A stretch of DNA of 64,000 nt from Anaerolineae bacterium (GTDB lineage: Bacteria > Chloroflexota > Anaerolineae > Aggregatilineales > Phototrophicaceae): assembly GCA_022825675.1 (NCBI GenBank), contig JAJDWK010000048.1:1-64000 (forward strand). Reading direction: 5' to 3'. Within the stretch, counting starts at the first letter, position 1, and every line of letters begins with the position of its first letter. This document shows, piece by piece, positions 1 through 64,000 of this stretch. The notes under the pieces were generated by a model. The model made no database searches. It was not told the DNA's origin and saw only the letters and a list, made by a program, of their open reading frames with translations. A program made the translations under genes and the position numbers.

Positions 1-512
1 CGGGCGGAATATGGCCAGATTTGGGATACGGTTATAGTGCCAGCAGGTACCGGCGTCGCGACCGGCTTGGGCGGGCTGCGGAAGGTGATGCGATTTAGGC
101 GCGCGATTGCGGAATCAAAAAAACAGGTGAGGCGTCGGCACCACCGATCCGTAGCTGTCACAATGACCTCGTATTCCGTATCCGGTTTCATGCCGTTCGC
201 GGCGGTAAATGCGTAAGGATAAAGCCCCGTAATACTTCTTTCCCACCGTCTAGCGCCGACGGGACCAAGATACACTTTATATCTTGGCTCAAGATCCGTT
301 TCCAAATCTTTGATGAAATTGTCCCAGTTGATGAGTACATAGCCATATCTGCTTGTAATATAGACCTTGCCTGCTACCGTCGGTGCCGGTGCTGGTGTTG
401 GCGTGGGGTCATGCGCCCGCGCCAGGGACGGGCTGAGAAGCGCGGCGATGACAAGAAGTGGCAAAAGAAAATACAGACGAGGCCACAGTATACGGCAGGC
501 ATACATAAGCAT
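1..512 (-). CDS. Secreted protein with signal peptide, Pro/Thr linker and fibronectin-III-like segment; C-terminus beyond window edge
   Basis: Reverse-strand translation from ATG at 510-512: MLMYACRILWPRLYFLLPLLVIAALLSPSLARAHDPTPTPAPAPTVAGKVYITSRYGYVLINWDNF...MKPDTEYEVIVTATDRW...; open at left edge, absent from the supplied ORF track. Confidence 0.6.
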   Translation of the reverse strand, partial: MLMYACRILWPRLYFLLPLLVIAALLSPSLARAHDPTPTPAPAPTVAGKVYITSRYGYVLINWDNFIKDLETDLEPRYKVYLGPVGARRWERSITGLYPYAFTAANGMKPDTEYEVIVTATDRWCRRLTCFFDSAIARLNRITFRSPPKPVATPVPAGTITVSQIWPYSA

Positions 513-624
513 ATCTCCAATGAAGCAGTGCGAGCGCAATACTATAAATTGAAGTATAAGTTAAATATGCGCCGCTGTCCAGTTTTCCTGGCGCGGTGGC
601 TCGCCCCTGCCAACTCGGTGCCGG

Positions 625-1623
625 CTAGCCGCCAGTTTGCACGGGCATGCCGTCCTGCGCCGCGGAGGCCACAATCGCGTCCCAGAGTTTCGCCATGCGC
701 AAGCCGACTTCTGGCGGGCAGGGATTTTCGATCGCGCCCGCGCGCACCTGCGTGAACTGCTCCCAAGCGCCGCGCATCTTGGGCAAATCGGCGGCGGCGG
801 CTTCGCTTTCGCCCTGGCGGCGCACGAAGAGGCGCTCGCCGTACATGCCGGTGCGGATAGCGCCGCCCGTGAGTGTGATGAAGATTTCGTTTTCCAAGCC
901 GGGGATGCAATCGCCACAGCCGTTGATGGTCACCAGCGCGCCTGATTGCAGCCTGCCCATAACAACGCCGTTGATATCCACCGGGCTGCCGCGATTGTCG
1001 GTCCAGGCGGCGACAGTGGCAAAATCCTCGCCGACCAGCGTGCAGACCGAGTTGAGCATGTGCGCGCCGCTGTCAAAGAGGAAGCCGCCGCCCGCCATCT
1101 CCGGGATTTGCCGCCAGCTGCCGGCGGTGGCGCTTTTCCAGCCTTGCCAGAGCATGCCGGTCACGGTCAGCAGTTCGCCGAGCTCGCCCGAGGCGATAAG
1201 CGCGGCCGCGTGGTTGATTTGCGGCGAGAGCCCGCCTTGAAATGCCACGACCAGCTCTTTGCCGCTGCGGTCCCGCGCTTGTATGAGGCTGCGCGCTTCC
1301 GCCGCGTTCATGACCATCGGCTTTTCCAACAGCACATCCAGCCCCGCTTCCAGGCAGAGTTTCGCCTGGTCGTGATGCAAATTATGCGGCGTGATGATGA
1401 AGACGGCGTCCAAATCGGCGGCGTGGGCGTCCAGCATGGCGGCGAGGTCAGGCTCGTTGGGCGGTGGCGGCGCGCCCAGCTCTTCCAGCCGCGCCAGAGC
1501 AAGCTCATAATTTTGCGCGGAAGGCTCGCAGAGCACGCGGATATCCGCGCCGGTTTCTATCATGAGCGGCAGGTGGTGGCGCGCCATGCCGCCAGCGCCG
1601 ATGAGGGCAGTTCGTGTTTGCAT
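625..1623 (-). CDS. Gfo/Idh/MocA family oxidoreductase
   Basis: MQTRTALIGAGGMARHHLPLM Rossmann start, AVFIITPHNLHHDQAKLCLEAGLDVLLEKPMVMN (EKP motif); start placed at 1623 rather than 1761. Confidence 0.9.
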   Translation of the reverse strand: MQTRTALIGAGGMARHHLPLMIETGADIRVLCEPSAQNYELALARLEELGAPPPPNEPDLAAMLDAHAADLDAVFIITPHNLHHDQAKLCLEAGLDVLLEKPMVMNAAEARSLIQARDRSGKELVVAFQGGLSPQINHAAALIASGELGELLTVTGMLWQGWKSATAGSWRQIPEMAGGGFLFDSGAHMLNSVCTLVGEDFATVAAWTDNRGSPVDINGVVMGRLQSGALVTINGCGDCIPGLENEIFITLTGGAIRTGMYGERLFVRRQGESEAAAADLPKMRGAWEQFTQVRAGAIENPCPPEVGLRMAKLWDAIVASAAQDGMPVQTGG

Positions 1624-1783
1624 GGTCAGTCTCTCTTTTGTATTTTGTATAGGGTCACAAAACTCCGCGGGATTGTATCGAAAGCGGTGGCGGATGGCGA
1701 ATGAAATTGCGGGAAGGGGCGGGGCAATCGCATCAAAATAGCATTCACCACCGAGACACAAAGGGGCACAGAGCTTGCCTTGC

Positions 1784-1831
1784 TTGACAGCGGGATTGCG
1801 CGGCGCTAGACTGTGTCTACAATGTAGACAC
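1784..1831 (+). promoter_or_regulatory. Promoter plus operator palindrome for mazEF
   Basis: TTGACA (1784-1789) - 17 bp - TAGACT (1807-1812), followed by perfect 19-nt palindrome GTGTCTACAATGTAGACAC (1813-1831). Confidence 0.75.
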
Positions 1832-1842
1832 GGGGGCTTGCG

Positions 1843-2088
1843 ATGTTGGTAAAAATCTCCAAGTGGGGCAACAGCCGCGCCATACGGCTGCCGAAAGCGC
1901 TCGCGGAAGCAGCGGGATTAAAAGTCGGCAACGAGGTCGACATCCGGTTTCAAGAGGGTGAAATCCGCATCCGGCGCGCCCGGAAGCCGCGGCGCTATGA
2001 CCTGGACGATCTATTGGCGACTGTGCCCGAGGATTTTGAACCTGAAGATTGGGATATTGGACCGCCGGTTGGCAATGAGGTCTGGTAG
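1843..2088 (+). CDS. mazE: AbrB/MazE-type antitoxin
   Basis: MLVKISKWGNSRAIRLPKALAEAAGLKVGNEVDI: MazE swapped-hairpin signature; immediately upstream of MazF-like gene. Confidence 0.9.
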   Translation: MLVKISKWGNSRAIRLPKALAEAAGLKVGNEVDIRFQEGEIRIRRARKPRRYDLDDLLATVPEDFEPEDWDIGPPVGNEVW

Positions 2089-2435
2089 TGGCTTATTTGC
2101 CCAAACGCGGCGACGCCATTTGGATTGATCTTGATCCCCGCATCGGACGCGAACAATCCGGGCATCGCCCCGCGCTTGTTCTTTCCCCTGAACGATACAA
2201 TCGAAAAATGAAGGTGGCAATCTGCTGCCCAATTACAAGCCGAGCCCGGCGCAGCGCCTTTGAACTCACCCTCCCAGGCACTCTTGCTGTAAGCGGCGTC
2301 GTGCTTGTGTATCAGGTCAGAACAGTGGATTGGCGGGAGCGGGGCGCCCGCTTTATGGCGCGTGTACCCGAAGAAGTTGTTGAGGATGCATTAAGTGTGC
2401 TGGCATCGATATTAAAAATTCCCCAATTGCATTAG
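2088..2435 (+). CDS. mazF: MazF/PemK-type endoribonuclease toxin
   Basis: YLPKRGDAIWIDLDPRIGREQSGHRPALVLSPERYN...; GTG start overlaps the stop of the antitoxin gene by 1 nt. Confidence 0.92.
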   Translation: MAYLPKRGDAIWIDLDPRIGREQSGHRPALVLSPERYNRKMKVAICCPITSRARRSAFELTLPGTLAVSGVVLVYQVRTVDWRERGARFMARVPEEVVEDALSVLASILKIPQLH

Positions 2436-2587
2436 CCGCGCCAGCGCTCCGCCTGCTAAGCACATCGTTCCATATAACCAAGACACCCGCATACTTTTGC
2501 ATTCGCCAGCGCGCAGGTGTATGCTTGCGCGAATGGGAAGGCGCGGCTATCGAGTAGGCGCCGAGCTGCAAAATACGGAGACAAACC

Positions 2588-3577
2588 ATGTACGACTGGA
2601 CACCCGCCGAACTGCCCCAAGCCACTACCGACATCGCCACCCTCAAAGCCGATATCGACCGCTATGGCTATTGCCTGCTGCGGGACGCCATCCCGCCGCC
2701 ACAGCTTGAGGCGGCGCGGCAGCGCCTGCTGCAGCAAGCCGCGGCGGAGCTGCAAGCGGGGCAGGCATTTGAAGACGGCGGCGCAAAGCAGCAATGGGGC
2801 GCCTTCACCGATGCCGAGGGGCGGACGCGGCGCGATGCCTTCCGCGCGGCGGCAGGCGGCGTCAACCAGCGCGTCTGGGTCTTGATCAACAAGGGGGCGG
2901 TCTGGCGCGCCTTGCTGCAAGAGCCGACTATGCGCGCGGTTGTCGGGCATGTGCTGGGGGCGGACTATCTGCTTTCCAGCTATGGCGCCAATATCGCCAA
3001 ACCTGGCGGCATCGCCATGCCCCTGCACACCGACCAGTGGTGGATGCCAGAGCCGATTAAACGCGCGCCCAGCCCCGTGCCCGCCGGCTCTTTAACCCGC
3101 GAGCTTTCCAACCGCGTGCATGAAAATCCCGCCATGATTGCGCCGCCGGTGGTGGTGAATGTGATGTGGATGCTCAACGACTTCACCGAAGCCAACGGCG
3201 CCACCCGCCTGGTGCCGCGCAGCCATCTCTATGGGCGGCGCCCGGACAAAAAGAAGGACAAAGATGCGCCCAGCATCCCGGCGGAAGGGGCGGCGGGCAG
3301 CGCCATGCTCTTTGACGGGCGGCTGTGGCATGGCACGGGCGCGAATGTCAGCGAGGGCATGCGGCTGGGCGTCTTGACGACCTTTGTGGCGCCGCAATTT
3401 CGTACGCAGGTCAACTTCACGCTGGCAACCGCGCCCGAAGTATTGGCGGCGGCGGATGACGATTTGCGGGCGCTGCTGGGCTTCAAAATTTGGAATGCCT
3501 ATGGGCGCGTCGAGAGCCCGGTGGCGGGCTTTGTGCAGCCGGGGGAGCAATCGCTGGGGGAGATGGGGGCGGGCTAA
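2588..3577 (+). CDS. Phytanoyl-CoA dioxygenase (PhyH) family protein
   Basis: YGYCLLRDAIPPPQLEAAR..., MPLHTDQWWMP (HxD), TRLVPRSH, WHGTGANVSEG. Confidence 0.85.
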   Translation: MYDWTPAELPQATTDIATLKADIDRYGYCLLRDAIPPPQLEAARQRLLQQAAAELQAGQAFEDGGAKQQWGAFTDAEGRTRRDAFRAAAGGVNQRVWVLINKGAVWRALLQEPTMRAVVGHVLGADYLLSSYGANIAKPGGIAMPLHTDQWWMPEPIKRAPSPVPAGSLTRELSNRVHENPAMIAPPVVVNVMWMLNDFTEANGATRLVPRSHLYGRRPDKKKDKDAPSIPAEGAAGSAMLFDGRLWHGTGANVSEGMRLGVLTTFVAPQFRTQVNFTLATAPEVLAAADDDLRALLGFKIWNAYGRVESPVAGFVQPGEQSLGEMGAG

Positions 3578-3604
3578 GTCGTCAACAGGAAAACAGGGGG
3601 AGCT

Positions 3605-4960
3605 ATGAAATATATTGACCTGAAAACAATCCTGAAAGTCATCCATTTTGCTAAATTGGCGGGCGCTAGCCTCCCTACAATCCACTTAGCCATTCATTTG
3701 CTAAAACACTTTGACGGCTCGCTGGCAACCAGTGACAGTCAACGCGGCTTTGCCTTGGCAGGAAAAGCGGGCTTCGTCTACATAATCAGACGACAGGAAA
3801 ATGGCGAGCGATTCAAGATTGGATACCGCTCCAAAGCGCCCTGGCGCGATAGTCAATTGCGGAGCCAGATGGCTGACAACGAAGACTTCTTTCTGGTTAT
3901 TCCAACAAAAGACGCGAAAGACCTGGAGAAGAAGCTGCGGAATACCTTCAACAGGCACGGCAAAAAGAGCGAATGGTTCTCGTTAAGTGATTTGGAGCGG
4001 CTGGAAATCGCGCTTATAGCCGCTATTGCACAGCTTGCAGCGGGCGATGATTTGGGCATGGCTGCGGTTGACAGCAAGACCATCCAACTTGCCACTACAT
4101 TATTTTATCAACTGCTAGAACTGGCAAAAAGGCAACAAGAAAAAGCAGCGCCTAAAGCGCCTAAAAAGAAGAAAAAAGCCCCCGCGCCCGCTGCCGCCAA
4201 GGTCAAGCCAAACTTGGATGACCTCGCTGCACTGCCCGAAATGGACTGGAGCTGGAAAAATGTCTTGCGCAAGAATTATCGCGCCCTGCCCAAGGCGAAG
4301 GGCAAGGCTGGCTATGTCACGATCATACGCGACAACGCCGCCAAGCGGGGCAAAATCTATTTTGATGATCATCCGGTAGCGTCAATCGAAACGGCATTGC
4401 TGGAACAATTTTCCCACTTCGACCTGGAGGTCGTCCTGGTCTTAGAGGTTGACGACAAGAAGAAAGCCAAAAAAGCTTTGCGTGCGCCAGCGGAAAACAA
4501 GGACGGCAATGGCTGGACTGAGCTTTCAAATGAAGAGATTGGCGCAGTGAGGGAGATTGCCCAGCACGGAAATGTGATGAAAAGCGTTTATGTAAGCCCG
4601 AAGACGCATTGGCGATTGAAGAGTCTGCCCAGCGAAAACTACCGCGAGTACCCGGTGCTCGAAAAACCTGCCGGTTATGTCTGCCTGGTGCAGGGCGTTC
4701 GGCCGGGTAAGCTGCGCAAATTCTGGTATGCCTTGCGCCCGAAGGACCTTGCCGGCGATTTCAAGTTGAAGCTGATGTTGAATACCCCTTATGATGCAAT
4801 TCACGCGCCCAAGCCAGTCCGATTCAAGTGCATTATCGAAGCGGAACATGCTGCATCATTTGAGAAATTTCTCCACAAACGTTATGCCGCCCACGAGACA
4901 CGCGGTTTCTTCAACTTGTCTGATGATCAGTTGAAAGAAATCTATGCCCTCGGCAATTGA
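3605..4960 (+). CDS. Protein with tandem GIY-YIG/T5orf172 (MUG113)-like segments
   Basis: KAGFVYIIRRQENGERFKIGYRSKAPWRDSQLRSQ...LEKKLRNTFNRHGKKSEWFSL, then KAGYVTIIRDNAAKRGKIYF and PAGYVCLVQGVRPGKLRKFWYALRP...FEKFLHKRYAAHETRGFFNLS. Confidence 0.6.
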   Translation: MKYIDLKTILKVIHFAKLAGASLPTIHLAIHLLKHFDGSLATSDSQRGFALAGKAGFVYIIRRQENGERFKIGYRSKAPWRDSQLRSQMADNEDFFLVIPTKDAKDLEKKLRNTFNRHGKKSEWFSLSDLERLEIALIAAIAQLAAGDDLGMAAVDSKTIQLATTLFYQLLELAKRQQEKAAPKAPKKKKKAPAPAAAKVKPNLDDLAALPEMDWSWKNVLRKNYRALPKAKGKAGYVTIIRDNAAKRGKIYFDDHPVASIETALLEQFSHFDLEVVLVLEVDDKKKAKKALRAPAENKDGNGWTELSNEEIGAVREIAQHGNVMKSVYVSPKTHWRLKSLPSENYREYPVLEKPAGYVCLVQGVRPGKLRKFWYALRPKDLAGDFKLKLMLNTPYDAIHAPKPVRFKCIIEAEHAASFEKFLHKRYAAHETRGFFNLSDDQLKEIYALGN

Positions 4961-5028
4961 GCGCTGCGCCAATCTCAATAGCCGGGCTTGCGCCCACCCG
5001 TTTCCATAGCACAGGATGAACCCCCGCC

Positions 5029-6069
5029 ATGACCGCTACAACCCGCCTCGGCATCATCAGCTTCGCGCATGCGCATGTGCGCAGCTATTGCCGCGCCATC
5101 GCCGAGTTTGACGACGCCGATGTCGTCGCCGCTTGGGATTATGACATCAAACGCGGCAAGAGCGCCGCGGCGGAATTCGGCTTGGCTTGGGAGCCCTCGT
5201 TGCCGCGGCTGCTGGCGCGGGCGGATATCGACGCCGTCTTTGTCGCCAGCCCGACGAACCGCCATGCCGAGCATGCAATCGCGGCGGCGGAAGCGGGCAA
5301 AGGCGTCCTGCTGCAAAAGCCGATGGCGCTGACACTGGCGGATTGCGATGCCATCATCAGCGCCGTGAAGCGCAGGGGCGTCAAATTCAGCATGTGTTAT
5401 CAAATGCGCGCCGACCCGATAAATCAGAAACTGAAAGCGCTGCTTGCTGCCGGCGCTGTCGGCAACATCGCGGCGGTACGGCGGCGGCATGCCATCCCCG
5501 CCCTGCTCAACGCGGACTGGGCGGTCGCGGGCAATTGGCATATCGACCCCGCCCAGAATATGGGCATGTTCATGGACGATGCCTCGCATGCCGCTGACTG
5601 GTTCTATTGGATGCTTGGCAAGCCCGTCAGCGTCAGCGCCGAGATTGACAATATCGTCACCAGCGCCGCGCCCGATGACAATGGCATCGCCATTTACCGC
5701 TTCGCCAAGGGCGAGCTGGGCATCCTCTTCAACAGCTCGACGCAGCTGGCGGCGGAAGCCACCACCGAGATTTATGGCGATGCCGGCACCATTCATCAGA
5801 ATTATGGCGATGCGCCGTCAACGCGGCTGGCGCCGGAAGCGACGCCGCTCAAGCTCTTCCGCGCGGGCGCGGATGATTGGCAGCGTTTTGATTTCCCCTT
5901 CGTGCCGCATAGCGCGCGCATACCGGCGGTGGCGCGCCCGGCGGTGGACTATATCAAAGGGGCGGGACCGCCGCTGGCGACAGCGGAAGACGGGCGCGCC
6001 TGCATCGAGATGATTTTGGGCGCTTATCAATCCGCACGGGAAGGGCGGCGTGTCTACTTCCCGCTGTGA
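5029..6069 (+). CDS. Gfo/Idh/MocA family oxidoreductase
   Basis: TRLGIISFAHAHVRSYCRAIAEF..., DAVFVASPTNRHAEHAIAAAEAGKGVLLQKPMAL. Confidence 0.88.
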   Translation: MTATTRLGIISFAHAHVRSYCRAIAEFDDADVVAAWDYDIKRGKSAAAEFGLAWEPSLPRLLARADIDAVFVASPTNRHAEHAIAAAEAGKGVLLQKPMALTLADCDAIISAVKRRGVKFSMCYQMRADPINQKLKALLAAGAVGNIAAVRRRHAIPALLNADWAVAGNWHIDPAQNMGMFMDDASHAADWFYWMLGKPVSVSAEIDNIVTSAAPDDNGIAIYRFAKGELGILFNSSTQLAAEATTEIYGDAGTIHQNYGDAPSTRLAPEATPLKLFRAGADDWQRFDFPFVPHSARIPAVARPAVDYIKGAGPPLATAEDGRACIEMILGAYQSAREGRRVYFPL

Positions 6070-6157
6070 GGCGGTTGTGGAATCTAACACGGCAATCAAG
6101 TATACTGGTTGCAATCAGCAGGGAATAAGTAACTGTTTAGTCGCCGAGAAATTGGGA

Positions 6158-6379
6158 ATGATGGCTATCGATTCGAGGAACTTGGAATTGAAGGGCAAAT
6201 TGAAGAAGGCGATAGATGCGCTGGTAGGGTACGGGCTGGCAATCCAAGATGAAGAGCCGCATCCATTGTCGATTCCTGCCCGCAAAACGGCGAAAGAGCT
6301 TTTAGACAAAGGGTGGATTGAGAACTTACTTGGGCAGGAATTCTGCCAGCGACAGCGTGCAGAGCTAGAGCGCTTATGA
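6158..6379 (+). CDS. Small hypothetical protein upstream of methyltransferase-HNH gene
   Basis: In-frame ATG at 6158 within ORF 6050..6379; same strand and 41 bp upstream of the methyltransferase gene; no family recognised. Confidence 0.35.
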   Translation: MMAIDSRNLELKGKLKKAIDALVGYGLAIQDEEPHPLSIPARKTAKELLDKGWIENLLGQEFCQRQRAELERL

Positions 6380-6420
6380 ATTTGCATAGCAGAACGATTG
6401 CATAAGTAGGAAGCCAATTT

Positions 6421-7620
6421 ATGGCGGAAAAGAATTGGCCCAGCAAAGTCATGTGGACAGGCGACTGTTTATACATCCTGCGCGGCATGAACTCGGGCAG
6501 CGTCGATCTGATTTATCTCGACCCGCCTTTCAACTCCAACACGGATTATGCCGCGCCGATTGGCAGCCAGGCGGCTGGCGCTGCGTTCAAAGATACTTGG
6601 ACCTTGACCGATCTCGATGTTGAGTGGATTAACCTTATTGAAGCGAGGCATGCAAGCCTGTATCGGGTACTGCTGGCAGCTGTGAGTCCCAGCGACAAGT
6701 CCTACCTGGTCTATATGGCGGCTCGCTTATTGGAATTGCGCCGTGTCTTAAAGCCAACGGGCAGCATCTATCTGCATTGCGACCCAACAATGAGCCACTA
6801 TCTCAAAATACTGATGGACACTATATTTGGACGGCAGAACTTCCGCAATGAAATCGTGTGGAGTTATCAACGCTGGACTGGCGCGGCGCGTCACTTCCAG
6901 CGCATGCATGATATTGTTTTGTTTTACGCTATGCCCGAGGCGACATTTAACCTATTAACCGAGCCGTATAGCCCTAAATCCAAACATAAACGAGCGAGGC
7001 GCAGCGCAGTAACTGAAGAAGGGAAACTTGAGCAGCAGTATACCGAAGACGACAGCAGGCAAAAGGCGATGCGGGATGTTTGGGAAATTTCCTATCTCAA
7101 TTCTCAAGCCAAAGAACGGGTCGGCTATCCTACGCAAAAACCCCTGGCGCTGCTTGACCGAATCATCAAAGCCAGCAGCCTGCCCGGCGACATCGTGCTC
7201 GACCCCTTCTGCGGCTGCGCTACGACCTGTGTTGCCGCCGATGATTTAGGGCGTGATTGGGTTGGCATCGATATTTCGCCCAAAGCCGCTGAATTAGTTG
7301 TGCGCCGCATCGCGGATAGGCAGGGGCTGTTCCGCGAGATAGTCCACCGCGAGGACATCCCCAAGCGCAGTGATTTGGGCAAGCTGCCACGCTACAACAG
7401 TATCGAAAACAAGCAGCGGCTATACGGCATGCAGGCAGGGGATTGCGCCGGCTGCGGGCAGCATTTTCACATGCGCAATTTCGAAGTGGATCACATCATT
7501 TCGCGCGTAAAAGGCGGAACAGACCATATCGAAAATTTGCAGCTGCTCTGCGGCGCTTGCAATCGTGTCAAAGGCAATCGCGGTATGGCTTATTTGCGGG
7601 CAAAATTGCAGCTCACCTAG
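6421..7620 (+). CDS. DNA methyltransferase (N4/N6, beta-type motif order) fused to C-terminal HNH endonuclease domain
   Basis: SVDLIYLDPPFNSN (motif IV) precedes DIVLDPFCGCATTCVAADDLGRDWVGIDI (motif I); C-terminus CAGCGQHFHMRNFEVDHIISRVKGGTDHIENLQLLCGACNRVKGNRG (HNH with CxxC pairs). Confidence 0.88.
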   Translation: MAEKNWPSKVMWTGDCLYILRGMNSGSVDLIYLDPPFNSNTDYAAPIGSQAAGAAFKDTWTLTDLDVEWINLIEARHASLYRVLLAAVSPSDKSYLVYMAARLLELRRVLKPTGSIYLHCDPTMSHYLKILMDTIFGRQNFRNEIVWSYQRWTGAARHFQRMHDIVLFYAMPEATFNLLTEPYSPKSKHKRARRSAVTEEGKLEQQYTEDDSRQKAMRDVWEISYLNSQAKERVGYPTQKPLALLDRIIKASSLPGDIVLDPFCGCATTCVAADDLGRDWVGIDISPKAAELVVRRIADRQGLFREIVHREDIPKRSDLGKLPRYNSIENKQRLYGMQAGDCAGCGQHFHMRNFEVDHIISRVKGGTDHIENLQLLCGACNRVKGNRGMAYLRAKLQLT

Positions 7621-9347
7621 CCCCCCTTCCACGCCCGCGCCGCCTGCAGCAGCTCGCGCGCGCCCGCCTGCCCCGCCGTGCCCAACATCGCCGCCAGCTC
7701 CGCGGCACGCTCGCCCTCGCCGCGCAGCTCCCGCACCCGCGTTGCCGCTTGCGCCGCCGCCAGCCCCTTCTCGGCGCAGAAATGCAAATCGGCAAATGCC
7801 GCCAGCTGCGGCAGATGCGTCACGCAGAGCACCTGATGCCCGCCCGAAAGCGACCACAGCTTCTGCCCGACCACCGCGCCCAGCCGCCCGCCGATGCCCT
7901 GGTCGACCTCGTCAAATATCAGCACGGGCGTTTGATCCGCCGCCGTCAGCACCCGCTTGAGCGCCAGCATGATGCGCGCCGCCTCGCCGCCAGACGCCAC
8001 TTTCGCCAATGGGCGCAGCGGCGCGCCCGGGTTGGCAGCCAGCATAAATTCGACATCGTCCATGCCCTTGGCGTCAAACTTGTAGCGGCGCTCGCCCACG
8101 ATGCAGCCGCCGGGGTGCTCCGCCTGCGCCAGCCGCAGCTCGAAGCGCGCCCGCTCCATGCGCAGCTCCTTGAGCTCCGCCAGCACCGCCGCGCTGAGGC
8201 GCTGCCCGGCGCTCCTGCGCGCCGCGCTCAACTGGGCGCAGCGCTCGCCGATTTGCATCAGCAGCCGCTCGGCTTTTGCGCCCAATTCGTGCAGCCGCGC
8301 GTCGCTGTTTTCGATGCCGTCCAACTCGCGGCGCGCCCGCTCGCCATAAGCGAGGATGTCGGCGGCGCTGTCGAGCTGGAAGCGGCGCTTCAGCGTGTTG
8401 ATGAGTTCCAGCCGCTCTTCCAACTCGTCCAGCCGCGCCGGGTCATATTCGATGTCATCGGCATAACGCGCCAGCGTCAGCGCCAGTTCTTGCGATGCCG
8501 CCGCCAAGCCTTCCGCCGCGTCATACTCCGCCGCCAGCGCCGGGTCGATGCCCGCCAGCTTCCGCAAAGCATTGGCGACCGCCATCAAGCTGTCGACGCC
8601 GCCCGGCGCCGCCCCGCGCTCATCACCGTTGAGCAGGCGCGCCGCTTCCGCCGCCAATGTCGCCAGCTGCTCGCTGTTGGCAAGGCGGTTGCGCTCCGCC
8701 AGGCGCTCGCTCTCTTCGGCGGGCTTGAGCGCCGCCGCGTCAATTTCCGCCACTTCATGCCGCAGCATGTCCGCCCGCCGCCGCAGGCTCTCGCTGTCCG
8801 CCCGCAGGGCGCTTAATTCCGCCTGCGCCGCCGTCAGCCGCGCCACCAGCCGCGCCAAATCCTCACGCGCATCCAGCAGCCCGGCATAGCGGTCCAGCAG
8901 CTCGATGTGCTGCCGCGCCCGCAGCAGCGACAGATGCTCGCTCTGCCCGTGAATATCGAAGAGCGCCTGCCCGATTTCGCCCAGGATGTCGCTGCGCACG
9001 GCGCTGCCATTGACGCGCGCTGTCGAGCGCCCGCCGCGCCGCAGCTCCCGCGTCAGCGTCAGCAGCCGCGGCGCGTCGGCATCCAGAAGTTCTTCCCGCC
9101 GCAACAGCGCCATCAGCGCTGGCTGCGCCGCGGGCTGCAGCCGAATCAGCCCTTCGACCAGGCTGCGGCTGGCGCCCGCGCGGATGAAATCGGCATCGGC
9201 GCGCCCGCCCAGCAGCAGCTCAACCGCGTCTACCAGTATGGATTTGCCCGCGCCGGTCTCGCCCGTTATCACATTGAACCCCGGCGCGAAGCGCAGCTCC
9301 AGCCGGTCGATGACGGCGAAATTTTCTATGCGCAGTTCTTCTAACAT
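7617..9347 (-). CDS. recN: DNA repair protein RecN
   Basis: MLEELRIENFAVIDRLELRFAPGFNVITGETGAGKSILVDAVELLLGGRA..., KVASGGEAARIMLALK, LIFDEVDQGIGGRLGAVVG. Confidence 0.95.
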   Translation of the reverse strand: MLEELRIENFAVIDRLELRFAPGFNVITGETGAGKSILVDAVELLLGGRADADFIRAGASRSLVEGLIRLQPAAQPALMALLRREELLDADAPRLLTLTRELRRGGRSTARVNGSAVRSDILGEIGQALFDIHGQSEHLSLLRARQHIELLDRYAGLLDAREDLARLVARLTAAQAELSALRADSESLRRRADMLRHEVAEIDAAALKPAEESERLAERNRLANSEQLATLAAEAARLLNGDERGAAPGGVDSLMAVANALRKLAGIDPALAAEYDAAEGLAAASQELALTLARYADDIEYDPARLDELEERLELINTLKRRFQLDSAADILAYGERARRELDGIENSDARLHELGAKAERLLMQIGERCAQLSAARRSAGQRLSAAVLAELKELRMERARFELRLAQAEHPGGCIVGERRYKFDAKGMDDVEFMLAANPGAPLRPLAKVASGGEAARIMLALKRVLTAADQTPVLIFDEVDQGIGGRLGAVVGQKLWSLSGGHQVLCVTHLPQLAAFADLHFCAEKGLAAAQAATRVRELRGEGERAAELAAMLGTAGQAGARELLQAARAWKGG

Positions 9348-9379
9348 CGGCGCGATTCGCCTGCTATCCCGCTATCCCG

Positions 9380-9892
9380 CTAGATGCTCAGCTTGAAGCG
9401 CGTGTATGCCGCTGAGCTCGCCAATGCCAAAAACAGCAGCGGGAATAGCCCCAGCCCGCCCGTCAGCAAGATGGCGGTGACAGCGCCGCCCAGCAGCAGC
9501 GCGCCCGCGCTGATGTATCCGCTTTGGCGGCCGCGCCGCCTGCCCGTCAGCCCCAGGGCGAGCTGCGCCGCCGCCCCGCCAATCGCCGGCGCCAGAAAGA
9601 AGCCCACGATGACGAAGCCGCCGACCCAGATGCTCGCCAAGGGTATCAGCGCGCCGCCCGCGGCGGAAACCGCCGCCACCAGCGCATAATCAAGCGCCGT
9701 GCTTTGGTAAAAGCGGTCCTCGTGCCCGCGCACACACTCGCGGCAAGTATAGCCCACGGGCGTCCGCCGCGCGCAGTCGACGCACATATAACGCTCGCAG
9801 CGGTTGCAGCGCAAGCCCGTCTCCCGCTCGGGATGCCGCGCGCAGTAAGTAATTTCGTCTTCTAAGCCGGCGGTCGCAAAACTCTCGTCCAT
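9380..9892 (-). CDS. B-box-type zinc-finger membrane protein
   Basis: CARHPERETGLRCNRCERYMCVDCARRTPVGYTCRECVRG followed by hydrophobic segments. Confidence 0.7.
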   Translation of the reverse strand: MDESFATAGLEDEITYCARHPERETGLRCNRCERYMCVDCARRTPVGYTCRECVRGHEDRFYQSTALDYALVAAVSAAGGALIPLASIWVGGFVIVGFFLAPAIGGAAAQLALGLTGRRRGRQSGYISAGALLLGGAVTAILLTGGLGLFPLLFLALASSAAYTRFKLSI

Positions 9893-9904
9893 GACGCCTC
9901 GCCT

Positions 9905-10792
9905 TTATTCGTCGAAAGTCATGCGCCGCGGACCATGGCGGTTGATGCGCGGCTCCATGCGGTCCAGCAGCGAGCGGTAGAAATAATTGCGCTCGCGCAG
10001 GCGCAGGAATTGGCTCTCTGGCGCGGCGGAGGTGATTTGCACATGCTGCCGCGCGCCCAGCTCCGCCTCGACGCGCCCATCCACCGTCAGCACCAGCGGG
10101 CGGCGATTTTCTTGCGTTGGCTCGATATCCACCACCGCCCCCCGCGACAGCACAATCGAGCGCTCCATGCTGAGGTGCGGCGCCATCGGCACCAGCAGGA
10201 TGTTGCGCAGCTCTGGCGGCAGTATCGGTCCCCCTGCCGCCAGGGCATAAGCGCTGGCGCCAGTCGGCGTCGAGATGATGAGGGCATCGGCGTTGTAAGT
10301 TGTCGCCCAGTGCTTGTCGATATAGGCGGCAATCTGCACCATGCGCCCGAAGACATTGCCGCTGATGACAACATCGTTGAGCGCGCGAAAGCTGCCGAGG
10401 ACGCGCCGCTGCCCTTCCAGCAGCGTCGCCTGCAGCATCATGCGCTTTTCGATCCAATAGTCTCCCGCCAGCACCTGCTCTAATGCCGCCGCGCAGTCCG
10501 CGGGTTTTTCGATTTCGGTCAAGAAGCCCAGCCAGCCCATGTTGACGCCCAGCACCGGCACACCATGCTCGGCGCAGGCGCGCCCCGCCCGCAGCATCGC
10601 GCCGTCGCCGCCAATCGCCATCACGACATCAACCGCCGCGACCGCTTGCCGCACGCTGTCTTCGTGCCAATCGGTGTAGACCCAATGGTCGATGCCGCGC
10701 TGCCCCAACATCGCCGCGATTTCCCGCGCTACGGGATGGGTATCGAGGCGCATCGGATGCGCCAGCACGCCAATCCGCTGGATTTCGCTCAA
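9905..10792 (-). CDS. nadK: NAD kinase
   Basis: VVMAIGGDGAMLRAGR (GGDG), VISTPTGASAYALAAGGPI, LVLTVDGRVEAEL. Confidence 0.93.
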   Translation of the reverse strand: MSEIQRIGVLAHPMRLDTHPVAREIAAMLGQRGIDHWVYTDWHEDSVRQAVAAVDVVMAIGGDGAMLRAGRACAEHGVPVLGVNMGWLGFLTEIEKPADCAAALEQVLAGDYWIEKRMMLQATLLEGQRRVLGSFRALNDVVISGNVFGRMVQIAAYIDKHWATTYNADALIISTPTGASAYALAAGGPILPPELRNILLVPMAPHLSMERSIVLSRGAVVDIEPTQENRRPLVLTVDGRVEAELGARQHVQITSAAPESQFLRLRERNYFYRSLLDRMEPRINRHGPRRMTFDE

Positions 10793-10920
10793 ATCTGTCG
10801 CTACTCCGCGGTCAAGTTACCTCACAATTATGATGCAGATTGGCTTTTAATCCTATACATAAATGCGGCAATACTCCCTTAGGGCGTGGGCGACCCGGCG
10901 CAGGCGCCCACGCAATTTGC

Positions 10921-11042
10921 GTGGATATTGAGGGCGTTTCAGCGAAACGCCCCTGCAATATCTCCTTTTTCTGCAAATTTGCAGAAAAATCTCTGTGCCC
11001 TCTGTGTCTCGGTGGTGAATACTGTTTTGATGCAATTGCCCC
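10921..11042. repeat. Multi-palindrome dispersed intergenic repeat, copy A
   Basis: GGGCGTTTCAGCGAAACGCCC (10932-10952), TTTTTCTGCAAATTTGCAGAAAAA (10966-10989), then tctgtgccctctgtgtctcggtggtgaat...gatgcaattgcc; near-identical to 62538-62660. Confidence 0.85.
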
Positions 11043-11124
11043 GCCCCCAACCGCGCCCTGCATTGCGCGCGGGCGCTGGCAGCCTGTATAATGCCGCCGC
11101 AGACGCAGACCATGACCGAGGCGC

Positions 11125-12318
11125 ATGAAGCGCAGCAGACCCTTCCTTTCTTTGATGCTGGCGGATTTTATCGCCCGCGCCGCCTATCAGATGGGCAAGA
11201 CGCCGCTGCTGCCCATATTCGCCGCTGGCTTGGGCGCGTCTGGTGCCTTCCTCGGCTTGATCGTCTCGGTATCCACCGTGACCGGCTTGGCGCTCAAGCC
11301 GCTGTTTGGCATGCTCTCCGACCGTCAGGGGCGGCGCGCCTGGCTCTTCATCGGCGCGGCATTCTTCGCGCTGATGCCTTTCGCCTATCGTTTTATCCAA
11401 AGCCCAGAAGAACTTTTGCTGCTGCGGCTGATACACGGCTTGGCGACGGCGATTTACGGTCCCGTGACTTTAGCCTACATCGCCGAGCTGTCACGGGGGG
11501 CGGGCGAAACTTCGGTGGCGGAGGACATCGGCTGGTTTGAGCTGGCGCGCAGCGGCGGTTACATCGCGGGACCAGCATTGGCGGGCTGGCTGCTGCTCTC
11601 GCTGGAGCCGGCGGCGGTCTTCACCGTCATCGGCTTCATCAGCTGCGCGGTGTTTCTGCCGCTGCTGGGCTTGCCAGAAACGCGGCAGAGCGCGGGGCGC
11701 AAGCCAGCGTCAGCGCGGCGGCATCTGGGCGCTGCCCTGCGCGCCGGCGGGCTGACGCCAGCCGTTTGGCTGACGGGCGCGCTGGAAGCGGCGGCATTCA
11801 TCGCGCTGTATACGCTCAAAGCTTTCCTGCCGCTGTATGCGCTGGAGGCGGGCATCAGCGCCGCGCTGGTGGGCTTGTATTTCAGCCTCAACGAGGCGGT
11901 ATATGTGCTGGGCAAGCCGCTCTGCGGGCGCTTGGCGGATCGGCTGGGCTATGCGCCGGTCATCAGCCTGGGCATCGTGCTGCTGGCGCTGGCGCTGCCG
12001 TTGATTAGCGCGCTGACGCCGGGGGCGCTCTTTTTGCTGCCGGCGGCGCTGATGGGCGCGGCGCAGGCGCTCATCTTCCCGGCGGCGAAGGCGCTGGTCG
12101 CCGATAGCATCAGCCCGGCGCACCTGGGCGCGGGCATGGGCTTGGTTGGCATGCTGCAGAATTTTGGCAAAGTGGCGGGGCCGGTGCTGGGCGGGCTGGC
12201 GATAGGCGCTTTGGGATACAGCGGGGCGCTGCTGCTGCTCAGCGCGCTGCTGCTGGCGGGCACCGCTGGCGGCTGGGCGCTGCTCTCGCCGCGCAAAAGC
12301 CGCCGCCGGATGGCGTAG
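11125..12318 (+). CDS. MFS transporter
   Basis: Multiple hydrophobic helices; GMLSDRQGRRAWLFIG motif A; GRLADRLGYAPVI in second half. Confidence 0.9.
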   Translation: MKRSRPFLSLMLADFIARAAYQMGKTPLLPIFAAGLGASGAFLGLIVSVSTVTGLALKPLFGMLSDRQGRRAWLFIGAAFFALMPFAYRFIQSPEELLLLRLIHGLATAIYGPVTLAYIAELSRGAGETSVAEDIGWFELARSGGYIAGPALAGWLLLSLEPAAVFTVIGFISCAVFLPLLGLPETRQSAGRKPASARRHLGAALRAGGLTPAVWLTGALEAAAFIALYTLKAFLPLYALEAGISAALVGLYFSLNEAVYVLGKPLCGRLADRLGYAPVISLGIVLLALALPLISALTPGALFLLPAALMGAAQALIFPAAKALVADSISPAHLGAGMGLVGMLQNFGKVAGPVLGGLAIGALGYSGALLLLSALLLAGTAGGWALLSPRKSRRRMA

Positions 12319-12389
12319 GGGCGAGACGGAGGATGCCCGACAGGGCGCTTGGGCTTGTCGGACTAGGCTGGCTGTCCTTGCTCTCTATT

Positions 12390-12429
12390 ATGTTTACCAT
12401 TTACCAAATATGTTTACCATTTACCAAAC
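12390..12429. repeat. 20-bp perfect tandem duplication at 3' end of endonuclease-like gene
   Basis: tatgtttaccatttaccaaa repeated twice head-to-tail. Confidence 0.85.
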
Positions 12430-13190
12430 ACTCTAATCGAGCTCCCATGCAAAATCACATCCTTCGATTTACTCCAATCTTCACATTCCAGTCCCGAAGA
12501 TTTTAATAATCGAATAGCTGGCTCTCGGTTCATAGTAAAGAGAACTTCTCCATAATGGTTTTCACCAGACTTTCGTATTTCAAGTTCCCCCACATTCCTT
12601 TTTTCATATCTAAACAGAACTTTTTGATCATCGAATTCCCCTTTTCGACGAGCTTTAGAGTTTGTTACTTCAAAGGAATCCGCCATGACCCGAACTACAT
12701 CATCGCTCCAAAAAACATGAAACTTCTTATCAATTACAATCGTCAAGTAATTTACTTCATGCCCGTTGAAAATAGATTTGCGAAGAAATGCCCGTAAAAG
12801 CGCTTTTCTCTGAAACCTGTCTTTTAGTTCGCGCATTGGAACTTTTAATCGTTCTTTAGCAGCATCTTTGTTATCAACATAATCGCTGTACCTCGGTGGA
12901 AAAGCGTCAATACAATGTATCAACAGTGAGCCGATTCCATTTAACGCTTGAAAACCGTCATCTTGTAAAAAGCGGTTCCGTCTGTAAAGAAACAATTGCC
13001 ACTTTTTTGCCCCGGATTTGACCGAATGCGAATCGCCCGCCGGGTCAACTACATCTTTCTTAGCTTTAGGATCGCGTGTGTAATCATTTGGCAAGCCAAT
13101 AATCAGCGCAAATCGCGTGGCGTCATCATGACCCGCCTTTCTATATCGACGGGCTGCCTCAGGGGTGCTAGCGCGTGTTTTCTTTGCCAC
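12414..13190 (-). CDS. Putative Type II restriction endonuclease, partner of the adjacent adenine methyltransferase
   Basis: Overlaps the 3' end of a D12-class methyltransferase gene by 23 bp on the same strand; AT-rich; DPAGDSHSVKSGAKKWQLFLYRRNRF; no known family assigned. Confidence 0.55.
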   Translation of the reverse strand: MAKKTRASTPEAARRYRKAGHDDATRFALIIGLPNDYTRDPKAKKDVVDPAGDSHSVKSGAKKWQLFLYRRNRFLQDDGFQALNGIGSLLIHCIDAFPPRYSDYVDNKDAAKERLKVPMRELKDRFQRKALLRAFLRKSIFNGHEVNYLTIVIDKKFHVFWSDDVVRVMADSFEVTNSKARRKGEFDDQKVLFRYEKRNVGELEIRKSGENHYGEVLFTMNREPAIRLLKSSGLECEDWSKSKDVILHGSSIRVFGKW

Positions 13191-14136
13191 TGGGGTAATT
13201 CCAAATTAGCAATTCGTGAGATTTTTTGATGTGGCTGCCCCCGTTTAATTCTCGGCGGTTAACTCCGATCCGAGTATCTCCTTGACCGAAAGTGTATTGC
13301 CATTCTGGGGTTGATATATTAAAACCAGAATACCAGTCACGAATGACCTCACAATCATTGTAAGACAAGATAAACCCGCCTTTGTGATCCAAGAGCATAT
13401 CTCTGAGCAGGTCGTGGCGAAAGCCTCGATGGTGTATTGGGAAATTCCTGTGCGGATACATGCCCGTAAATGTCCTGCCTTCTTCTAAATAGTAGGGAGG
13501 GTCACAATATAGAAAATCATCGAGGTGAGCCGGGATTGATTGCTCAAATCTGTCACAGCGAGCAATCAAATGGGGAGCTTTGAAACTGCGCACCTTTCTT
13601 AGTGTTTTCTCATAACGAGTCTCATTCAAATAAACATCCGAAGGCCAGCCCAGGAAATGGGGACCGTAAGATGTGTTTGAGTTAAAGTAGAAATAGGCTG
13701 CCAAATCAATACGGCTCAGTGGCTCACCGCCGTTCCAATGTTCTTTCAAGCGTGTCTTTACTGACTTAAATGTTTCCCTTGAGGGGGAAAATTCGCTGAG
13801 TTTCTGGTATAACTCTTCCGCATTGTTGATTTGAACATCCCAGTAATTCATTAAAATATCGAATATATCATACCCAATAACCTCAACGCCAAGCTCGTTT
13901 GCTATTGCTATTTCCACAGAACCCCCACCCATGAAAGGAGAAACAATTCTGTGAGGCAAGACTTCCGGCAATAGCTCAACAATATAACCTACCGCTAAAG
14001 TTTTACCTCCCGCATAGCGGAGGGGCGAACCAAGGTAGCGTTTATAATCCAACTTGCCATTGCTCTTCAGAGACCTCAAAAAGCAATCCCTCGTAACAAT
14101 GTCTTGAGATACTCCAAGTTCAAGCTGTCTCAACAT
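13168..14136 (-). CDS. D12-class N6-adenine DNA methyltransferase (Dam-like)
   Basis: SPLRYAGGKTLAVGYI (motif I), IVSPFMGGGSVEIAIANE, DFLYCDPPYYLEE (DPPY), GGFILSYND. Confidence 0.92.
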   Translation of the reverse strand: MLRQLELGVSQDIVTRDCFLRSLKSNGKLDYKRYLGSPLRYAGGKTLAVGYIVELLPEVLPHRIVSPFMGGGSVEIAIANELGVEVIGYDIFDILMNYWDVQINNAEELYQKLSEFSPSRETFKSVKTRLKEHWNGGEPLSRIDLAAYFYFNSNTSYGPHFLGWPSDVYLNETRYEKTLRKVRSFKAPHLIARCDRFEQSIPAHLDDFLYCDPPYYLEEGRTFTGMYPHRNFPIHHRGFRHDLLRDMLLDHKGGFILSYNDCEVIRDWYSGFNISTPEWQYTFGQGDTRIGVNRRELNGGSHIKKSHELLIWNYPSGKENTR

Positions 14137-14338
14137 TGATTACTCCGTAATCGGGTCTCAGTACTCCTGCCACAATGCATTAGACAGAATTTATCCTGAA
14201 ATACAGTTAACCGCAAGTTTTGGCTACTATAGGACATAAGCGCCCAAAATTTGCATCATCGTACACGGGAAAGCCACCGGCTCGTCCCTGACATTGGAAT
14301 GTTTGCGGGCGTATCAGCGAAACGCCAACACATCCTCC

Positions 14339-15496
14339 TTACAAAGACGCTGCTAACACCGCTTCCAGCTCGCTGGAGTTGAGGGCGATTGGGTTGCCGC
14401 GCATGCTGCTGGAGGCGGCTGATTTTTCGATGATTTCCGGGAAATCCGCCGGACCCACGCCATAGCGCCCCAGCCCGGGGATGCCGAAGAGCTGGCTGCT
14501 TTCGCGCAGCCAGCGCCGGGCATCAGCGGCGGTGGCGGCGGGCGCATCCAGCAGGATTCGCGCGATAGCATCGTAACGGGGCAAAGCGGGGCTATCGGGC
14601 TGGCGCGCCGACAAAGCGGTGAGATTGGCGTCAATCACCGCGGGCAGCAGGGCGGCGCAGACAGCGCCGTGGGGCGCGCTGAACATGCCGCCCAAGACGC
14701 CAGCGAAGCCATGCACCGCGCCCAGCTTGGCATTTGCCAGCGCCAAGCCGCCCAGCAAGCTGCAAAGCGCCATATCACGGCGGGCGGCGGCATCATTCGG
14801 CTGGGCGACCGCGCGCCGCAGCGCCCTGCCCGCCAGGCTTAAGCCCTCGCGGCAGAAGCCATCGGTCAGCGGCGAGGCGAAGGGCGTTACAAATGGCTCC
14901 AGCACCTGGGTCAAGGCGTCCATGCCGGTGCTGGCGGTAACCGCGGGCGGTACCGAATGCGTCAGCAGCGGATCGACAAGCGCGATATCAGCGAGCATGC
15001 GGCTGTCGCGCAGGCTGACTTTGACGCGCTGCGCCTTGGCGGCGAGCACGGCATTTTTGGTCGCTTCCGCGCCGGTGCCGGCGGTGGTCGGCAGGGCGAT
15101 GAAGGGCAATGGCACCGCTTGTAAAGTCTTGCCCGCGCCGATGACTTCGAGATAGTCAAGCGCCGCGCCCGGGTTGGGGATGAGGGCGGCGCTGGCTTTG
15201 CCGGTGTCGATGACGCTGCCGCCGCCAATGCTGATGACGAAGTCGCAACGGGCTTCGCGGGCGCGCGCTATCGCCGCGTCCACCATGTCGATTGTGGGCT
15301 CGCCGGCCGCGGCAAAATGCGTGAGGCGCAAGCCGGCGGCAGACAGCGCGCCTGTCAACTGGCGGACGGCGGGCGGCGGTGAAGCGCCGGTGACCAGCAG
15401 CGCCCGCTTGCCGATAGCGCGCGCCAGCGCCGGCAGCTGCTGCGCTGTGCCCTCGCCGAAGATGATGCGCGCCGGCGCGGCGAATTCAAAGGGCAT
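14339..15496 (-). CDS. Iron-containing alcohol dehydrogenase family protein
   Basis: ISIGGGSVIDTGKASA, PTTAGTGAEATKNAVL, HGAVCAALLP. Confidence 0.9.
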   Translation of the reverse strand: MPFEFAAPARIIFGEGTAQQLPALARAIGKRALLVTGASPPPAVRQLTGALSAAGLRLTHFAAAGEPTIDMVDAAIARAREARCDFVISIGGGSVIDTGKASAALIPNPGAALDYLEVIGAGKTLQAVPLPFIALPTTAGTGAEATKNAVLAAKAQRVKVSLRDSRMLADIALVDPLLTHSVPPAVTASTGMDALTQVLEPFVTPFASPLTDGFCREGLSLAGRALRRAVAQPNDAAARRDMALCSLLGGLALANAKLGAVHGFAGVLGGMFSAPHGAVCAALLPAVIDANLTALSARQPDSPALPRYDAIARILLDAPAATAADARRWLRESSQLFGIPGLGRYGVGPADFPEIIEKSAASSSMRGNPIALNSSELEAVLAASL

Positions 15497-15705
15497 AGAG
15501 GCTTTCCTTCCGCTAATGCGTCAGAGGCGATTGTAGGGGCAATTCTGTACATCGACCATTGTACATGCCAGCGGCAGCGGCGCGGCGGCTAGCCTCTACA
15601 ACCGACTTCATGGGTGAGCCAGCGGGCAATCCCCGCCCTTGGGATTTGTGGTGAAAAAACTGCGCCGCCTCGCTATAATCGCCGCATGTACGATAAGCGG
15701 GGGAA

Positions 15706-16401
15706 ATGCCAATGCGGGAGCGGGCGGTGCTGACGGAGGAAGTGCGCGCCGGGCGCGCGCTGGTGGCGCATATCGGCTCTGTGCTCTTTGACCGGCGCCT
15801 GACCGATGCCGGCGGCGGCAACATCAGCCTGCGCGTTGGCGAGCTTTTCTGCATGTCGCCGACCCTCGCGGGGCAAAATCAGCAGTGGCAGCTGGCGCCA
15901 GAAGAGGTGCTGGTTGTCGACAGCGGCGGCGCGATACTCGCCGGCAGCGGCGGGCTGACGCGGGAAATCGCCGTGCATTTTGGCTTGCATCGGCAGTATC
16001 GCGACTATGGCAGCGCCGTCATCCACTGCCACCCGCGCCAGCTGATGGTCTTCGCCTGCGCCAATCTGCCCTTGCCGCCGGTGATGGAAGCCACGCGCAA
16101 ATTTGGCATCACGCCGCTGATAGACTATGCGCCAGCGCACAGCCCCAAGCTCGGCGAGCGCATTGTCGCCACCATGCGCGGGCGGGAAGCGATGATCGCC
16201 AACCATGCCGCCGCGACAATCGCGCCCTGGCATGGCTTGTTTTTGATGGGCAAAAACCTGCCGGCGGCGCTGGACGCCGTCGAGCGGCTGGATACCAACG
16301 CCCATGTGCTCTTGATGTCGCGGCTGCTGGGCGCCAGCCCGCTGCTGCACAAAGAAAGCGCGGCGATGGAAGCGGCAATCGCCAGTTTTGATGACGGCTG
16401 A
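15706..16401 (+). CDS. Class II aldolase/adducin family protein
   Basis: TDAGGGNISLRV..., AVIHCHPRQLMVFACANL, MIANHAAATIAPW. Confidence 0.85.
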   Translation: MPMRERAVLTEEVRAGRALVAHIGSVLFDRRLTDAGGGNISLRVGELFCMSPTLAGQNQQWQLAPEEVLVVDSGGAILAGSGGLTREIAVHFGLHRQYRDYGSAVIHCHPRQLMVFACANLPLPPVMEATRKFGITPLIDYAPAHSPKLGERIVATMRGREAMIANHAAATIAPWHGLFLMGKNLPAALDAVERLDTNAHVLLMSRLLGASPLLHKESAAMEAAIASFDDG

Positions 16402-16406
16402 GCGCG

Positions 16407-17357
16407 ATGATCCTCACGCTCACGCCTAATACCACGCTTGACCTCACGGTATTTGTGCCGCAATTCAGGCCGAACAGCACCATCCGCGCCACGCGCACTT
16501 ACCACAGCATGGGCGGCAAGCCGACTGACGCCTCGTTTATCTTGGGGCGCATGGGCGTCCGCAGCCTGGCGCTGGGCTTGGCGGCGGGCGCTATCGGCGC
16601 GAAAGTGAAAACGATGCTGGAAGCCGCCGGCGCGCAAGTCGACTTCAGCGAAGCGGCGGGGGAAACGCGGGTCAACACCGTCATCATTGACGAAAGCAGC
16701 GGCGCGCATACCACCATCACCACCGCGTCCATGTCGGTGAGCGCTGCCCAGCTGGAAGCGCTGCGGGCGCGCTATATCCAGGCGCTAAAATCAGCATCGG
16801 TGCTGATACTCGGCGGCTCGCTGCCGCCCGGCGTGCCGCCAGCTTTCTATGCCGAGGCGATTGCGCTGGCGCGCGCGGCAAATGTGCCCGTCATTTTTGA
16901 TGCCGCGCCGCCCAATTTGGACGCGGGCTTGGCGGCGCGTCCCGACTTTATCAAACCCAACAAGGCGGAGCTGTCGGCGCTTGTCGGGCGCGAGTTGGCG
17001 ACAACAAAAGCGCTGTATGCGGCGGGCGCGGCGATACGGGCGCGCAGCGGCGCGCAGGTCATCATCACCATGGGCGCGGACGGCGGCTTGGCGCTGCTGC
17101 ATGGGCGCAGCTATCGCATCCCGCCGATCGCTGTCGATGTCAGCAGTCCCGCGGGCGCGGGCGATGCGGTTTTGGCGGGTTTGGCGCATGCGCTGCACCA
17201 TCAAGCGCCTTTGGAAGCGGGGCTGCGCCTGGGTTTCGCCGCGGCGACAGCGGTCTGCCGCCAGCCAGCCACTGCCGATTTTGACCCCGCCGACCTGCAG
17301 CGCTTCCTGCCGCGGGCGCAATTGCTGCCCTATCCCGCGCAATCATCCCAACGGTAG
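16407..17357 (+). CDS. PfkB-family sugar kinase (1-phosphofructokinase-like)
   Basis: MILTLTPNTTLDLTVFV..., GGSLPPGVP, PNKAELSALVGREL, SSPAGAGDAVLAGLAHAL. Confidence 0.9.
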   Translation: MILTLTPNTTLDLTVFVPQFRPNSTIRATRTYHSMGGKPTDASFILGRMGVRSLALGLAAGAIGAKVKTMLEAAGAQVDFSEAAGETRVNTVIIDESSGAHTTITTASMSVSAAQLEALRARYIQALKSASVLILGGSLPPGVPPAFYAEAIALARAANVPVIFDAAPPNLDAGLAARPDFIKPNKAELSALVGRELATTKALYAAGAAIRARSGAQVIITMGADGGLALLHGRSYRIPPIAVDVSSPAGAGDAVLAGLAHALHHQAPLEAGLRLGFAAATAVCRQPATADFDPADLQRFLPRAQLLPYPAQSSQR

Positions 17358-17547
17358 GGGCGAGCCGCCGCACTCTGTTGAAAAACCAGATCTCCACCCA
17401 CACTACCAGCGTACCCCCAAGCAGTCGAGCACATGCTGCCCGCCGACTGCTCGGCGACCAGGTCCAAGACATCATCGATGAAAACGCCCTCGCCCAAATG
17501 TACCATCAAACCGAACGCGGCGGCAGCGGACGGATGCGACGCATATT

Positions 17548-17868
17548 TTGGGCGCGCTGGCGCGGCTTGAGGGCGCGCAGTGGCAGGATTTGCCCGCGGT
17601 CAAAACGCTGGCTGAGGTGCTTCAGCAGCAGTTTGATGCTGGCGATGATGCCGCTGGCGGCTCGGGGCTGCGAGCCAAAGCCAATTCTGAAGTCAAAGGC
17701 GGTGTGATCGCTTCGCCGCATGAGCCCGCGGCTCGGGTCATAAGGCATTCCACCCGCTGCGCAATTGTAGCGGCGGGCAACGCTAAACTCGCCCTGCGAG
17801 ATGCGAACGCGCTTCTTATTCGTAAAATGTACCTCGAGCCAGTAATACAACGGTGCAGAGGCGGTTAA
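17548..17868 (+). pseudogene. Degraded transposase remnant (IS1182-like)
   Basis: ALARLEGAQWQDLPAVKTLAEVLQQQFDAGD...KGGVIASPHEPAARV resembles the mid-region of IS1182-type transposases (LPAVxTLxxVxxQQF...ISPYDPEAR); no intact ORF or inverted repeats seen. Confidence 0.4.
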
Positions 17869-17936
17869 AAGCTCCAAGACCTGTTCTGCTTTTGGGCATC
17901 AATTAAGTGCCAAGCGGCTCGTCAGCACGCACCCCT

Positions 17937-18066
17937 TACCACCGAGGGCACAGAGCAAAATTGAGGACACCGAGTATAAGGATAAATAGGTTCCCTCATG
18001 CTTTTCTCGGTGCATCTCGGTGTACTCGGGGGTAAAAATCCCTGTTGAATTTTCGCCCATACAGTT
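17937..18066. repeat. Dispersed intergenic repeat, 'ACCGAG..CACAGAG' family 2
   Basis: taccaccgagggcacagagcaaaattgaggacaccgagta...ttttctcggtgcatctcggtgtactcgggggtaaaaatccctgttgaattttcgcccatacag; shared with 41848-42030 and 46762-46996. Confidence 0.8.
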
Positions 18067-18242
18067 TCTCATTATTTAGTGGTAACTGCTGAGATTTATG
18101 TTTGCGTTGCTGGAGTTTCGTAAGTCAATAGAATTCACCACTCCCAATCCCAGAGCCGCTAGGAGTTCCGCCCAATAAATGGTAGACTTGCCTAACAGAT
18201 TTTCTCTTTGAAAGCGCGATGTACACAGGATGGAGGTTGCAG

Positions 18243-19727
18243 ATGGGGACGATTAGGAAACTTATGTTGCTGCTTTTTGCGCTGGCGCTGATGCTGCCCG
18301 GCGCAATCAGCGCGGATGGGCACTTGCCCGATCTCGAGGGGCGCACGGTTACCGTGGCGGTCGAGAACGCCTATATGCCCTTTAATGTCATCGACGAAGA
18401 GACCGGCGAAGCGGTCGGCTGGGATTATGACACGCTCGGGCTTATCTGCGAGCTGCTGAATTGCATGCTGGACTTTGTCGAAACCAGTTGGGAAGGCATG
18501 ATTGTCGCCGTATCCAACGGCGAATACGACATGGCGGCGGATGGCATCACGATTACCGAAGAGCGGGCGCAGATTGTCGACTATTCCATGGGCTATATCG
18601 ACCTGTCGCAGAAGTTCATGGTGCGCGTGGGCGAAGACCGCTTCGCGGATGCCGAAGAGTTTGTCGCTGGCGATTTCATCATCGGCGTACAAGTGGCGAC
18701 CACCAACTTTGAAGCGGCATCGGGCTTGGTCGATGAAGAGCGCATTGTCGCCTACAGCGAGTTTGGCTTTGCCGTACAGGCTTTGATTAGCGGCGATGTC
18801 GATGCGGTTGTCATTGATGATGTTGCCGGGCAGGGCTACACCGGGCTGAACGCGGACAAAATCAAGCTGCTGCCGGACGAGCTGACCAAAGAGCAGTTGG
18901 GCTTCATCTATCCGCAGGGTTCGGATTTGGTGGCGCCGATTAACGCGGCGCTGGAAGCCATCATGGCGGATGGACGCCTGCAAGCCATCAACGACAAGTG
19001 GTTCGGCAGCGAAGACGAGGCGGATATGATGCTGCCCGACCTCGAGGGGCGCACGGTAACCGTGGCGGTCGAGAACGCCTATATGCCCTTTAATGTCATC
19101 GACGAAGAAACCGGCGAAGCGGTCGGCTGGGACTATGACACGCTCGGGCTTATCTGCGAGCTGTTGAATTGCATGCTGGACTTCGTTGAAACCAGTTGGG
19201 AAGGCATGATTGTCGCCGTATCCAACGGCGAGTATGACATGGCGGCGGATGGCATCACGATTACCGAAGAGCGGGCGCAGATTGTCGACTATTCCATGGG
19301 CTATATCGACCTGTCGCAGAAGTTCATGGTGCGCGTGGGCGAAGACCGCTTCGCGGATGCCGAAGAATTTGTCGCCGGCGATTTCATCATCGGCGTGCAA
19401 GTGGCGACCACCAACTTTGAAGCGGCATCGGGCTTGGTCGCTGAAGAGCGCATTGTCGCCTACAGCGAGTTTGGCTTTGCCGTGCAAGCGCTGATTAGCG
19501 GCGATGTCGATGCGGTTGTCATTGATGATGTTGCCGGGCAGGGTTACACCGGGCTGAACGCGGACAAAATCAAGCTGCTGCCGGACGAGCTGACCAAAGA
19601 GCAGTTGGGCTTCATCTATCCGCAGGGTTCGGATTTGGTTGCGCCGATTAACGCGGCGCTGGAAGCCATCATGGCGGATGGGCGCTTGCAAGCCATCAAC
19701 GACAAGTGGTTCGGCGCGGACGCCTAA
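18243..19727 (+). CDS. Amino-acid-type ABC transporter substrate-binding protein with duplicated SBP domain
   Basis: GGAGG upstream of ATG 18243; signal peptide MGTIRKLMLLLFALALMLPGAISA; two ~227-aa SBP_bac_3-like domains, 708 bp apart, almost identical. Confidence 0.92.
   Translation: MGTIRKLMLLLFALALMLPGAISADGHLPDLEGRTVTVAVENAYMPFNVIDEETGEAVGWDYDTLGLICELLNCMLDFVETSWEGMIVAVSNGEYDMAADGITITEERAQIVDYSMGYIDLSQKFMVRVGEDRFADAEEFVAGDFIIGVQVATTNFEAASGLVDEERIVAYSEFGFAVQALISGDVDAVVIDDVAGQGYTGLNADKIKLLPDELTKEQLGFIYPQGSDLVAPINAALEAIMADGRLQAINDKWFGSEDEADMMLPDLEGRTVTVAVENAYMPFNVIDEETGEAVGWDYDTLGLICELLNCMLDFVETSWEGMIVAVSNGEYDMAADGITITEERAQIVDYSMGYIDLSQKFMVRVGEDRFADAEEFVAGDFIIGVQVATTNFEAASGLVAEERIVAYSEFGFAVQALISGDVDAVVIDDVAGQGYTGLNADKIKLLPDELTKEQLGFIYPQGSDLVAPINAALEAIMADGRLQAINDKWFGADA
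18327..19007 (+). repeat. Intragenic repeat copy 1 (SBP domain)
   Basis: 681-bp unit starting CCCGATCTCGAGGGGCGCACGG; matches 19035-19715 with offset 708. Confidence 0.95.
19035..19715 (+). repeat. Intragenic repeat copy 2 (SBP domain)
   Basis: 681-bp unit starting CCCGACCTCGAGGGGCGCACGG. Confidence 0.95.
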
Positions 19728-19841
19728 GCGCGCCTGATATTTTTTAGCGCAGAACGGCGGGACGGGCATTGCCTGCCCCGCTGTCTCGCTTTGATAAATC
19801 GAAATGCACACTGCACGAAGCTAAAGAGTAGGGAATCGCTT

Positions 19842-20837
19842 ATGCCAGCGCCCGCGCCCGAAGCCAGCCTGGACGAGGTCATCGCCGAATCACGCGGGCG
19901 GGCAATGCGCTATGCCCGGCTGTATACCTTCCCTTATTGGTTTTTGTTTTTGCTCATCCTGGGCATTTTGCTCGCCATCAGCATCCTGACCAGTTCTGTC
20001 TATTCCAATATATTTGACCAACTGCGGGAAGGCGTGCTGATGACGCTTTTTGTCAGCGCCACCTCGTATGTTACCGCGCTTGGCATCGCCATCATTGTCG
20101 GCATCATCCGCTCCAACCCGCCGGATGCGCCGCAATCGCGCCAGACATTCAGCCGCGCCCTTTTCCGCATCCTGCGCATCGCCTTGTTTAATCTCTGCAC
20201 GGTGTATGTCAATGTTATGCGCGGCATCCCGATTTTGATTGTGCTGCTGGTTACCGCTTTTATCGTGGTGCCCGCCATGCGCGATGTCATCAACGACACC
20301 GTGCTTACGGGGCTGCGTGACCTGCTGGGCGATGCGGAGATACCGGATATCGTCTGGCGCGGCAGCTCGCCGATGACGGCGATTGTCGCCCTGGGCGCGA
20401 CCTATGGCGCGTATATGTCGGAGACTATCCGCGCCGGCATCCAGTCCATCCCCAAGGGGCAGTTTGAAGCCGCTTATTCTGTCGGCATGACCTATTGGCA
20501 GACGATGCGCTCGATTGTGCTGCCGCAAGCCTTTCGTAATGTGCTGCCGCCGCTGGGCAATGATTTTGTCGCGATGATCAAGGATTCGTCGCTGCTGGCT
20601 TTCCTCGGCATTCGTGATGTTACGCAGATTGCCAAGCTGTCCTCCGGGCGCTCGTTCCGCTATGTGGAGACTTATGCCGTAACCGCCTACATCTATTTGA
20701 CGCTGGTGATATTCGCTTCGACATTGGTCAACTTGCTGGAAGATACCATCAATATCGAGCGGGAGACGCCGCGCCTGGTGCAGCGGCTGCGCGCTTTGCT
20801 GCCAGCGGGCAAGCAAAAGCGCCAGGGAAAAGGCTAG
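19842..20837 (+). CDS. Amino-acid ABC transporter permease (HisM-like)
   Basis: YMSETIRAGIQSIPKGQFEAAYSVGMTYWQTMRSIVLPQAFRNVLPPLGNDFVAMIKDSSLL (EAA loop). Confidence 0.93.
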   Translation: MPAPAPEASLDEVIAESRGRAMRYARLYTFPYWFLFLLILGILLAISILTSSVYSNIFDQLREGVLMTLFVSATSYVTALGIAIIVGIIRSNPPDAPQSRQTFSRALFRILRIALFNLCTVYVNVMRGIPILIVLLVTAFIVVPAMRDVINDTVLTGLRDLLGDAEIPDIVWRGSSPMTAIVALGATYGAYMSETIRAGIQSIPKGQFEAAYSVGMTYWQTMRSIVLPQAFRNVLPPLGNDFVAMIKDSSLLAFLGIRDVTQIAKLSSGRSFRYVETYAVTAYIYLTLVIFASTLVNLLEDTINIERETPRLVQRLRALLPAGKQKRQGKG

Positions 20838-21814
20838 CGCCGATGCTCTAGCGCTTCTTCTTCTATTTCAAATTCTTCCGGCGGCGGTTCGGCTATGCTG
20901 CGGCTCAGGCGCTGCTCGCTCGTGACTAGCCCCTCCTGCCGCTGCACACGCGCCGCGTCCGCCTGCTCCAGCGCTTCCACATAGTCATCCGCCGTCAGCT
21001 GCCGGCTGTGCAAATGCACCTCGTCCATGGCGTCGATGGTATCTTGCAGCTTGTCAATTTCATCTTTGATTTCGATGCTCAGCCGCTGCCCGCGGGTGCT
21101 GCCGGAATCTTTTGCGCCCAACAGCGACATCTGCGCGTAGACCGTGCCCAGGGCGGAGAGGGTGCTCTCCAGCTGAATCTCCGACCGTTTGATGATGCTG
21201 GCGCTGGCTTCCAGGCTGACGAGCTGGCGCTGCAAGAGCTTGAGCTGCTGCTGCAAGTCGCGGCGGGTTAAGTCGTCGCTTTCGCTTTGGATGCGGCGGT
21301 TGACATTGGCGATTTTGCGCGGCACTTCCCGCAAGCCGCGCGCCGCCAGGTCATTGTTCTCGAAGTTGTCGATGCGGGTCGCCAAATTGTACATGTGGGC
21401 GATCCAGTCATTGATGCCGCTGATGAGGGAGCGCTGCCGCGTGCGCATGGCGCCGCGGGCGACATCCGCCAGCTTCAGCATATTGCGGCGGTATTCAAAG
21501 GCGTCCCGCAGCCGCTCGCGGGAGACGCGGTTGTGGATATTGCGCAGGTCGTATTCGCGCTCGAAATCTTCCGCCAGCGCATTTTCAGTCGCTTCCGGGT
21601 CCGTCAGCGTCGAGGCGATGAGCACGCCCTCCGCCAGCCCGCCCAGCAGCAGCCAATACCAGGGCTGCCATTCCATAAAGGGCAGGCTGACATCGCCCAC
21701 GAAGAGGAAGAGGATGGCGGTGACCATGACGGTCACGAGAGTTTCCCAGCGCAGCAAGGCGTTCGCCAAGAGCGCGCCCATCACCTTTTGCCGCGCCGCT
21801 TTATCCACCGCCAT
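20834..21814 (-). CDS. Uncharacterised membrane-anchored coiled-coil protein downstream of PspA homologue
   Basis: Two hydrophobic segments (LVTVMVTAILFLFVG; WYWLLLGGLAEGVLIAS) then long charged helical region; 33 bp after a PspA-like gene on the same strand. Confidence 0.7.
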   Translation of the reverse strand: MAVDKAARQKVMGALLANALLRWETLVTVMVTAILFLFVGDVSLPFMEWQPWYWLLLGGLAEGVLIASTLTDPEATENALAEDFEREYDLRNIHNRVSRERLRDAFEYRRNMLKLADVARGAMRTRQRSLISGINDWIAHMYNLATRIDNFENNDLAARGLREVPRKIANVNRRIQSESDDLTRRDLQQQLKLLQRQLVSLEASASIIKRSEIQLESTLSALGTVYAQMSLLGAKDSGSTRGQRLSIEIKDEIDKLQDTIDAMDEVHLHSRQLTADDYVEALEQADAARVQRQEGLVTSEQRLSRSIAEPPPEEFEIEEEALEHRR

Positions 21815-21846
21815 TGTGCCGCCTCGCCCCGCGCTTTTTCAGCGCC

Positions 21847-22527
21847 TTAGCTGCCGCCCAAGAGGCGCTGCCGCCGCTCTTCCAGCTGCAATTCCACCTG
21901 GCCGATGCCCACAGTGTCTTCAATTCGGTCAGAGAGTTTGCGGCTGGCAAGCTCGGCGCGGGCGTCTTCCTGGTCAATCTTGGAATAGATGGAATCGAGC
22001 AAGCCGTCAATTTCCTGGTCGCCGGAGGTATCGAGCTTGTCCATGCTCTTCAAGGTCTTGGTCATGACCTTCTTGGTCTCCGCCAGTTCCATCAGCGAGC
22101 GCATCTTTTCCCGCTCTTGTTTGATGGTGTTCAAGCGCCCTTCCAGCTTCAGGCGCATGTTGAGAATGCTCTGGTATTGGGTCTCTTGCGCTTGCCACTG
22201 CTCATAATATTCCTGCGCCAGTTCCTGCTTGGTGTTCATCTCGGCTTGCGCCGCCGCCGCCAGGTCGTTCTTGCCGCGCAGGATAAGCGTGTCGATATCG
22301 CGGTCCAGCTTGTCCGACAGGTTGGAGAATTCTTCGTATTTGCGTTTGAGCGTGCGCACCGAGCCGCCGGCGGTCGCCGCCGTATCTTCCAGCGCTTCCA
22401 AATTGCGCTCCACCTGGCGGATGTATTCATCCATGACCCGGAGCGAATTGGTCTCCAGCGCGCGGTCAATCATGCCGTGCAAGTTGGCGCTGAATAAGGT
22501 TTGAACTTTTTGAAGTATCGATGGCAT
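21847..22527 (-). CDS. PspA/IM30 family protein
   Basis: MPSILQKVQTLFSANLHGMIDRALETNSLRVMDEYIRQVERNLEALEDTAATAGG... Confidence 0.85.
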   Translation of the reverse strand: MPSILQKVQTLFSANLHGMIDRALETNSLRVMDEYIRQVERNLEALEDTAATAGGSVRTLKRKYEEFSNLSDKLDRDIDTLILRGKNDLAAAAQAEMNTKQELAQEYYEQWQAQETQYQSILNMRLKLEGRLNTIKQEREKMRSLMELAETKKVMTKTLKSMDKLDTSGDQEIDGLLDSIYSKIDQEDARAELASRKLSDRIEDTVGIGQVELQLEERRQRLLGGS

Positions 22528-22669
22528 GTCCGCTTTTACCCCTCACTGAACTGCGCGTTTCGGCGCGAAAAGATTGCCGTCAGTATAGCACAGGCGGGTG
22601 GCGATTGGCATAGCGCCGCGCCGCCGTATATCCAAGTTTACGCAGATGCCCGCCGCGGGTTGCGGCGGT

Positions 22670-23689
22670 TCAGCGATTTTCCGCCCGCGCTATCGCCAGC
22701 AGGTCGTTGAGGAGGGCGGTGCCGGTTTCCCGCCCGCCGGCGCCGGCGCCGACGATGGTCACCGCACCCAGCAGGTCGGTCTCCAGCGTGAGGGCGTTGC
22801 TGGCGCCGCTGACGCCCGCCAAGGGGTCGCTGATGGGCAGGCGGCGGGCGCGCACTTCACCGCCAGCGGCGCTTAGCTCGGCAATCAGCTTGATGCGCTC
22901 GCCGCGCGCTTTTGCCTCGGCGATATCGGCGGCGCTAATCTGCGTGATGCCGCTGACGGCGAGATCCGTCAGCCGCAGCGGCGCGCCGAAAAGCGCCTGC
23001 GCCAGGATAAGCGCCTTGCCCGCCGCGTCCCAGCCTTCAACATCGCCCGCCGGGTCGGCTTCGGCATAGCCCAGCGCCTGCGCTTGCGCCAGCGCCTCTT
23101 CGTAGCTCATGCCCGCTTCCATGCGCGTCAGCATATAATTGGTGGTGCCATTGAGGATGCCGCGGGCGGACACGATCGCGCAGCCCGCCAGCGCCTCTTG
23201 CGCCAGGCTCAAGACCGGCGTGCCCGCCATCACCGTCGCTTCAAAGCGCAACTGCCGCCCGCGCGCCTGCGCCGCCCGCTGCAGCTGCGGGTATGCCAGC
23301 GCGACCGGTCCCTTGTTCGCCAGCACCAGGTGCAAGCCGCCTTCCAGCGCCGCCAGGCAACTATCGAGGGCGGGCTGGGCAGTTTCTAAGTTGGTCGGGC
23401 TGAGCTCGAGCAGGGCATCAGCAGCGCCATCCGCGATCATGCCCTGCGCGCTCACATCCCGCCGCAGCCCCGCTTGCTGCGGATATTTGGCGAAGCTGCC
23501 CGCAGCCGCTGCCGCCAGCAGCGCCGGGATATCCAGCCCGTCACGGCGGTACAAGCCGCCGCGGGTGGCGGTGATGACGCCGATGATGCGCGGCGCAAAA
23601 CCGCGCTCTTGCAGCCGCGCGCTTTTTTCATGCAGGATTTCGGCAAAACCCTGCCCGACCGCGCCGAATCCAATCAGAAGCAGGTTCAT
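22670..23689 (-). CDS. hom: Homoserine dehydrogenase
   Basis: LLIGFGAVGQGFAEIL, LVLANKGPVALAYPQL, GTTNYMLTRME, DPAGDVEGWDAAGKALILA. Confidence 0.9.
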   Translation of the reverse strand: MNLLLIGFGAVGQGFAEILHEKSARLQERGFAPRIIGVITATRGGLYRRDGLDIPALLAAAAAGSFAKYPQQAGLRRDVSAQGMIADGAADALLELSPTNLETAQPALDSCLAALEGGLHLVLANKGPVALAYPQLQRAAQARGRQLRFEATVMAGTPVLSLAQEALAGCAIVSARGILNGTTNYMLTRMEAGMSYEEALAQAQALGYAEADPAGDVEGWDAAGKALILAQALFGAPLRLTDLAVSGITQISAADIAEAKARGERIKLIAELSAAGGEVRARRLPISDPLAGVSGASNALTLETDLLGAVTIVGAGAGGRETGTALLNDLLAIARAENR

Positions 23690-23856
23690 CTTGCTGCCCC
23701 AAGTCTATTTGCCAATTCTGCGCGCAATAATACCTTTCGTTAAGCAGACAAGACACAGGAAATCCAAGCGCCGAGTACACATTCGCACTGACTGAGAACA
23801 AGCCCCGACATGAGCGGCGAAAGCCCAAGCGCGACAAGCCTTAGCGCCCGCCCGCA

Positions 23857-25416
23857 TCACAAATAATTTTTGTTCTTCGCCCGGCGCAGCAGCCGCGGGT
23901 TGATTTTGCCATCGTGGTTGACGACCGTCTGATAGCGCTGCCGCCGCTGCCGATTACGCGCGGGGCTGTCGAAGCGGGCGCTGTTGACGCCGCTGACAGT
24001 GCCCGGGCGCGTTGAAGTAATGAGCCATTCCAAAAGCTCGCCCCGCAGCGCGCTGACAATGTCTTGATAGTCGGCGTCAAAATAGCGGTTTTTTATCTCC
24101 CAGGGGTCAGCGTTTAAGTCATACAGCTCGCCAAAACCCTGCGGATATTCATCGGGGAAAAAGGCGCGCGGATAATAGACCAGCCGGTAGCGCCCCTTGC
24201 GCAGCGACTTGCTCCAGGCGAATTCGGTTATGCCGAGGCGCTGGGCATCGCCGGCAGCGCCCGCCAGCCAGCGGGAAATATCGCGCCCATCGCTGGTTTC
24301 CAGCGGCTCGATGCCCGCCAGCGCGCAGAGCGTGTTGGCGATGTCCACCAGCTCGACAACTTCATCAAGCACGCTGCCCGCCGCCACTTTGCCCGGCGCC
24401 CGCCATATCAGCGGCACCCGCGTGATGGCATCGCTGCAGATGCCGGGCGCTTTTTCCATGATGCCGTGCTCCGCCGCATAATCGCCATGGTCGGATGTGT
24501 AGACGACAATCGTGTCCTGCTCCCGGTTCTGCTGACGCAAATAGTCCAGCAGTTGCCCGACGGCGGCATCCACCTGGCTGACGGCACCGAGGTAACCTTG
24601 CAGCTTGCGCCGCCGCCCCGCTTCGAAGGTCTTCGGCGCAAAAAGCTGCCAGCCGCCCGCCCGCCAGCGCCGCGCCGAGGCGATCATGTGCGGCGCTTTG
24701 CCCGCCGCTTCCAGGTCATACTCGGCATTGGGAGGCAGGCTGAGCGCGTCAGCGTCATACAAATCCCAAAATTCCTGGCAGGGTGTCGTGCATTGATGCG
24801 GCCGCGGGAAGCTGACATGCAGCAGAAAAGGCTGCCCCCGCGCCGCCGCCAGTTCCATCGTCTGTATCGCGGTCGCCGCCAGCCAGCCCTCTTGCGATTC
24901 CTCAAATTTGAGCGGGCTGGGACGGCTGTCGACAGTTTGCCGCCCGCGCTCGCCAAATTCCGGCAGCAGGATATGGTCTTCCAGCGCCTCAACGCCGCGC
25001 CCGCGCAGGAAACGGCTGTATGCGGCGGAGCGCCCGATAACGCTGCCCGCCATCCAGGAATTGCTCTCGTGGAAGACATCGCAGTCGTCCTCCACCCAAT
25101 ATTCCGGGCAGTGGATTTTGCCCATCGCCGCCGTGAAATAGCCAGCGCCGCGGAAGTGCCCGAAGATATTGGGCAGCCCGCCGGGGTTGCGCCCGCTCAA
25201 GCTGTAATAGCCGTGATTGTGTGGGTACTGCCCGCTGAGGAACGATACGCGGCTGGGGGTGCAGATGGGGTTCTGCGTGATGGCGTTCTCGCAGCGGCAG
25301 CCCGCGCGCGCCAGTTGGTCGAGGTGGGGCGTGTGCGCGTCAGGATGCCCCGCCTGCCCCAGGACCTTGGCGTTGTGCTGGTCGGCAACGATGAAAAGGA
25401 TGTTGGGTTGGGTCAC
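23857..25416 (-). CDS. Sulfatase (formylglycine-dependent)
   Basis: PNILFIVADQHNAKVLG; NPICTPSRVSFLSGQYPHNHG (C-x-P-S-R); VYTSDHGDYAAEHG. Confidence 0.93.
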   Translation of the reverse strand: MTQPNILFIVADQHNAKVLGQAGHPDAHTPHLDQLARAGCRCENAITQNPICTPSRVSFLSGQYPHNHGYYSLSGRNPGGLPNIFGHFRGAGYFTAAMGKIHCPEYWVEDDCDVFHESNSWMAGSVIGRSAAYSRFLRGRGVEALEDHILLPEFGERGRQTVDSRPSPLKFEESQEGWLAATAIQTMELAAARGQPFLLHVSFPRPHQCTTPCQEFWDLYDADALSLPPNAEYDLEAAGKAPHMIASARRWRAGGWQLFAPKTFEAGRRRKLQGYLGAVSQVDAAVGQLLDYLRQQNREQDTIVVYTSDHGDYAAEHGIMEKAPGICSDAITRVPLIWRAPGKVAAGSVLDEVVELVDIANTLCALAGIEPLETSDGRDISRWLAGAAGDAQRLGITEFAWSKSLRKGRYRLVYYPRAFFPDEYPQGFGELYDLNADPWEIKNRYFDADYQDIVSALRGELLEWLITSTRPGTVSGVNSARFDSPARNRQRRQRYQTVVNHDGKINPRLLRRAKNKNYL

Positions 25417-25580
25417 GCGCCCATCCCCCTCATTTTGGCTGACGAGGGGACAGCTTTTTCTACCCCATCCCCAGCCCTTCCCCGTATCAACGGAGAAGGG
25501 TGACTCGTCGCTGAATCTGTGTGTTTGTTGGTGATATGGTTGCTACTGAACCGCTAATCCCAACTGCTTCTTTTGCGATT

Positions 25581-25608
25581 CCCCCTCTCTGATGATTCGG
25601 AGAGGGGG
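25581..25608. repeat. GC-rich hairpin repeat
   Basis: CCCCCTCTC-N10-GAGAGGGGG perfect 9-bp stem. Confidence 0.7.
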
Positions 25609-25656
25609 CTAGGGGCTGAGGTAGATGTACAGAAACGCGCGATTTCAAACATGTCT

Positions 25657-25685
25657 CCCCCCGCCCGCATTTTGCGGGAGGGGGA
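25657..25685. terminator. GC-rich hairpin directly after the solute-binding protein gene
   Basis: CCCCCCGCCCGCATTTTGCGGGAGGGGG: 6+5 bp stem with one mismatch, within 10 bp of the 3' end of the minus-strand SBP gene; no strong U-tract. Confidence 0.4.
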
Positions 25686-25692
25686 GGGGGTA

Positions 25693-27339
25693 TTAGCCGC
25701 CGTACTGCGCGTCATAGGCGGCTTGATAAATCTCCGCCATGCGGTTGATGCCGAGCGCCTCAAGCGTGGCGACAAAGGTATCCCAGCCGGCGTCCAAATC
25801 CTGCCTGCCGAGCACGAACTCCGCCGTCATCTGCGCGACATAATCGTCGATGCCCAGCTTCAATTCGGTTACTTCCGCCGCCTGCGCCGTGGTGAAAGCC
25901 AGCGGCGGGATCAAATCTTCGATCGCCCGCGCATAGGGCTCATAGGCGACTTTGGTCTCTTCAAAGAGCACCACTTCCAAGCCAGCGGCATCATCGCGCC
26001 GCACCTCGCCCAAGCGCAAGTGATTGGGACGATAGCTCGGTCCGCGCTGCGCCCAATGCACATTCTGCAGCGAGCCAAAGGTGGACAGACGGCGCCATAT
26101 CGAGGGGAATTCTTCGCCACCCAGCGATGGCTCGCCCGCTTCCGCCCATTGCCACTGCCCCTCTTCGCCTTCAGCCGCTTCCCATTGCGGGATGCCAAAG
26201 ACCGAGCGCAGAGTTGTCTCGCGGTCGTACAAGCCATCACACCACTTAAAGGCCGCTTCCGGGTGCTCCGTCTGGCTGTTGATGACGCATTGCCCCGAGC
26301 CGACGCCCCAGGGGTTGAAAGGCGCTTGACGCAAGCCGGTGGGACCTTCCAGCGAGGGCACGGCGACATATTTCTTCCAGCGGTCGCCGCCGATGTTGGC
26401 GAAGTTGGGGTGCGCGCCCGAAATCACCACGCCGATAGTCGGCGCATCGCCGCCTTCCACCTGCTGCTTGATTTGGTCCATCGGCTGCGTGAAGCTCTCT
26501 TCGCCGAAGAGCCCGTTGCTGAACAAAGTGCGCAGGTAACGCAAGCCTTCGCGATAGCCTTCGCTGGTGGCGGTTTGTGTAATCAAGCCGTCATTCTGCT
26601 CGAAGAAGCGGTTCGCCCCGAGAAATTCGCTTAACACAAAGGGATTCATCAGGAAGCCGTCGATGTTGCCATTCCAGCCGGTGGTCGCCGCCGCCAGCGG
26701 CACCTCATCGTCCGGGTCGCCATTGCCATTGGCATCCTGCTCTTTGAAGGCGGTCAGCACCTCGATGAACTCGTCAGTGGTTGTCGGCACCTCCATGCCC
26801 ACATTCGCCAGCCAGTCAGAATTGATCCAGGCGCGCTGGGAATAGAAGCAGTGATAGCATTCGTTGACCTGCGGCAAGCCATAAATCTCGCCATCGGGCG
26901 AGGTGATGAGCGGGCGCACCTGCGGCGAGCCTTCAAAGACCTCGTGGATATAATGCCCGTGCTCTTCAATCAAACCGCTGAGCGGCAGGAACAGCCCTTG
27001 GGGACCAAAAAGCGCCAATGTCGAGGGGTCCACCGTGAAGCCGACCATGATGTCCGGCAGGTCGCCACTGGCGATGGTCAGGTTGAGCACCTCCTGCCCT
27101 TCGTTGGGCGGCGCGATATCAAAATTGAGGTTGATGCCGGTGCGCTCGCTGTACCAGTTGGTGAAAGTATTCGTCGGGAACTCTTCCACAATCGCATGCC
27201 CCAACATCAAAATATCGAGCGTTATCGGCTCTTCGACGATGGGGAATTCGCCCGGCGCCGATACCATATCCTGCCCCGCCGCCGTCAGCGGCAGCGCCAG
27301 CAGCAGCAATAGCAATAGCAGCCTGGATAGCCTCTTCAT
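25693..27339 (-). CDS. ABC transporter extracellular solute-binding protein (carbohydrate type, LipO-like)
   Basis: Signal peptide MKRLSRLLLLLLLLALPLTAAGQ; GEIYGLPQVNECYHCFYSQRAWINSDWLANVGMEVPTTTDEFIEVLTAFKEQDANGNGDPDDEVPLA; followed by two permeases in the locus. Confidence 0.88.
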   Translation of the reverse strand: MKRLSRLLLLLLLLALPLTAAGQDMVSAPGEFPIVEEPITLDILMLGHAIVEEFPTNTFTNWYSERTGINLNFDIAPPNEGQEVLNLTIASGDLPDIMVGFTVDPSTLALFGPQGLFLPLSGLIEEHGHYIHEVFEGSPQVRPLITSPDGEIYGLPQVNECYHCFYSQRAWINSDWLANVGMEVPTTTDEFIEVLTAFKEQDANGNGDPDDEVPLAAATTGWNGNIDGFLMNPFVLSEFLGANRFFEQNDGLITQTATSEGYREGLRYLRTLFSNGLFGEESFTQPMDQIKQQVEGGDAPTIGVVISGAHPNFANIGGDRWKKYVAVPSLEGPTGLRQAPFNPWGVGSGQCVINSQTEHPEAAFKWCDGLYDRETTLRSVFGIPQWEAAEGEEGQWQWAEAGEPSLGGEEFPSIWRRLSTFGSLQNVHWAQRGPSYRPNHLRLGEVRRDDAAGLEVVLFEETKVAYEPYARAIEDLIPPLAFTTAQAAEVTELKLGIDDYVAQMTAEFVLGRQDLDAGWDTFVATLEALGINRMAEIYQAAYDAQYGG

Positions 27340-27436
27340 ATTGATTTGTCCTTTCAAACTCAAATTCCTGTGAAATGCCTGCATGCACATACAATGCCAG
27401 CGGTCGATAGGCGCTCCTTTCGTCAGGCTTTCCCGC

Positions 27437-28357
27437 TCATTTGACTGCGCCAATCGTCATGCCTTTGACGAAATGCTTCTGTACAAAGGGATAAAGCGCC
27501 ATGACGGGCACGCTCGCCACCACAATCAGCGAATACTTCAGCAGGTCGCGCAAGCCCTCGCGCGCCACCAGGTCTTCCACATCCGTCAGCATGGAAGCGT
27601 CAATTGAGTTTTGTATCAGGATTTCGCGCAGGACCAGCTGCAGCGGGAAAAGCTCCTGATCTTTCAGATATATCAGCGCCATGAAATAGGTATTCCAATG
27701 GGTGTTGACGGCATAAAAAAGCGCCAGCACCGCGATGATGGGGCGCGCCAGCGGCAAGACGACGCTGGCGAAGATGCGGAAGTCGCTGGCACCGTCGATG
27801 CGCGCCGCTTCTATCAGCTCGGACGGGATGGTCGTGCGGAAGAAGGTGATGGTAATCAACAAATTGAAGGGACCGATGCCCGTCGGCAAAATCATCGCCC
27901 AGCGCGTATTCAGCAAACCCAGATCGCGCACGACCATATAGGTCGGTATCAAGCCGCCGCTGAAAAGCATGGTGAAGATGAAGGCGAAAGTGATGAAGCG
28001 CCGCCCCACCAAATCCAGGCGCGAGAGCGGATAGGCGGCGATTATCGTCATCACCACATTAAATATCGTGCCGAAGAAAGTATAAAACAGCGAATTGGCG
28101 AAGCCGTCCCAAACCTTTTTGTGCTCGAATACTGTCTGATAGCCCTGCAGGCTGAAATCTACGGGCCACAAAATGACTCTGCCCTCAATCACCGCCTCGG
28201 AAGAGCTGAAAGACGCGCTGACGATGTATATCAGCGGCAGCAGGACGATGAGCATAATCACCAGCAGTATCGAATTGTTGAAGAACATGAAGACGCGGTC
28301 AATCGCCGATTCGTTGACCTTGTTGATGTTGCTCTCGTAGCTCTTCATCGTTGCCAT
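27437..28357 (-). CDS. Carbohydrate ABC transporter permease
   Basis: FRTTIPSELIEAARIDGASDFRIFASVVLPLARPIIAVLALFYAV (EAA loop). Confidence 0.92.
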   Translation of the reverse strand: MATMKSYESNINKVNESAIDRVFMFFNNSILLVIMLIVLLPLIYIVSASFSSSEAVIEGRVILWPVDFSLQGYQTVFEHKKVWDGFANSLFYTFFGTIFNVVMTIIAAYPLSRLDLVGRRFITFAFIFTMLFSGGLIPTYMVVRDLGLLNTRWAMILPTGIGPFNLLITITFFRTTIPSELIEAARIDGASDFRIFASVVLPLARPIIAVLALFYAVNTHWNTYFMALIYLKDQELFPLQLVLREILIQNSIDASMLTDVEDLVAREGLRDLLKYSLIVVASVPVMALYPFVQKHFVKGMTIGAVK

Positions 28358-28373
28358 AGTTCGCCCCGAGCGC

Positions 28374-29318
28374 TTACCAAACGCTGTGATTGGTCAGCCG
28401 CCGCGCCGCATGGTTGACGGCAATCATCAGCAGCAAGCCGACAATGCCTTTCAGCAAGCCAATCGCCGTCGAATAGGAAAAATCGAGGATGGGCGAAAGC
28501 AAGCCCACCTTATACACATAAGTGTTGATGACTTCCGCAACGCCGAGGTTGAGCGGGCTTTGCATCAGATACACTTTTTCAAAGGCGACTTCCAATACAC
28601 GCCCGGTGGAAAGCACCAGCAGCACCATCGCCGTTGGCAGCAGCCCGGGGATATCGATATAGCGGATGCGCTGCAGCCGATTGGCGCCATCCACCACCGC
28701 CGCCTCGTGCAGCGATGGGTCAATTGTCGAGAGCACCGCGAAATAGATAATCGACGAGAAGCCCATCTCTTGCCAAATGCCCGACCAGACAAATATATGG
28801 CGGAAGGCGCCGGGGTCGCCCATCCAATTGGGCGAGGGCTGGTCCAGCATACCCGCCAGCGCCGCCGTGAAGCCCACCCGCGGGTGCAAAAATTGGAAAA
28901 GCATGCCAACGATGACCACAGTCGAGATGAAATGCGGCGCAAAAGTTATCATCTGCACGCTGTTGCGGAAGAAGCGGCTTTTGACCTGGTTGAGGCTGAG
29001 CGCCAGCAAAATCGGTATCGGGAAGCCGGCAAGCAGGGCGTAAAAGCTGATGACCAAAGTATTAACGATGACCGGCTCAAACTTGGGCGAGTTGACAAAA
29101 CGCTCGAAGTTCGCCAGCCCCACCCAGGGGCTGCCCTCGATGCCGAAGGCGGGCGAATACTGGCGGAAAGCGATTTGCGCGCCATACATCGGCGCATAGC
29201 GGAAGATCGCCAGCCAAAGCAGCGGCAGAATCAGCAGCACATAGAGCTGCCAGTTGCGCCGAACCCGCAGCCAGAGCTTGCCATCGCCCGTGACGCGATT
29301 CCACCGAAAACTCAGCAT
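28374..29318 (-). CDS. ABC transporter permease (LplB-like)
   Basis: DPSLHEAAVVDGANRLQRIRYIDIPGLLPTAMVLLVL; RYAPMYGAQIAFRQYSPAFGI. Confidence 0.92.
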   Translation of the reverse strand: MLSFRWNRVTGDGKLWLRVRRNWQLYVLLILPLLWLAIFRYAPMYGAQIAFRQYSPAFGIEGSPWVGLANFERFVNSPKFEPVIVNTLVISFYALLAGFPIPILLALSLNQVKSRFFRNSVQMITFAPHFISTVVIVGMLFQFLHPRVGFTAALAGMLDQPSPNWMGDPGAFRHIFVWSGIWQEMGFSSIIYFAVLSTIDPSLHEAAVVDGANRLQRIRYIDIPGLLPTAMVLLVLSTGRVLEVAFEKVYLMQSPLNLGVAEVINTYVYKVGLLSPILDFSYSTAIGLLKGIVGLLLMIAVNHAARRLTNHSVW

Positions 29319-29545
29319 AGCTTCTCACTTTCGCTGCGAAGCCGCAGCTGGAAGAGAAAGTATGCGCCCAGTATAACACGGCGGCGGCAATTGTCGAAAA
29401 CCCGCAGGCGAACATGACACAGGTTTTTAACCACAGAGAGCACAGAGGGCACAGAGATTTTCCCTTCCTGACCTTTGCGCCTTTGTGGTACATACACTCG
29501 GCGTCCTTGATGTACTCGGCGCTACAGCAAACTATTGTGTGGGGT

Positions 29546-30709
29546 TTATTCCGGCGCGTCAAACAGGCGGAAGCCGGCGATGACAATGCCGACGCCGATG
29601 GCGCAAGCCAAGGCGCAGAAAATGAAGAAGGCGGGCGCGCCCAAATTGTCAAATATCCAGCCGAATGCCGAGCCGGTCAGCAGCAGGGCGATGCTGGGCA
29701 TGGTCACCTGCAGCAGCGCTTGATTGGTCGCCACATTGCGCGGCTGGCTGATGGCGTTCACCAGTTGAAAGGAAGACAGGTGAAAAGCGGGCCATGCCAA
29801 ACCGCGGAAGAGCAGGATCAACAGCAGCAGCGGCAGGGTCTGCACCGCCGCCAGCATCAGCATAAACAGCGCGATGCCGCTGACGCTGAGGATGTAGGCG
29901 ATGCGGATGCGCACCCGCGGCAGCAAGCTGTCCATCAAATAGAGGAAGGGCACTTCCACCGCGCCCAATATCGCCGCCCATAAGCCGATATCGGCTTGCG
30001 GCACGCCGAGGTTCTGCGTGAAATGCACAAAGATGAAGGCGAAGGTGTTAAACGCGCCCATCCATATAAAAAATTGGCTTGCCGCCAGCACATAGAAGCC
30101 GCGGTTGCGCCGCTGCCCGCCGCTGTCTTTGGCGGCAGCGGGCTCGGCGCGGGCGGGGAAAACCGAAGCGAGCTGGATGCTGAACAGGGCGAAGACCGCG
30201 CCGAAGATGAAGAGCAGGGCATAGCCCCCCAGCGCGAAGAGCTGCTGCGCCAGCAAGCCGGCAGCGGCAAAACCCAGCGATGAAAAGGAACGCACCTTGC
30301 CCAGCATCGCGCGCCCGCGCCCGCTCAAAAGCGTGATGGTCATTTGCATGCCCAGGGTCATGCTGGGCATGCCGCTGAGGCGGAAGAGCAGCACCGCCAG
30401 CGCGATGAGCAGCGGCAGGCTGGAGCTGGCGAAGATGGCGCAAGCCAGGGCGAAGCCGCCCAAATAGAGCCGAAAGAGCCGCCGATGCAAGCCGCGGCGG
30501 TCGGCAATTTGGTTGAGCAGCGGCGTAACTATCAGCGAGAAGAGGGCGCCAACGCTGCTCAAAGTGCCGATTAAAGTGGCGGAGAAGCCGACATCGGTCA
30601 AATAGACATTGACATAGGGCCAGGCGACGCCGATGCCCGCCAGGCTGAGGAATTGCAGCGCCATCAAGCGCAGTGAGCCGAAGTGCTCGCGGAAGGCGGA
30701 GCGCCTCAA
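29546..30709 (-). CDS. MFS transporter (PPP/NHS-like)
   Basis: Repeated hydrophobic helices; LRLMALQFLSLAGIGVAWPYVNVYLTDVGFSATLIGTLSSVGALFSLIVTPLLNQIADRRGLHRR. Confidence 0.85.
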   Translation of the reverse strand: MRRSAFREHFGSLRLMALQFLSLAGIGVAWPYVNVYLTDVGFSATLIGTLSSVGALFSLIVTPLLNQIADRRGLHRRLFRLYLGGFALACAIFASSSLPLLIALAVLLFRLSGMPSMTLGMQMTITLLSGRGRAMLGKVRSFSSLGFAAAGLLAQQLFALGGYALLFIFGAVFALFSIQLASVFPARAEPAAAKDSGGQRRNRGFYVLAASQFFIWMGAFNTFAFIFVHFTQNLGVPQADIGLWAAILGAVEVPFLYLMDSLLPRVRIRIAYILSVSGIALFMLMLAAVQTLPLLLLILLFRGLAWPAFHLSSFQLVNAISQPRNVATNQALLQVTMPSIALLLTGSAFGWIFDNLGAPAFFIFCALACAIGVGIVIAGFRLFDAPE

Positions 30710-30818
30710 AGCCAGCCTCCCTTCTCCAGCCAGTTCTTTGATGGGGCGCGATGGCTGTTAGACGCGCCGTTACGGCGGCATTGTACCCGCTCCCGCAGTT
30801 CTCCGCTACACTTTGCGG

Positions 30819-30849
30819 CTTGACATACAGTCAAGTTATGCGACAATAT
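30819..30849 (+). promoter_or_regulatory. Candidate promoter with inverted repeat upstream of fic
   Basis: CTTGAC-ATACA-GTCAAG (30819-30835) overlaps TTGACA (30820-30825); 18 bp to CAATAT (30844-30849). Confidence 0.6.
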
Positions 30850-30891
30850 CTAAGACAAATGCTCGGACAATATAATGGACAGAAACAAAAA

Positions 30892-32064
30892 ATGGGCAGC
30901 CACGACTTCATTCAATTCCCGCCAACTTTGGGCGAGTTCTCGCCAAGAACTTGGCTGCTATTGGGCGAGATTCAGGCGGCTATCAGCCACATAAAGCTAC
31001 TGCCAATCCCGTGGGGGGACAGCGCCGCGCTGCGCCGGCTCTATCTGGCTAAGGGGGTGCATAGCACCACCGCGATTGAGGGCAACTCGTTCACGGAAGA
31101 AGAGGTCTTGAGCATCATCGACAGGCGCTTAAAAGCACCGCCCTCGCGGGAGTATCAGCAGCGGCAAATCGACAATATGGTGGCGGCCTTCAGCAGCATA
31201 AGCGGGACGAGCGCGCCATTCTCGCTGGAGTTGCTCAACAGCTATCACACAATCGTTCTGGATACCTTAAAAGACAGCCTCGCAAAAGAAGTTGAAATTG
31301 GCGCGCTGCGTTCGCATCGGGTCATTGTCGGGCGCTATCTGGCGCCGCCGCCTGAGGACTGTGCCCGGCTCATCGCCAGGTATTGCGACTGGCTGAACCA
31401 GGAAATGCCAGCGCCAGCGGGCTATGAAACCGCGGCGCAAATTGTCAAGGCGCTGGTGGCGCATGTCTACTTCGCCTGGATTCACCCCTATGGCGATGGC
31501 AATGGGCGCATGGCGCGCCTGCTTGAATTCTTAATCCTTCTGCGCGCGGGAGCGCCCGAAATCTCGGCGCATTTGCTAAGCAATTTTTATAACAAAACGC
31601 GCGACCAATACTACCGCCACTTGCAGGACTCTCATGGCGAATTTCGTGATGGCGCTTATCCCAAGGAAGGCAATCTGCAAGGCTTTATAGAATATGCCTT
31701 GCAGGGTTTCAAAGACCAACTGGCTGAACAGCTGGGACACATTGCATTCATTCAACTGCTGCGGATATGGCACGATTCTATTCATTCCGAGTTCAGCAGG
31801 CTATATGGCGCGAAATTGTCGCCGACCAAACAGCGGCAAAAGCAGCTGATACTTGAACTCACAGATCATCGATTAGGCATAGCCGTTCGCAAAGAACAGA
31901 TAGCTACTATATCGGGGAAGCTGGCGCGGGCTTATGCGCAGCTGTCCCCGAAGACAATTCAGCGAGATTTGAATGCCTTGCTCGCTTTGGGCTTGCTCAA
32001 ACAGGTGGAAAAGGGCTACCTACCCAATATCGAAATGCTTGTCGGTTTGTCCCCGTTGGCATGA
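30892..32064 (+). CDS. Fic family protein (class II, N-terminal inhibitory helix) with C-terminal winged helix-like region
   Basis: TTAIEGNSFTEEEV (S/TxxxEG/N inhibitory motif), HPYGDGNGRMARLLE (Fic core); C-terminal LSPKTIQRDLNALLALGLLKQVEKG. Confidence 0.93.
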   Translation: MGSHDFIQFPPTLGEFSPRTWLLLGEIQAAISHIKLLPIPWGDSAALRRLYLAKGVHSTTAIEGNSFTEEEVLSIIDRRLKAPPSREYQQRQIDNMVAAFSSISGTSAPFSLELLNSYHTIVLDTLKDSLAKEVEIGALRSHRVIVGRYLAPPPEDCARLIARYCDWLNQEMPAPAGYETAAQIVKALVAHVYFAWIHPYGDGNGRMARLLEFLILLRAGAPEISAHLLSNFYNKTRDQYYRHLQDSHGEFRDGAYPKEGNLQGFIEYALQGFKDQLAEQLGHIAFIQLLRIWHDSIHSEFSRLYGAKLSPTKQRQKQLILELTDHRLGIAVRKEQIATISGKLARAYAQLSPKTIQRDLNALLALGLLKQVEKGYLPNIEMLVGLSPLA

Positions 32065-32086
32065 GATTAGCCCCCCAAACAACAAA

Positions 32087-32110
32087 AGAGCGCGCCCGCT
32101 GGCACGCTCT
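32087..32110. terminator. Bidirectional terminator-like hairpin between convergent genes
   Basis: AGAGCGCGCCCGCTGGCACGCTCT; 6-bp stem plus inner GCC/GGC; A-rich on one side, T-rich on the other. Confidence 0.6.
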
Positions 32111-32143
32111 AAATCTTCTCTTCTCGGCTGATGCGCTGCCCGG

Positions 32144-33586
32144 CTAACCCGCCGCCATCATCCCGCTGACGAGATTTTCCCCGTCGTTCAGCCGCGCCAG
32201 GGACGCGATGCGCACCGAGGCGTTAAAGCCCGTCGGCGGCTCCGGCGACCATTGCATCAGATGCTCGCGGGAGAATGCCATCGCGCTCTCGTTGGCGGCG
32301 GCGGCCGCCGCTTCCGATGTGTATACCGAAATCGCGACGACATTGCTGTCATTGTCGTGCATGGTGTATTGGGCGAAGAAGCCATCAAGCGCCAGCAGCT
32401 GCGGCACCAGATGCTGCTGCGCCAGGGCGTTGGCATCGTCAAAATGCGTGAGGTCATACTCAGCATAGCGGCGCAGGCTGGCATAAAGCGGCGCGCCGCC
32501 ATCCATACTTGCGGGCAGCGCGTTGTAGATGCGCAAGCCGATGGGACCTTCAAAGACGCTGGGCGCTTCTGGCAGCAGGCTCGCCAGATTTTCCGCCACA
32601 AAATCAGCCGCCGCCGCATTGGACGCCGCCGCCTGCGCCGGCGATTCGAAGAGGCTGACCGCCGTCATATCCGCGTCCGCGAAGAGCAGAAAATAGCCGA
32701 TAAAACCGTCGCTGCCGCGCATAATCGGCAGGAAGCCGTCTTCGACAATCGCGACAATGTCATCCTGGCGCGCCGCGTCCAGCCCCGTGTACATGCGCAC
32801 GCTGATAAAGCGGCGGTTATCGATGAGATTCATGCCTCCCCGCTGCTCCGCCAGCGCCGCGATGCCTACCGAGCCATTGAGAATCAGCGGCGCATTGGGC
32901 AGATATTGCGTAAGATTTTCCGCCACGAAGTCGCGCGCTTTCTCGTTGGACGCCAAGGCGGACGCTTCGGAATCAAAGACGCTGAGCGCGGCGAGCTGCC
33001 CGGCATCATTCGTCAGCATGTAATAGCCGAAGAAGCCATCAGACCCCGTCATCAACGGCAGGAAACCTTCTTCCACCGTCTCGACATACGCGGCGAGGTC
33101 GTCCGTGGCGAAGTCTTCATAGAGGCGCAGGCTGGCATGCAAAGGTCCGCTTGCGTCCGCCGCCATCGCGTCAAGCGCTTGCACTACGCCGATGCGCACC
33201 GTGCCTTCGATGAGCAGCGGCGGGTTCGGCAGCAATGGCGCCAGGTGCGCGGCGACATAGTCCCGCGCCGCCTCGTTGGATGCGGCGGCTGCTTCCGCCG
33301 ACGCAAACAGGTTGATGGTTGCCAAGCGCTCGCCATCCGGCAGCCAATAATAGCCGATGAAGCCCTCGCTGCCGCGGATATGGGGCAGGAAGCCCGCCTC
33401 GGTGTGGTGGCGGATGGCGTCCATGGCCTCAGGGTTGATGTCATCGTAAAGGCGGATGCTGACGAAGACTTCGTCCGGCATCATGCCTTGTCCGGCGACA
33501 GTCAGCGGCAGCGCTGCCAACAATAGCAGCGCCACAGCGAGCAGGAGCTTCACACTTGTACTGCTTGGCGATAGGTTTTTCTGCAC
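32144..33586 (-). CDS. Secreted protein of four tandem ~100-aa repeats (ABM/dimeric alpha-beta barrel-like)
   Basis: Signal peptide then four units, e.g. VSIRLYDDINP...GFLPHIRGSEGFIGYYWLPDGERLATINLFASAEAAAASNEAARDYVAAHLAPLLPNPP. Confidence 0.75.
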   Translation of the reverse strand: MQKNLSPSSTSVKLLLAVALLLLAALPLTVAGQGMMPDEVFVSIRLYDDINPEAMDAIRHHTEAGFLPHIRGSEGFIGYYWLPDGERLATINLFASAEAAAASNEAARDYVAAHLAPLLPNPPLLIEGTVRIGVVQALDAMAADASGPLHASLRLYEDFATDDLAAYVETVEEGFLPLMTGSDGFFGYYMLTNDAGQLAALSVFDSEASALASNEKARDFVAENLTQYLPNAPLILNGSVGIAALAEQRGGMNLIDNRRFISVRMYTGLDAARQDDIVAIVEDGFLPIMRGSDGFIGYFLLFADADMTAVSLFESPAQAAASNAAAADFVAENLASLLPEAPSVFEGPIGLRIYNALPASMDGGAPLYASLRRYAEYDLTHFDDANALAQQHLVPQLLALDGFFAQYTMHDNDSNVVAISVYTSEAAAAAANESAMAFSREHLMQWSPEPPTGFNASVRIASLARLNDGENLVSGMMAAG

Positions 33587-33717
33587 GATTTTCCTCCAGT
33601 TGCGGGATAGGTCACGGGTGCTGCTGGTGATGCCCTGGACGCTGTCACAAAGCGCGGCATCACATTTCAGTCTATATCTGTTGCCGCCCGCATGTCAATC
33701 GGCGAGGCGGGGGAGGC

Positions 33718-33980
33718 AGGGCAATCGCATCAAATTATGCTTCACCACAACAAGCCGAATTAAACGCAAATTTAACCACGGAGGACACCGAGATACACCG
33801 AGAAAAGCATGAGAAGCCTCTTTAATGCTTTTCTCGATGTCCTCATTTTCCCCTGTGCTCTCGGTGGTAAGGGCTGTGTTCAAACTACCCTGATAAATGA
33901 AGAAGCATAGAGCCATTTCAAGAAATAACTTTGTGTCCTTTGTGTCTTTGTGGTGAAGAATAATTTGATTCGATTGCCCT
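33718..33980. mobile_element. MITE-like element with ~30 bp terminal inverted repeats
   Basis: Left AGGGCAATCGCATCAAATTATGCTTCACCA (33718-33747); right TGGTGAAGAATAATTTGATTCGATTGCCCT (33951-33980), which reverse-complements to AGGGCAATCGAATCAAATTATTCTTCACCA. Confidence 0.7.
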
Positions 33981-34066
33981 GCGCCTTGCCCGCCCCGCTT
34001 GACAAGCGCCGCCGCCGCTTGCTATTGTTGCGCCAGCCAACCGCGAACTGAATGCGAGGAACCGCC

Positions 34067-35110
34067 ATGCGCGACCGCCCCGGTTTTACCACAGTCTTTG
34101 GACGCAATTTGCTCGCCGAACTGCCCAATATCGCCCATCGCCCTTATCTCGTGGTTACCATGCAGGACTTGTGGGATTTGTTCAAACACAACTTTGACGA
34201 CAACCTCGCGGGACCCTATATCGTCAGCACCATTGACGGCGATGCGCTGGAGCTGGAAGCGGGCAGGCTGCCCGCATGCCGCAGCATCATCGGGCTGGGC
34301 GGCGGGCAAGCGCTGGATGTTGCCAAATTCTTCGCCTGGAAGTTGCAGCTGCCGCTCTTCCAAGCGCCGACTTCGATGTCGGTCAACGCCGCTTTTGGGC
34401 ATCGCGCTGGCTTGCGCTATCAGGGGCGGGTGCGTTATGTAACCTGGGCGGTGCCAGAAGCGGTCTATGTCGATTTTGATGTCATCCAAAATGCGCCGCC
34501 GGTCGTCAACCGCAGCGGCATTTGCGAGATTCTTTGTTATCACACCGCCCATGCCGATTGGCGTTATGCCCAGCGGCAGGGCAAGGTCGAGGCGAAATGG
34601 CAATACGACCAGGCGCTGGTGGACGAGGCGCAGGCGGTGCTGGCGACGGTGCTGGCGGCGCTGGACGACATCCGCGAAGTCAACGAAGCCGGCATCCGCG
34701 CGCTGATGCTCGCCAACCGCTGGGGCGGGGCGGCTTTCCACAACCTCGGCTGGAACCCGCGCCCGATCGAAGGCGCGGACCATTTTTTGTTTTATGCGCT
34801 GGAATATCACACCGGCAAGAAGTTCATCCACGGGCAGCCGGTCTGCCTCGGCATTTATGTGGGCGCATTGCTGCATAATGACCGCGCGCCGGAAATGCTG
34901 GCCGCCATCATCCGCGCGGGCGTCGATATCCGCCCCGAAGCCATGGGCATCAGTTGGCATGATGTCGCCCATGCCCTGCTGAATATGCGCCAGTTCGTGC
35001 GCGATTATGGCTTGTGGTATGGCATCTATCACGATGCCGAGATTGACCAGGCGTTCGTCGATGCCCTGCGCGCCAATGTCGAGGCGGCTTATGCGGGGCT
35101 GACGCTTTAG
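34067..35110 (+). CDS. Iron-containing alcohol dehydrogenase superfamily, glycerol-1-phosphate dehydrogenase-like
   Basis: SIIGLGGGQALDVAKFFAW; QAPTSMSVNAAFGHRAGLRYQGRVRYVTWAVPEAVYVDFDVI. Confidence 0.65.
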   Translation: MRDRPGFTTVFGRNLLAELPNIAHRPYLVVTMQDLWDLFKHNFDDNLAGPYIVSTIDGDALELEAGRLPACRSIIGLGGGQALDVAKFFAWKLQLPLFQAPTSMSVNAAFGHRAGLRYQGRVRYVTWAVPEAVYVDFDVIQNAPPVVNRSGICEILCYHTAHADWRYAQRQGKVEAKWQYDQALVDEAQAVLATVLAALDDIREVNEAGIRALMLANRWGGAAFHNLGWNPRPIEGADHFLFYALEYHTGKKFIHGQPVCLGIYVGALLHNDRAPEMLAAIIRAGVDIRPEAMGISWHDVAHALLNMRQFVRDYGLWYGIYHDAEIDQAFVDALRANVEAAYAGLTL

Positions 35111-35337
35111 GCGGCGCGCTGATTTTCACGCATATACTACTTGGCAAACTGTACACAAGTTCATTCACCACAAAAGGCATAGTGTTTTTTGCGTTGCTTA
35201 TCGAAGTTTTGGTTCACGGAATGAAGCGCTCGCCACTAATATTGACAGCGGCGAATCGCGCGGGGTATGATACTTTTCAGGTAGAGTAAGAATATATGTA
35301 CATAAGGTGAGAACTTACCCAAGAGCGAGGGGGCGCA

Positions 35338-35628
35338 GTGGCGCAAAGAGAAATGAAGGCAGGATCATCAGAGTTTTTAGGCACTCAGGCAGCTTGGTAT
35401 AAGGGCATCGATCTTTCGATGAAGGCGGCGGGCGCAACGCAAATCATCGACGCCGATGCGCTGGTCAAGATGCAAAATGACGCCATCCGCGAATGCGTCC
35501 GCGCTGCTGGCAATTACTTTCGCGCAGCGATGTTAGAATTGTCGGGACATTCAGGAATATATCCCGAGGAATTGAAGGATGACCGCCGATGCCAGACGAT
35601 GCTAAAGAAGAAGAACGCAACACTATAG
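35338..35628 (+). CDS. Hypothetical protein
   Basis: GTG start preceded by GAGCGAGGGGG; overlaps next ORF by 40 bp. Confidence 0.4.
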   Translation: MAQREMKAGSSEFLGTQAAWYKGIDLSMKAAGATQIIDADALVKMQNDAIRECVRAAGNYFRAAMLELSGHSGIYPEELKDDRRCQTMLKKKNATL

Positions 35629-35990
35629 TAAGCAGCAAGTTTGAAGCCTATTCTTCCGATATTTTGCCGCATCATTCGCTAATTGAAGGTTATGAAAGAG
35701 CAATCCCAAACGGCGGTCAAGAGGTTGTTGCAATCGTAAGGCGGCAGCAGCTATTTACCTTCTTGACCAATATGGCGGCAATACTTACGAATAATTTTAT
35801 CCCGCTTATTTTGACGCTTCCCATTCTCTTGGCGATAGTGTCTGGCGCGTTAATTGAAGTGACTATCGTTGCCAGCATACCCATCGGCTTGTTTACTGCG
35901 GGCAGCGCAATCGGCAGAATAGTCACAACTTGGCGCGCCGGCGGCGCTGACGGTCAACTTGCTTTTGCGCGACTCTTCCGCAGAATCTGA
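35589..35990 (+). CDS. DUF2335-like small membrane protein
   Basis: LPHHSLIEGYERAIPNGGQEVVAIVRRQQLFTFLTN followed by two hydrophobic helices; resembles the DUF2335 layout. Confidence 0.45.
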   Translation: MPDDAKEEERNTIVSSKFEAYSSDILPHHSLIEGYERAIPNGGQEVVAIVRRQQLFTFLTNMAAILTNNFIPLILTLPILLAIVSGALIEVTIVASIPIGLFTAGSAIGRIVTTWRAGGADGQLAFARLFRRI

Positions 35991-36020
35991 TAAGCCCCCA
36001 TTAGCTCCAGGCGGTGAATA

Positions 36021-36836
36021 ATGCGTATCCTCATCCTATGCGACATGGAAGGCGTCAGCGGCATCGTGACCTGGGACCAGGTCGGCGGCGGCAAAGCCGG
36101 CTATGCCGAGGGGCGGGCGCTGTATACTGCCGAAGTCAACGCCGCTGTCCGCGGTGCCGCCCGCGCCGGCGCCAGCGAAATCATCGTCATCGACGGGCAC
36201 AATGCCGGCGGCGACTGGCGTTACAATTCCCTGCTAAAAGCGGAGCTCGACCCCGCCTGCGAGTATGTGGCGCACCACACCTGGACCGAGTATCGCAAGC
36301 CCCTGGAGCAAGGCGTGGACGCCTGCCTGATGGTCGGCTATCACGCGCGCAACAACACGCCCGACGGCGTCTTGAACCACACCATCTCCTCAGCGCAATG
36401 CCGCAACCTCTGGTTCAACGATACGCTTGTCGGCGAAGTCGGCGTCAATGCCGCCCTCTGCGGGCATTATGGCTGCCCGGTGCTGCTGGTCACGGGTGAT
36501 GCCGCCGTCTGCCGCGAAGCGACGGAACTGCTGGGCAGCGGGCTGACAACCGTCGCCGTCAAACAGGGGTTGAGCAAATACTCCGCCCGCCAGATCGCGC
36601 CCCGGCGCGCCCGTGAAATGATCGAAGCCGGCGCGTATCAAGCGCTGCAAGATTTTGACGCGGTCGCGCCCTATAAGCCCGCCGCGCCCGTGACCATCAC
36701 CGTGGAATTCGGGCATTACGACACGATGATGCGCTATGTGCCGCGGGCGGATACCGAGCTGGACCAGCCGGCACAAAAAATGTACAGCCGCGCCGACAGC
36801 TGGCTGGAAGCCTGGGACAAAATCTGGCCCTGGTGA
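36021..36836 (+). CDS. M55 family D-aminopeptidase (DppA-like)
   Basis: MRILILCDMEGVSGIVTWDQV; IIVIDGHNAGGDW; VGYHARNNTPDGVLNHT. Confidence 0.92.
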   Translation: MRILILCDMEGVSGIVTWDQVGGGKAGYAEGRALYTAEVNAAVRGAARAGASEIIVIDGHNAGGDWRYNSLLKAELDPACEYVAHHTWTEYRKPLEQGVDACLMVGYHARNNTPDGVLNHTISSAQCRNLWFNDTLVGEVGVNAALCGHYGCPVLLVTGDAAVCREATELLGSGLTTVAVKQGLSKYSARQIAPRRAREMIEAGAYQALQDFDAVAPYKPAAPVTITVEFGHYDTMMRYVPRADTELDQPAQKMYSRADSWLEAWDKIWPW

Positions 36837-36842
36837 TGCCGC

Positions 36843-37802
36843 TTAGGCAGTCGCCGCCGTCAGCGGCTGCAGGCTGTCTTCATGCGCCTCCAGCCATTGT
36901 ATCGCCGCCATCGCCGCCGAGGTGCCTTGCCCGACTGATGTCGCCACCTGCCGCCAAATCTCGTCTTGAATTTCGCCCGCGGCGAAGACGCCATCAACAT
37001 TGGTGCGGTAGCGCTGGTCGGTGATGATGTAGCCATTTTCGTTTAAAGCGATTTGCTCGCCGAAGACGGCGTTGTTGGGGTCATGCCCGATGAAGATGAA
37101 GACGCCTTCGGTGGGCGCAACCGTCTCTTCGCCGCTAATGACATCGCGCAGGCGCACGGCGGTAACGCCGCCCGCGCCGCCGACAATCTCCTCCACCACT
37201 GCGTTCCAGGTGAAGCGGATTTTCTCGTTTTTGAAGGCGCGCTCTTGCAATTGCACGCCGGCGCGCAGCTCGTCGCGGCGGTGGATGATGTTGACGCTGT
37301 TGGCGAAGCGCGTCAGGAAAATGCCCTCTTCCAGCGCGGAATCGCCGCCGCCCACCACCACAATGTCCTTGCCGCGGAAGAAAAAGCCATCGCAGGTGCC
37401 GCAATAGCTGACGCCCGCGCCGATATAGTCCTCTTCGCCGGGCACACCCAGCTTGCGCGGGTCAGCGCCAATGGTCACGATGACGGCATCGGCGCTGTAG
37501 TGCCCGCCCAAAGTCTTGACGATAAAGGGCGAGCCGCGGCTGAAATCCACGCTTTCCACCAAATCATATTCAAATTTGGCGCCGAAATTTTCGGCATGGT
37601 CTTTCATGCGCTCGACCAGCTCGGGACCGCTCAAGCCCTCGGGGAAGCCGGGATAATTTTCAATCTCATGCGTAATCGCGACTTGCCCGCCCAGCTGGGC
37701 GCCGGCGATGACAACTGGCGCCAGTTGCGCCCGCGCGGTGTAGAGCGCGGCGGTCAAGCCCGCTGGTCCCGAGCCGATGATGACTACCCGTTCTTTTTGC
37801 AT
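36843..37802 (-). CDS. trxB: Thioredoxin-disulfide reductase
   Basis: VVIIGSGPAGLTAALYTARA; GVSYCGTCDGFFFRGKDIVVVGGGDSALEEG; VFAAGEIQDE. Confidence 0.95.
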   Translation of the reverse strand: MQKERVVIIGSGPAGLTAALYTARAQLAPVVIAGAQLGGQVAITHEIENYPGFPEGLSGPELVERMKDHAENFGAKFEYDLVESVDFSRGSPFIVKTLGGHYSADAVIVTIGADPRKLGVPGEEDYIGAGVSYCGTCDGFFFRGKDIVVVGGGDSALEEGIFLTRFANSVNIIHRRDELRAGVQLQERAFKNEKIRFTWNAVVEEIVGGAGGVTAVRLRDVISGEETVAPTEGVFIFIGHDPNNAVFGEQIALNENGYIITDQRYRTNVDGVFAAGEIQDEIWRQVATSVGQGTSAAMAAIQWLEAHEDSLQPLTAATA

Positions 37803-37860
37803 GTTTGCCTCATTTTCGTTTATTCACCACAGAGCCACCGAGGGCACAGAGAAAAATTGC

Positions 37861-38160
37861 TCATTCCGAAACAAACGGGGAATTTTCTAAATCAGCGAAG
37901 TCTAAGCCTTCGAGCGCTTTTTCTTGTTTCAGCACCGCCACCAGCGCTTCAAATTCTTCGCGGCAATCGCCCCAATAGCGCATGAACTTTTGCATTTCGG
38001 GCAGGATATCGCTTAGCTCGGCACCATTGGCGACTTGTTCCGCCAGCCGCGAGATTTTCTCGCAACAGTCGTTGCAGTCCATGGTGATGAGGGTTTCGTC
38101 GGCGGGGGCGTTGGCGATGAAGTCGAGTAGCCTGTCGATGCGCTCGTCATCATGCGGCAT
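37861..38160 (-). CDS. Small Cys-containing protein upstream of trxB
   Basis: MDCNDCCEKISRLAEQVANG...; same strand as trxB, 58 bp upstream. Confidence 0.6.
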   Translation of the reverse strand: MPHDDERIDRLLDFIANAPADETLITMDCNDCCEKISRLAEQVANGAELSDILPEMQKFMRYWGDCREEFEALVAVLKQEKALEGLDFADLENSPFVSE

Positions 38161-38285
38161 GGCGGGGTCTCCGCTGCTTGGGTCTAGGGTTAAGACGAGT
38201 GGCGGTTGAGGAATCTTACAAAGGGCTATACATATTGCAATTTATGTGAGACATATTGTTTGAATTCTTCTACTGAGGGCTAAGC

Positions 38286-39290
38286 ATGCAGTATCGCGTA
38301 TTGGGGCGCAGCGGCGTCAAAGTCGCGCCTTTGGCATTAGGCACCGGCAACTTCGCCGACCCCACACCGGAAGCGGAAGCGAGCCGCATCCTCAACCGCG
38401 CCCTTGACGCGGGCATCAACTTGATTGATACCAGCAATTCCTACAGCGATGGCGCCAGCGAAAGTTTCATCGGGCGGGCATTGGCGCGGGGACGGCGGCG
38501 TCACGAAGCGCTGCTGGCGACAAAAGCCTTTTACCGCGTCGGTGCCGGCGCCAATGACGAAGATCTATCGCGCCTGCATCTCATGCGCGCCTGTGAGGAT
38601 TCTTTGCGGCGGCTGCAGACGGACTATATCGACCTCTATCAAATGCACCGCCCGTCGCCGGCAATCCCAATGGAGGAAACTTTAAGCGCGCTGACAGATT
38701 TGCAGCGGCAGGGCAAGGTGCGTTATATCGGCTGCTCGGTGCACCCCGCCTGGAAGATCATGGAAAGCATCATGGTCAGCGAATTGAAGGGTTTTGCCCG
38801 TTTCATCAGCGAGCAGCCGCCCTACAACCTGCTGGACCGGCGCATCGAAAATGAGCTGGTGCCGATGTGCCAGGCGCATGGGCTGGGCTTGCTGACCTGG
38901 TCGCCGTTGGCGCAGGGCGTTTTGGCGGGTCGTTATGCCAGCGCCAGCCAATTGCCGCCTGATTCTCGCGGCGCGCTGCGCGGCGGCATCTATGCCGAGC
39001 GCATCACGGCGGCGGGCATCGCCGTGGGCGAGCGGCTGGCGGCGCTCGCAAAAGCGCATGGCATCAGCCCCGCGCAGTTGGCGACGCTTTGGGTGAAAGA
39101 TCAGCCCGGCATCACCGCGCCGATTATTGGACCGCGCACGCTGGAGCATTTGCAGCATCTGCTGCCGGTGCTGGACATGCGCTTGAGCGTGGAATTGGCG
39201 GAGGCCTGTGACCGCCTGGTCGCGCCGGGCGGGGCGGTCGCCAGCTTTTTTAACAGCGCGGATTGGATGAAGCAGCGCGTTCTGTTGTAG
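38286..39290 (+). CDS. Aldo/keto reductase
   Basis: [54 protein letters not shown]. Confidence 0.93.
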
Positions 39291-39301
39291 GGGCGCTTCG
39301 C

Positions 39302-41716
39302 TTACGCGCCAGCCCCGCCCAGCGCCTCCAGCTCCTCGCGCCAGTCTTCCGCCTCGGCATCCCAGCGGCGGCGGTATATGCCCCAGCTGCGCCCGTTGCT
39401 CCAAAATGTTTGGAACGGCGCCTCCCGCGAGAGCAAGGCGGGCACGGGCGCGAAGCTGACATCGCCGCTGGCGGGGTCGACCTGCGCCCCGCTCAAAGCC
39501 AGCAGCAGCGCCCAGCTCGCCATGCTGCGCGCGTAGTGGTTGCCGCATTCGACTTCGTTCCAGGGGTTGCGCCGCCGCCCATCGTGCCGCGCCCGCAGCG
39601 CCTCGACAATCGCCAGCCCTTCGTCCAGCCAGCCTTCATATATCAGATGCGCCGCCACCTGATATTCGATGCCCGTCCAGACCTCATCGGCATAGGGGAA
39701 GGGCAGCTTGGGCCTGCCGCCCTGGGGCCAAGTGCAGAGCAGCAAACCCGCCTCGTCATTCAGCGCATAGACGCGCTGGCTGTTGGAATGTTCGCTGAGG
39801 TCAGCGCGGAAATTGTACTCAAATATCGCTTTGAGCGCGGCGCGGACGCGCTCCGGCGGCAGGGTATAGCCCAGCCCCAGGGCGCGCGCGTGCAGCTCGC
39901 CCAGCAATTGGTCGGAAAGGCAGCCGATGCCATGCTGATATTTATGCGCGTCGACATCTTCCAGCCGCTGCACATAATAGTCGCCATTCCATAACTGCGC
40001 GTCCAGGTTGGCGCTGCCGATTTCAAAGGCGCGGCGGCAGCGGTCGGCTAAATCACCCTCGCCCATGGCCGCCGCCATCAGCGCCACCGCGCGTAATGCC
40101 GCCAGATAATAGATGCCGCAGAGCGGGTTGGGACCATAAAACTCAATGTCATAGGTATTGTGCTGCACATAGTCCAGCACCTGGTCGCCATCGCGGTCCC
40201 AATGCGCGCTGGCGAAGCCGATAGCGCGCTTGACGCCCGCCCATATTTCCGCCAGGAACTCGTCATCGCCGCTGAGCTGCCACTCGCGGCAGGCGCGCAA
40301 AATCGAGCCCATCTGCCCATCCACCGCCGCATACGCCCGCCAGGCGGAATGCACATTCTCGTGAAAGGTGCCAAAGGTGCGGAACTTCATGCTGCCATCG
40401 TCCGCCGTCTCCACAGTAAATTCTATCTTGCGCATCTCCCGCTCCAGCGAGGGGAAGAGATAGGCGAGCGTGTAGGCATAGCTCCAGACATGGGTGCAGC
40501 TGCCGGCGCAGCAGCCGGAGTCATCAAAGCAGCCTTCCCAGCCATAAAAGCGCCCATCTTCCAGCCAGAAGCAAGTGGTGCTGCGGGCGGGCACGATATT
40601 GGCGGAGATGGCGTCCAGCGCCGCCGCGGGCAGGCTGCTGCCGAAGAGCGCGTCATGGAATTGCCGCGTCTCGCGGTCAAGCCGTTCAAAATTGTCAGCG
40701 ACATAACGCGCCGCCGCCCAGGCATCGTTGAAGCGGGTGGCGTACTGGTTGCGGATGATGTCGACTTCGTTGGCGTCAATGCCCATATTCGGCAGCATAT
40801 CCACATCCCAGGTGGCGGGGCGGTTGGGGAAATGCCAGCAGAGCAAGAAGCGGAATTGGCGGCTCTCGCCCGCTTCCAGCCGCGCCACCAGCCCCAGCGA
40901 TGCCGCGGCGATGCGCGCGCCCGGCGCCTCCGCCGGCGGGTCCTGCAGCAGCCCGTCATCTTCGAGGTCATGCCAAAACTCCTGCAGATAATCCCACCAT
41001 TCGCCGCGCAGCCAACTGCGTTTGCGGGTTACCCGCTCGTGATCGGTCGCCAGCGCCAGGCTGCCATAATGCAGATCGTCGCTGGCAAGCTTATCATTGC
41101 CCAGCAGCAAACCGCGCAGGCGCTCATCCTCGCGCAGCCGGTTGATTGGCTCGCCGAATTCCACCCGCGCTTCGTTGCCAAATTTGTCGGGCTTGAGATT
41201 GCCGACAGGGTTGGTCACCGTGCCAACAAGCGTGAGCTCGACGGGGTCGGCGCTCTCGTTGCGCAGGCTGTAGGTCAAGATCGCGCAGGGGATGCCAGAA
41301 TCCTCGGGGTTGAGCGGCAGCAGCGGCGTATAGGCTTCCAAGCTGGCGGCGAGCGGCAGGCTGGCGTCCTCAAAATCAATGCGGGCGAAGGGATATTGCC
41401 CATAGAAGCGCGCGCCTTTGAAGCGGGGCCAGCCCGCCACGCCCCGCAAGGGATGGTAGCCGTGCGAGGGCGTATGCGGCGCTTGCAGCGGTCCTTCCAG
41501 GACGCGTATCTGCGGCGCTCGCCCCGCTTGCTGGCAGCGCAGGGCGAAGAATGTCAGCGGCAGGCTTTTGCCCTTGGCGGGCTGATTAAATATCTCCCAA
41601 TCGCGCAGCTCGCCACGCGCGCCCAGCGAGACATTGCCGGTGCCGATGCCGCCCAGTGGGAATGCCAGCGCCGCCGCCGAGGCGTCATAACTGCGAATGC
41701 CGGGGTGAAGTTTCAT
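39302..41716 (-). CDS. GH116 family glycosyl hydrolase (non-lysosomal glucosylceramidase-like)
   Basis: AFPLGGIGTGNVSLGARGELRDWEIFNQP; C-terminal (alpha/alpha)6-like region with EVWTGIEYQVAAHLIYEGWLDEGLAIVEALRARHDG. Confidence 0.88.
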   Translation of the reverse strand: MKLHPGIRSYDASAAALAFPLGGIGTGNVSLGARGELRDWEIFNQPAKGKSLPLTFFALRCQQAGRAPQIRVLEGPLQAPHTPSHGYHPLRGVAGWPRFKGARFYGQYPFARIDFEDASLPLAASLEAYTPLLPLNPEDSGIPCAILTYSLRNESADPVELTLVGTVTNPVGNLKPDKFGNEARVEFGEPINRLREDERLRGLLLGNDKLASDDLHYGSLALATDHERVTRKRSWLRGEWWDYLQEFWHDLEDDGLLQDPPAEAPGARIAAASLGLVARLEAGESRQFRFLLCWHFPNRPATWDVDMLPNMGIDANEVDIIRNQYATRFNDAWAAARYVADNFERLDRETRQFHDALFGSSLPAAALDAISANIVPARSTTCFWLEDGRFYGWEGCFDDSGCCAGSCTHVWSYAYTLAYLFPSLEREMRKIEFTVETADDGSMKFRTFGTFHENVHSAWRAYAAVDGQMGSILRACREWQLSGDDEFLAEIWAGVKRAIGFASAHWDRDGDQVLDYVQHNTYDIEFYGPNPLCGIYYLAALRAVALMAAAMGEGDLADRCRRAFEIGSANLDAQLWNGDYYVQRLEDVDAHKYQHGIGCLSDQLLGELHARALGLGYTLPPERVRAALKAIFEYNFRADLSEHSNSQRVYALNDEAGLLLCTWPQGGRPKLPFPYADEVWTGIEYQVAAHLIYEGWLDEGLAIVEALRARHDGRRRNPWNEVECGNHYARSMASWALLLALSGAQVDPASGDVSFAPVPALLSREAPFQTFWSNGRSWGIYRRRWDAEAEDWREELEALGGAGA

Positions 41717-41786
41717 GTCGATTTCTCTTTCTTTCTAGCTGGCTGAGGCCAGGCTTTTGCCAGATTGTGCCGCGGCAAGCCCCGTA

Positions 41787-42030
41787 CGCGCAAGCCCAGG
41801 GCAATCGCATCAAACCATTATTCACCACAGAGGCACAGAAGTACATGCAAGTAAGTTATGCGACAACCTAGTGGTGACTGAGCAGTCTGTACACAGCCCT
41901 TACCACCGAGAACACAGAGGAAAATTGAGGACACCGAGTAAAGATTTAAAGAGATTTCTCGTGCTTTATTCGCTGTATCTCGCTGTACTCGGTGGTACAC
42001 TCCCTGTCGAATCTCCGCGCGTACAAATTT
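41787..42030. repeat. Composite of intergenic repeat families 1 and 2
   Basis: agggcaatcgcatcaaaccattattcaccacagaggcacag followed by caagtaagttatgcgacaacctag...tgtacacagcccttaccaccgagaacacagagg...tactcggtggta. Confidence 0.8.
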
Positions 42031-42086
42031 CAACTGCTTTGTTGCGCTTACTGCGTTTTTTTCCAAGACAAGCGAGGTGAAAGCAA

Positions 42087-42848
42087 ATGGCATTTCAACA
42101 TTCCGTCTCCTGGTGGTGCATTGCCCGCCCCGAGCGTGACCCCGAAGACATGCTGCGAACGGTCAAAGATATCGGCTATACCGCGCTGGAGCTGGTACCA
42201 GTCGAGCAGTTCCCGCTGGCGCGCGACCACGGCTTGACCATCGCCACCCACCAATTGCATGTGCCGCTGGAGCAGGGCATCAGCCATGACAAATACTGGG
42301 AAGACATCAAGCGCCAGGCGGAAGCCAGCTTCAAGCTGGCGCAGGACTGGGGCATCCCCAATTTGATTGCCTTCAGCGGCAACCGCGAGGGGCTGGATGA
42401 CAAGCGCGGCGCTGAAAATGCCATCAAGCACCTGGAGCAGCTGGCGCGCGATGCCGCCTCCGCCGGCGTCATGCTCTTGCTGGAATTGCTCAACAGCAAG
42501 GTCAACCATCCCGATTATCAATGCGACCGCACCGCCTGGGGCGTGGAGGTCGTCAGCGCCGTGAACTCGTCCAACGCCCGCCTGCTCTACGACATCTATC
42601 ACATGCAAGTGATGGAAGGCGACATCATCGCCACCATCCGCGAGCATCACCACTGGTTCGCCCATTATCACACCGCGGGCGTGCCCGGCAGGAACGAAAT
42701 CGACGCCAGCCAGGAATTGAATTACCGCCCCATCTGCCAGGCGATTGCCGATACCGGTTTTGGCGGCTACCTGGGGCAGGAGTTCCTGCCCCTTGGCGAT
42801 TGGAAAGCGGCGCTGCGGGAAGCGTATGCCATCTGCAACATCGCCTGA
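42087..42848 (+). CDS. Sugar phosphate isomerase/epimerase (hydroxypyruvate isomerase-like TIM barrel)
   Basis: MAFQHSVSWWCIARPERDPEDMLRTVKDIGYTALELVPVEQF; LLYDIYHMQVMEGDIIATIREHHHWFAHYHTAGVPGRNEID. Confidence 0.88.
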   Translation: MAFQHSVSWWCIARPERDPEDMLRTVKDIGYTALELVPVEQFPLARDHGLTIATHQLHVPLEQGISHDKYWEDIKRQAEASFKLAQDWGIPNLIAFSGNREGLDDKRGAENAIKHLEQLARDAASAGVMLLLELLNSKVNHPDYQCDRTAWGVEVVSAVNSSNARLLYDIYHMQVMEGDIIATIREHHHWFAHYHTAGVPGRNEIDASQELNYRPICQAIADTGFGGYLGQEFLPLGDWKAALREAYAICNIA

Positions 42849-42856
42849 GGGCGGCG

Positions 42857-43879
42857 CTAATAAGAGCCGCGATGAGGGAAGCGCCGCAGCAAGCCTGTCG
42901 GCGCGCGATATTGCTGCAGCAAGGCGATGCCGCTGATAATCACCGCCATGCCCAGCAGCATCGCCGCGGTGATTTCTTCGCCGAGGAAGAGCATGCCGCC
43001 CAGCCCCGCCACGATGGGGATGACATAAGTGGTCATCACCGCTGGCGTCGCGCCGAAGCGCTTGATGTTATAAAAAGACAGCATCAAGCCGAGGAAGGTG
43101 CCGACCACCGCCGCGTATATCAGGCTAAAAACGCCGGCGCTATCGACCGCGCTGAAATCAAAGCCGACTGTAAGCAAGGTGTAGGGCAGCATCACAATCG
43201 CGGTGCTGAAGAGGCGGATGCTGCCGACATCCCAGGCGTCATAGCCGCTCAAATTGCGGCGGGCATAGATGACCATCAGCGAAGTGAAGACCATGCCGAT
43301 GCTGACCAGCGCATAGCCGATGGGCGCGGCGGCATCAACATTTGGCAAGCCGTCTTCGCCGCTTAGCGCCAGCAGCATCGCGCCGCCCAGCGCCAAACAG
43401 ACGCCGGTCGCCGTGCGCCGATTCAGCCGTTCGTCCGGCAAGAAAAAATGCGCCAGGCAGACTGTCAGCGCCGGACCGGTCGCCAGCAGCAGCGATGCCA
43501 CCCCGCTGGACTGATATTGCAGCGAGCTGACGACGCAGGTCATCGGCACTGCCGTGCCAAATACGCCCAGCAGCCCCGCCCGCCGCCAAAGCTGGCGGTC
43601 CCGCGGCAGCCGCCTGCCGGAAGCCAGCCGGTACACCAGCAGCGCCATCAAGCTGGCGAGCAGCATGCGCAGGGCGATGTAGGCGCTGGGTTCAAATTGG
43701 CTGACGCTAAAGCGCGATACCACCAGCGACGAGCCAAAAAACAGGCCGAGCAGCACGACATAAGGCAGGGCTTTGATAGTCAAGGGGCAATCCCGCTCCA
43801 AATTGTCAAAGGCGGGAGTATACTCTACAGTCCCGCTGCCGGATAGCCCCGTGAGGCGCTGCCGCGTCAAACCCTGCAA
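42857..43879 (-). CDS. EamA/DMT family transporter
   Basis: Two EamA-like halves; likely TTG start near 43783 (LTIKALPYVVLLGLFFGSSLVVSRFSV). Confidence 0.85.
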   Translation of the reverse strand: MQGLTRQRLTGLSGSGTVEYTPAFDNLERDCPLTIKALPYVVLLGLFFGSSLVVSRFSVSQFEPSAYIALRMLLASLMALLVYRLASGRRLPRDRQLWRRAGLLGVFGTAVPMTCVVSSLQYQSSGVASLLLATGPALTVCLAHFFLPDERLNRRTATGVCLALGGAMLLALSGEDGLPNVDAAAPIGYALVSIGMVFTSLMVIYARRNLSGYDAWDVGSIRLFSTAIVMLPYTLLTVGFDFSAVDSAGVFSLIYAAVVGTFLGLMLSFYNIKRFGATPAVMTTYVIPIVAGLGGMLFLGEEITAAMLLGMAVIISGIALLQQYRAPTGLLRRFPHRGSY

Positions 43880-43944
43880 CCGACTTCATGGGCGACCCCA
43901 CCGGGCCGCCCATGCCGTTGAACGCGGGCGCTGTGTCTAGCGCC

Positions 43945-46695
43945 TCACTCCGCTTTCAGCTGATAGACGCGCACATAATCGACCAGCATCGCCTGCGGGA
44001 AGGTAGTGCTCTCATCGGGCTCGCCGGGCCAATAGCCACCAACAGCGACATTCATCAGCAGGAAGAAATCGTGATCGTAGACCCATTGCTTGCCATCCAG
44101 GTCGTTGAGGCTGCGCAAGCCCACCAGCTCGCCATCAACATACCAGCGGATGACATACTCATCCCAGTCGACGGCGTAGGTGTGGAAGCCTTCGTCAAAG
44201 TTGGCATCGGCGCGGTAGGCATGCCCCAGGTTGCCGGCGCCGCTGTAGCCGGGACCATGCAGCGCGCCATAGACGACATTCTTCTCGCCCACATTTTCCA
44301 GGATGTCAATCTCGCCGCTTTGGGGCCAGCCGACATCGGGGAAGTCCGCGCCCAGCATCCAAAACGCGGGCCAGATGCCCTGCCCGTTGGGGATGTCGAT
44401 GCGCGCTTCCACGCGCCCATAAGTGAACTCGACCTTATCCTGCGTGATGCAGCGCGCCGAGGTGTAGCGGCATTCGCCATAATGGCAGCTCGCGCCGTCC
44501 AGCGTCTCTTCGCGGGCGCTGATGACCAGGCTGCCAGCGCCATCGTGGGCGGCATTTTCGACGCGGTCGGTATAATACTCCAGCTCGTTATTGCCCCAGC
44601 CATGCCCGCCGATTTCGCAGGTCCAATACTCGGGGTTGATGGGCGCGCCCGCTTCCGCCTCAAATTCATCAGACCACAGCAGCTCCCACTCGCGGCTGTC
44701 CCAGCCGATGTTTTCGTCGATTTCAACTTCGCTGATGGTTGTCGGCGCAAACATGCTGATTTGGCTGGCGTCTTCGACAACGACAATCTGCACCTCATCG
44801 AGATAGGCGCTTTTTGCGCCGACATTGGCGGGGAAGCCGAAGGCGAAGCCATTGACTTCGTTTAAGTTGAAGCCATCGTCAGGCGCGCCGCCGGGCTGCC
44901 AATCGCCGCGCCGCTGGAAGTGGGCGAAGGGGATGGTGATTTGCTGCCAGCCGGCATAATCGTCCAGCAGGTGATAGAAAAAGCGCTCGGCGCTATCAGC
45001 ATTATTGCCGGGGGCGCGATTGTCAAATAGCTCGATTTGCACGATTTGCCCGGTGCCATTGCCATACAGCCAGAAGCGCAGAGCGTTGTGGCGGGTCCAG
45101 TCCTGGCTCGCCCAGCCGGCGCCATCAGTAAAGGCATAGGTGAAGCCGCCCCAAGCGCCAATCTCATAGTCCACGCGCAGGACTTGCTCATGCGCGGTCG
45201 CCTCGGGGCGTGCCAGCTCGGTGAAAGGGATCACCTGGGTGATGCCGATGACGGCGTTGCCGGTGCTGTCGCCCCAGGGCACAAAGCCGATATCCGCGCC
45301 CTCTTCCTGCTTCACCAGCTTGATGCCCTCTTCAAAATCCGCGATGAGCCGCGGCTCGGCATAGGGCATTGGCGCCAGCAGGTCTTCGTTGAGCGGGACT
45401 TCGGCGAGTTGGGCGGGCGCGGGCGCGCTTTCCGCCGCGGCTTCGGTTTCTTCTGGCGCTGCTGTCGCGGCGGGCAGGCTGACGCCCGCGAGGAAGACCA
45501 ACTGCACATCATCAATGATGGCGAAGGCTTCGCCCGTGCCCGCGGGCAAGCCGAAGGCATAGCCGGCGACGGCGTCCAGGTTCAAGCCGTCATCGGGCGC
45601 GCCGCCCGGCTGCCAGTCGCTGCGCCGCTCGAAATCGCTGAAAGGGAACTCGAGCTGCTTCCAGCCATAGGAATCATCCGGGAAGCGGATGAACCAGCGT
45701 TCGGCGCTGTCGCCATCCATATCAGGATTGCGGTTGTCAAAGATTTCCAACTGCACCTCCGCGCCGGTATTAAAGCCGAGGAACCAGAAGGCGATGGCGT
45801 TATAGTCGCGCCAATTTTGGCTCGTCCAAACTTCGCCGTCATTGAAGACATGGGTGAAGCCGCCCCAGGCGCTGATGTCATAATTGATGGTGAGGGCGGT
45901 GGATTGCTCGCCGCCGCGGGTGGCTTCGGTCAGGCGCAGCTCGACATTGCCGGCGGTATCGCCCCAGGGCGCGTAGCCGATATTGTTGTTGAAGCTGTCC
46001 TGCCCCAGGAAGAGGGACTCCAGCTCAAAATCGTCCAGCATAAGCGGGTCGACGCCCAGCGTAATCAGCGCGACATCGTCCAGATAGGCGGTTTTTGCGC
46101 CCGTCCCGGCGGGGAAGGCGAAGGCATAACCCGAGACCTCGTTTAAGCCCAAGCCATCGTCCGGCGCGCCGCCGGGCTGCCAATCGCTGCGCCGCTGGAA
46201 GCTGCGGAAGGCGATAGTAAATTCCTGCCAGCCTTCATAATCATCGCTGATGCGGTAGAACCAGCGCTCGGCGGTATCGTTGTTGAGGTTGGGGTTGCGG
46301 TTGTCAAAAATTTCCACCTGCACGGTGCCGCCGGTGTTATTGCCATAGAGCCAGAAGTTGAGGGCGTTATGCCCGGTCCAGTCGTCGCTCAGCCAATGTT
46401 CGCCGTCGGTCAGCGCATGGGTGAAGCCGCCCCAAGCGCCGATGTCATAGTCGATTGCCAGCACATTGGCGCTGGCACCCGCCCGCTGCATTTCGGCGAG
46501 GCTGAGCGTTACATTGCCGGCGGCATCGCCCCAGGGGGCGTGGCCGATGGCGTTGTTAAATTCATCACGCCCTTCAAAGACTTCGCCATTTTCAAAGTCT
46601 GCCAATACGCGCGCGGCATCGGCTTGCGCCTGCGCCAGCCAGGGCATGGCGGCGCAAAGCAGCATCAGCAGCGCTATCGCTATTTTTCGGGACAT
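43945..46695 (-). CDS. Secreted GH16 family beta-glucanase with three N-terminal CIA30/CBM11-like repeats
   Basis: GEIDILENVG catalytic motif, NGQGIWPAFWMLG; three ~160-aa repeats with IGxAPWGDxxGNV...AWGGFTHxxxDGxxWxSxxWxxxNAxxFWxxGxxTG...DWQPGGAPDDG; start at 46695 by signal peptide MSRKIAIALLMLLCAAMPWLAQAQA. Confidence 0.9.
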   Translation of the reverse strand: MSRKIAIALLMLLCAAMPWLAQAQADAARVLADFENGEVFEGRDEFNNAIGHAPWGDAAGNVTLSLAEMQRAGASANVLAIDYDIGAWGGFTHALTDGEHWLSDDWTGHNALNFWLYGNNTGGTVQVEIFDNRNPNLNNDTAERWFYRISDDYEGWQEFTIAFRSFQRRSDWQPGGAPDDGLGLNEVSGYAFAFPAGTGAKTAYLDDVALITLGVDPLMLDDFELESLFLGQDSFNNNIGYAPWGDTAGNVELRLTEATRGGEQSTALTINYDISAWGGFTHVFNDGEVWTSQNWRDYNAIAFWFLGFNTGAEVQLEIFDNRNPDMDGDSAERWFIRFPDDSYGWKQLEFPFSDFERRSDWQPGGAPDDGLNLDAVAGYAFGLPAGTGEAFAIIDDVQLVFLAGVSLPAATAAPEETEAAAESAPAPAQLAEVPLNEDLLAPMPYAEPRLIADFEEGIKLVKQEEGADIGFVPWGDSTGNAVIGITQVIPFTELARPEATAHEQVLRVDYEIGAWGGFTYAFTDGAGWASQDWTRHNALRFWLYGNGTGQIVQIELFDNRAPGNNADSAERFFYHLLDDYAGWQQITIPFAHFQRRGDWQPGGAPDDGFNLNEVNGFAFGFPANVGAKSAYLDEVQIVVVEDASQISMFAPTTISEVEIDENIGWDSREWELLWSDEFEAEAGAPINPEYWTCEIGGHGWGNNELEYYTDRVENAAHDGAGSLVISAREETLDGASCHYGECRYTSARCITQDKVEFTYGRVEARIDIPNGQGIWPAFWMLGADFPDVGWPQSGEIDILENVGEKNVVYGALHGPGYSGAGNLGHAYRADANFDEGFHTYAVDWDEYVIRWYVDGELVGLRSLNDLDGKQWVYDHDFFLLMNVAVGGYWPGEPDESTTFPQAMLVDYVRVYQLKAE

Positions 46696-46761
46696 CGTGT
46701 ACCTCCTATTTCTGTAGTCTCGTATACTTTTTCTCAGCAATTCCAACAAAAACATTGGAAA

Positions 46762-46996
46762 TGTACGGGCGCAGATTCAACAGGGATTTTTACCGCCGAG
46801 ATACACCGAGAAAAACATGAGAAAGTCTCAGTAATTACAAGTAAGTAATGCGACAATCTAGTGCTTACTGAGCAGTCTGTACACAGCCCTTACCACCGAG
46901 AACACAGAGGTAAATTGAGCACACCGAGTAAAGATTTTATGAGGTTTTCTCATGCTTTTCTCGGTATATCTCGGTGTACTCGGTGGTAAAGCACTG
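46762..46996. repeat. Two family-2 intergenic repeat units in inverted orientation
   Basis: tgtacgggcgcagattcaacagggatttttaccgccgagatacaccgag (reverse unit) then caagtaagtaatgcgacaatctag...accaccgagaacacagagg...tactcggtggta (forward unit). Confidence 0.8.
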
Positions 46997-47016
46997 TAAC
47001 AAATGGTCGGGGCATA

Positions 47017-47700
47017 TCATGCCGCGCGCTCGCCCAGGCGGCGCTCGGTGCCCGCCAGCAGCCGCTGCACATTGCCCCAATGCCGCAGCGGGATCATCAC
47101 GCTGAGCGCCAGCGCATACAAAAGCAATATCGGCGGCTGAAACGCGCTGCCGACCAGCAAAACCAGCCAGATATTCGCCACCGCAAAGCCAATCAGTACG
47201 CCCAGCGAGACATAACGGGTGCGCGCGATGACGGCGATGGCGATAGCGCCCGCCACCAAAATCTGAAAAGGCTGTATCATCAGCATCGCGCCGAAAGCGG
47301 TCGCCGCGCCTTTGCCGCCGCGCACACTGAGCTTCAGCTTGCCATCGGCGACGGAAGCTGTCAGCACAGTCGCGAAGAGCGACCAATTGTGCCCGATGAC
47401 GACGCAGGTCGCCGCTAGCGAAGTCGCCAAGCCAAGCTGCTCGGGCAAGATGAGATCCCGCGCCAGCAGCACCGCCAGCCCGCCTTTGCCGACATCGGCG
47501 GCGATGGTCAGCAGCGCCCAGCCCTTGCCCAATACGCGCGCCACATTGGTGCCGCCCATGTTGCCGCTGCCGCTTTCAAAAATGTTGACGCGCCGCAGCT
47601 TGCCGACAAAATACGCGGTCGGGAAAGAGCCAATCAAATAGCTGCTGACGATGATGAGCAGCAGCGCCGCCGCGTTATCCGCGTTGAAGATCGCGCTCAT
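47017..47700 (-). CDS. plsY: Glycerol-3-phosphate acyltransferase PlsY
   Basis: SYLIGSFPTAYFVGKLRRVNIFESGSGNMGGTNVARVLG; SVRGGKGAATAFGAML. Confidence 0.9.
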   Translation of the reverse strand: MSAIFNADNAAALLLIIVSSYLIGSFPTAYFVGKLRRVNIFESGSGNMGGTNVARVLGKGWALLTIAADVGKGGLAVLLARDLILPEQLGLATSLAATCVVIGHNWSLFATVLTASVADGKLKLSVRGGKGAATAFGAMLMIQPFQILVAGAIAIAVIARTRYVSLGVLIGFAVANIWLVLLVGSAFQPPILLLYALALSVMIPLRHWGNVQRLLAGTERRLGERAA

Positions 47701-47888
47701 GCCGGCTGCTCCCTTCCCGCATCCTGCCCGATACAGCAATGGTAGCCGAAAATCAGATTGTTTTCAAAACGGGACGAGCGCGGCAATCTATTGATGTACC
47801 ATCGTGGCACCCGTGTTTCCAGCGCCTCCGCCAGGGCGTTTCAGCGAAACGCCCCCGCACTGCCGCGTTGAATGAGGCGATTGCCGGC

Positions 47889-49106
47889 TCACACGCACAG
47901 CCGCAGCGCGCTGGGACCGCGGAAGGAGATGTTGCGCGTGTACTCGAGCGCTTGCCCCGGTGCCAGCCGCAGCCCGGGCAGCTCCCGCGCCAGCGTCTCC
48001 AGCAGGAGTGTCATCTCCAGCCGCGCCAGCGGCGCGCCCACGCAATAATGTATGCCATAGCCAAAAGCCAACTGCTCCTTGAGCTTGCCGCGCTCGGGCA
48101 GGATTGTGTCCGGCTCGGGGAAGACCGCTTCATCCCGATTGGCGGAATTGAGCATCAGCAGCAGGTTGGCGCCCGCCGGGAGTGTAACGCCGCCGATGAC
48201 GCTGTCACGCGCCGCCAGCCGCCGCCAGGCGCAGACGGAAGGGTCATAACGCATCATCTCTTCCAGCGCTTGCGGGATGCCCGCGGGCGCGGCGCAGAGC
48301 CGCTCCCACAGCGCGCGCTGGCGCAGCAGATGCAGCAGGGCATTGTTGATTTGCGCGGTTGTCGTCTCGTGCCCGGCGACCAAGAGCGTAATCATGCAGC
48401 TGGCGATTTCGTTGAGGCTGATGACCGCGTCATCGCCAGCGCGCATGCGGATGAGATCGCTGGTGAGGTCGTCCTGCGGCGCCCGCGCCTTCTCGGCGAC
48501 CAGCGCCACCACATACTGCCAAAAGGGCAGCAGATTGCCTGTCAGCGCCAGCTGTTCATCGGCGCTGGGCATGCCGTAATAGAGCTTTATGCGGTTGCCC
48601 GCCCAGGCTTTGACCTGCGGCACATCCGCCGCTGGCACGCCCAGCACATGAAACAGCACATGAGCGGGATATTCGTAGGTCAATTCGGCGACGATATCGA
48701 ATGCCGCTTTCCCGCGCAGGCGCTCGACGCCGCGCTGGGCGATGGCGCGGATGGCGGGCGTGAAGCTCTTCATGCGGCGCGGCGTGAAGAGGCGGTTCAC
48801 CAGCGTGCGGATGCGCGTATGCTCGGGCGGCACATTGTTGGAGAGCACCGGCTGCGGGTTATAGCCGCCAGCGGCGAGCAGCTGGCGCACGGCATCCGAA
48901 AAAGGCAGCAGCGGGCTGATGGTATTGGCGGCGGTGTAGGTCTCGTGGTCGCGCAAAATCGCTTTGATGTCGGCATGGCGGGTGATGACCCAGTAGTCGA
49001 TGGCGGGGCTGTGGAAGATGGGCTGCTGGCGGCGGGCGGCGGCGAGCAGCGGGAAGGGGTCGCGCAGGTCGAGCGGGTCAAAGCTTTGGCTGAAGGGGCA
49101 GGGCAT
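47889..49106 (-). CDS. Cytochrome P450
   Basis: LAFGYGIHYCVGAPLARLEM haem-binding loop; LLVAGHETTTAQI I-helix; EEMMRYDPSVCAWRR. Confidence 0.95.
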   Translation of the reverse strand: MPCPFSQSFDPLDLRDPFPLLAAARRQQPIFHSPAIDYWVITRHADIKAILRDHETYTAANTISPLLPFSDAVRQLLAAGGYNPQPVLSNNVPPEHTRIRTLVNRLFTPRRMKSFTPAIRAIAQRGVERLRGKAAFDIVAELTYEYPAHVLFHVLGVPAADVPQVKAWAGNRIKLYYGMPSADEQLALTGNLLPFWQYVVALVAEKARAPQDDLTSDLIRMRAGDDAVISLNEIASCMITLLVAGHETTTAQINNALLHLLRQRALWERLCAAPAGIPQALEEMMRYDPSVCAWRRLAARDSVIGGVTLPAGANLLLMLNSANRDEAVFPEPDTILPERGKLKEQLAFGYGIHYCVGAPLARLEMTLLLETLARELPGLRLAPGQALEYTRNISFRGPSALRLCV

Positions 49107-49165
49107 GTGTTAAAGTCCGTGAGTATGCGATAGGATGCTAAGGGCACACTTGATTTAAGGATATA

Positions 49166-49669
49166 TTGATGTTCACCGCTTTGAAAGACTTCGATTTTGC
49201 CTTGCTGGACTCGGGTGAATTCAAAGAAGATGCCGTGCGCGAAGAGATTGTCAGCCCCATTCTTAAAGAATTGGGCTATAGCGCCGGCGGCTTGAATCGC
49301 ATCGTGCGCAGCCGCTCGCTGAGCCACCCCTTTGTCAAAATCGGCTCACAGGAACGCCCGGTCACAATCATTCCCGACTATCTGCTGTTGGCGGCGAACA
49401 AGCCGGCGTGGATATTGGACGCCAAAGCGCCCGGCGAGCCCGTAACCAGCGGCGGGCATGTCGAGCAGGCATACAGCTACGCCATCCATCCCGACATCAA
49501 CAGCCGCTATTTCGCCCTTTGCAATGGTCGGGAATTTGCCCTGCGCCATGGCTCGCTCCTGGTTGCATTGGGAAGTTCAGTGATTAGAACTAATGTGGGG
49601 CGGGGTTGTCAAGGATTGCTACAGATGAATTCGACCACGGTGCGAAACGACTTGAATAGTCCGAAATAA
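49166..49669 (+). pseudogene. Truncated Type I restriction HsdR N-terminal (HSDR_N-like) fragment
   Basis: FKEDAVREEIVSPILKELGYSAGGLNRIVRSRSL...VTIIPDYLLLAANKPAWILDAKAPGEPVTSGGHVEQAYSYAIHPDINSRYFALCNGREFALRH; homology appears to stop near 49560 where composition shifts AT-rich. Confidence 0.65.
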
Positions 49670-49743
49670 ACGTGGTAGATTTACTGCGATGGAAAGGAAA
49701 CTATCTTATTGCTGTGTCACGTAAACGATTATGGAAGAAGTGA

Positions 49744-50271
49744 ATGTCTCTACCTGCCACTCACATGATGTCCTATCTGCAATATGCTTACGTAGACGCG
49801 GTTGTAGCGAGAGCAGGTGCTACATGTACTCCATACGCGAAGGACTACGGGCTTGATGCTCGTATCTCTCAAATTAAAGTACTGCCAGACGGAAGCCATA
49901 TAACTTCAGGAATCGGTTTTGATTGTCAGTTGAAAGCGACAACCGGATTGGTCGAGAAAGACAATCACTTCATCTTTAGACTAGGTATAAGAAACTATAA
50001 TATTTTGGCAGAGTTTCGAAAGACGTTAGGTATCTTGATAGTATTTAAAATGCCAAAGCAACCGGCCGACTGGTTGAGCCAGAGTGATGACATGCTGTGC
50101 CTAAGAGAATGTTGCTATTGGACGCAAATTCCTAATAAGCCCATTGAAGGCAAGTTAAAGCGCTCGAAGGTGCCTGTCAAGGTACCATACGGTCAGATAT
50201 TTGATGCAAACGCTGTTACTCAATTGCTGTCATACGCGAATGGTGGTGTTGGTGCAAGCTTAGGGGATTAA
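49744..50271 (+). CDS. DUF4365-like (PD-(D/E)XK-type) protein
   Basis: YAYVDAVVARAGATCTPYAKDYGLDARISQI...GIGFDCQLKATTGLV (D...QxK); AT-richer than surroundings. Confidence 0.55.
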   Translation: MSLPATHMMSYLQYAYVDAVVARAGATCTPYAKDYGLDARISQIKVLPDGSHITSGIGFDCQLKATTGLVEKDNHFIFRLGIRNYNILAEFRKTLGILIVFKMPKQPADWLSQSDDMLCLRECCYWTQIPNKPIEGKLKRSKVPVKVPYGQIFDANAVTQLLSYANGGVGASLGD

Positions 50272-50274
50272 ATC

Positions 50275-51396
50275 ATGCATTTCACTGACTATCACTTACC
50301 GCTTGAACAAATTACGTCGTATTTGAGATACGAGGGGTGGCAACTCGCGAATGAGAATTCTCATTGGCTGCTATTTGAAGCCTTTGAGGACATTGAAGGT
50401 AAGCCCTTGCAGATTGCACTCTATAGAGACCCTGAAGCGCCAGACTTCTCGTTGTCCGTATACCACAGTCTGCGCACTCTCACAGCCCTCAACAAGAAGA
50501 CTCCAGATTCAATTTTGCAAGATATCCTGACATTCAACCGTGATATACTCGAAGTTCGAGTTGATGATGCCGCAGATACAACTTCTGTTTCCATAGAAAA
50601 GGCTGCGAAACAGATCCACGAGCTCAAACAACTTGTACTTTATGGAGCAACCTCAGAACGAAGCCGCCGGCAACACTACGGCAATTGGTTGCCGAGTATT
50701 CGTCCAACTCTAGACGAATTTGCGTTTGGACATACAGTTGCTGGAAGTTTCGGCTTTCGACTAGAAGCCAAGCTCGTAGGCAATCAACCTTCAGACAAGC
50801 CTACGTTTCCCGGCTTTGAACCTAAACCTATGTCTAGATTCGTCATGGAACGGATTATGCGAGGACTCGCTGCCACCGAGCAGGCTGTGTCCGAAACTAA
50901 CACACGACCTCTCGTCGAAGGATATAGAATGGGATTCAATTCCAATATGTGTGAAGCAATTGCCAATATATCGCAAGACTTGACTAAACCAGTTCGGTAC
51001 AACATCAAGTGGTCGCGTGTGTTCGAAGTACCGGATGATCTAATGAATATACGGCAAATTGAAATACATGACGTACATCGCCGATACTTGGAGGCCGCGA
51101 GCAAAGAACTTGCGGCCCAGGAAACAACGTTTGCTACGATCAAGGGTGTCGTTCGGTCTCTAGATTCGAAAGGGAATCCGCGGAGCGACGATGTTGTCGA
51201 CCGTACTGTTAAGATTTACGGAGGCCCCCCAAGCGAATCTTGGCGGCAAATTCATCTTACGCTTGAGAAAGATGACTACCTTACAGCCATAAAAGCACAT
51301 GACGAATGGCTAACGATATCTGTCAGCGGTTACCTATCAAGGACCGGAACAAAGTGGTTGCTTCAAAAGCCGGAAGGATTTCAGATAATTCGGTAG
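50275..51396 (+). CDS. Uncharacterised 373-aa partner of the DUF4365-like gene
   Basis: 3 bp after the DUF4365-like gene; C-terminus TFATIKGVVRSLDSKGNP...WRQIHLTLEKDDYLTAIKAHDEWLTISVSGYLSRTGTKWLLQKPEGFQII suggests an OB-like beta-rich fold. Confidence 0.6.
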   Translation: MHFTDYHLPLEQITSYLRYEGWQLANENSHWLLFEAFEDIEGKPLQIALYRDPEAPDFSLSVYHSLRTLTALNKKTPDSILQDILTFNRDILEVRVDDAADTTSVSIEKAAKQIHELKQLVLYGATSERSRRQHYGNWLPSIRPTLDEFAFGHTVAGSFGFRLEAKLVGNQPSDKPTFPGFEPKPMSRFVMERIMRGLAATEQAVSETNTRPLVEGYRMGFNSNMCEAIANISQDLTKPVRYNIKWSRVFEVPDDLMNIRQIEIHDVHRRYLEAASKELAAQETTFATIKGVVRSLDSKGNPRSDDVVDRTVKIYGGPPSESWRQIHLTLEKDDYLTAIKAHDEWLTISVSGYLSRTGTKWLLQKPEGFQIIR

Positions 51397-51612
51397 TTGC
51401 CTGTGGTAAATAGAAACCATTAGTGCCTCTCGCATTTACAAGAACGTTCCGTCACTTCCTGAGCGTACTTATCGTCTAAAACTCAGGGCGCTCGGTGGTA
51501 AATCGTTCGGGCTCGCCCCTGCACTCCCCCCTCCGCGTCTCTATGGTGAAATCCCAGCCGCCGCGCTACAATAGCGCCCTAAATCTCACCCACCTGAACA
51601 AAGGACACCCTC

Positions 51613-54600
51613 ATGAGCAATTCCCCCTTCGCCGGACTGGCGCAATTCCGCAATATCGGTCCCTTCCGCGGCGGGCGCGTGGTCGCTGTCGCCGGCGACC
51701 GCCGTGACCCAAATACCTTCTACTTCGGCGGCGTCTGCGGCGGCGTCTGGAAGACCACCGACGCCGGCCTGTATTGGGAGAATATCAGCGACGGCTACTT
51801 CACGGCTTCTTCTGTCGGCGCGCTGGAAGTCGCCCCGGCCGACCCCAATGTCATCTATGCCGGCACCGGCGAAAGCACCATCCGCATCGATGTCTCCATC
51901 GGCGATGGCGTCTACAAATCCACCGATGCCGGGCGCAGCTGGCAGCATATCGGCTTGCGCGAGACGCGGCAAATCGCCAAAATCCGCAGCCACCCGCAGA
52001 ATGCTGACCTCGTGTATGTGGCGGCGCTGGGGCATGCCTTCGGCAAGAACGCGGAGCGCGGCGTCTACCGCTCGCAAGACGGCGGCGCGAATTGGGAGCT
52101 GGTCCTGCATGTCAGCGACAGCGCCGGCGCCATCGACATCAGCATTGACCCCAACAACCCGCGCGTGATTTACGCCGCCTTCTGGCAAGCCTATCGCAAT
52201 TTCTGGCAGATTTCTTCTGGCGGCGAGCACAGCGGCATCTGGCGCAGCATGGATGGCGGCGATACCTGGGAGCCGCTGACGCCCAGCCCCGATAAGCCCG
52301 CGGGGCGCAAGGGCTTGCCCGAAGGGCTGCTGGGCAAAATCGGCTTGGCGGCATCGCCCGCGCGCCCGGGACGGCTCTGGGCGATTATCGAGAACCAGCC
52401 CGATGGCGGCATCTACCGCAGCGACGATTATGGCGAGAGCTGGGTTGTCGGCAGCAAAGACAACCGCCTCATCAGCCGCGCCTGGTATTACATGCACCTG
52501 ACGGCTGACCCTGTCGCTGCTGATACGATATATGTCAACAATTTGAGCTTTTGGAAATCGACTGACGGCGGGCACAATTTCAGCGAAATCACAACGCCGC
52601 ATGGCGACAATCACGACCTGTGGGTCAACCCCGATAACCCGCGCATCCTGGTGCATGGCAATGATGGCGGCTGCTGCGTCTCGCTGAACGGCGGCGATTC
52701 CTGGTCCAGCCTCTACAATCAGCCGACAGCGCAGTTTTATCACCTCGATACCGACAGCCACGATCCCTATTATGTCTATGGTACGCAGCAGGACAATTCC
52801 AGCTTGCGCGTGCCCAGCCGCAGCCGCTATTCCTCCATCACCTGGGAAGATTGCGACATCATCGGCTCGGGCGAGAGTGGCTATATCGCCGTGCATCCCG
52901 ATGACCCGGATATTGTTTATGTCGGCGCTATCGGCAGCTCGCCCGGGGGCGGGAACAGTTTGCAGCGCTATAACCACCGCATCCAGCAGATACGGCTGGT
53001 GGCGACTTGGCCCCGCAGCTCGACCGGCTTGGGCGCGGGCGCGGACAAATACCGCTTCGCCTGGACTTATCCGATTGTCTTCTCGCCGCATGACAGCAAT
53101 GTGATTTACATCGGCGGCAACCAGATACTCAAAAGCGCGGACGAGGGGCAGAGCTGGCAAGAAATCAGCCCGGATTTGACACGAGCCGACCCCGAGACGC
53201 TCAAGCCTTCCGGCGGTCCCATCAACCGTGATGCCGTGGGCGCGGAGCATTATGCCACCGTGTATACCCTGGCGGAATCGCCGCAGGAGCCGGGCGTAAT
53301 CTGGGCGGGCTCGGACGATGGCTTGCTGCATATCACCCGTGATGGCGGCGAGTCCTGGGCGGATATCACGCCGCCGGACCTCGGCGACTGGACGATGTTC
53401 ACCATGATCGAACTCTCGCCGCATGACAAAGCCACCGCCTATGTAAGCGCCACCCGCTACAAAAATGACGATTACGCGCCTTATGTCTTCAAGACCAGCG
53501 ACTATGGCAAAAGCTGGACGGCTATAGTCGACGGCATCGCGGAGGACCATTATTGCCGCGTCATCCGTGAGGACCCGGCGCGTGAGGGGCTGCTCTACCT
53601 GGGCACAGAATTCGGCTTGTACCTTTCCCTTGATGCGGGTGGGCATTGGCAGCGCTTCCAGCTCAACTTGCCGATTTCGCCCATCTATGATTTGCAGCGC
53701 AAAGGCGCGGATTTGGTGGTGGCGACGCATGGGCGCGCCTTCTGGATACTGGACGATGTAGCGGCATTGCATCAGGTTCTTGCCCCCCATCCCCCAGCCC
53801 CTGCCCCCACTGGGGAGGGAAGGGGAGACAAAAGCCCCCGCCTGCTCGCCCCGAGCGTGGTCGAGCGGCATTTGCCCAAAGTCTTTGAGGGCATGTTTGA
53901 AGGCGGCGAGGGCAAGCAATACATGAGCACCCTGGGCATGGTCGCCGCCTATGTCATCGAAAAAACGCCCGAGCATGGCGTCAAGCACCGCTATCTTGAC
54001 AGCGGCACAAACCCGCCGCAGGGCGCTGTCCTGTGCTATTACCTGGCGGAAAAAGCGGAAGCGACCATCAGCCTGCGCATTGAGGACGCCGCCGGCGAAG
54101 AAGTCAAGAGCTTCAAGAGCCTGCACGCCGATAAAGAAGAGAAAGAGGCCGGGCTGCGGGATGACAAGACGCCCAAGGAACTGCGCATCCCGTCCGCGGC
54201 CGGCTGGAACCGCTTCGTCTGGGATTTGCGTTATGCCGATGCCCACAAGGTCGACCCGCCGACTGACCAGCAGCAGGGCTTCATCAAAGGACCGCATGCG
54301 CCCCCCGGCAGCTACCGCGCCATCTTGACCGTGGGCGATGCCCAAGCGAGCGCCAGCTTTGAGGTGAAAAAAGAAGCGGGCGTCGAAGCCACTGACGCTG
54401 ATTTACAGGCGCAATTCGCGCTGCTGCTCAGCATTCGTGACAAGCTCTCGGATACGCACAAACTCGTCAATCAAATGCGGGACGCGCGCGCACAGCTCAA
54501 AGGCTGGCGCGGGCGGCTGCAAGGCATGGAGACGGCGGCGGGCATCGTCGAAGCGGCGAAAGCGCTGGAAGAGCAGGTGCTGGAAGTCGAGAAAGAGCTG

Positions 54601-54864
54601 ATGATACCCGATACGCGCCAGGGCTGGCCCGATACCATGAACAATGGCGACCGCCTGGTGGCGCAGTTGAGCGGGCTCATCTTCAATGTCAACCTGGGCG
54701 ATTACAAGCCGACCGATTATGAAGTTGAAGCCTATCAAGAAATCGCCGCTGATATCGACGGCACCGCCGACAAGTTCAAGGAGATTGTCGACGGCAACCT
54801 GGCGGAGTTTAACACCATGCTGGGCAATGCCGGCTTCGGCAAGGTGGTGTTGAAGGTGGAATAG
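51613..54864 (+). CDS. BNR/sortilin-like beta-propeller 'glycosyl hydrolase'-annotated family protein
   Basis: FRGGRVVAVAGDRRDPNTFYFGGVCGGVWKTTDAGLYWENISDG; repeated VYKSTDAGRSWQHIG / GIYRSDDYGESWVVG BNR-like motifs. Confidence 0.88.
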   Translation: MSNSPFAGLAQFRNIGPFRGGRVVAVAGDRRDPNTFYFGGVCGGVWKTTDAGLYWENISDGYFTASSVGALEVAPADPNVIYAGTGESTIRIDVSIGDGVYKSTDAGRSWQHIGLRETRQIAKIRSHPQNADLVYVAALGHAFGKNAERGVYRSQDGGANWELVLHVSDSAGAIDISIDPNNPRVIYAAFWQAYRNFWQISSGGEHSGIWRSMDGGDTWEPLTPSPDKPAGRKGLPEGLLGKIGLAASPARPGRLWAIIENQPDGGIYRSDDYGESWVVGSKDNRLISRAWYYMHLTADPVAADTIYVNNLSFWKSTDGGHNFSEITTPHGDNHDLWVNPDNPRILVHGNDGGCCVSLNGGDSWSSLYNQPTAQFYHLDTDSHDPYYVYGTQQDNSSLRVPSRSRYSSITWEDCDIIGSGESGYIAVHPDDPDIVYVGAIGSSPGGGNSLQRYNHRIQQIRLVATWPRSSTGLGAGADKYRFAWTYPIVFSPHDSNVIYIGGNQILKSADEGQSWQEISPDLTRADPETLKPSGGPINRDAVGAEHYATVYTLAESPQEPGVIWAGSDDGLLHITRDGGESWADITPPDLGDWTMFTMIELSPHDKATAYVSATRYKNDDYAPYVFKTSDYGKSWTAIVDGIAEDHYCRVIREDPAREGLLYLGTEFGLYLSLDAGGHWQRFQLNLPISPIYDLQRKGADLVVATHGRAFWILDDVAALHQVLAPHPPAPAPTGEGRGDKSPRLLAPSVVERHLPKVFEGMFEGGEGKQYMSTLGMVAAYVIEKTPEHGVKHRYLDSGTNPPQGAVLCYYLAEKAEATISLRIEDAAGEEVKSFKSLHADKEEKEAGLRDDKTPKELRIPSAAGWNRFVWDLRYADAHKVDPPTDQQQGFIKGPHAPPGSYRAILTVGDAQASASFEVKKEAGVEATDADLQAQFALLLSIRDKLSDTHKLVNQMRDARAQLKGWRGRLQGMETAAGIVEAAKALEEQVLEVEKELMIPDTRQGWPDTMNNGDRLVAQLSGLIFNVNLGDYKPTDYEVEAYQEIAADIDGTADKFKEIVDGNLAEFNTMLGNAGFGKVVLKVE
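53781..53831. repeat. GC-rich intergenic-type repeat embedded in frame inside a CDS
   Basis: tgccccccatcccccagcccctgcccccactggggagggaaggggagaca; encodes LAPHPPAPAPTGEGRGDK between propeller and C-terminal region; resembles intergenic DNA at 25462-25500 and 25581-25690. Confidence 0.6.
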
Positions 54865-54878
54865 CGAGTTCCAAACCT

Positions 54879-55469
54879 CTAGGTATTCGTCCATATAGCC
54901 AGTTGGCGTCGCAAGCCGACTGGCTTTCCTTGCAAATGGCGAATATCACAAACTGCCCCAAATTCAAGGAAGTAGTCTTCGAATCGTTGGTAATCTTCGC
55001 CCCAGTACACAATTGCGCAGGCCATTGGGGCACCTTTGCCTCCAGTTCTTCCATTCACTAGAAACTTCAAACGGGTATCGTATAGAAATGCGATCGCGGC
55101 GGCAGCTCCAAATACATGAAGTTTCCAGTGCTTCGTGTTAGGCGCAACAGGTACTAAAGCTAGCACTTCAGAGCTGTGTTCTCGGTTAGCATAGGCCGCC
55201 ATCTTTAGCCAGTCTAGAATCGACGTGCCTCTTTCACGATCTCTACCGTAAGGAGGATTGATGAAAACTGTCGGGTAATTCCACGATGCTCTTAAGCCGT
55301 CTACATCGGGCAATGCATATTCCATTTCAGCATTTACAATTGAATAGCAATTTGAGCACGGGTCTAAAGCGATTGCACCGCCAAAAAACTCCCGAATTAC
55401 CGTTGCGTACTTTGGAGGAGTACACCAATGCTGGCTTAGAGATTCCGCGCTATTTCTTCCAGCAGTCAT
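54879..55469 (-). CDS. Phage-type DNA N6-adenine methyltransferase (Dam family)
   Basis: LSQHWCTPPKYATVIREFFGGAIALDPCSN; YPTVFINPPYGRDRERGTSILDWLKMA (NPPY). Confidence 0.85.
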   Translation of the reverse strand: MTAGRNSAESLSQHWCTPPKYATVIREFFGGAIALDPCSNCYSIVNAEMEYALPDVDGLRASWNYPTVFINPPYGRDRERGTSILDWLKMAAYANREHSSEVLALVPVAPNTKHWKLHVFGAAAAIAFLYDTRLKFLVNGRTGGKGAPMACAIVYWGEDYQRFEDYFLEFGAVCDIRHLQGKPVGLRRQLAIWTNT

Positions 55470-55482
55470 TTCAAAACAACCT

Positions 55483-56598
55483 TCAATAACCCTTTGACCT
55501 GAGCGCTTGCAGATCTTTCTTTAAGTTGAGTACAGAAACATTACTTGGAGCAATGACATTGAACCAAGCGTCAACAATAGATTTGCTACTTTCAAAAAAA
55601 TCTCGAAGCGCTTTATCTGCGGCAATGTCTATATTCACTTTGGTAAACCTATTTTTTCCAGACTTTCCCGAATAGCTCGCCCGAAAGGCTTTGCTTGCCG
55701 CATAGAACCTCGGGGTTGGGTTGATCAGAACGCTATCGATGAATTGATATAGCCCCTCATCGGTCAGGAACAACAGCCAGTCGTAAGATTGCGCCAATAC
55801 ATGAAGCTCCTTATTGTAATTTTCTGATGTAAACCAGTTCCCGTGATTACTCACAACCCCAACAGTCAGCATAAAATCTGGGAACTCAGATAGCGACGAC
55901 GCATCAATGATTTCCCGCAACAATCTCCGGTAAGGGGCTATGCGAAATGTACCGTCGATATTTTCAATTATGCCTTGAAAATCGCCATTCCGGCTTCTTA
56001 CTTTCTGTAGAGAGGACACAGACCTTGCTACATATGCACCCTGCTTCGCCTTTTCGATTGTCTGCGGGCCCTTCTTCATTCCTTCTTCTACACCTACGCG
56101 CTTACATTCGAAGATCGCGAACGGATCTCGAGAAAGTTCAACAATTGCGAGGCTACAATTGGTCTCTTCGAGATGGTCAACATGTGCCACGAGGGGACCC
56201 TGTTCTGCTTCAACAAGAACTGCGGCATTCCGCTTTATTCCATTTCGAGTAACGATTTGGTTCTGTTTCCAGGTTGAGCCCGGGAAATCACCAATTTGCT
56301 TTCGAATTTTTGCAGGTGTGACAGGCAGCGAGATTGGATTAATTTCTATTTCGCGCATATATCGAATGGGGTGGAGAGAAAACTCAACATTATGCACAAT
56401 TTCCGAATTTGCAAACTCAGGAAGTTTTCGCTCAATTACGAGATGATTGCGAAGACCCCATGAACAAAGCGTGTAATATGTCACTAGCTCAACGAGAGTT
56501 CCTAATGCCCGGCCCGCTGCCTTTTTGCTGTCCTTAGCATAGTGGAACACTGTGTTAGCAAGATTGTTTTGAAGCGCATCGACTGATTTGTAACCCAC
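55483..56598 (-). CDS. Putative Type II restriction endonuclease
   Basis: IVELSRDPFAIFECKRVGVEEGMKKGPQTIEKAKQGAYVARSVSSLQK (PD-(D/E)XK-like D...ECK); 13 bp upstream of the methyltransferase gene on the same strand; AT-rich. Confidence 0.7.
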   Translation of the reverse strand: MGYKSVDALQNNLANTVFHYAKDSKKAAGRALGTLVELVTYYTLCSWGLRNHLVIERKLPEFANSEIVHNVEFSLHPIRYMREIEINPISLPVTPAKIRKQIGDFPGSTWKQNQIVTRNGIKRNAAVLVEAEQGPLVAHVDHLEETNCSLAIVELSRDPFAIFECKRVGVEEGMKKGPQTIEKAKQGAYVARSVSSLQKVRSRNGDFQGIIENIDGTFRIAPYRRLLREIIDASSLSEFPDFMLTVGVVSNHGNWFTSENYNKELHVLAQSYDWLLFLTDEGLYQFIDSVLINPTPRFYAASKAFRASYSGKSGKNRFTKVNIDIAADKALRDFFESSKSIVDAWFNVIAPSNVSVLNLKKDLQALRSKGY

Positions 56599-56634
56599 AC
56601 ATTCTCTCCATTTTGGAAATGCGATCTAACAGTA

Positions 56635-57759
56635 CTATACCCGCCGCCGCGCGACAACCGCTTCATCCAGCTCGACGCCCAAGCCAGGAGCGCTTGGCGG
56701 GGTGATGACGCCATTTTCAAAGCGAATCGGCTCGATGAAAATGTCCTCGTGCAGGCGGTCGCCATTGTATTCCTGGATGAGGAAATTGGGCGAGCAGGCA
56801 TCAAGCTGGATGGCGGCGGCAGCAGCGATGGGACCGCAATACATGTGCGGCGCTATCATCGCGTAGTGGGCTTCCGCCATGCCGGCGATTTTCTTGGATT
56901 CCAGGATGCCGCCGCACTGCCCGACATCAAGCTGGATAATCTGCGCCGCCTGCTTTTTGAGCAGCTGCGCGAACTCGAACTTGGTGGTCAGCCGCTCGCC
57001 ACTGGCGATTGGGATGCTGGTATGCGCCGCCACCCGCGCCATTTCATCGATATTTTCTGGCGGCACCGGCTCTTCAAACCAATAGGGGCTGAACTGCTCC
57101 AGCTCTTTGGCGACGCGGATGGCGCCAGCGGTGCTGAATTGCCCGTGGGTGCCGATGCCCACTTCCAGGCTGTCGCCGACGGCATCGCGGATGGCTTGGA
57201 ATATGCGCCCTACCTGCCGAATCGTTTTCAGCGAAAAGTCTCGCGGCTGCGGGAAGAGCGGCGTGAAGGGATCAAACTTGCAGGCGCTGTTGCCCGCGGC
57301 GACCAGCTCCAGCGCGATTTCGCCGGCTTTTTGCGGCTCTTGCCAAATGCCATCGGTGGGCATATAGGCATAGGCGCGCAGCTGCTGGTGCATGCGCCCG
57401 CCCAGCAAGTTGTAGATAGGCTGCCCGCAGGCTTTGCCGACGATATCCCACAATGCAATTTCGATAGCGCTGAGCGCCGGCGTCATGCTCAGCCCGGGGT
57501 GGCGATAATCGTGGCGGGCGGCGTACATCGTCTGCCAGATTCTTTCGATGTCGAAGGGGCTGCTGCCGATGACAAATTGCTCGCACAAATCATGGATGAG
57601 GCTGATTTGCGCCGTGAGTTTGCGCGCATTGCCGCTTGGGCGCTCGCCCAAGCCGATGATGCCCGCATCCGTTTGCAGGCGGAGGAAGAGCCAATGGCTG
57701 CCGCCGCGGTACGGCTCGATATTGCGGATGACAAGGGTTTCGACACCGGTGATTTTCAT
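56635..57759 (-). CDS. Mandelate racemase/muconate lactonizing enzyme family (enolase superfamily dehydratase-like)
   Basis: MKITGVETLVIRNIEPYRGGSHWLFLRLQTDAGIIGLGE; YWFEEPVPPENIDEMARVAAHTSIPIASGERL; IIQLDVGQCGG. Confidence 0.92.
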   Translation of the reverse strand: MKITGVETLVIRNIEPYRGGSHWLFLRLQTDAGIIGLGERPSGNARKLTAQISLIHDLCEQFVIGSSPFDIERIWQTMYAARHDYRHPGLSMTPALSAIEIALWDIVGKACGQPIYNLLGGRMHQQLRAYAYMPTDGIWQEPQKAGEIALELVAAGNSACKFDPFTPLFPQPRDFSLKTIRQVGRIFQAIRDAVGDSLEVGIGTHGQFSTAGAIRVAKELEQFSPYWFEEPVPPENIDEMARVAAHTSIPIASGERLTTKFEFAQLLKKQAAQIIQLDVGQCGGILESKKIAGMAEAHYAMIAPHMYCGPIAAAAAIQLDACSPNFLIQEYNGDRLHEDIFIEPIRFENGVITPPSAPGLGVELDEAVVARRRV

Positions 57760-58259
57760 AGCTCACATTCCTTTTGGGCTTGTTCGATTCTCTTAGCGAA
57801 CAGTACACAGGCTTTTTCACCACAGAGGGCACAGAGGGCACAGAGATTCTATGTTTCTTGAAGGCAAAATTTGACAAGCGCGCCGATGCTGGCTAGACTT
57901 AGGCAAAAGTAAAGAATAGCAGTCTTCTTCCCGTATACTATAGAGCATTGTGATGAACCCCAAGGTATCCCTCAAGAGCTTTAGACCGCACCAGCGTCAC
58001 ATGGCTTTTTCCATCGCCCATCACCCTTCGATGAAGCTCTTGCTGCACCTCTGCATGGAAACCAAATACACCACCGCTCGCCCCCGCTAGTCCGCGCAAG
58101 GCGTACGCGCCTGAGCCACTGCTTGCCAGCCTATCGCCTTGCCCCGCCCCGCCGCTGTCGGGATTGTCACTGACGCGGCTGACGCTGTCAGTGTTTTCCA
58201 CCGAGCATCCGCCCGATGCTCATCTAGTTGCATAATGTAGGTTCACGAAAGGTTCTGTC

Positions 58260-59537
58260 ATGAAGAAGTTGCGTTTTCTATTGGTGGTCAGCGTTTTGCT
58301 GCTGCTGTCTTTGACGGCGGGCGCGCAGGACGCGGTCACGCTCACCGTATTGGTGGAGCAAGGCGGCTTGTGGCTGCAGGAAGCGGCTGCCAAGCAATTT
58401 GAAGAAGAAACCGGGCATACTGTCGAGTTCGTCAATGTGCCCTATGGCAGCGTGTTTGACCGCCTGTCCGCCGAAATGGCGACCGGCGGCGCCGCTTTTG
58501 ATGTCGCGACAATCGATGTCGTGTGGATGTCGCATTTCGCGCCCTTTGCCGAGCCGCTGGACGCCCTGTTCACCGACGAAGTGGTGGCGGATTTGTTTGC
58601 CTCCCTGGTCGCTGATGCCCAAATCGGCGGCACATACATTGGCATGCCGACTTGGGCGAATACCGAAATTATCTTCTACCGCAAGGATTTGTGGGAAGAC
58701 CCTGAGGAAATGGCGGCATTTGAAGCCGAATACGGCTATGCCCTGGCGCCGCCGACAACCTGGCAAGAATTTGACGACATGGCGCAATTCTTCACGCGGG
58801 ATAACGATGGCGATGGCGAAATTGACATGTATGGCACCGATGTCAAAGGCGGCGTTGCCGATTTCGAGTGGATGATCGCCGTCTTGCAAGCGGGCTCGCC
58901 CGGGCTGGTGCTGGATGCCGAGCGCGCTATCATCATCGACAATGACGAGCATGTCGCCGGCTTGAGCTATTACATCAGCCACCATTGCGAGATGGATGTC
59001 GCGCCGCCGAATGTCAACGAAATTGACTGGGGCGTCGCCGAGAACCTCTTCTATCAAAGCCAGACGGCGATGTTCCGCTTCTGGGGGCATGCCTACCGGC
59101 TGACGCGGGGCGATTCGCCGATTGCTGATTTGGTGGGCGCGGCGCCGATGGTGGCGGGTCCCGGCGGTGTCGGCGCGATACCCGGTCCCTGGTTCAACAT
59201 CGTGCCCAAAACATCAGCGAATAAAGAGCTGGCGCTGCAGCTGGTGCAATATCTCTATGACCACAACGCCTTGGGCATCGAAGCGCCGCTGGGGCTGGCG
59301 GCGCGCAAATCCGCCTATGCCCAGTATGCCGATGTTGAGGGCTTCGAGAACTTGAACCCGCTGCTGGAAACGCTGGACAGCCCGCAGACCATCGGGCGCC
59401 CGGCAGTCGCCGATTGGCAGCAGATTGCCGATGAGATCCTCGGTCCCATCGGCTCTGACGCTTTGACCTGCGACGAAGACCCCGCCGAGCTTTTGGCTTG
59501 GGGACGCGAAATGCTGGAAGCGATGGGCTACCAATAG
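58260..59537 (+). CDS. Sugar ABC transporter substrate-binding protein
   Basis: Signal peptide MKKLRFLLVVSVLLLLSLTAGAQ; AVTLTVLVEQGGLWLQEAAAKQFEEETGHTVEFVNVPYG. Confidence 0.92.
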   Translation: MKKLRFLLVVSVLLLLSLTAGAQDAVTLTVLVEQGGLWLQEAAAKQFEEETGHTVEFVNVPYGSVFDRLSAEMATGGAAFDVATIDVVWMSHFAPFAEPLDALFTDEVVADLFASLVADAQIGGTYIGMPTWANTEIIFYRKDLWEDPEEMAAFEAEYGYALAPPTTWQEFDDMAQFFTRDNDGDGEIDMYGTDVKGGVADFEWMIAVLQAGSPGLVLDAERAIIIDNDEHVAGLSYYISHHCEMDVAPPNVNEIDWGVAENLFYQSQTAMFRFWGHAYRLTRGDSPIADLVGAAPMVAGPGGVGAIPGPWFNIVPKTSANKELALQLVQYLYDHNALGIEAPLGLAARKSAYAQYADVEGFENLNPLLETLDSPQTIGRPAVADWQQIADEILGPIGSDALTCDEDPAELLAWGREMLEAMGYQ

Positions 59538-59550
59538 CCGCTCGCTGGCT

Positions 59551-59576
59551 GGGCAGCCCCGCAGGCGGGGCTGCCC
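59551..59576 (+). promoter_or_regulatory. Perfect 12-bp-arm hairpin between SBP and permease genes
   Basis: GGGCAGCCCCGC-AG-GCGGGGCTGCCC. Confidence 0.75.
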
Positions 59577-59605
59577 AAAGCCGCATACATCGGGGGGATG
59601 GCGCG

Positions 59606-60493
59606 ATGCGCTTGACGGACAGGGCTTTTGTCTTGCTGTTGATTTTGCCGGCGGCGCTCTTCCTGGCGGCATTTGTCGGCTATCCCCTCTTCCTGCTGCT
59701 GCGGGACAGCTTTCACGAAGTCAGCATCTATGCGCCGGCGGAAGGGATTTTTGTCGGCTGGGACAATTATGCGAAGGCGCTGTCTTCCGCCCGCGTGCTG
59801 GGCGCGGCGCAGCGCACGCTCGCTTATACCGCGCTGGCATTAAGCGCCGAGTTTGTTTTGGGTTTTGGCGCGGCGCTGCTCTTCAACGCGCTGGGGCGGC
59901 GCTCCGAGATTTTGCGCACGATATTCGCTTTCCCGCTGATGATACCGCCGATAGTTGCCGGCCTGCTTTGGCGCTTTATGCTGATAGACAACATCGGCAT
60001 CGTCAATCATATTCTTGAGGCGCTGGGCATCATCGCCGATGCCAGCGACATCTCCTGGCTGGGCGACCGCGATATTGTGCTCTTTTCGGTGGCGCTGCCC
60101 AACATCTGGCTGACGACTTCTTTTGTGGCGCTGGTGCTGTATACCGGCTTAAAAAATATCTCCTCAGAGCTGATAGAAGCGGCAAAAATCGATGGCGCGA
60201 GCGCCTTCCAGCGCTTCCGCCGCTTGACCCTGCCTTTGCTGCGCCCGGTCATCGCCGTGGTGTTGATACTGCGCGGCATAGACGCGGCGCGCGCCTTCGA
60301 CATGATTTGGATCCAAACCGAAGGCGGTCCCCGCTTCGCCTCCGAGATTTTGAGCATCCACATCTACCGCACGATGATCCGCTATGGCAATGTCGGCGAA
60401 GCCTCGGCGATTGCCATGCTCTTCATGCTGGCGATGCTGCTGATGAGCGCCGCCGCCTTCTTCCTGATTTGGGGGCGGGGGAGCGCGCGATGA
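59606..60493 (+). CDS. Sugar ABC transporter permease (MalF/UgpA-like)
   Basis: MRLTDRAFVLLLILPAALFLAAFVGYPLF; ISSELIEAAKIDGASAFQRFRRLTLPLLRPVIAVVLILR. Confidence 0.93.
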   Translation: MRLTDRAFVLLLILPAALFLAAFVGYPLFLLLRDSFHEVSIYAPAEGIFVGWDNYAKALSSARVLGAAQRTLAYTALALSAEFVLGFGAALLFNALGRRSEILRTIFAFPLMIPPIVAGLLWRFMLIDNIGIVNHILEALGIIADASDISWLGDRDIVLFSVALPNIWLTTSFVALVLYTGLKNISSELIEAAKIDGASAFQRFRRLTLPLLRPVIAVVLILRGIDAARAFDMIWIQTEGGPRFASEILSIHIYRTMIRYGNVGEASAIAMLFMLAMLLMSAAAFFLIWGRGSAR

Positions 60494-61317
60494 AAGCCAC
60501 TTTCGCCGAGCGCGGCATAGTAGCGCTTTTGGTCGCCCTCATCGTGATAGTCTATGTCTTTCCCTACGCCTTCCTGGTTTCGACATCGCTGAAGCCGCCG
60601 GCGGACGCGCTGACCATCCCGCCGACATTGCTGCCGCAGCGCCTCAGCCTGGACAATTACCGCGCTATCAGCGAGTTCCCGTCCGTGCAGCGCTCCTTCG
60701 GCAACAGCTCGCTCATCGCGCTTTTATGCACGGGCATCACCTTGCTGCTGGCGGTGCCAGCGGCTTATGGCGTGGCGCGCTACGCCAGCTGGGCGGGCAA
60801 GCTCTTTCTGCTGGCGGCGCTGATAACGCGCTTGATACCGCCAGTGGCGGTGGGCATCCCGCTTTTTGCCATCATGCGCTCGCTGGGCTTGACGGATACG
60901 CATATTGGCGTGGCGCTGGCGCATGCGACTATTGGCGTGCCCTTGGCGATTTGGCTGCTCGCCAGCTTTATGGAGGGCATCCCGCGGGAATTGGAAGAGG
61001 CGGCGCGGGTGGATGGCTGCTCGCGGCTGGGGGCGCTGCTGCGCATTATCATCCCGGTGGCGGCGGGCGGCATCGCGGTGACGGCGATATTCGTCTTCCT
61101 GGCCTCCTGGAACGAATTTCTCTTTTCGCTGCTGCTGTCCTCCACCGGCGTGAAGACAGCGCCCATCGCCATCGCCGAATTCAAATCGCAGTACAGCATC
61201 CAATGGGGCACGATGACCTCGCTGTCAGTGCTCTATTCGCTGCCGGTCATCCTGTTTTCCCTGCTGATGCAGAAGCGCATCGTCGCGGGCATGACCATGG
61301 GCGCTGTTAAGGGCTAG
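60490..61317 (+). CDS. Sugar ABC transporter permease (MalG/UgpE-like)
   Basis: MKATFAERGIVALLVALIVIVYVFPYAFLVSTSLKPP; IPRELEEAARVDGCSRLGALLRIIIPVAAGGIAVTAIF; ATGA overlap with upstream gene. Confidence 0.93.
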   Translation: MKATFAERGIVALLVALIVIVYVFPYAFLVSTSLKPPADALTIPPTLLPQRLSLDNYRAISEFPSVQRSFGNSSLIALLCTGITLLLAVPAAYGVARYASWAGKLFLLAALITRLIPPVAVGIPLFAIMRSLGLTDTHIGVALAHATIGVPLAIWLLASFMEGIPRELEEAARVDGCSRLGALLRIIIPVAAGGIAVTAIFVFLASWNEFLFSLLLSSTGVKTAPIAIAEFKSQYSIQWGTMTSLSVLYSLPVILFSLLMQKRIVAGMTMGAVKG

Positions 61318-61369
61318 CGCGTCGGGTACACTTGCGCCTGGCACAAGCGCGGAGAGGAGCGACAAGAAG

Positions 61370-62491
61370 ATGAATGTATGGCAACCGAATAGTCCGCTGG
61401 GCGGGCTGCCTTTTATCAAACAGGCGCGCTCGCTGCGCGCATCCAGTTATGATGAAAGCGGCGGCAATCAGGATTTTAAGGTGGTGGCGCCGGGCGCGAC
61501 CCAGGTGATGGCGGAGATTGAAGGCTGCGGCGTCATCAAACATATTTGGATGACGACCCGCTGTTACGCGCCGCAGTATATGCGCAAACTGGTGATTGAG
61601 ATGTATTGGGATGGCGAAGACAACCCCAGCGTGCGCGCGCCTTATGGCGATTTCTTCGGCATCGGCCACGCGACCGGGCGGCATTTTATGTCCCTGCCCG
61701 TCAGCATGACCTTTGGCGACCGCCGCGGTCCCAAGGGACCCTTTTCGCCGGCGATGAACTGGTATTTCCCGATGCCTTTTGGCAAAAGCGCCAAGATCCA
61801 AATCATCAATGAGAGCGAAGAGCCGATTGCCAACCTCTTTTATTATGTCGATTACGAACTCTACACGGAAGCGCCGCCGGGCGATGTCGGCTATTTTCAT
61901 GCGACCTGGAACCAGGAAAACCCAACGGTGGCGCTGGAGCATCCAGCGGAAGAAGCTGACCCCGCGCCCTGGGATTTGCCGGGCATCAACCTGACCGGCG
62001 ACGAGAATTATGTGATACTGGACGCCGAAGGCTGCGGGCATTATGTCGGCTGCCTGCTGAATATCGACAATTTTAACGCCAGCAATCAGGTCTTCACTTG
62101 GCCCGGCGAAGGCGACGATATGTTTTTTGTTGATGGCGAGGCTTGGCCGCCATCGCTGCACGGGACGGGCACCGAAGATTATTTCGGCTGCGCCTGGGGC
62201 TTCCCCAGCGGCGAGTATGACGGTCCCTATCATGGCATCTCCCTGGGCAGCGACGCGCAGGAGCACTTCGGCAAATGGAGTTTGTACCGCTGGCATATCG
62301 AAGACCCGGTGCGCTTCACCAAGTCGCTGCGTTTTTCTATTGAGCATGGTCATGCCAACGACCAGAGCAATGACTATTCTTCGGTCGCGTATTGGTATCA
62401 GCTGGAGCCGCACAAGCCGCTGCCGCCGCTGCCGCCAGTATCAGCGCGCCTGCCGCGGCGCTGGCCCGAGCATGGCTTGTGGGATCGTTAA
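61370..62491 (+). CDS. DUF2961 (GH172-like) protein
   Basis: GGLPFIKQARSLRASSYDESGGNQDFKVVAPGATQVMAEIEGCGVIKHIWMT; HGTGTEDYFGCAWGFPSGEYDGPYHG. Confidence 0.88.
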   Translation: MNVWQPNSPLGGLPFIKQARSLRASSYDESGGNQDFKVVAPGATQVMAEIEGCGVIKHIWMTTRCYAPQYMRKLVIEMYWDGEDNPSVRAPYGDFFGIGHATGRHFMSLPVSMTFGDRRGPKGPFSPAMNWYFPMPFGKSAKIQIINESEEPIANLFYYVDYELYTEAPPGDVGYFHATWNQENPTVALEHPAEEADPAPWDLPGINLTGDENYVILDAEGCGHYVGCLLNIDNFNASNQVFTWPGEGDDMFFVDGEAWPPSLHGTGTEDYFGCAWGFPSGEYDGPYHGISLGSDAQEHFGKWSLYRWHIEDPVRFTKSLRFSIEHGHANDQSNDYSSVAYWYQLEPHKPLPPLPPVSARLPRRWPEHGLWDR

Positions 62492-62537
62492 GGGCGACCT
62501 TCGCAATGTCATCCCGATTGCAACATAATTCTAGCGA

Positions 62538-62660
62538 TTTGCCTGGATATTGAGGGCGTTTCAGCGAAACGCCCCTGCATTATCGCCTTTTTCTGCAAAT
62601 TTGCAGAAAAATCTCAGCGCTCTCTGTGGTGAATAGTATTTTGATGCGATTGCCCTGCCC
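62538..62660. repeat. Multi-palindrome dispersed intergenic repeat, copy B
   Basis: GGGCGTTTCAGCGAAACGCCC (62554-62574), TTTTTCTGCAAATTTGCAGAAAAA (62588-62611), then ctctctgtggtgaat...gatgcgattgccctgccc. Confidence 0.85.
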
Positions 62661-62769
62661 TTCAGCCCAACGGTAGGGGCGAGTCGCCAGACGCCGCTTA
62701 CTTCAAGCGGGATTTTGCAGTATACTTAACTTGCCGCCCGCCGCGAGCGGCAACAGATAAACGAGGACA

Positions 62770-64000
62770 ATGCAGCCTATGATTGAAGCGCCAGAAAGCG
62801 CCAGCAGCCTTGTTGCCGAAGTCCGGCAGCTGGAGCAGCTGCTGGGGCAAGCCAGCGCCGCGCTGGAAGCGCAGCGGCAAGCCCTGCTGCAGCGCCGCTT
62901 GGCGATGCCGCCAGCCGTCCTGCAGCGCATGGAAACGCTCAAGGCGGAGTTTAAGCAGCTGCAAAGCCAGGTGCTGGACGAGCAGACGGAATTGCAGCAG
63001 CTGCGGGCGCTGGCGGATATGTCGACGCGCATCACCAACTCGCTGGATATCGACACCGTGTTGAGCGAGACGATGGAACTCGTCATCGCCCTCACCAATG
63101 CCGAGCGCGGCTACATCATCCTGCTTAACGAAGACAGCGGCGCGCTGGAATTCCGCATCAGCAGCGAGAGCGGCTTGCTGGGCTTGACGACCGCCACGGG
63201 CGAGCAGCCGCAGATAAGCATGACTGTCGTCAAGGAAGTGATGACGACGGGCGAGGCGCTGCTGGCGGACAACGCCTTCAAAGACGAGCGGCTGGCGAGC
63301 AACAAAAGCATCATCAACTTTACTTTGCGCTCGGTGCTTTGCGTGCCGCTGCGGTATAAGGACGAGACTATCGGCGTTGTCTATGTGGATAACCGCCTGG
63401 TCGCCGGGCTTTTCACGCGGCGCGAGCTTAATTTGATGACGGCATTCGCCAATACCGCCGCCGTCGCCATCGCCAATGCGCGCATGTACCGGCGCGCCGA
63501 GCGCATTTTGGCGGAGCTCACGCAGGTCAAAGCGCTGATGGACAATATCTTTTCTTCGGTGGGCAGCGGCATCATCGCCGTTGATTCCGCGGATGTGGTG
63601 CATACTTTCAACCGCGCCGCCAGCGAGCTGCTGGCGGTAACGCGGGAGCGCGCTGTCGGCTGTGAAGTGGGGGCGGTGTTACAAGAAGCCTCTCTGCAGC
63701 TTGACGAGCATTTGAAGTTGGTGAAAGCGCGTAATGCCGACCACACTTTGGAAGTGAGCGCGGATTTGCCGGAGCGGGGGGAAGTGGCGCTGTCGCTGAC
63801 GCTGTCCCCGCTCAAAGACCGGGAGGAGCGCACCCAAGGCGTTACGCTGGTGATGGAAGACATCACGCATTTGCACGAGCACGAGACCACCATCAACGCG
63901 ATGCGGCGCATTTTGCCCGAAGGCATGGTGGAAAACATCGACGAAATCGCCAATATCGAGATGGGCGGGCTGCGGCGCGAGGTTACCTGCCTCTTCGCCG
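62770..64000 (+). CDS. GAF-PAS sensor protein entering a class III adenylate/guanylate cyclase domain; C-terminus beyond window
   Basis: Open frame to window end: coiled coil, GAF (TNAERGYIILLNEDSGALEFRIS), PAS (SVGSGIIAVDSADVVHTFNRAASELL), then MRRILPEGMVENIDEIANIEMGGLRREVTCLFA typical of a cyclase domain start. Confidence 0.75.
   Translation, partial: MQPMIEAPESASSLVAEVRQLEQLLGQASAALEAQRQALLQRRLAMPPAVLQRMETLKAEFKQLQSQVLDEQTELQQLRALADMSTRITNSLDIDTVLSETMELVIALTNAERGYIILLNEDSGALEFRISSESGLLGLTTATGEQPQISMTVVKEVMTTGEALLADNAFKDERLASNKSIINFTLRSVLCVPLRYKDETIGVVYVDNRLVAGLFTRRELNLMTAFANTAAVAIANARMYRRAERILAELTQVKALMDNIFSSVGSGIIAVDSADVVHTFNRAASELLAVTRERAVGCEVGAVLQEASLQLDEHLKLVKARNADHTLEVSADLPERGEVALSLTLSPLKDREERTQGVTLVMEDITHLHEHETTINAMRRILPEGMVENIDEIANIEMGGLRREVTCLFA

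What the first reader, a model, noticed from the sequence alone, without database searches (positions are those of the whole stretch)
49166..51396. Candidate undescribed two-gene defence module (DUF4365-like nuclease + unknown OB-like partner) beside a truncated hsdR
Seen: an HSDR_N-like ORF loses its restriction-like sequence near 49560, composition turns AT-rich, and two tightly spaced genes follow (3 bp gap). The first has a DUF4365-like layout (GLDARI...GFDCQLKATTG, D-QxK). The second has no family I recognise but ends in a beta-rich OB-like segment. Established: DUF4365 belongs to the PD-(D/E)XK nuclease superfamily and HsdR neighbourhoods are defence-island hot spots. Inference: a mobile defence cassette replaced most of an R-M locus.
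Basis: partly seen in the sequence, partly recalled or inferred. Interest (0 to 1): 0.72.

Follow-up and report, generated by a model that had tools for sequence, protein, structure and literature searches.

The report
Nuclease-plus-OB-partner phage defence candidate pair
Two adjacent bacterial genes encode a predicted DNA-cutting enzyme and a partner likely to bind nucleic acid; the pair is already listed, untested, as candidate anti-virus system PDC-M02, and here it has truncated an older restriction-modification gene.

Summary
ORF 49166-49669 keeps only the first ~126 codons of an R-M gene that six congeners carry, five of them next to the same P450 gene; homology stops at 49527-49543 in all six. 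There GC falls to ~45% and two genes 3 bp apart follow. The pair is not undescribed: PADLOC-DB already lists both genes as 'phage defence candidate' PDC-M02A (E 4e-37) and PDC-M02B (E 6e-79). I found no functional study in the papers available. Gene A folds like the DUF4365/DREN nuclease of the Argonaute system SPARDA (Foldseek E 5.5e-7); its D38, Q62 and K64 are invariant in 50 of 50 relatives and correspond to SPARDA's catalytic D41/Q60/K62. Gene B ends in an OB fold of SSB/RPA type. A and B co-occur and co-diverge (42 distinct pairs, Mantel r 0.79). They ride plasmids and prophages and often sit beside R-M, Druantia, DRT or DUF262 genes. Cyanobacterial plasmids carry a ~180-aa mini-B (N-domain plus OB only). 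Best model: B senses phage nucleic acid and switches A on as a DNA-degrading effector, without Argonaute or guide. This is untested. The truncated gene was an HSDR_N-methyltransferase fusion, not a type I hsdR.

The parts
47889..49106 (-). Cytochrome P450 gene; ancestral left neighbour of the R-M gene
   Evidence: Pfam p450 E 4e-29; same divergent arrangement with the HSDR_N gene in L037, L038, L040, L041, L042
49166..49669 (+). 5' remnant (codons 1-~126) of an HSDR_N-methyltransferase R-M gene; the tail after ~49543 is unrelated read-through
   Evidence: 74-90% aa identity to six congeners over residues 1-125; homology ends at 49527-49543; no remainder of the methyltransferase beside it
49543..51543 (.). 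AT-rich PDC-M02 island (outer limits by loss of congener homology on each side); no terminal direct repeat linking the two ends was found
49744..50271 (+). Gene A, PDC-M02A: DUF4365/DREN-type PD-(D/E)XK nuclease, predicted DNase effector
   Evidence: PADLOC PDC-M02A E 4e-37; Pfam DUF4365; model pLDDT 83.7; Foldseek SPARDA DREN E 5.5e-7
49855..49935 (+). Predicted active site of A: D38 (49855-49857), Q62 (49927-49929), K64 (49933-49935)
   Evidence: each invariant in 50/50 homologues; equivalent by position in the fold to NbaSPARDA D41/Q60/K62 (PMC12205087)
50275..51396 (+). Gene B, PDC-M02B: partner / putative sensor, 373 aa
   Evidence: PADLOC PDC-M02B E 6e-79; no Pfam family; model pLDDT 84.7
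50275..50535 (+). B N-terminal domain (residues 1-87), retained in mini-B
   Evidence: mini-B of L135/L140 matches profile positions 3/5-87
50536..51126 (+). B middle region (about residues 88-284) with conserved HTxxGSF and GxNANMC-type motifs; absent from cyanobacterial mini-B
   Evidence: alignments A5, A7
51127..51390 (+). B C-terminal OB fold (about residues 285-372)
   Evidence: five strands plus one helix in the model; Foldseek RPA32/SSB, probability ~1, best E 7e-3
51613..54864 (+). Right-hand flanking gene (beta-propeller/sialidase-like by eye, not tested), vertically inherited in the genus
   Evidence: matches in 34/34 genus genomes, closest 80-87% identical; homology starts at 51514-51643 depending on the congener

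Best explanation
The two genes are an intact PDC-M02 pair: a mobile anti-phage or anti-plasmid module. A is a stand-alone DREN/DUF4365 nuclease that cuts DNA with a metal-dependent D38/Q62/K64 site. B binds A and a nucleic-acid cue, through its OB fold and probably its middle domain, and so controls when or where A cuts. It would take the place that APAZ plus short Argonaute hold in SPARDA. The outcome would be destruction of invading DNA, or general DNA degradation with death or dormancy of the infected cell. Here the cassette lies where an HSDR_N-methyltransferase R-M gene has been cut off after codon ~126. Shown: sequence membership, predicted fold, invariant active site, co-occurrence and co-divergence, mobile and defence contexts, truncation. 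Inferred: nuclease activity, A-B binding, the trigger and the outcome.
For: PADLOC models for both genes. A folds as the SPARDA DREN nuclease, E 5.5e-7, TM 0.61, then Hjc; its QxK site matches residues whose Q62A/K64A change was used as the inactive mutant in TmuRE (PMC10810196) and D41/Q60/K62 in NbaSPARDA, where D41 and Q60 hold Mg (PMC12205087). D38/Q62/K64 are invariant in 50/50. B ends in an OB fold of the SSB/RPA type. 42 distinct intact pairs, mostly with a 4-bp overlap; distance matrices correlate at r 0.79, 0/2000 permutations. Carried on plasmids, Leptospira phage LE1 and M. abscessus prophages. Neighbours: HsdS-DRT4-A-B-HsdR (L027) and DruH3 (L005), both; type IIG R-M (L008; L121, L123, L132); methyltransferases (L127, L131); two DUF262 genes (L138).
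Against: No experiment on PDC-M02 was found in the papers available. Defence neighbours were counted without a matched control. A is not detectably related to SPARDA by PDB sequence search; the link is fold plus motif plus shared Pfam family. No A-B interaction was modelled (only single chains could be folded). OB hits are short and weak in E-value, and OB folds also mediate protein contacts. The window copy has S10 where 40/50 homologues have E and most of the rest Q, so it could be impaired.
Confidence: 0.62

Rival explanations
1. Type IV-like or direct restriction: B reads a feature of foreign DNA (modified base, structure or end) with its middle domain and brings A to cut that molecule only; no cell suicide.
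For: Frequent company of R-M genes; A is a classical restriction-type fold; the middle domain of B is a conserved, removable module, as expected of a reader domain.
Against: Mini-B pairs lack that domain yet persist in cyanobacterial plasmids; no known modified-base reader fold was found in B; no methyltransferase travels consistently with the pair.
Confidence: 0.2
2. Toxin-antitoxin module: A is a toxin nuclease neutralised by B.
For: Two-gene operon with overlapping reading frames (34 of 52 pairs overlap by 4 bp); carried on plasmids.
Against: In G417 (L132) A is intact while B has lost its middle and has stops, and in L096 and L100 B is intact while A is decayed; loss of either partner is tolerated. 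B is twice the size of A and multi-domain, and the nuclease comes first.
Confidence: 0.1
3. DNA repair or recombination pair (Holliday-junction-resolvase-like A with an SSB-like B), not defence.
For: Hjc is the second structural match of A; B has an SSB/RPA-like OB fold.
Against: Patchy presence (9/400 in the phylum sample, 13/298 in the class sample, 13/34 in the genus), location on plasmids and prophages, island composition and defence neighbours do not fit housekeeping; the active site is D-QxK as in DREN.
Confidence: 0.05
4. The window copy is a degenerate relic whose nuclease is inactive (S10), kept by chance.
For: S10 replaces a helix-1 position that is E in 40/50 and Q in most others; A is lost in some relatives.
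Against: Both frames are open and full length; D38/Q62/K64 are intact; another congener (G411) has P at this position with an intact pair; the published DREN site is D, Q and K (PMC12205087).
Confidence: 0.1

Closest known systems
PADLOC PDC-M02 (phage defence candidate, multi-gene 02)
   Same: Both genes hit its A and B models end to end, adjacent and in the same order.
   Different: No difference of kind. This locus adds a fold and active-site assignment, a short-B variant and a hotspot; PADLOC gives no function.
SPARDA (short prokaryotic Argonaute with DREN/DUF4365-APAZ)
   Same: Same nuclease fold and catalytic D/Q/K; two-gene operon with the nuclease gene upstream, as in TmuRE-Ago.
   Different: A has no APAZ domain (175 aa) and B is not a MID-PIWI Argonaute; any activation must be guide-independent.
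DUF6575 proteins (one is a component of an experimentally selected E. coli PD defence system; PMC9519451)
   Same: Foldseek match of B to a phage DUF6575 protein over nearly its whole length, E 1.2e-7, probability 1.0.
   Different: TM 0.33, 10% identity, no Pfam DUF6575 match to B or its homologues; related domains perhaps, not the same family on this evidence.
Archaeal Holliday junction resolvase Hjc
   Same: PD-(D/E)XK fold, TM (target) ~0.64.
   Different: A carries QxK rather than ExK, has a longer C-terminal part and a dedicated partner.

Membership tests
PADLOC PDC-M02 | A gene matches PDC-M02A models | tested here: met
   best E 4e-37, residues 5-166 of 175
PADLOC PDC-M02 | B gene matches PDC-M02B models and is adjacent | tested here: met
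   best E 6e-79, residues 7-371 of 373; 3-bp gap
PADLOC PDC-M02 | Confers phage resistance | not testable with these tools
   listed as a candidate; no functional report found
DUF4365 / DREN nuclease | Pfam PF14280 above cut-off | tested here: met
   49.1 bits against 24.3; 12/12 members of A8 match
DUF4365 / DREN nuclease | Fold with D, Q-x-K active site at equivalent positions | tested here: met
   coordinates could not be superposed residue by residue, equivalence is by secondary structure and motif
SPARDA | Nuclease fused to APAZ | tested here: not met
   A is 175 aa, nuclease fold only
SPARDA | Short pAgo (MID-PIWI) partner | tested here: not met
   B has no Argonaute match by sequence or fold
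OB-fold nucleic-acid-binding protein | Five-strand OB barrel with SSB/RPA-like topology | tested here: met
   (predicted structure only)
OB-fold nucleic-acid-binding protein | Binds nucleic acid | not testable with these tools
   needs a binding experiment
DUF6575 | Pfam DUF6575 match | tested here: not met
   no match for B or 11 homologues; structural similarity only
Type I R-M HsdR (for ORF 49166-49669) | HSDR_N domain above Pfam cut-off | tested here: not met
   22.5 bits against cut-off 25.1
Type I R-M HsdR (for ORF 49166-49669) | Helicase motor after the HSDR_N domain in intact relatives | tested here: not met
   intact relative L041 continues into a DNA methyltransferase
Toxin-antitoxin | Toxin never kept without its antidote | tested here: not met
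   A intact with B decayed in L132; a single case

The most novel reading that the evidence does not exclude
PDC-M02 is an Argonaute-free branch of DREN immunity: an OB-fold partner, reducible to a ~180-aa two-domain mini-B, senses phage nucleic acid or phage replication and switches on a DUF4365 nuclease without guide RNA. The removable middle domain of B sets the trigger specificity, which would explain the divergent alleles found at one conserved chromosomal site.
Probability: 0.35. Interest if true: 0.68.

Novelty: new member of a known kind. Interest (0 to 1): 0.45.

Why it matters
PDC-M02 is a widespread, catalogued but, as far as I could find, untested candidate (here in Chloroflexota, alphaproteobacterial, betaproteobacterial, clostridial, actinobacterial, spirochaete, bdellovibrio-group and cyanobacterial records). 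Identifying A as a DREN-type nuclease with a defined D/Q/K site, B as an OB-fold partner and mini-B as a natural minimal version makes the mechanism directly testable. It would also show that the effector nuclease of SPARDA can be driven by a non-Argonaute sensor.

Tried and rejected
'Undescribed module' was rejected after the PADLOC hit. 'Truncated type I hsdR' was rejected: intact congener genes continue into a methyltransferase. SPARDA membership was rejected for lack of APAZ and Argonaute. Profile searches of A and B against PDB sequences found nothing useful. Single-protein and very diverse alignment scans of genome contigs failed or found nothing; a scan with a tighter alignment worked. 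A scan of viral contigs with the A alignment found nothing confirmed. No repeats link the two island ends. A strict toxin-antitoxin reading was disfavoured by decayed partners. Literature searches for PDC-M02 gave no hit; the PADLOC candidates preprint (bioRxiv 2024.01.29.577857) is cited by papers read here but is not in the library, so it was not read.

Full report
WHAT IS THERE. The three ORFs, the 3-bp gap and the composition change are real. The genome is a 3.66-Mb, 106-contig draft with the window on contig C24. Two congener contigs returned by the named collection have the same lengths as G412:C29 and G420:C1 and are titled Anaerolineae/Chloroflexi MAGs, so the host is a Chloroflexota bacterium.

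THE LEFT NEIGHBOUR. ORF 49166-49669 matches HSDR_N only weakly, but residues 1-125 are 74-90% identical to one gene in six congeners. In five of them it stands divergent to the same P450 gene, and nucleotide homology stops at 49527-49543 in all six. In congener G401 the intact gene is a 760-codon open frame: HSDR_N domain, then a methyltransferase with DPFAGTG and TDPPYG motifs and PADLOC type II methyltransferase hits. In three others an (AC)13-22 tract, and in a fourth a C9 run, lies between the two domains; in those where I read the frame (L037, L038, L039) it breaks there. This looks like a phase-variable R-M gene or one decaying at a repeat. No trace of the methyltransferase follows in the window. 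So the gene has lost everything after codon ~126.

THE RIGHT SIDE. Homology to congeners resumes at about 51514-51600, just before the beta-propeller-type gene at 51613. In the congener regions examined this gene is not beside the P450/R-M locus, so the island lies at a rearrangement breakpoint. Insertion, or insertion plus rearrangement, cannot be told apart, and a draft-assembly join cannot be excluded without reads. No repeats linking the two ends were found.

THE PAIR IS CATALOGUED. 49744-50271 hits 23 PADLOC PDC-M02A models (best E 4e-37) and Pfam DUF4365; 50275-51396 hits PDC-M02B models (best E 6e-79), nothing in Pfam and only sub-threshold noise in NCBIfam. Phage protein families also exist for A (phrog_27905, E 2e-13) and weakly for B (phrog_27927, E 1e-3). 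The finding's word 'undescribed' is therefore wrong at the level of catalogues; I found no paper text on the function of PDC-M02.

CO-OCCURRENCE. The B loci fetched from plasmids, phages, viral contigs and relatives' genomes were inspected; A lies directly upstream in nearly all, usually with a 4-bp overlap. Among 42 distinct intact pairs, A and B distances correlate at r 0.79 (0 of 2000 permutations as high). Exceptions are informative: B kept with a decayed A (L096, L100), A displaced by a transposase fragment (L006), and A kept with a broken B (L132). Loss of either partner is tolerated, which argues against a simple addiction module.

MOBILITY AND DEFENCE CONTEXT. The pair is found on plasmids of Alphaproteobacteria, Clostridia, Actinobacteria and others, in Leptospira phage LE1 beside a type IIG R-M gene, and near the left end of M. 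abscessus prophages. Other settings: HsdS-DRT4-A-B-HsdR (L027) and DruH3 of Druantia (L005), type IIG R-M genes (L121, L123, L132), methyltransferases (L127, L131) and two DUF262 genes (L138). I did not run a matched control for this enrichment. In the genus, 13 of 34 genomes have B, against 13 of 298 in the class and 9 of 400 in the phylum samples (the samples include the window's own genome).

A SECOND COPY AND A HOTSPOT. The same genome has another pair on C82 (46% identical A). It lies between genes recognisable by eye as dihydroxy-acid dehydratase and ADP-ribosylglycohydrolase, and the same site holds a pair in G412, G420, G401, G416, G410, G431 and, decayed, G417; G407 has it beside the dehydratase. 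G421 has the two flanks only ~0.5-0.6 kb apart and no B, an empty site. Flanking dehydratases are 82-93% identical among four of these genomes while A is 31-76% and B 59-82%, so alleles turn over faster than the flanks. In G416 versus G407, B is 82% but A only 39% identical, which suggests that A can be exchanged.

STRUCTURE AND MECHANISM. A (pLDDT 84) has helix-1, three strands, helix-2 and a further strand, the DREN order, and its best PDB matches are twelve SPARDA chains (E 5.5e-7 to 3e-4), then Hjc. D38, Q62 and K64 are invariant in 50 of 50. NbaSPARDA uses D41, Q60 and K62, with D41 and Q60 on Mg (PMC12205087); TmuRE Q62A/K64A was used as the inactive mutant and the complex degrades DNA nonspecifically once activated (PMC10810196). 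B (pLDDT 85) has an N-terminal alpha/beta domain, a middle region with HTxxGSF and NANMC-type motifs, and a C-terminal OB fold matching RPA32 and SSB. A near-full-length structural match to a phage DUF6575 protein (E 1.2e-7 but TM 0.33) links B loosely to a domain present in an experimentally selected E. coli defence system (PMC9519451). By analogy with SPARDA, where the nuclease domain is activated by assembly, I infer that B holds, recruits or assembles A and responds to a nucleic-acid cue. That step, the trigger, and the choice between targeted restriction and abortive DNA degradation are inference.

MINI-B. Seventeen cyanobacterial plasmid records encode a ~173-180-aa protein matching the mini-B query over 98-100% of its length (40-100% identity), most of them visibly next to or overlapping a DUF4365 gene. 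In the two examined it matches only the N-domain and the OB domain of B, joined directly (L135, L140). PADLOC models still recognise it in two pieces. This natural short form defines a minimal partner and marks the middle domain as an optional module.

VERDICT. A correct and well-read observation of a known candidate system, with an intact nuclease site. The interest lies in its untested mechanism, the mini-B and the allele-diverse hotspot rather than in a new kind of locus. Caution: the window's A has S10 where homologues have E (40/50) or mostly Q, so experiments should include the C82 copy.

Noticed in passing
window 54879-56598: A second AT-rich island: a phage-type Dam-like methyltransferase (54879-55469, Pfam Dam E 9e-12) next to a 371-aa protein with a weak type II restriction enzyme match (55483-56598, E 3e-4). 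The same two genes follow the same gene in congener G420 (L081) at 70-71% identity. Likely a type II R-M pair.
   Followed up: partly
L037, L038, L040 (and L039): In congeners the HSDR_N-methyltransferase gene carries an (AC)13-22 tract, or a C9 run in L039, between nuclease and methyltransferase domains, with a broken frame; a candidate phase-variable R-M switch.
   Followed up: partly
L135:3974-4501, L140:3956-4498 and 15 further plasmid records: Mini-B: N-domain plus OB domain only, beside DUF4365 A genes in Nostoc, Tolypothrix and Calothrix plasmids.
   Followed up: yes
G000:C82:9222-10840 (L002, L028, L134): Second PDC-M02 pair in the same genome, at a chromosomal site used by divergent PDC-M02 alleles in eight other congeners and empty in G421.
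   Followed up: yes
L126 versus L127: At the same site B is 82% but A only 39% identical between two congeners, suggesting exchange of the nuclease gene under a retained partner.
   Followed up: no
L027:5432-13859: PDC-M02 and a DRT4 reverse transcriptase gene nested together between HsdS and HsdR of a type I R-M operon.
   Followed up: no
window 6421-7620: Type II DNA methyltransferase gene (PADLOC MTase_II E 5e-67).
   Followed up: no
window 25437-25666 and 33771-33980: Stretches of about 210-230 bp that are 88-90% identical to stretches of contig C82; unidentified dispersed repeats.
   Followed up: no
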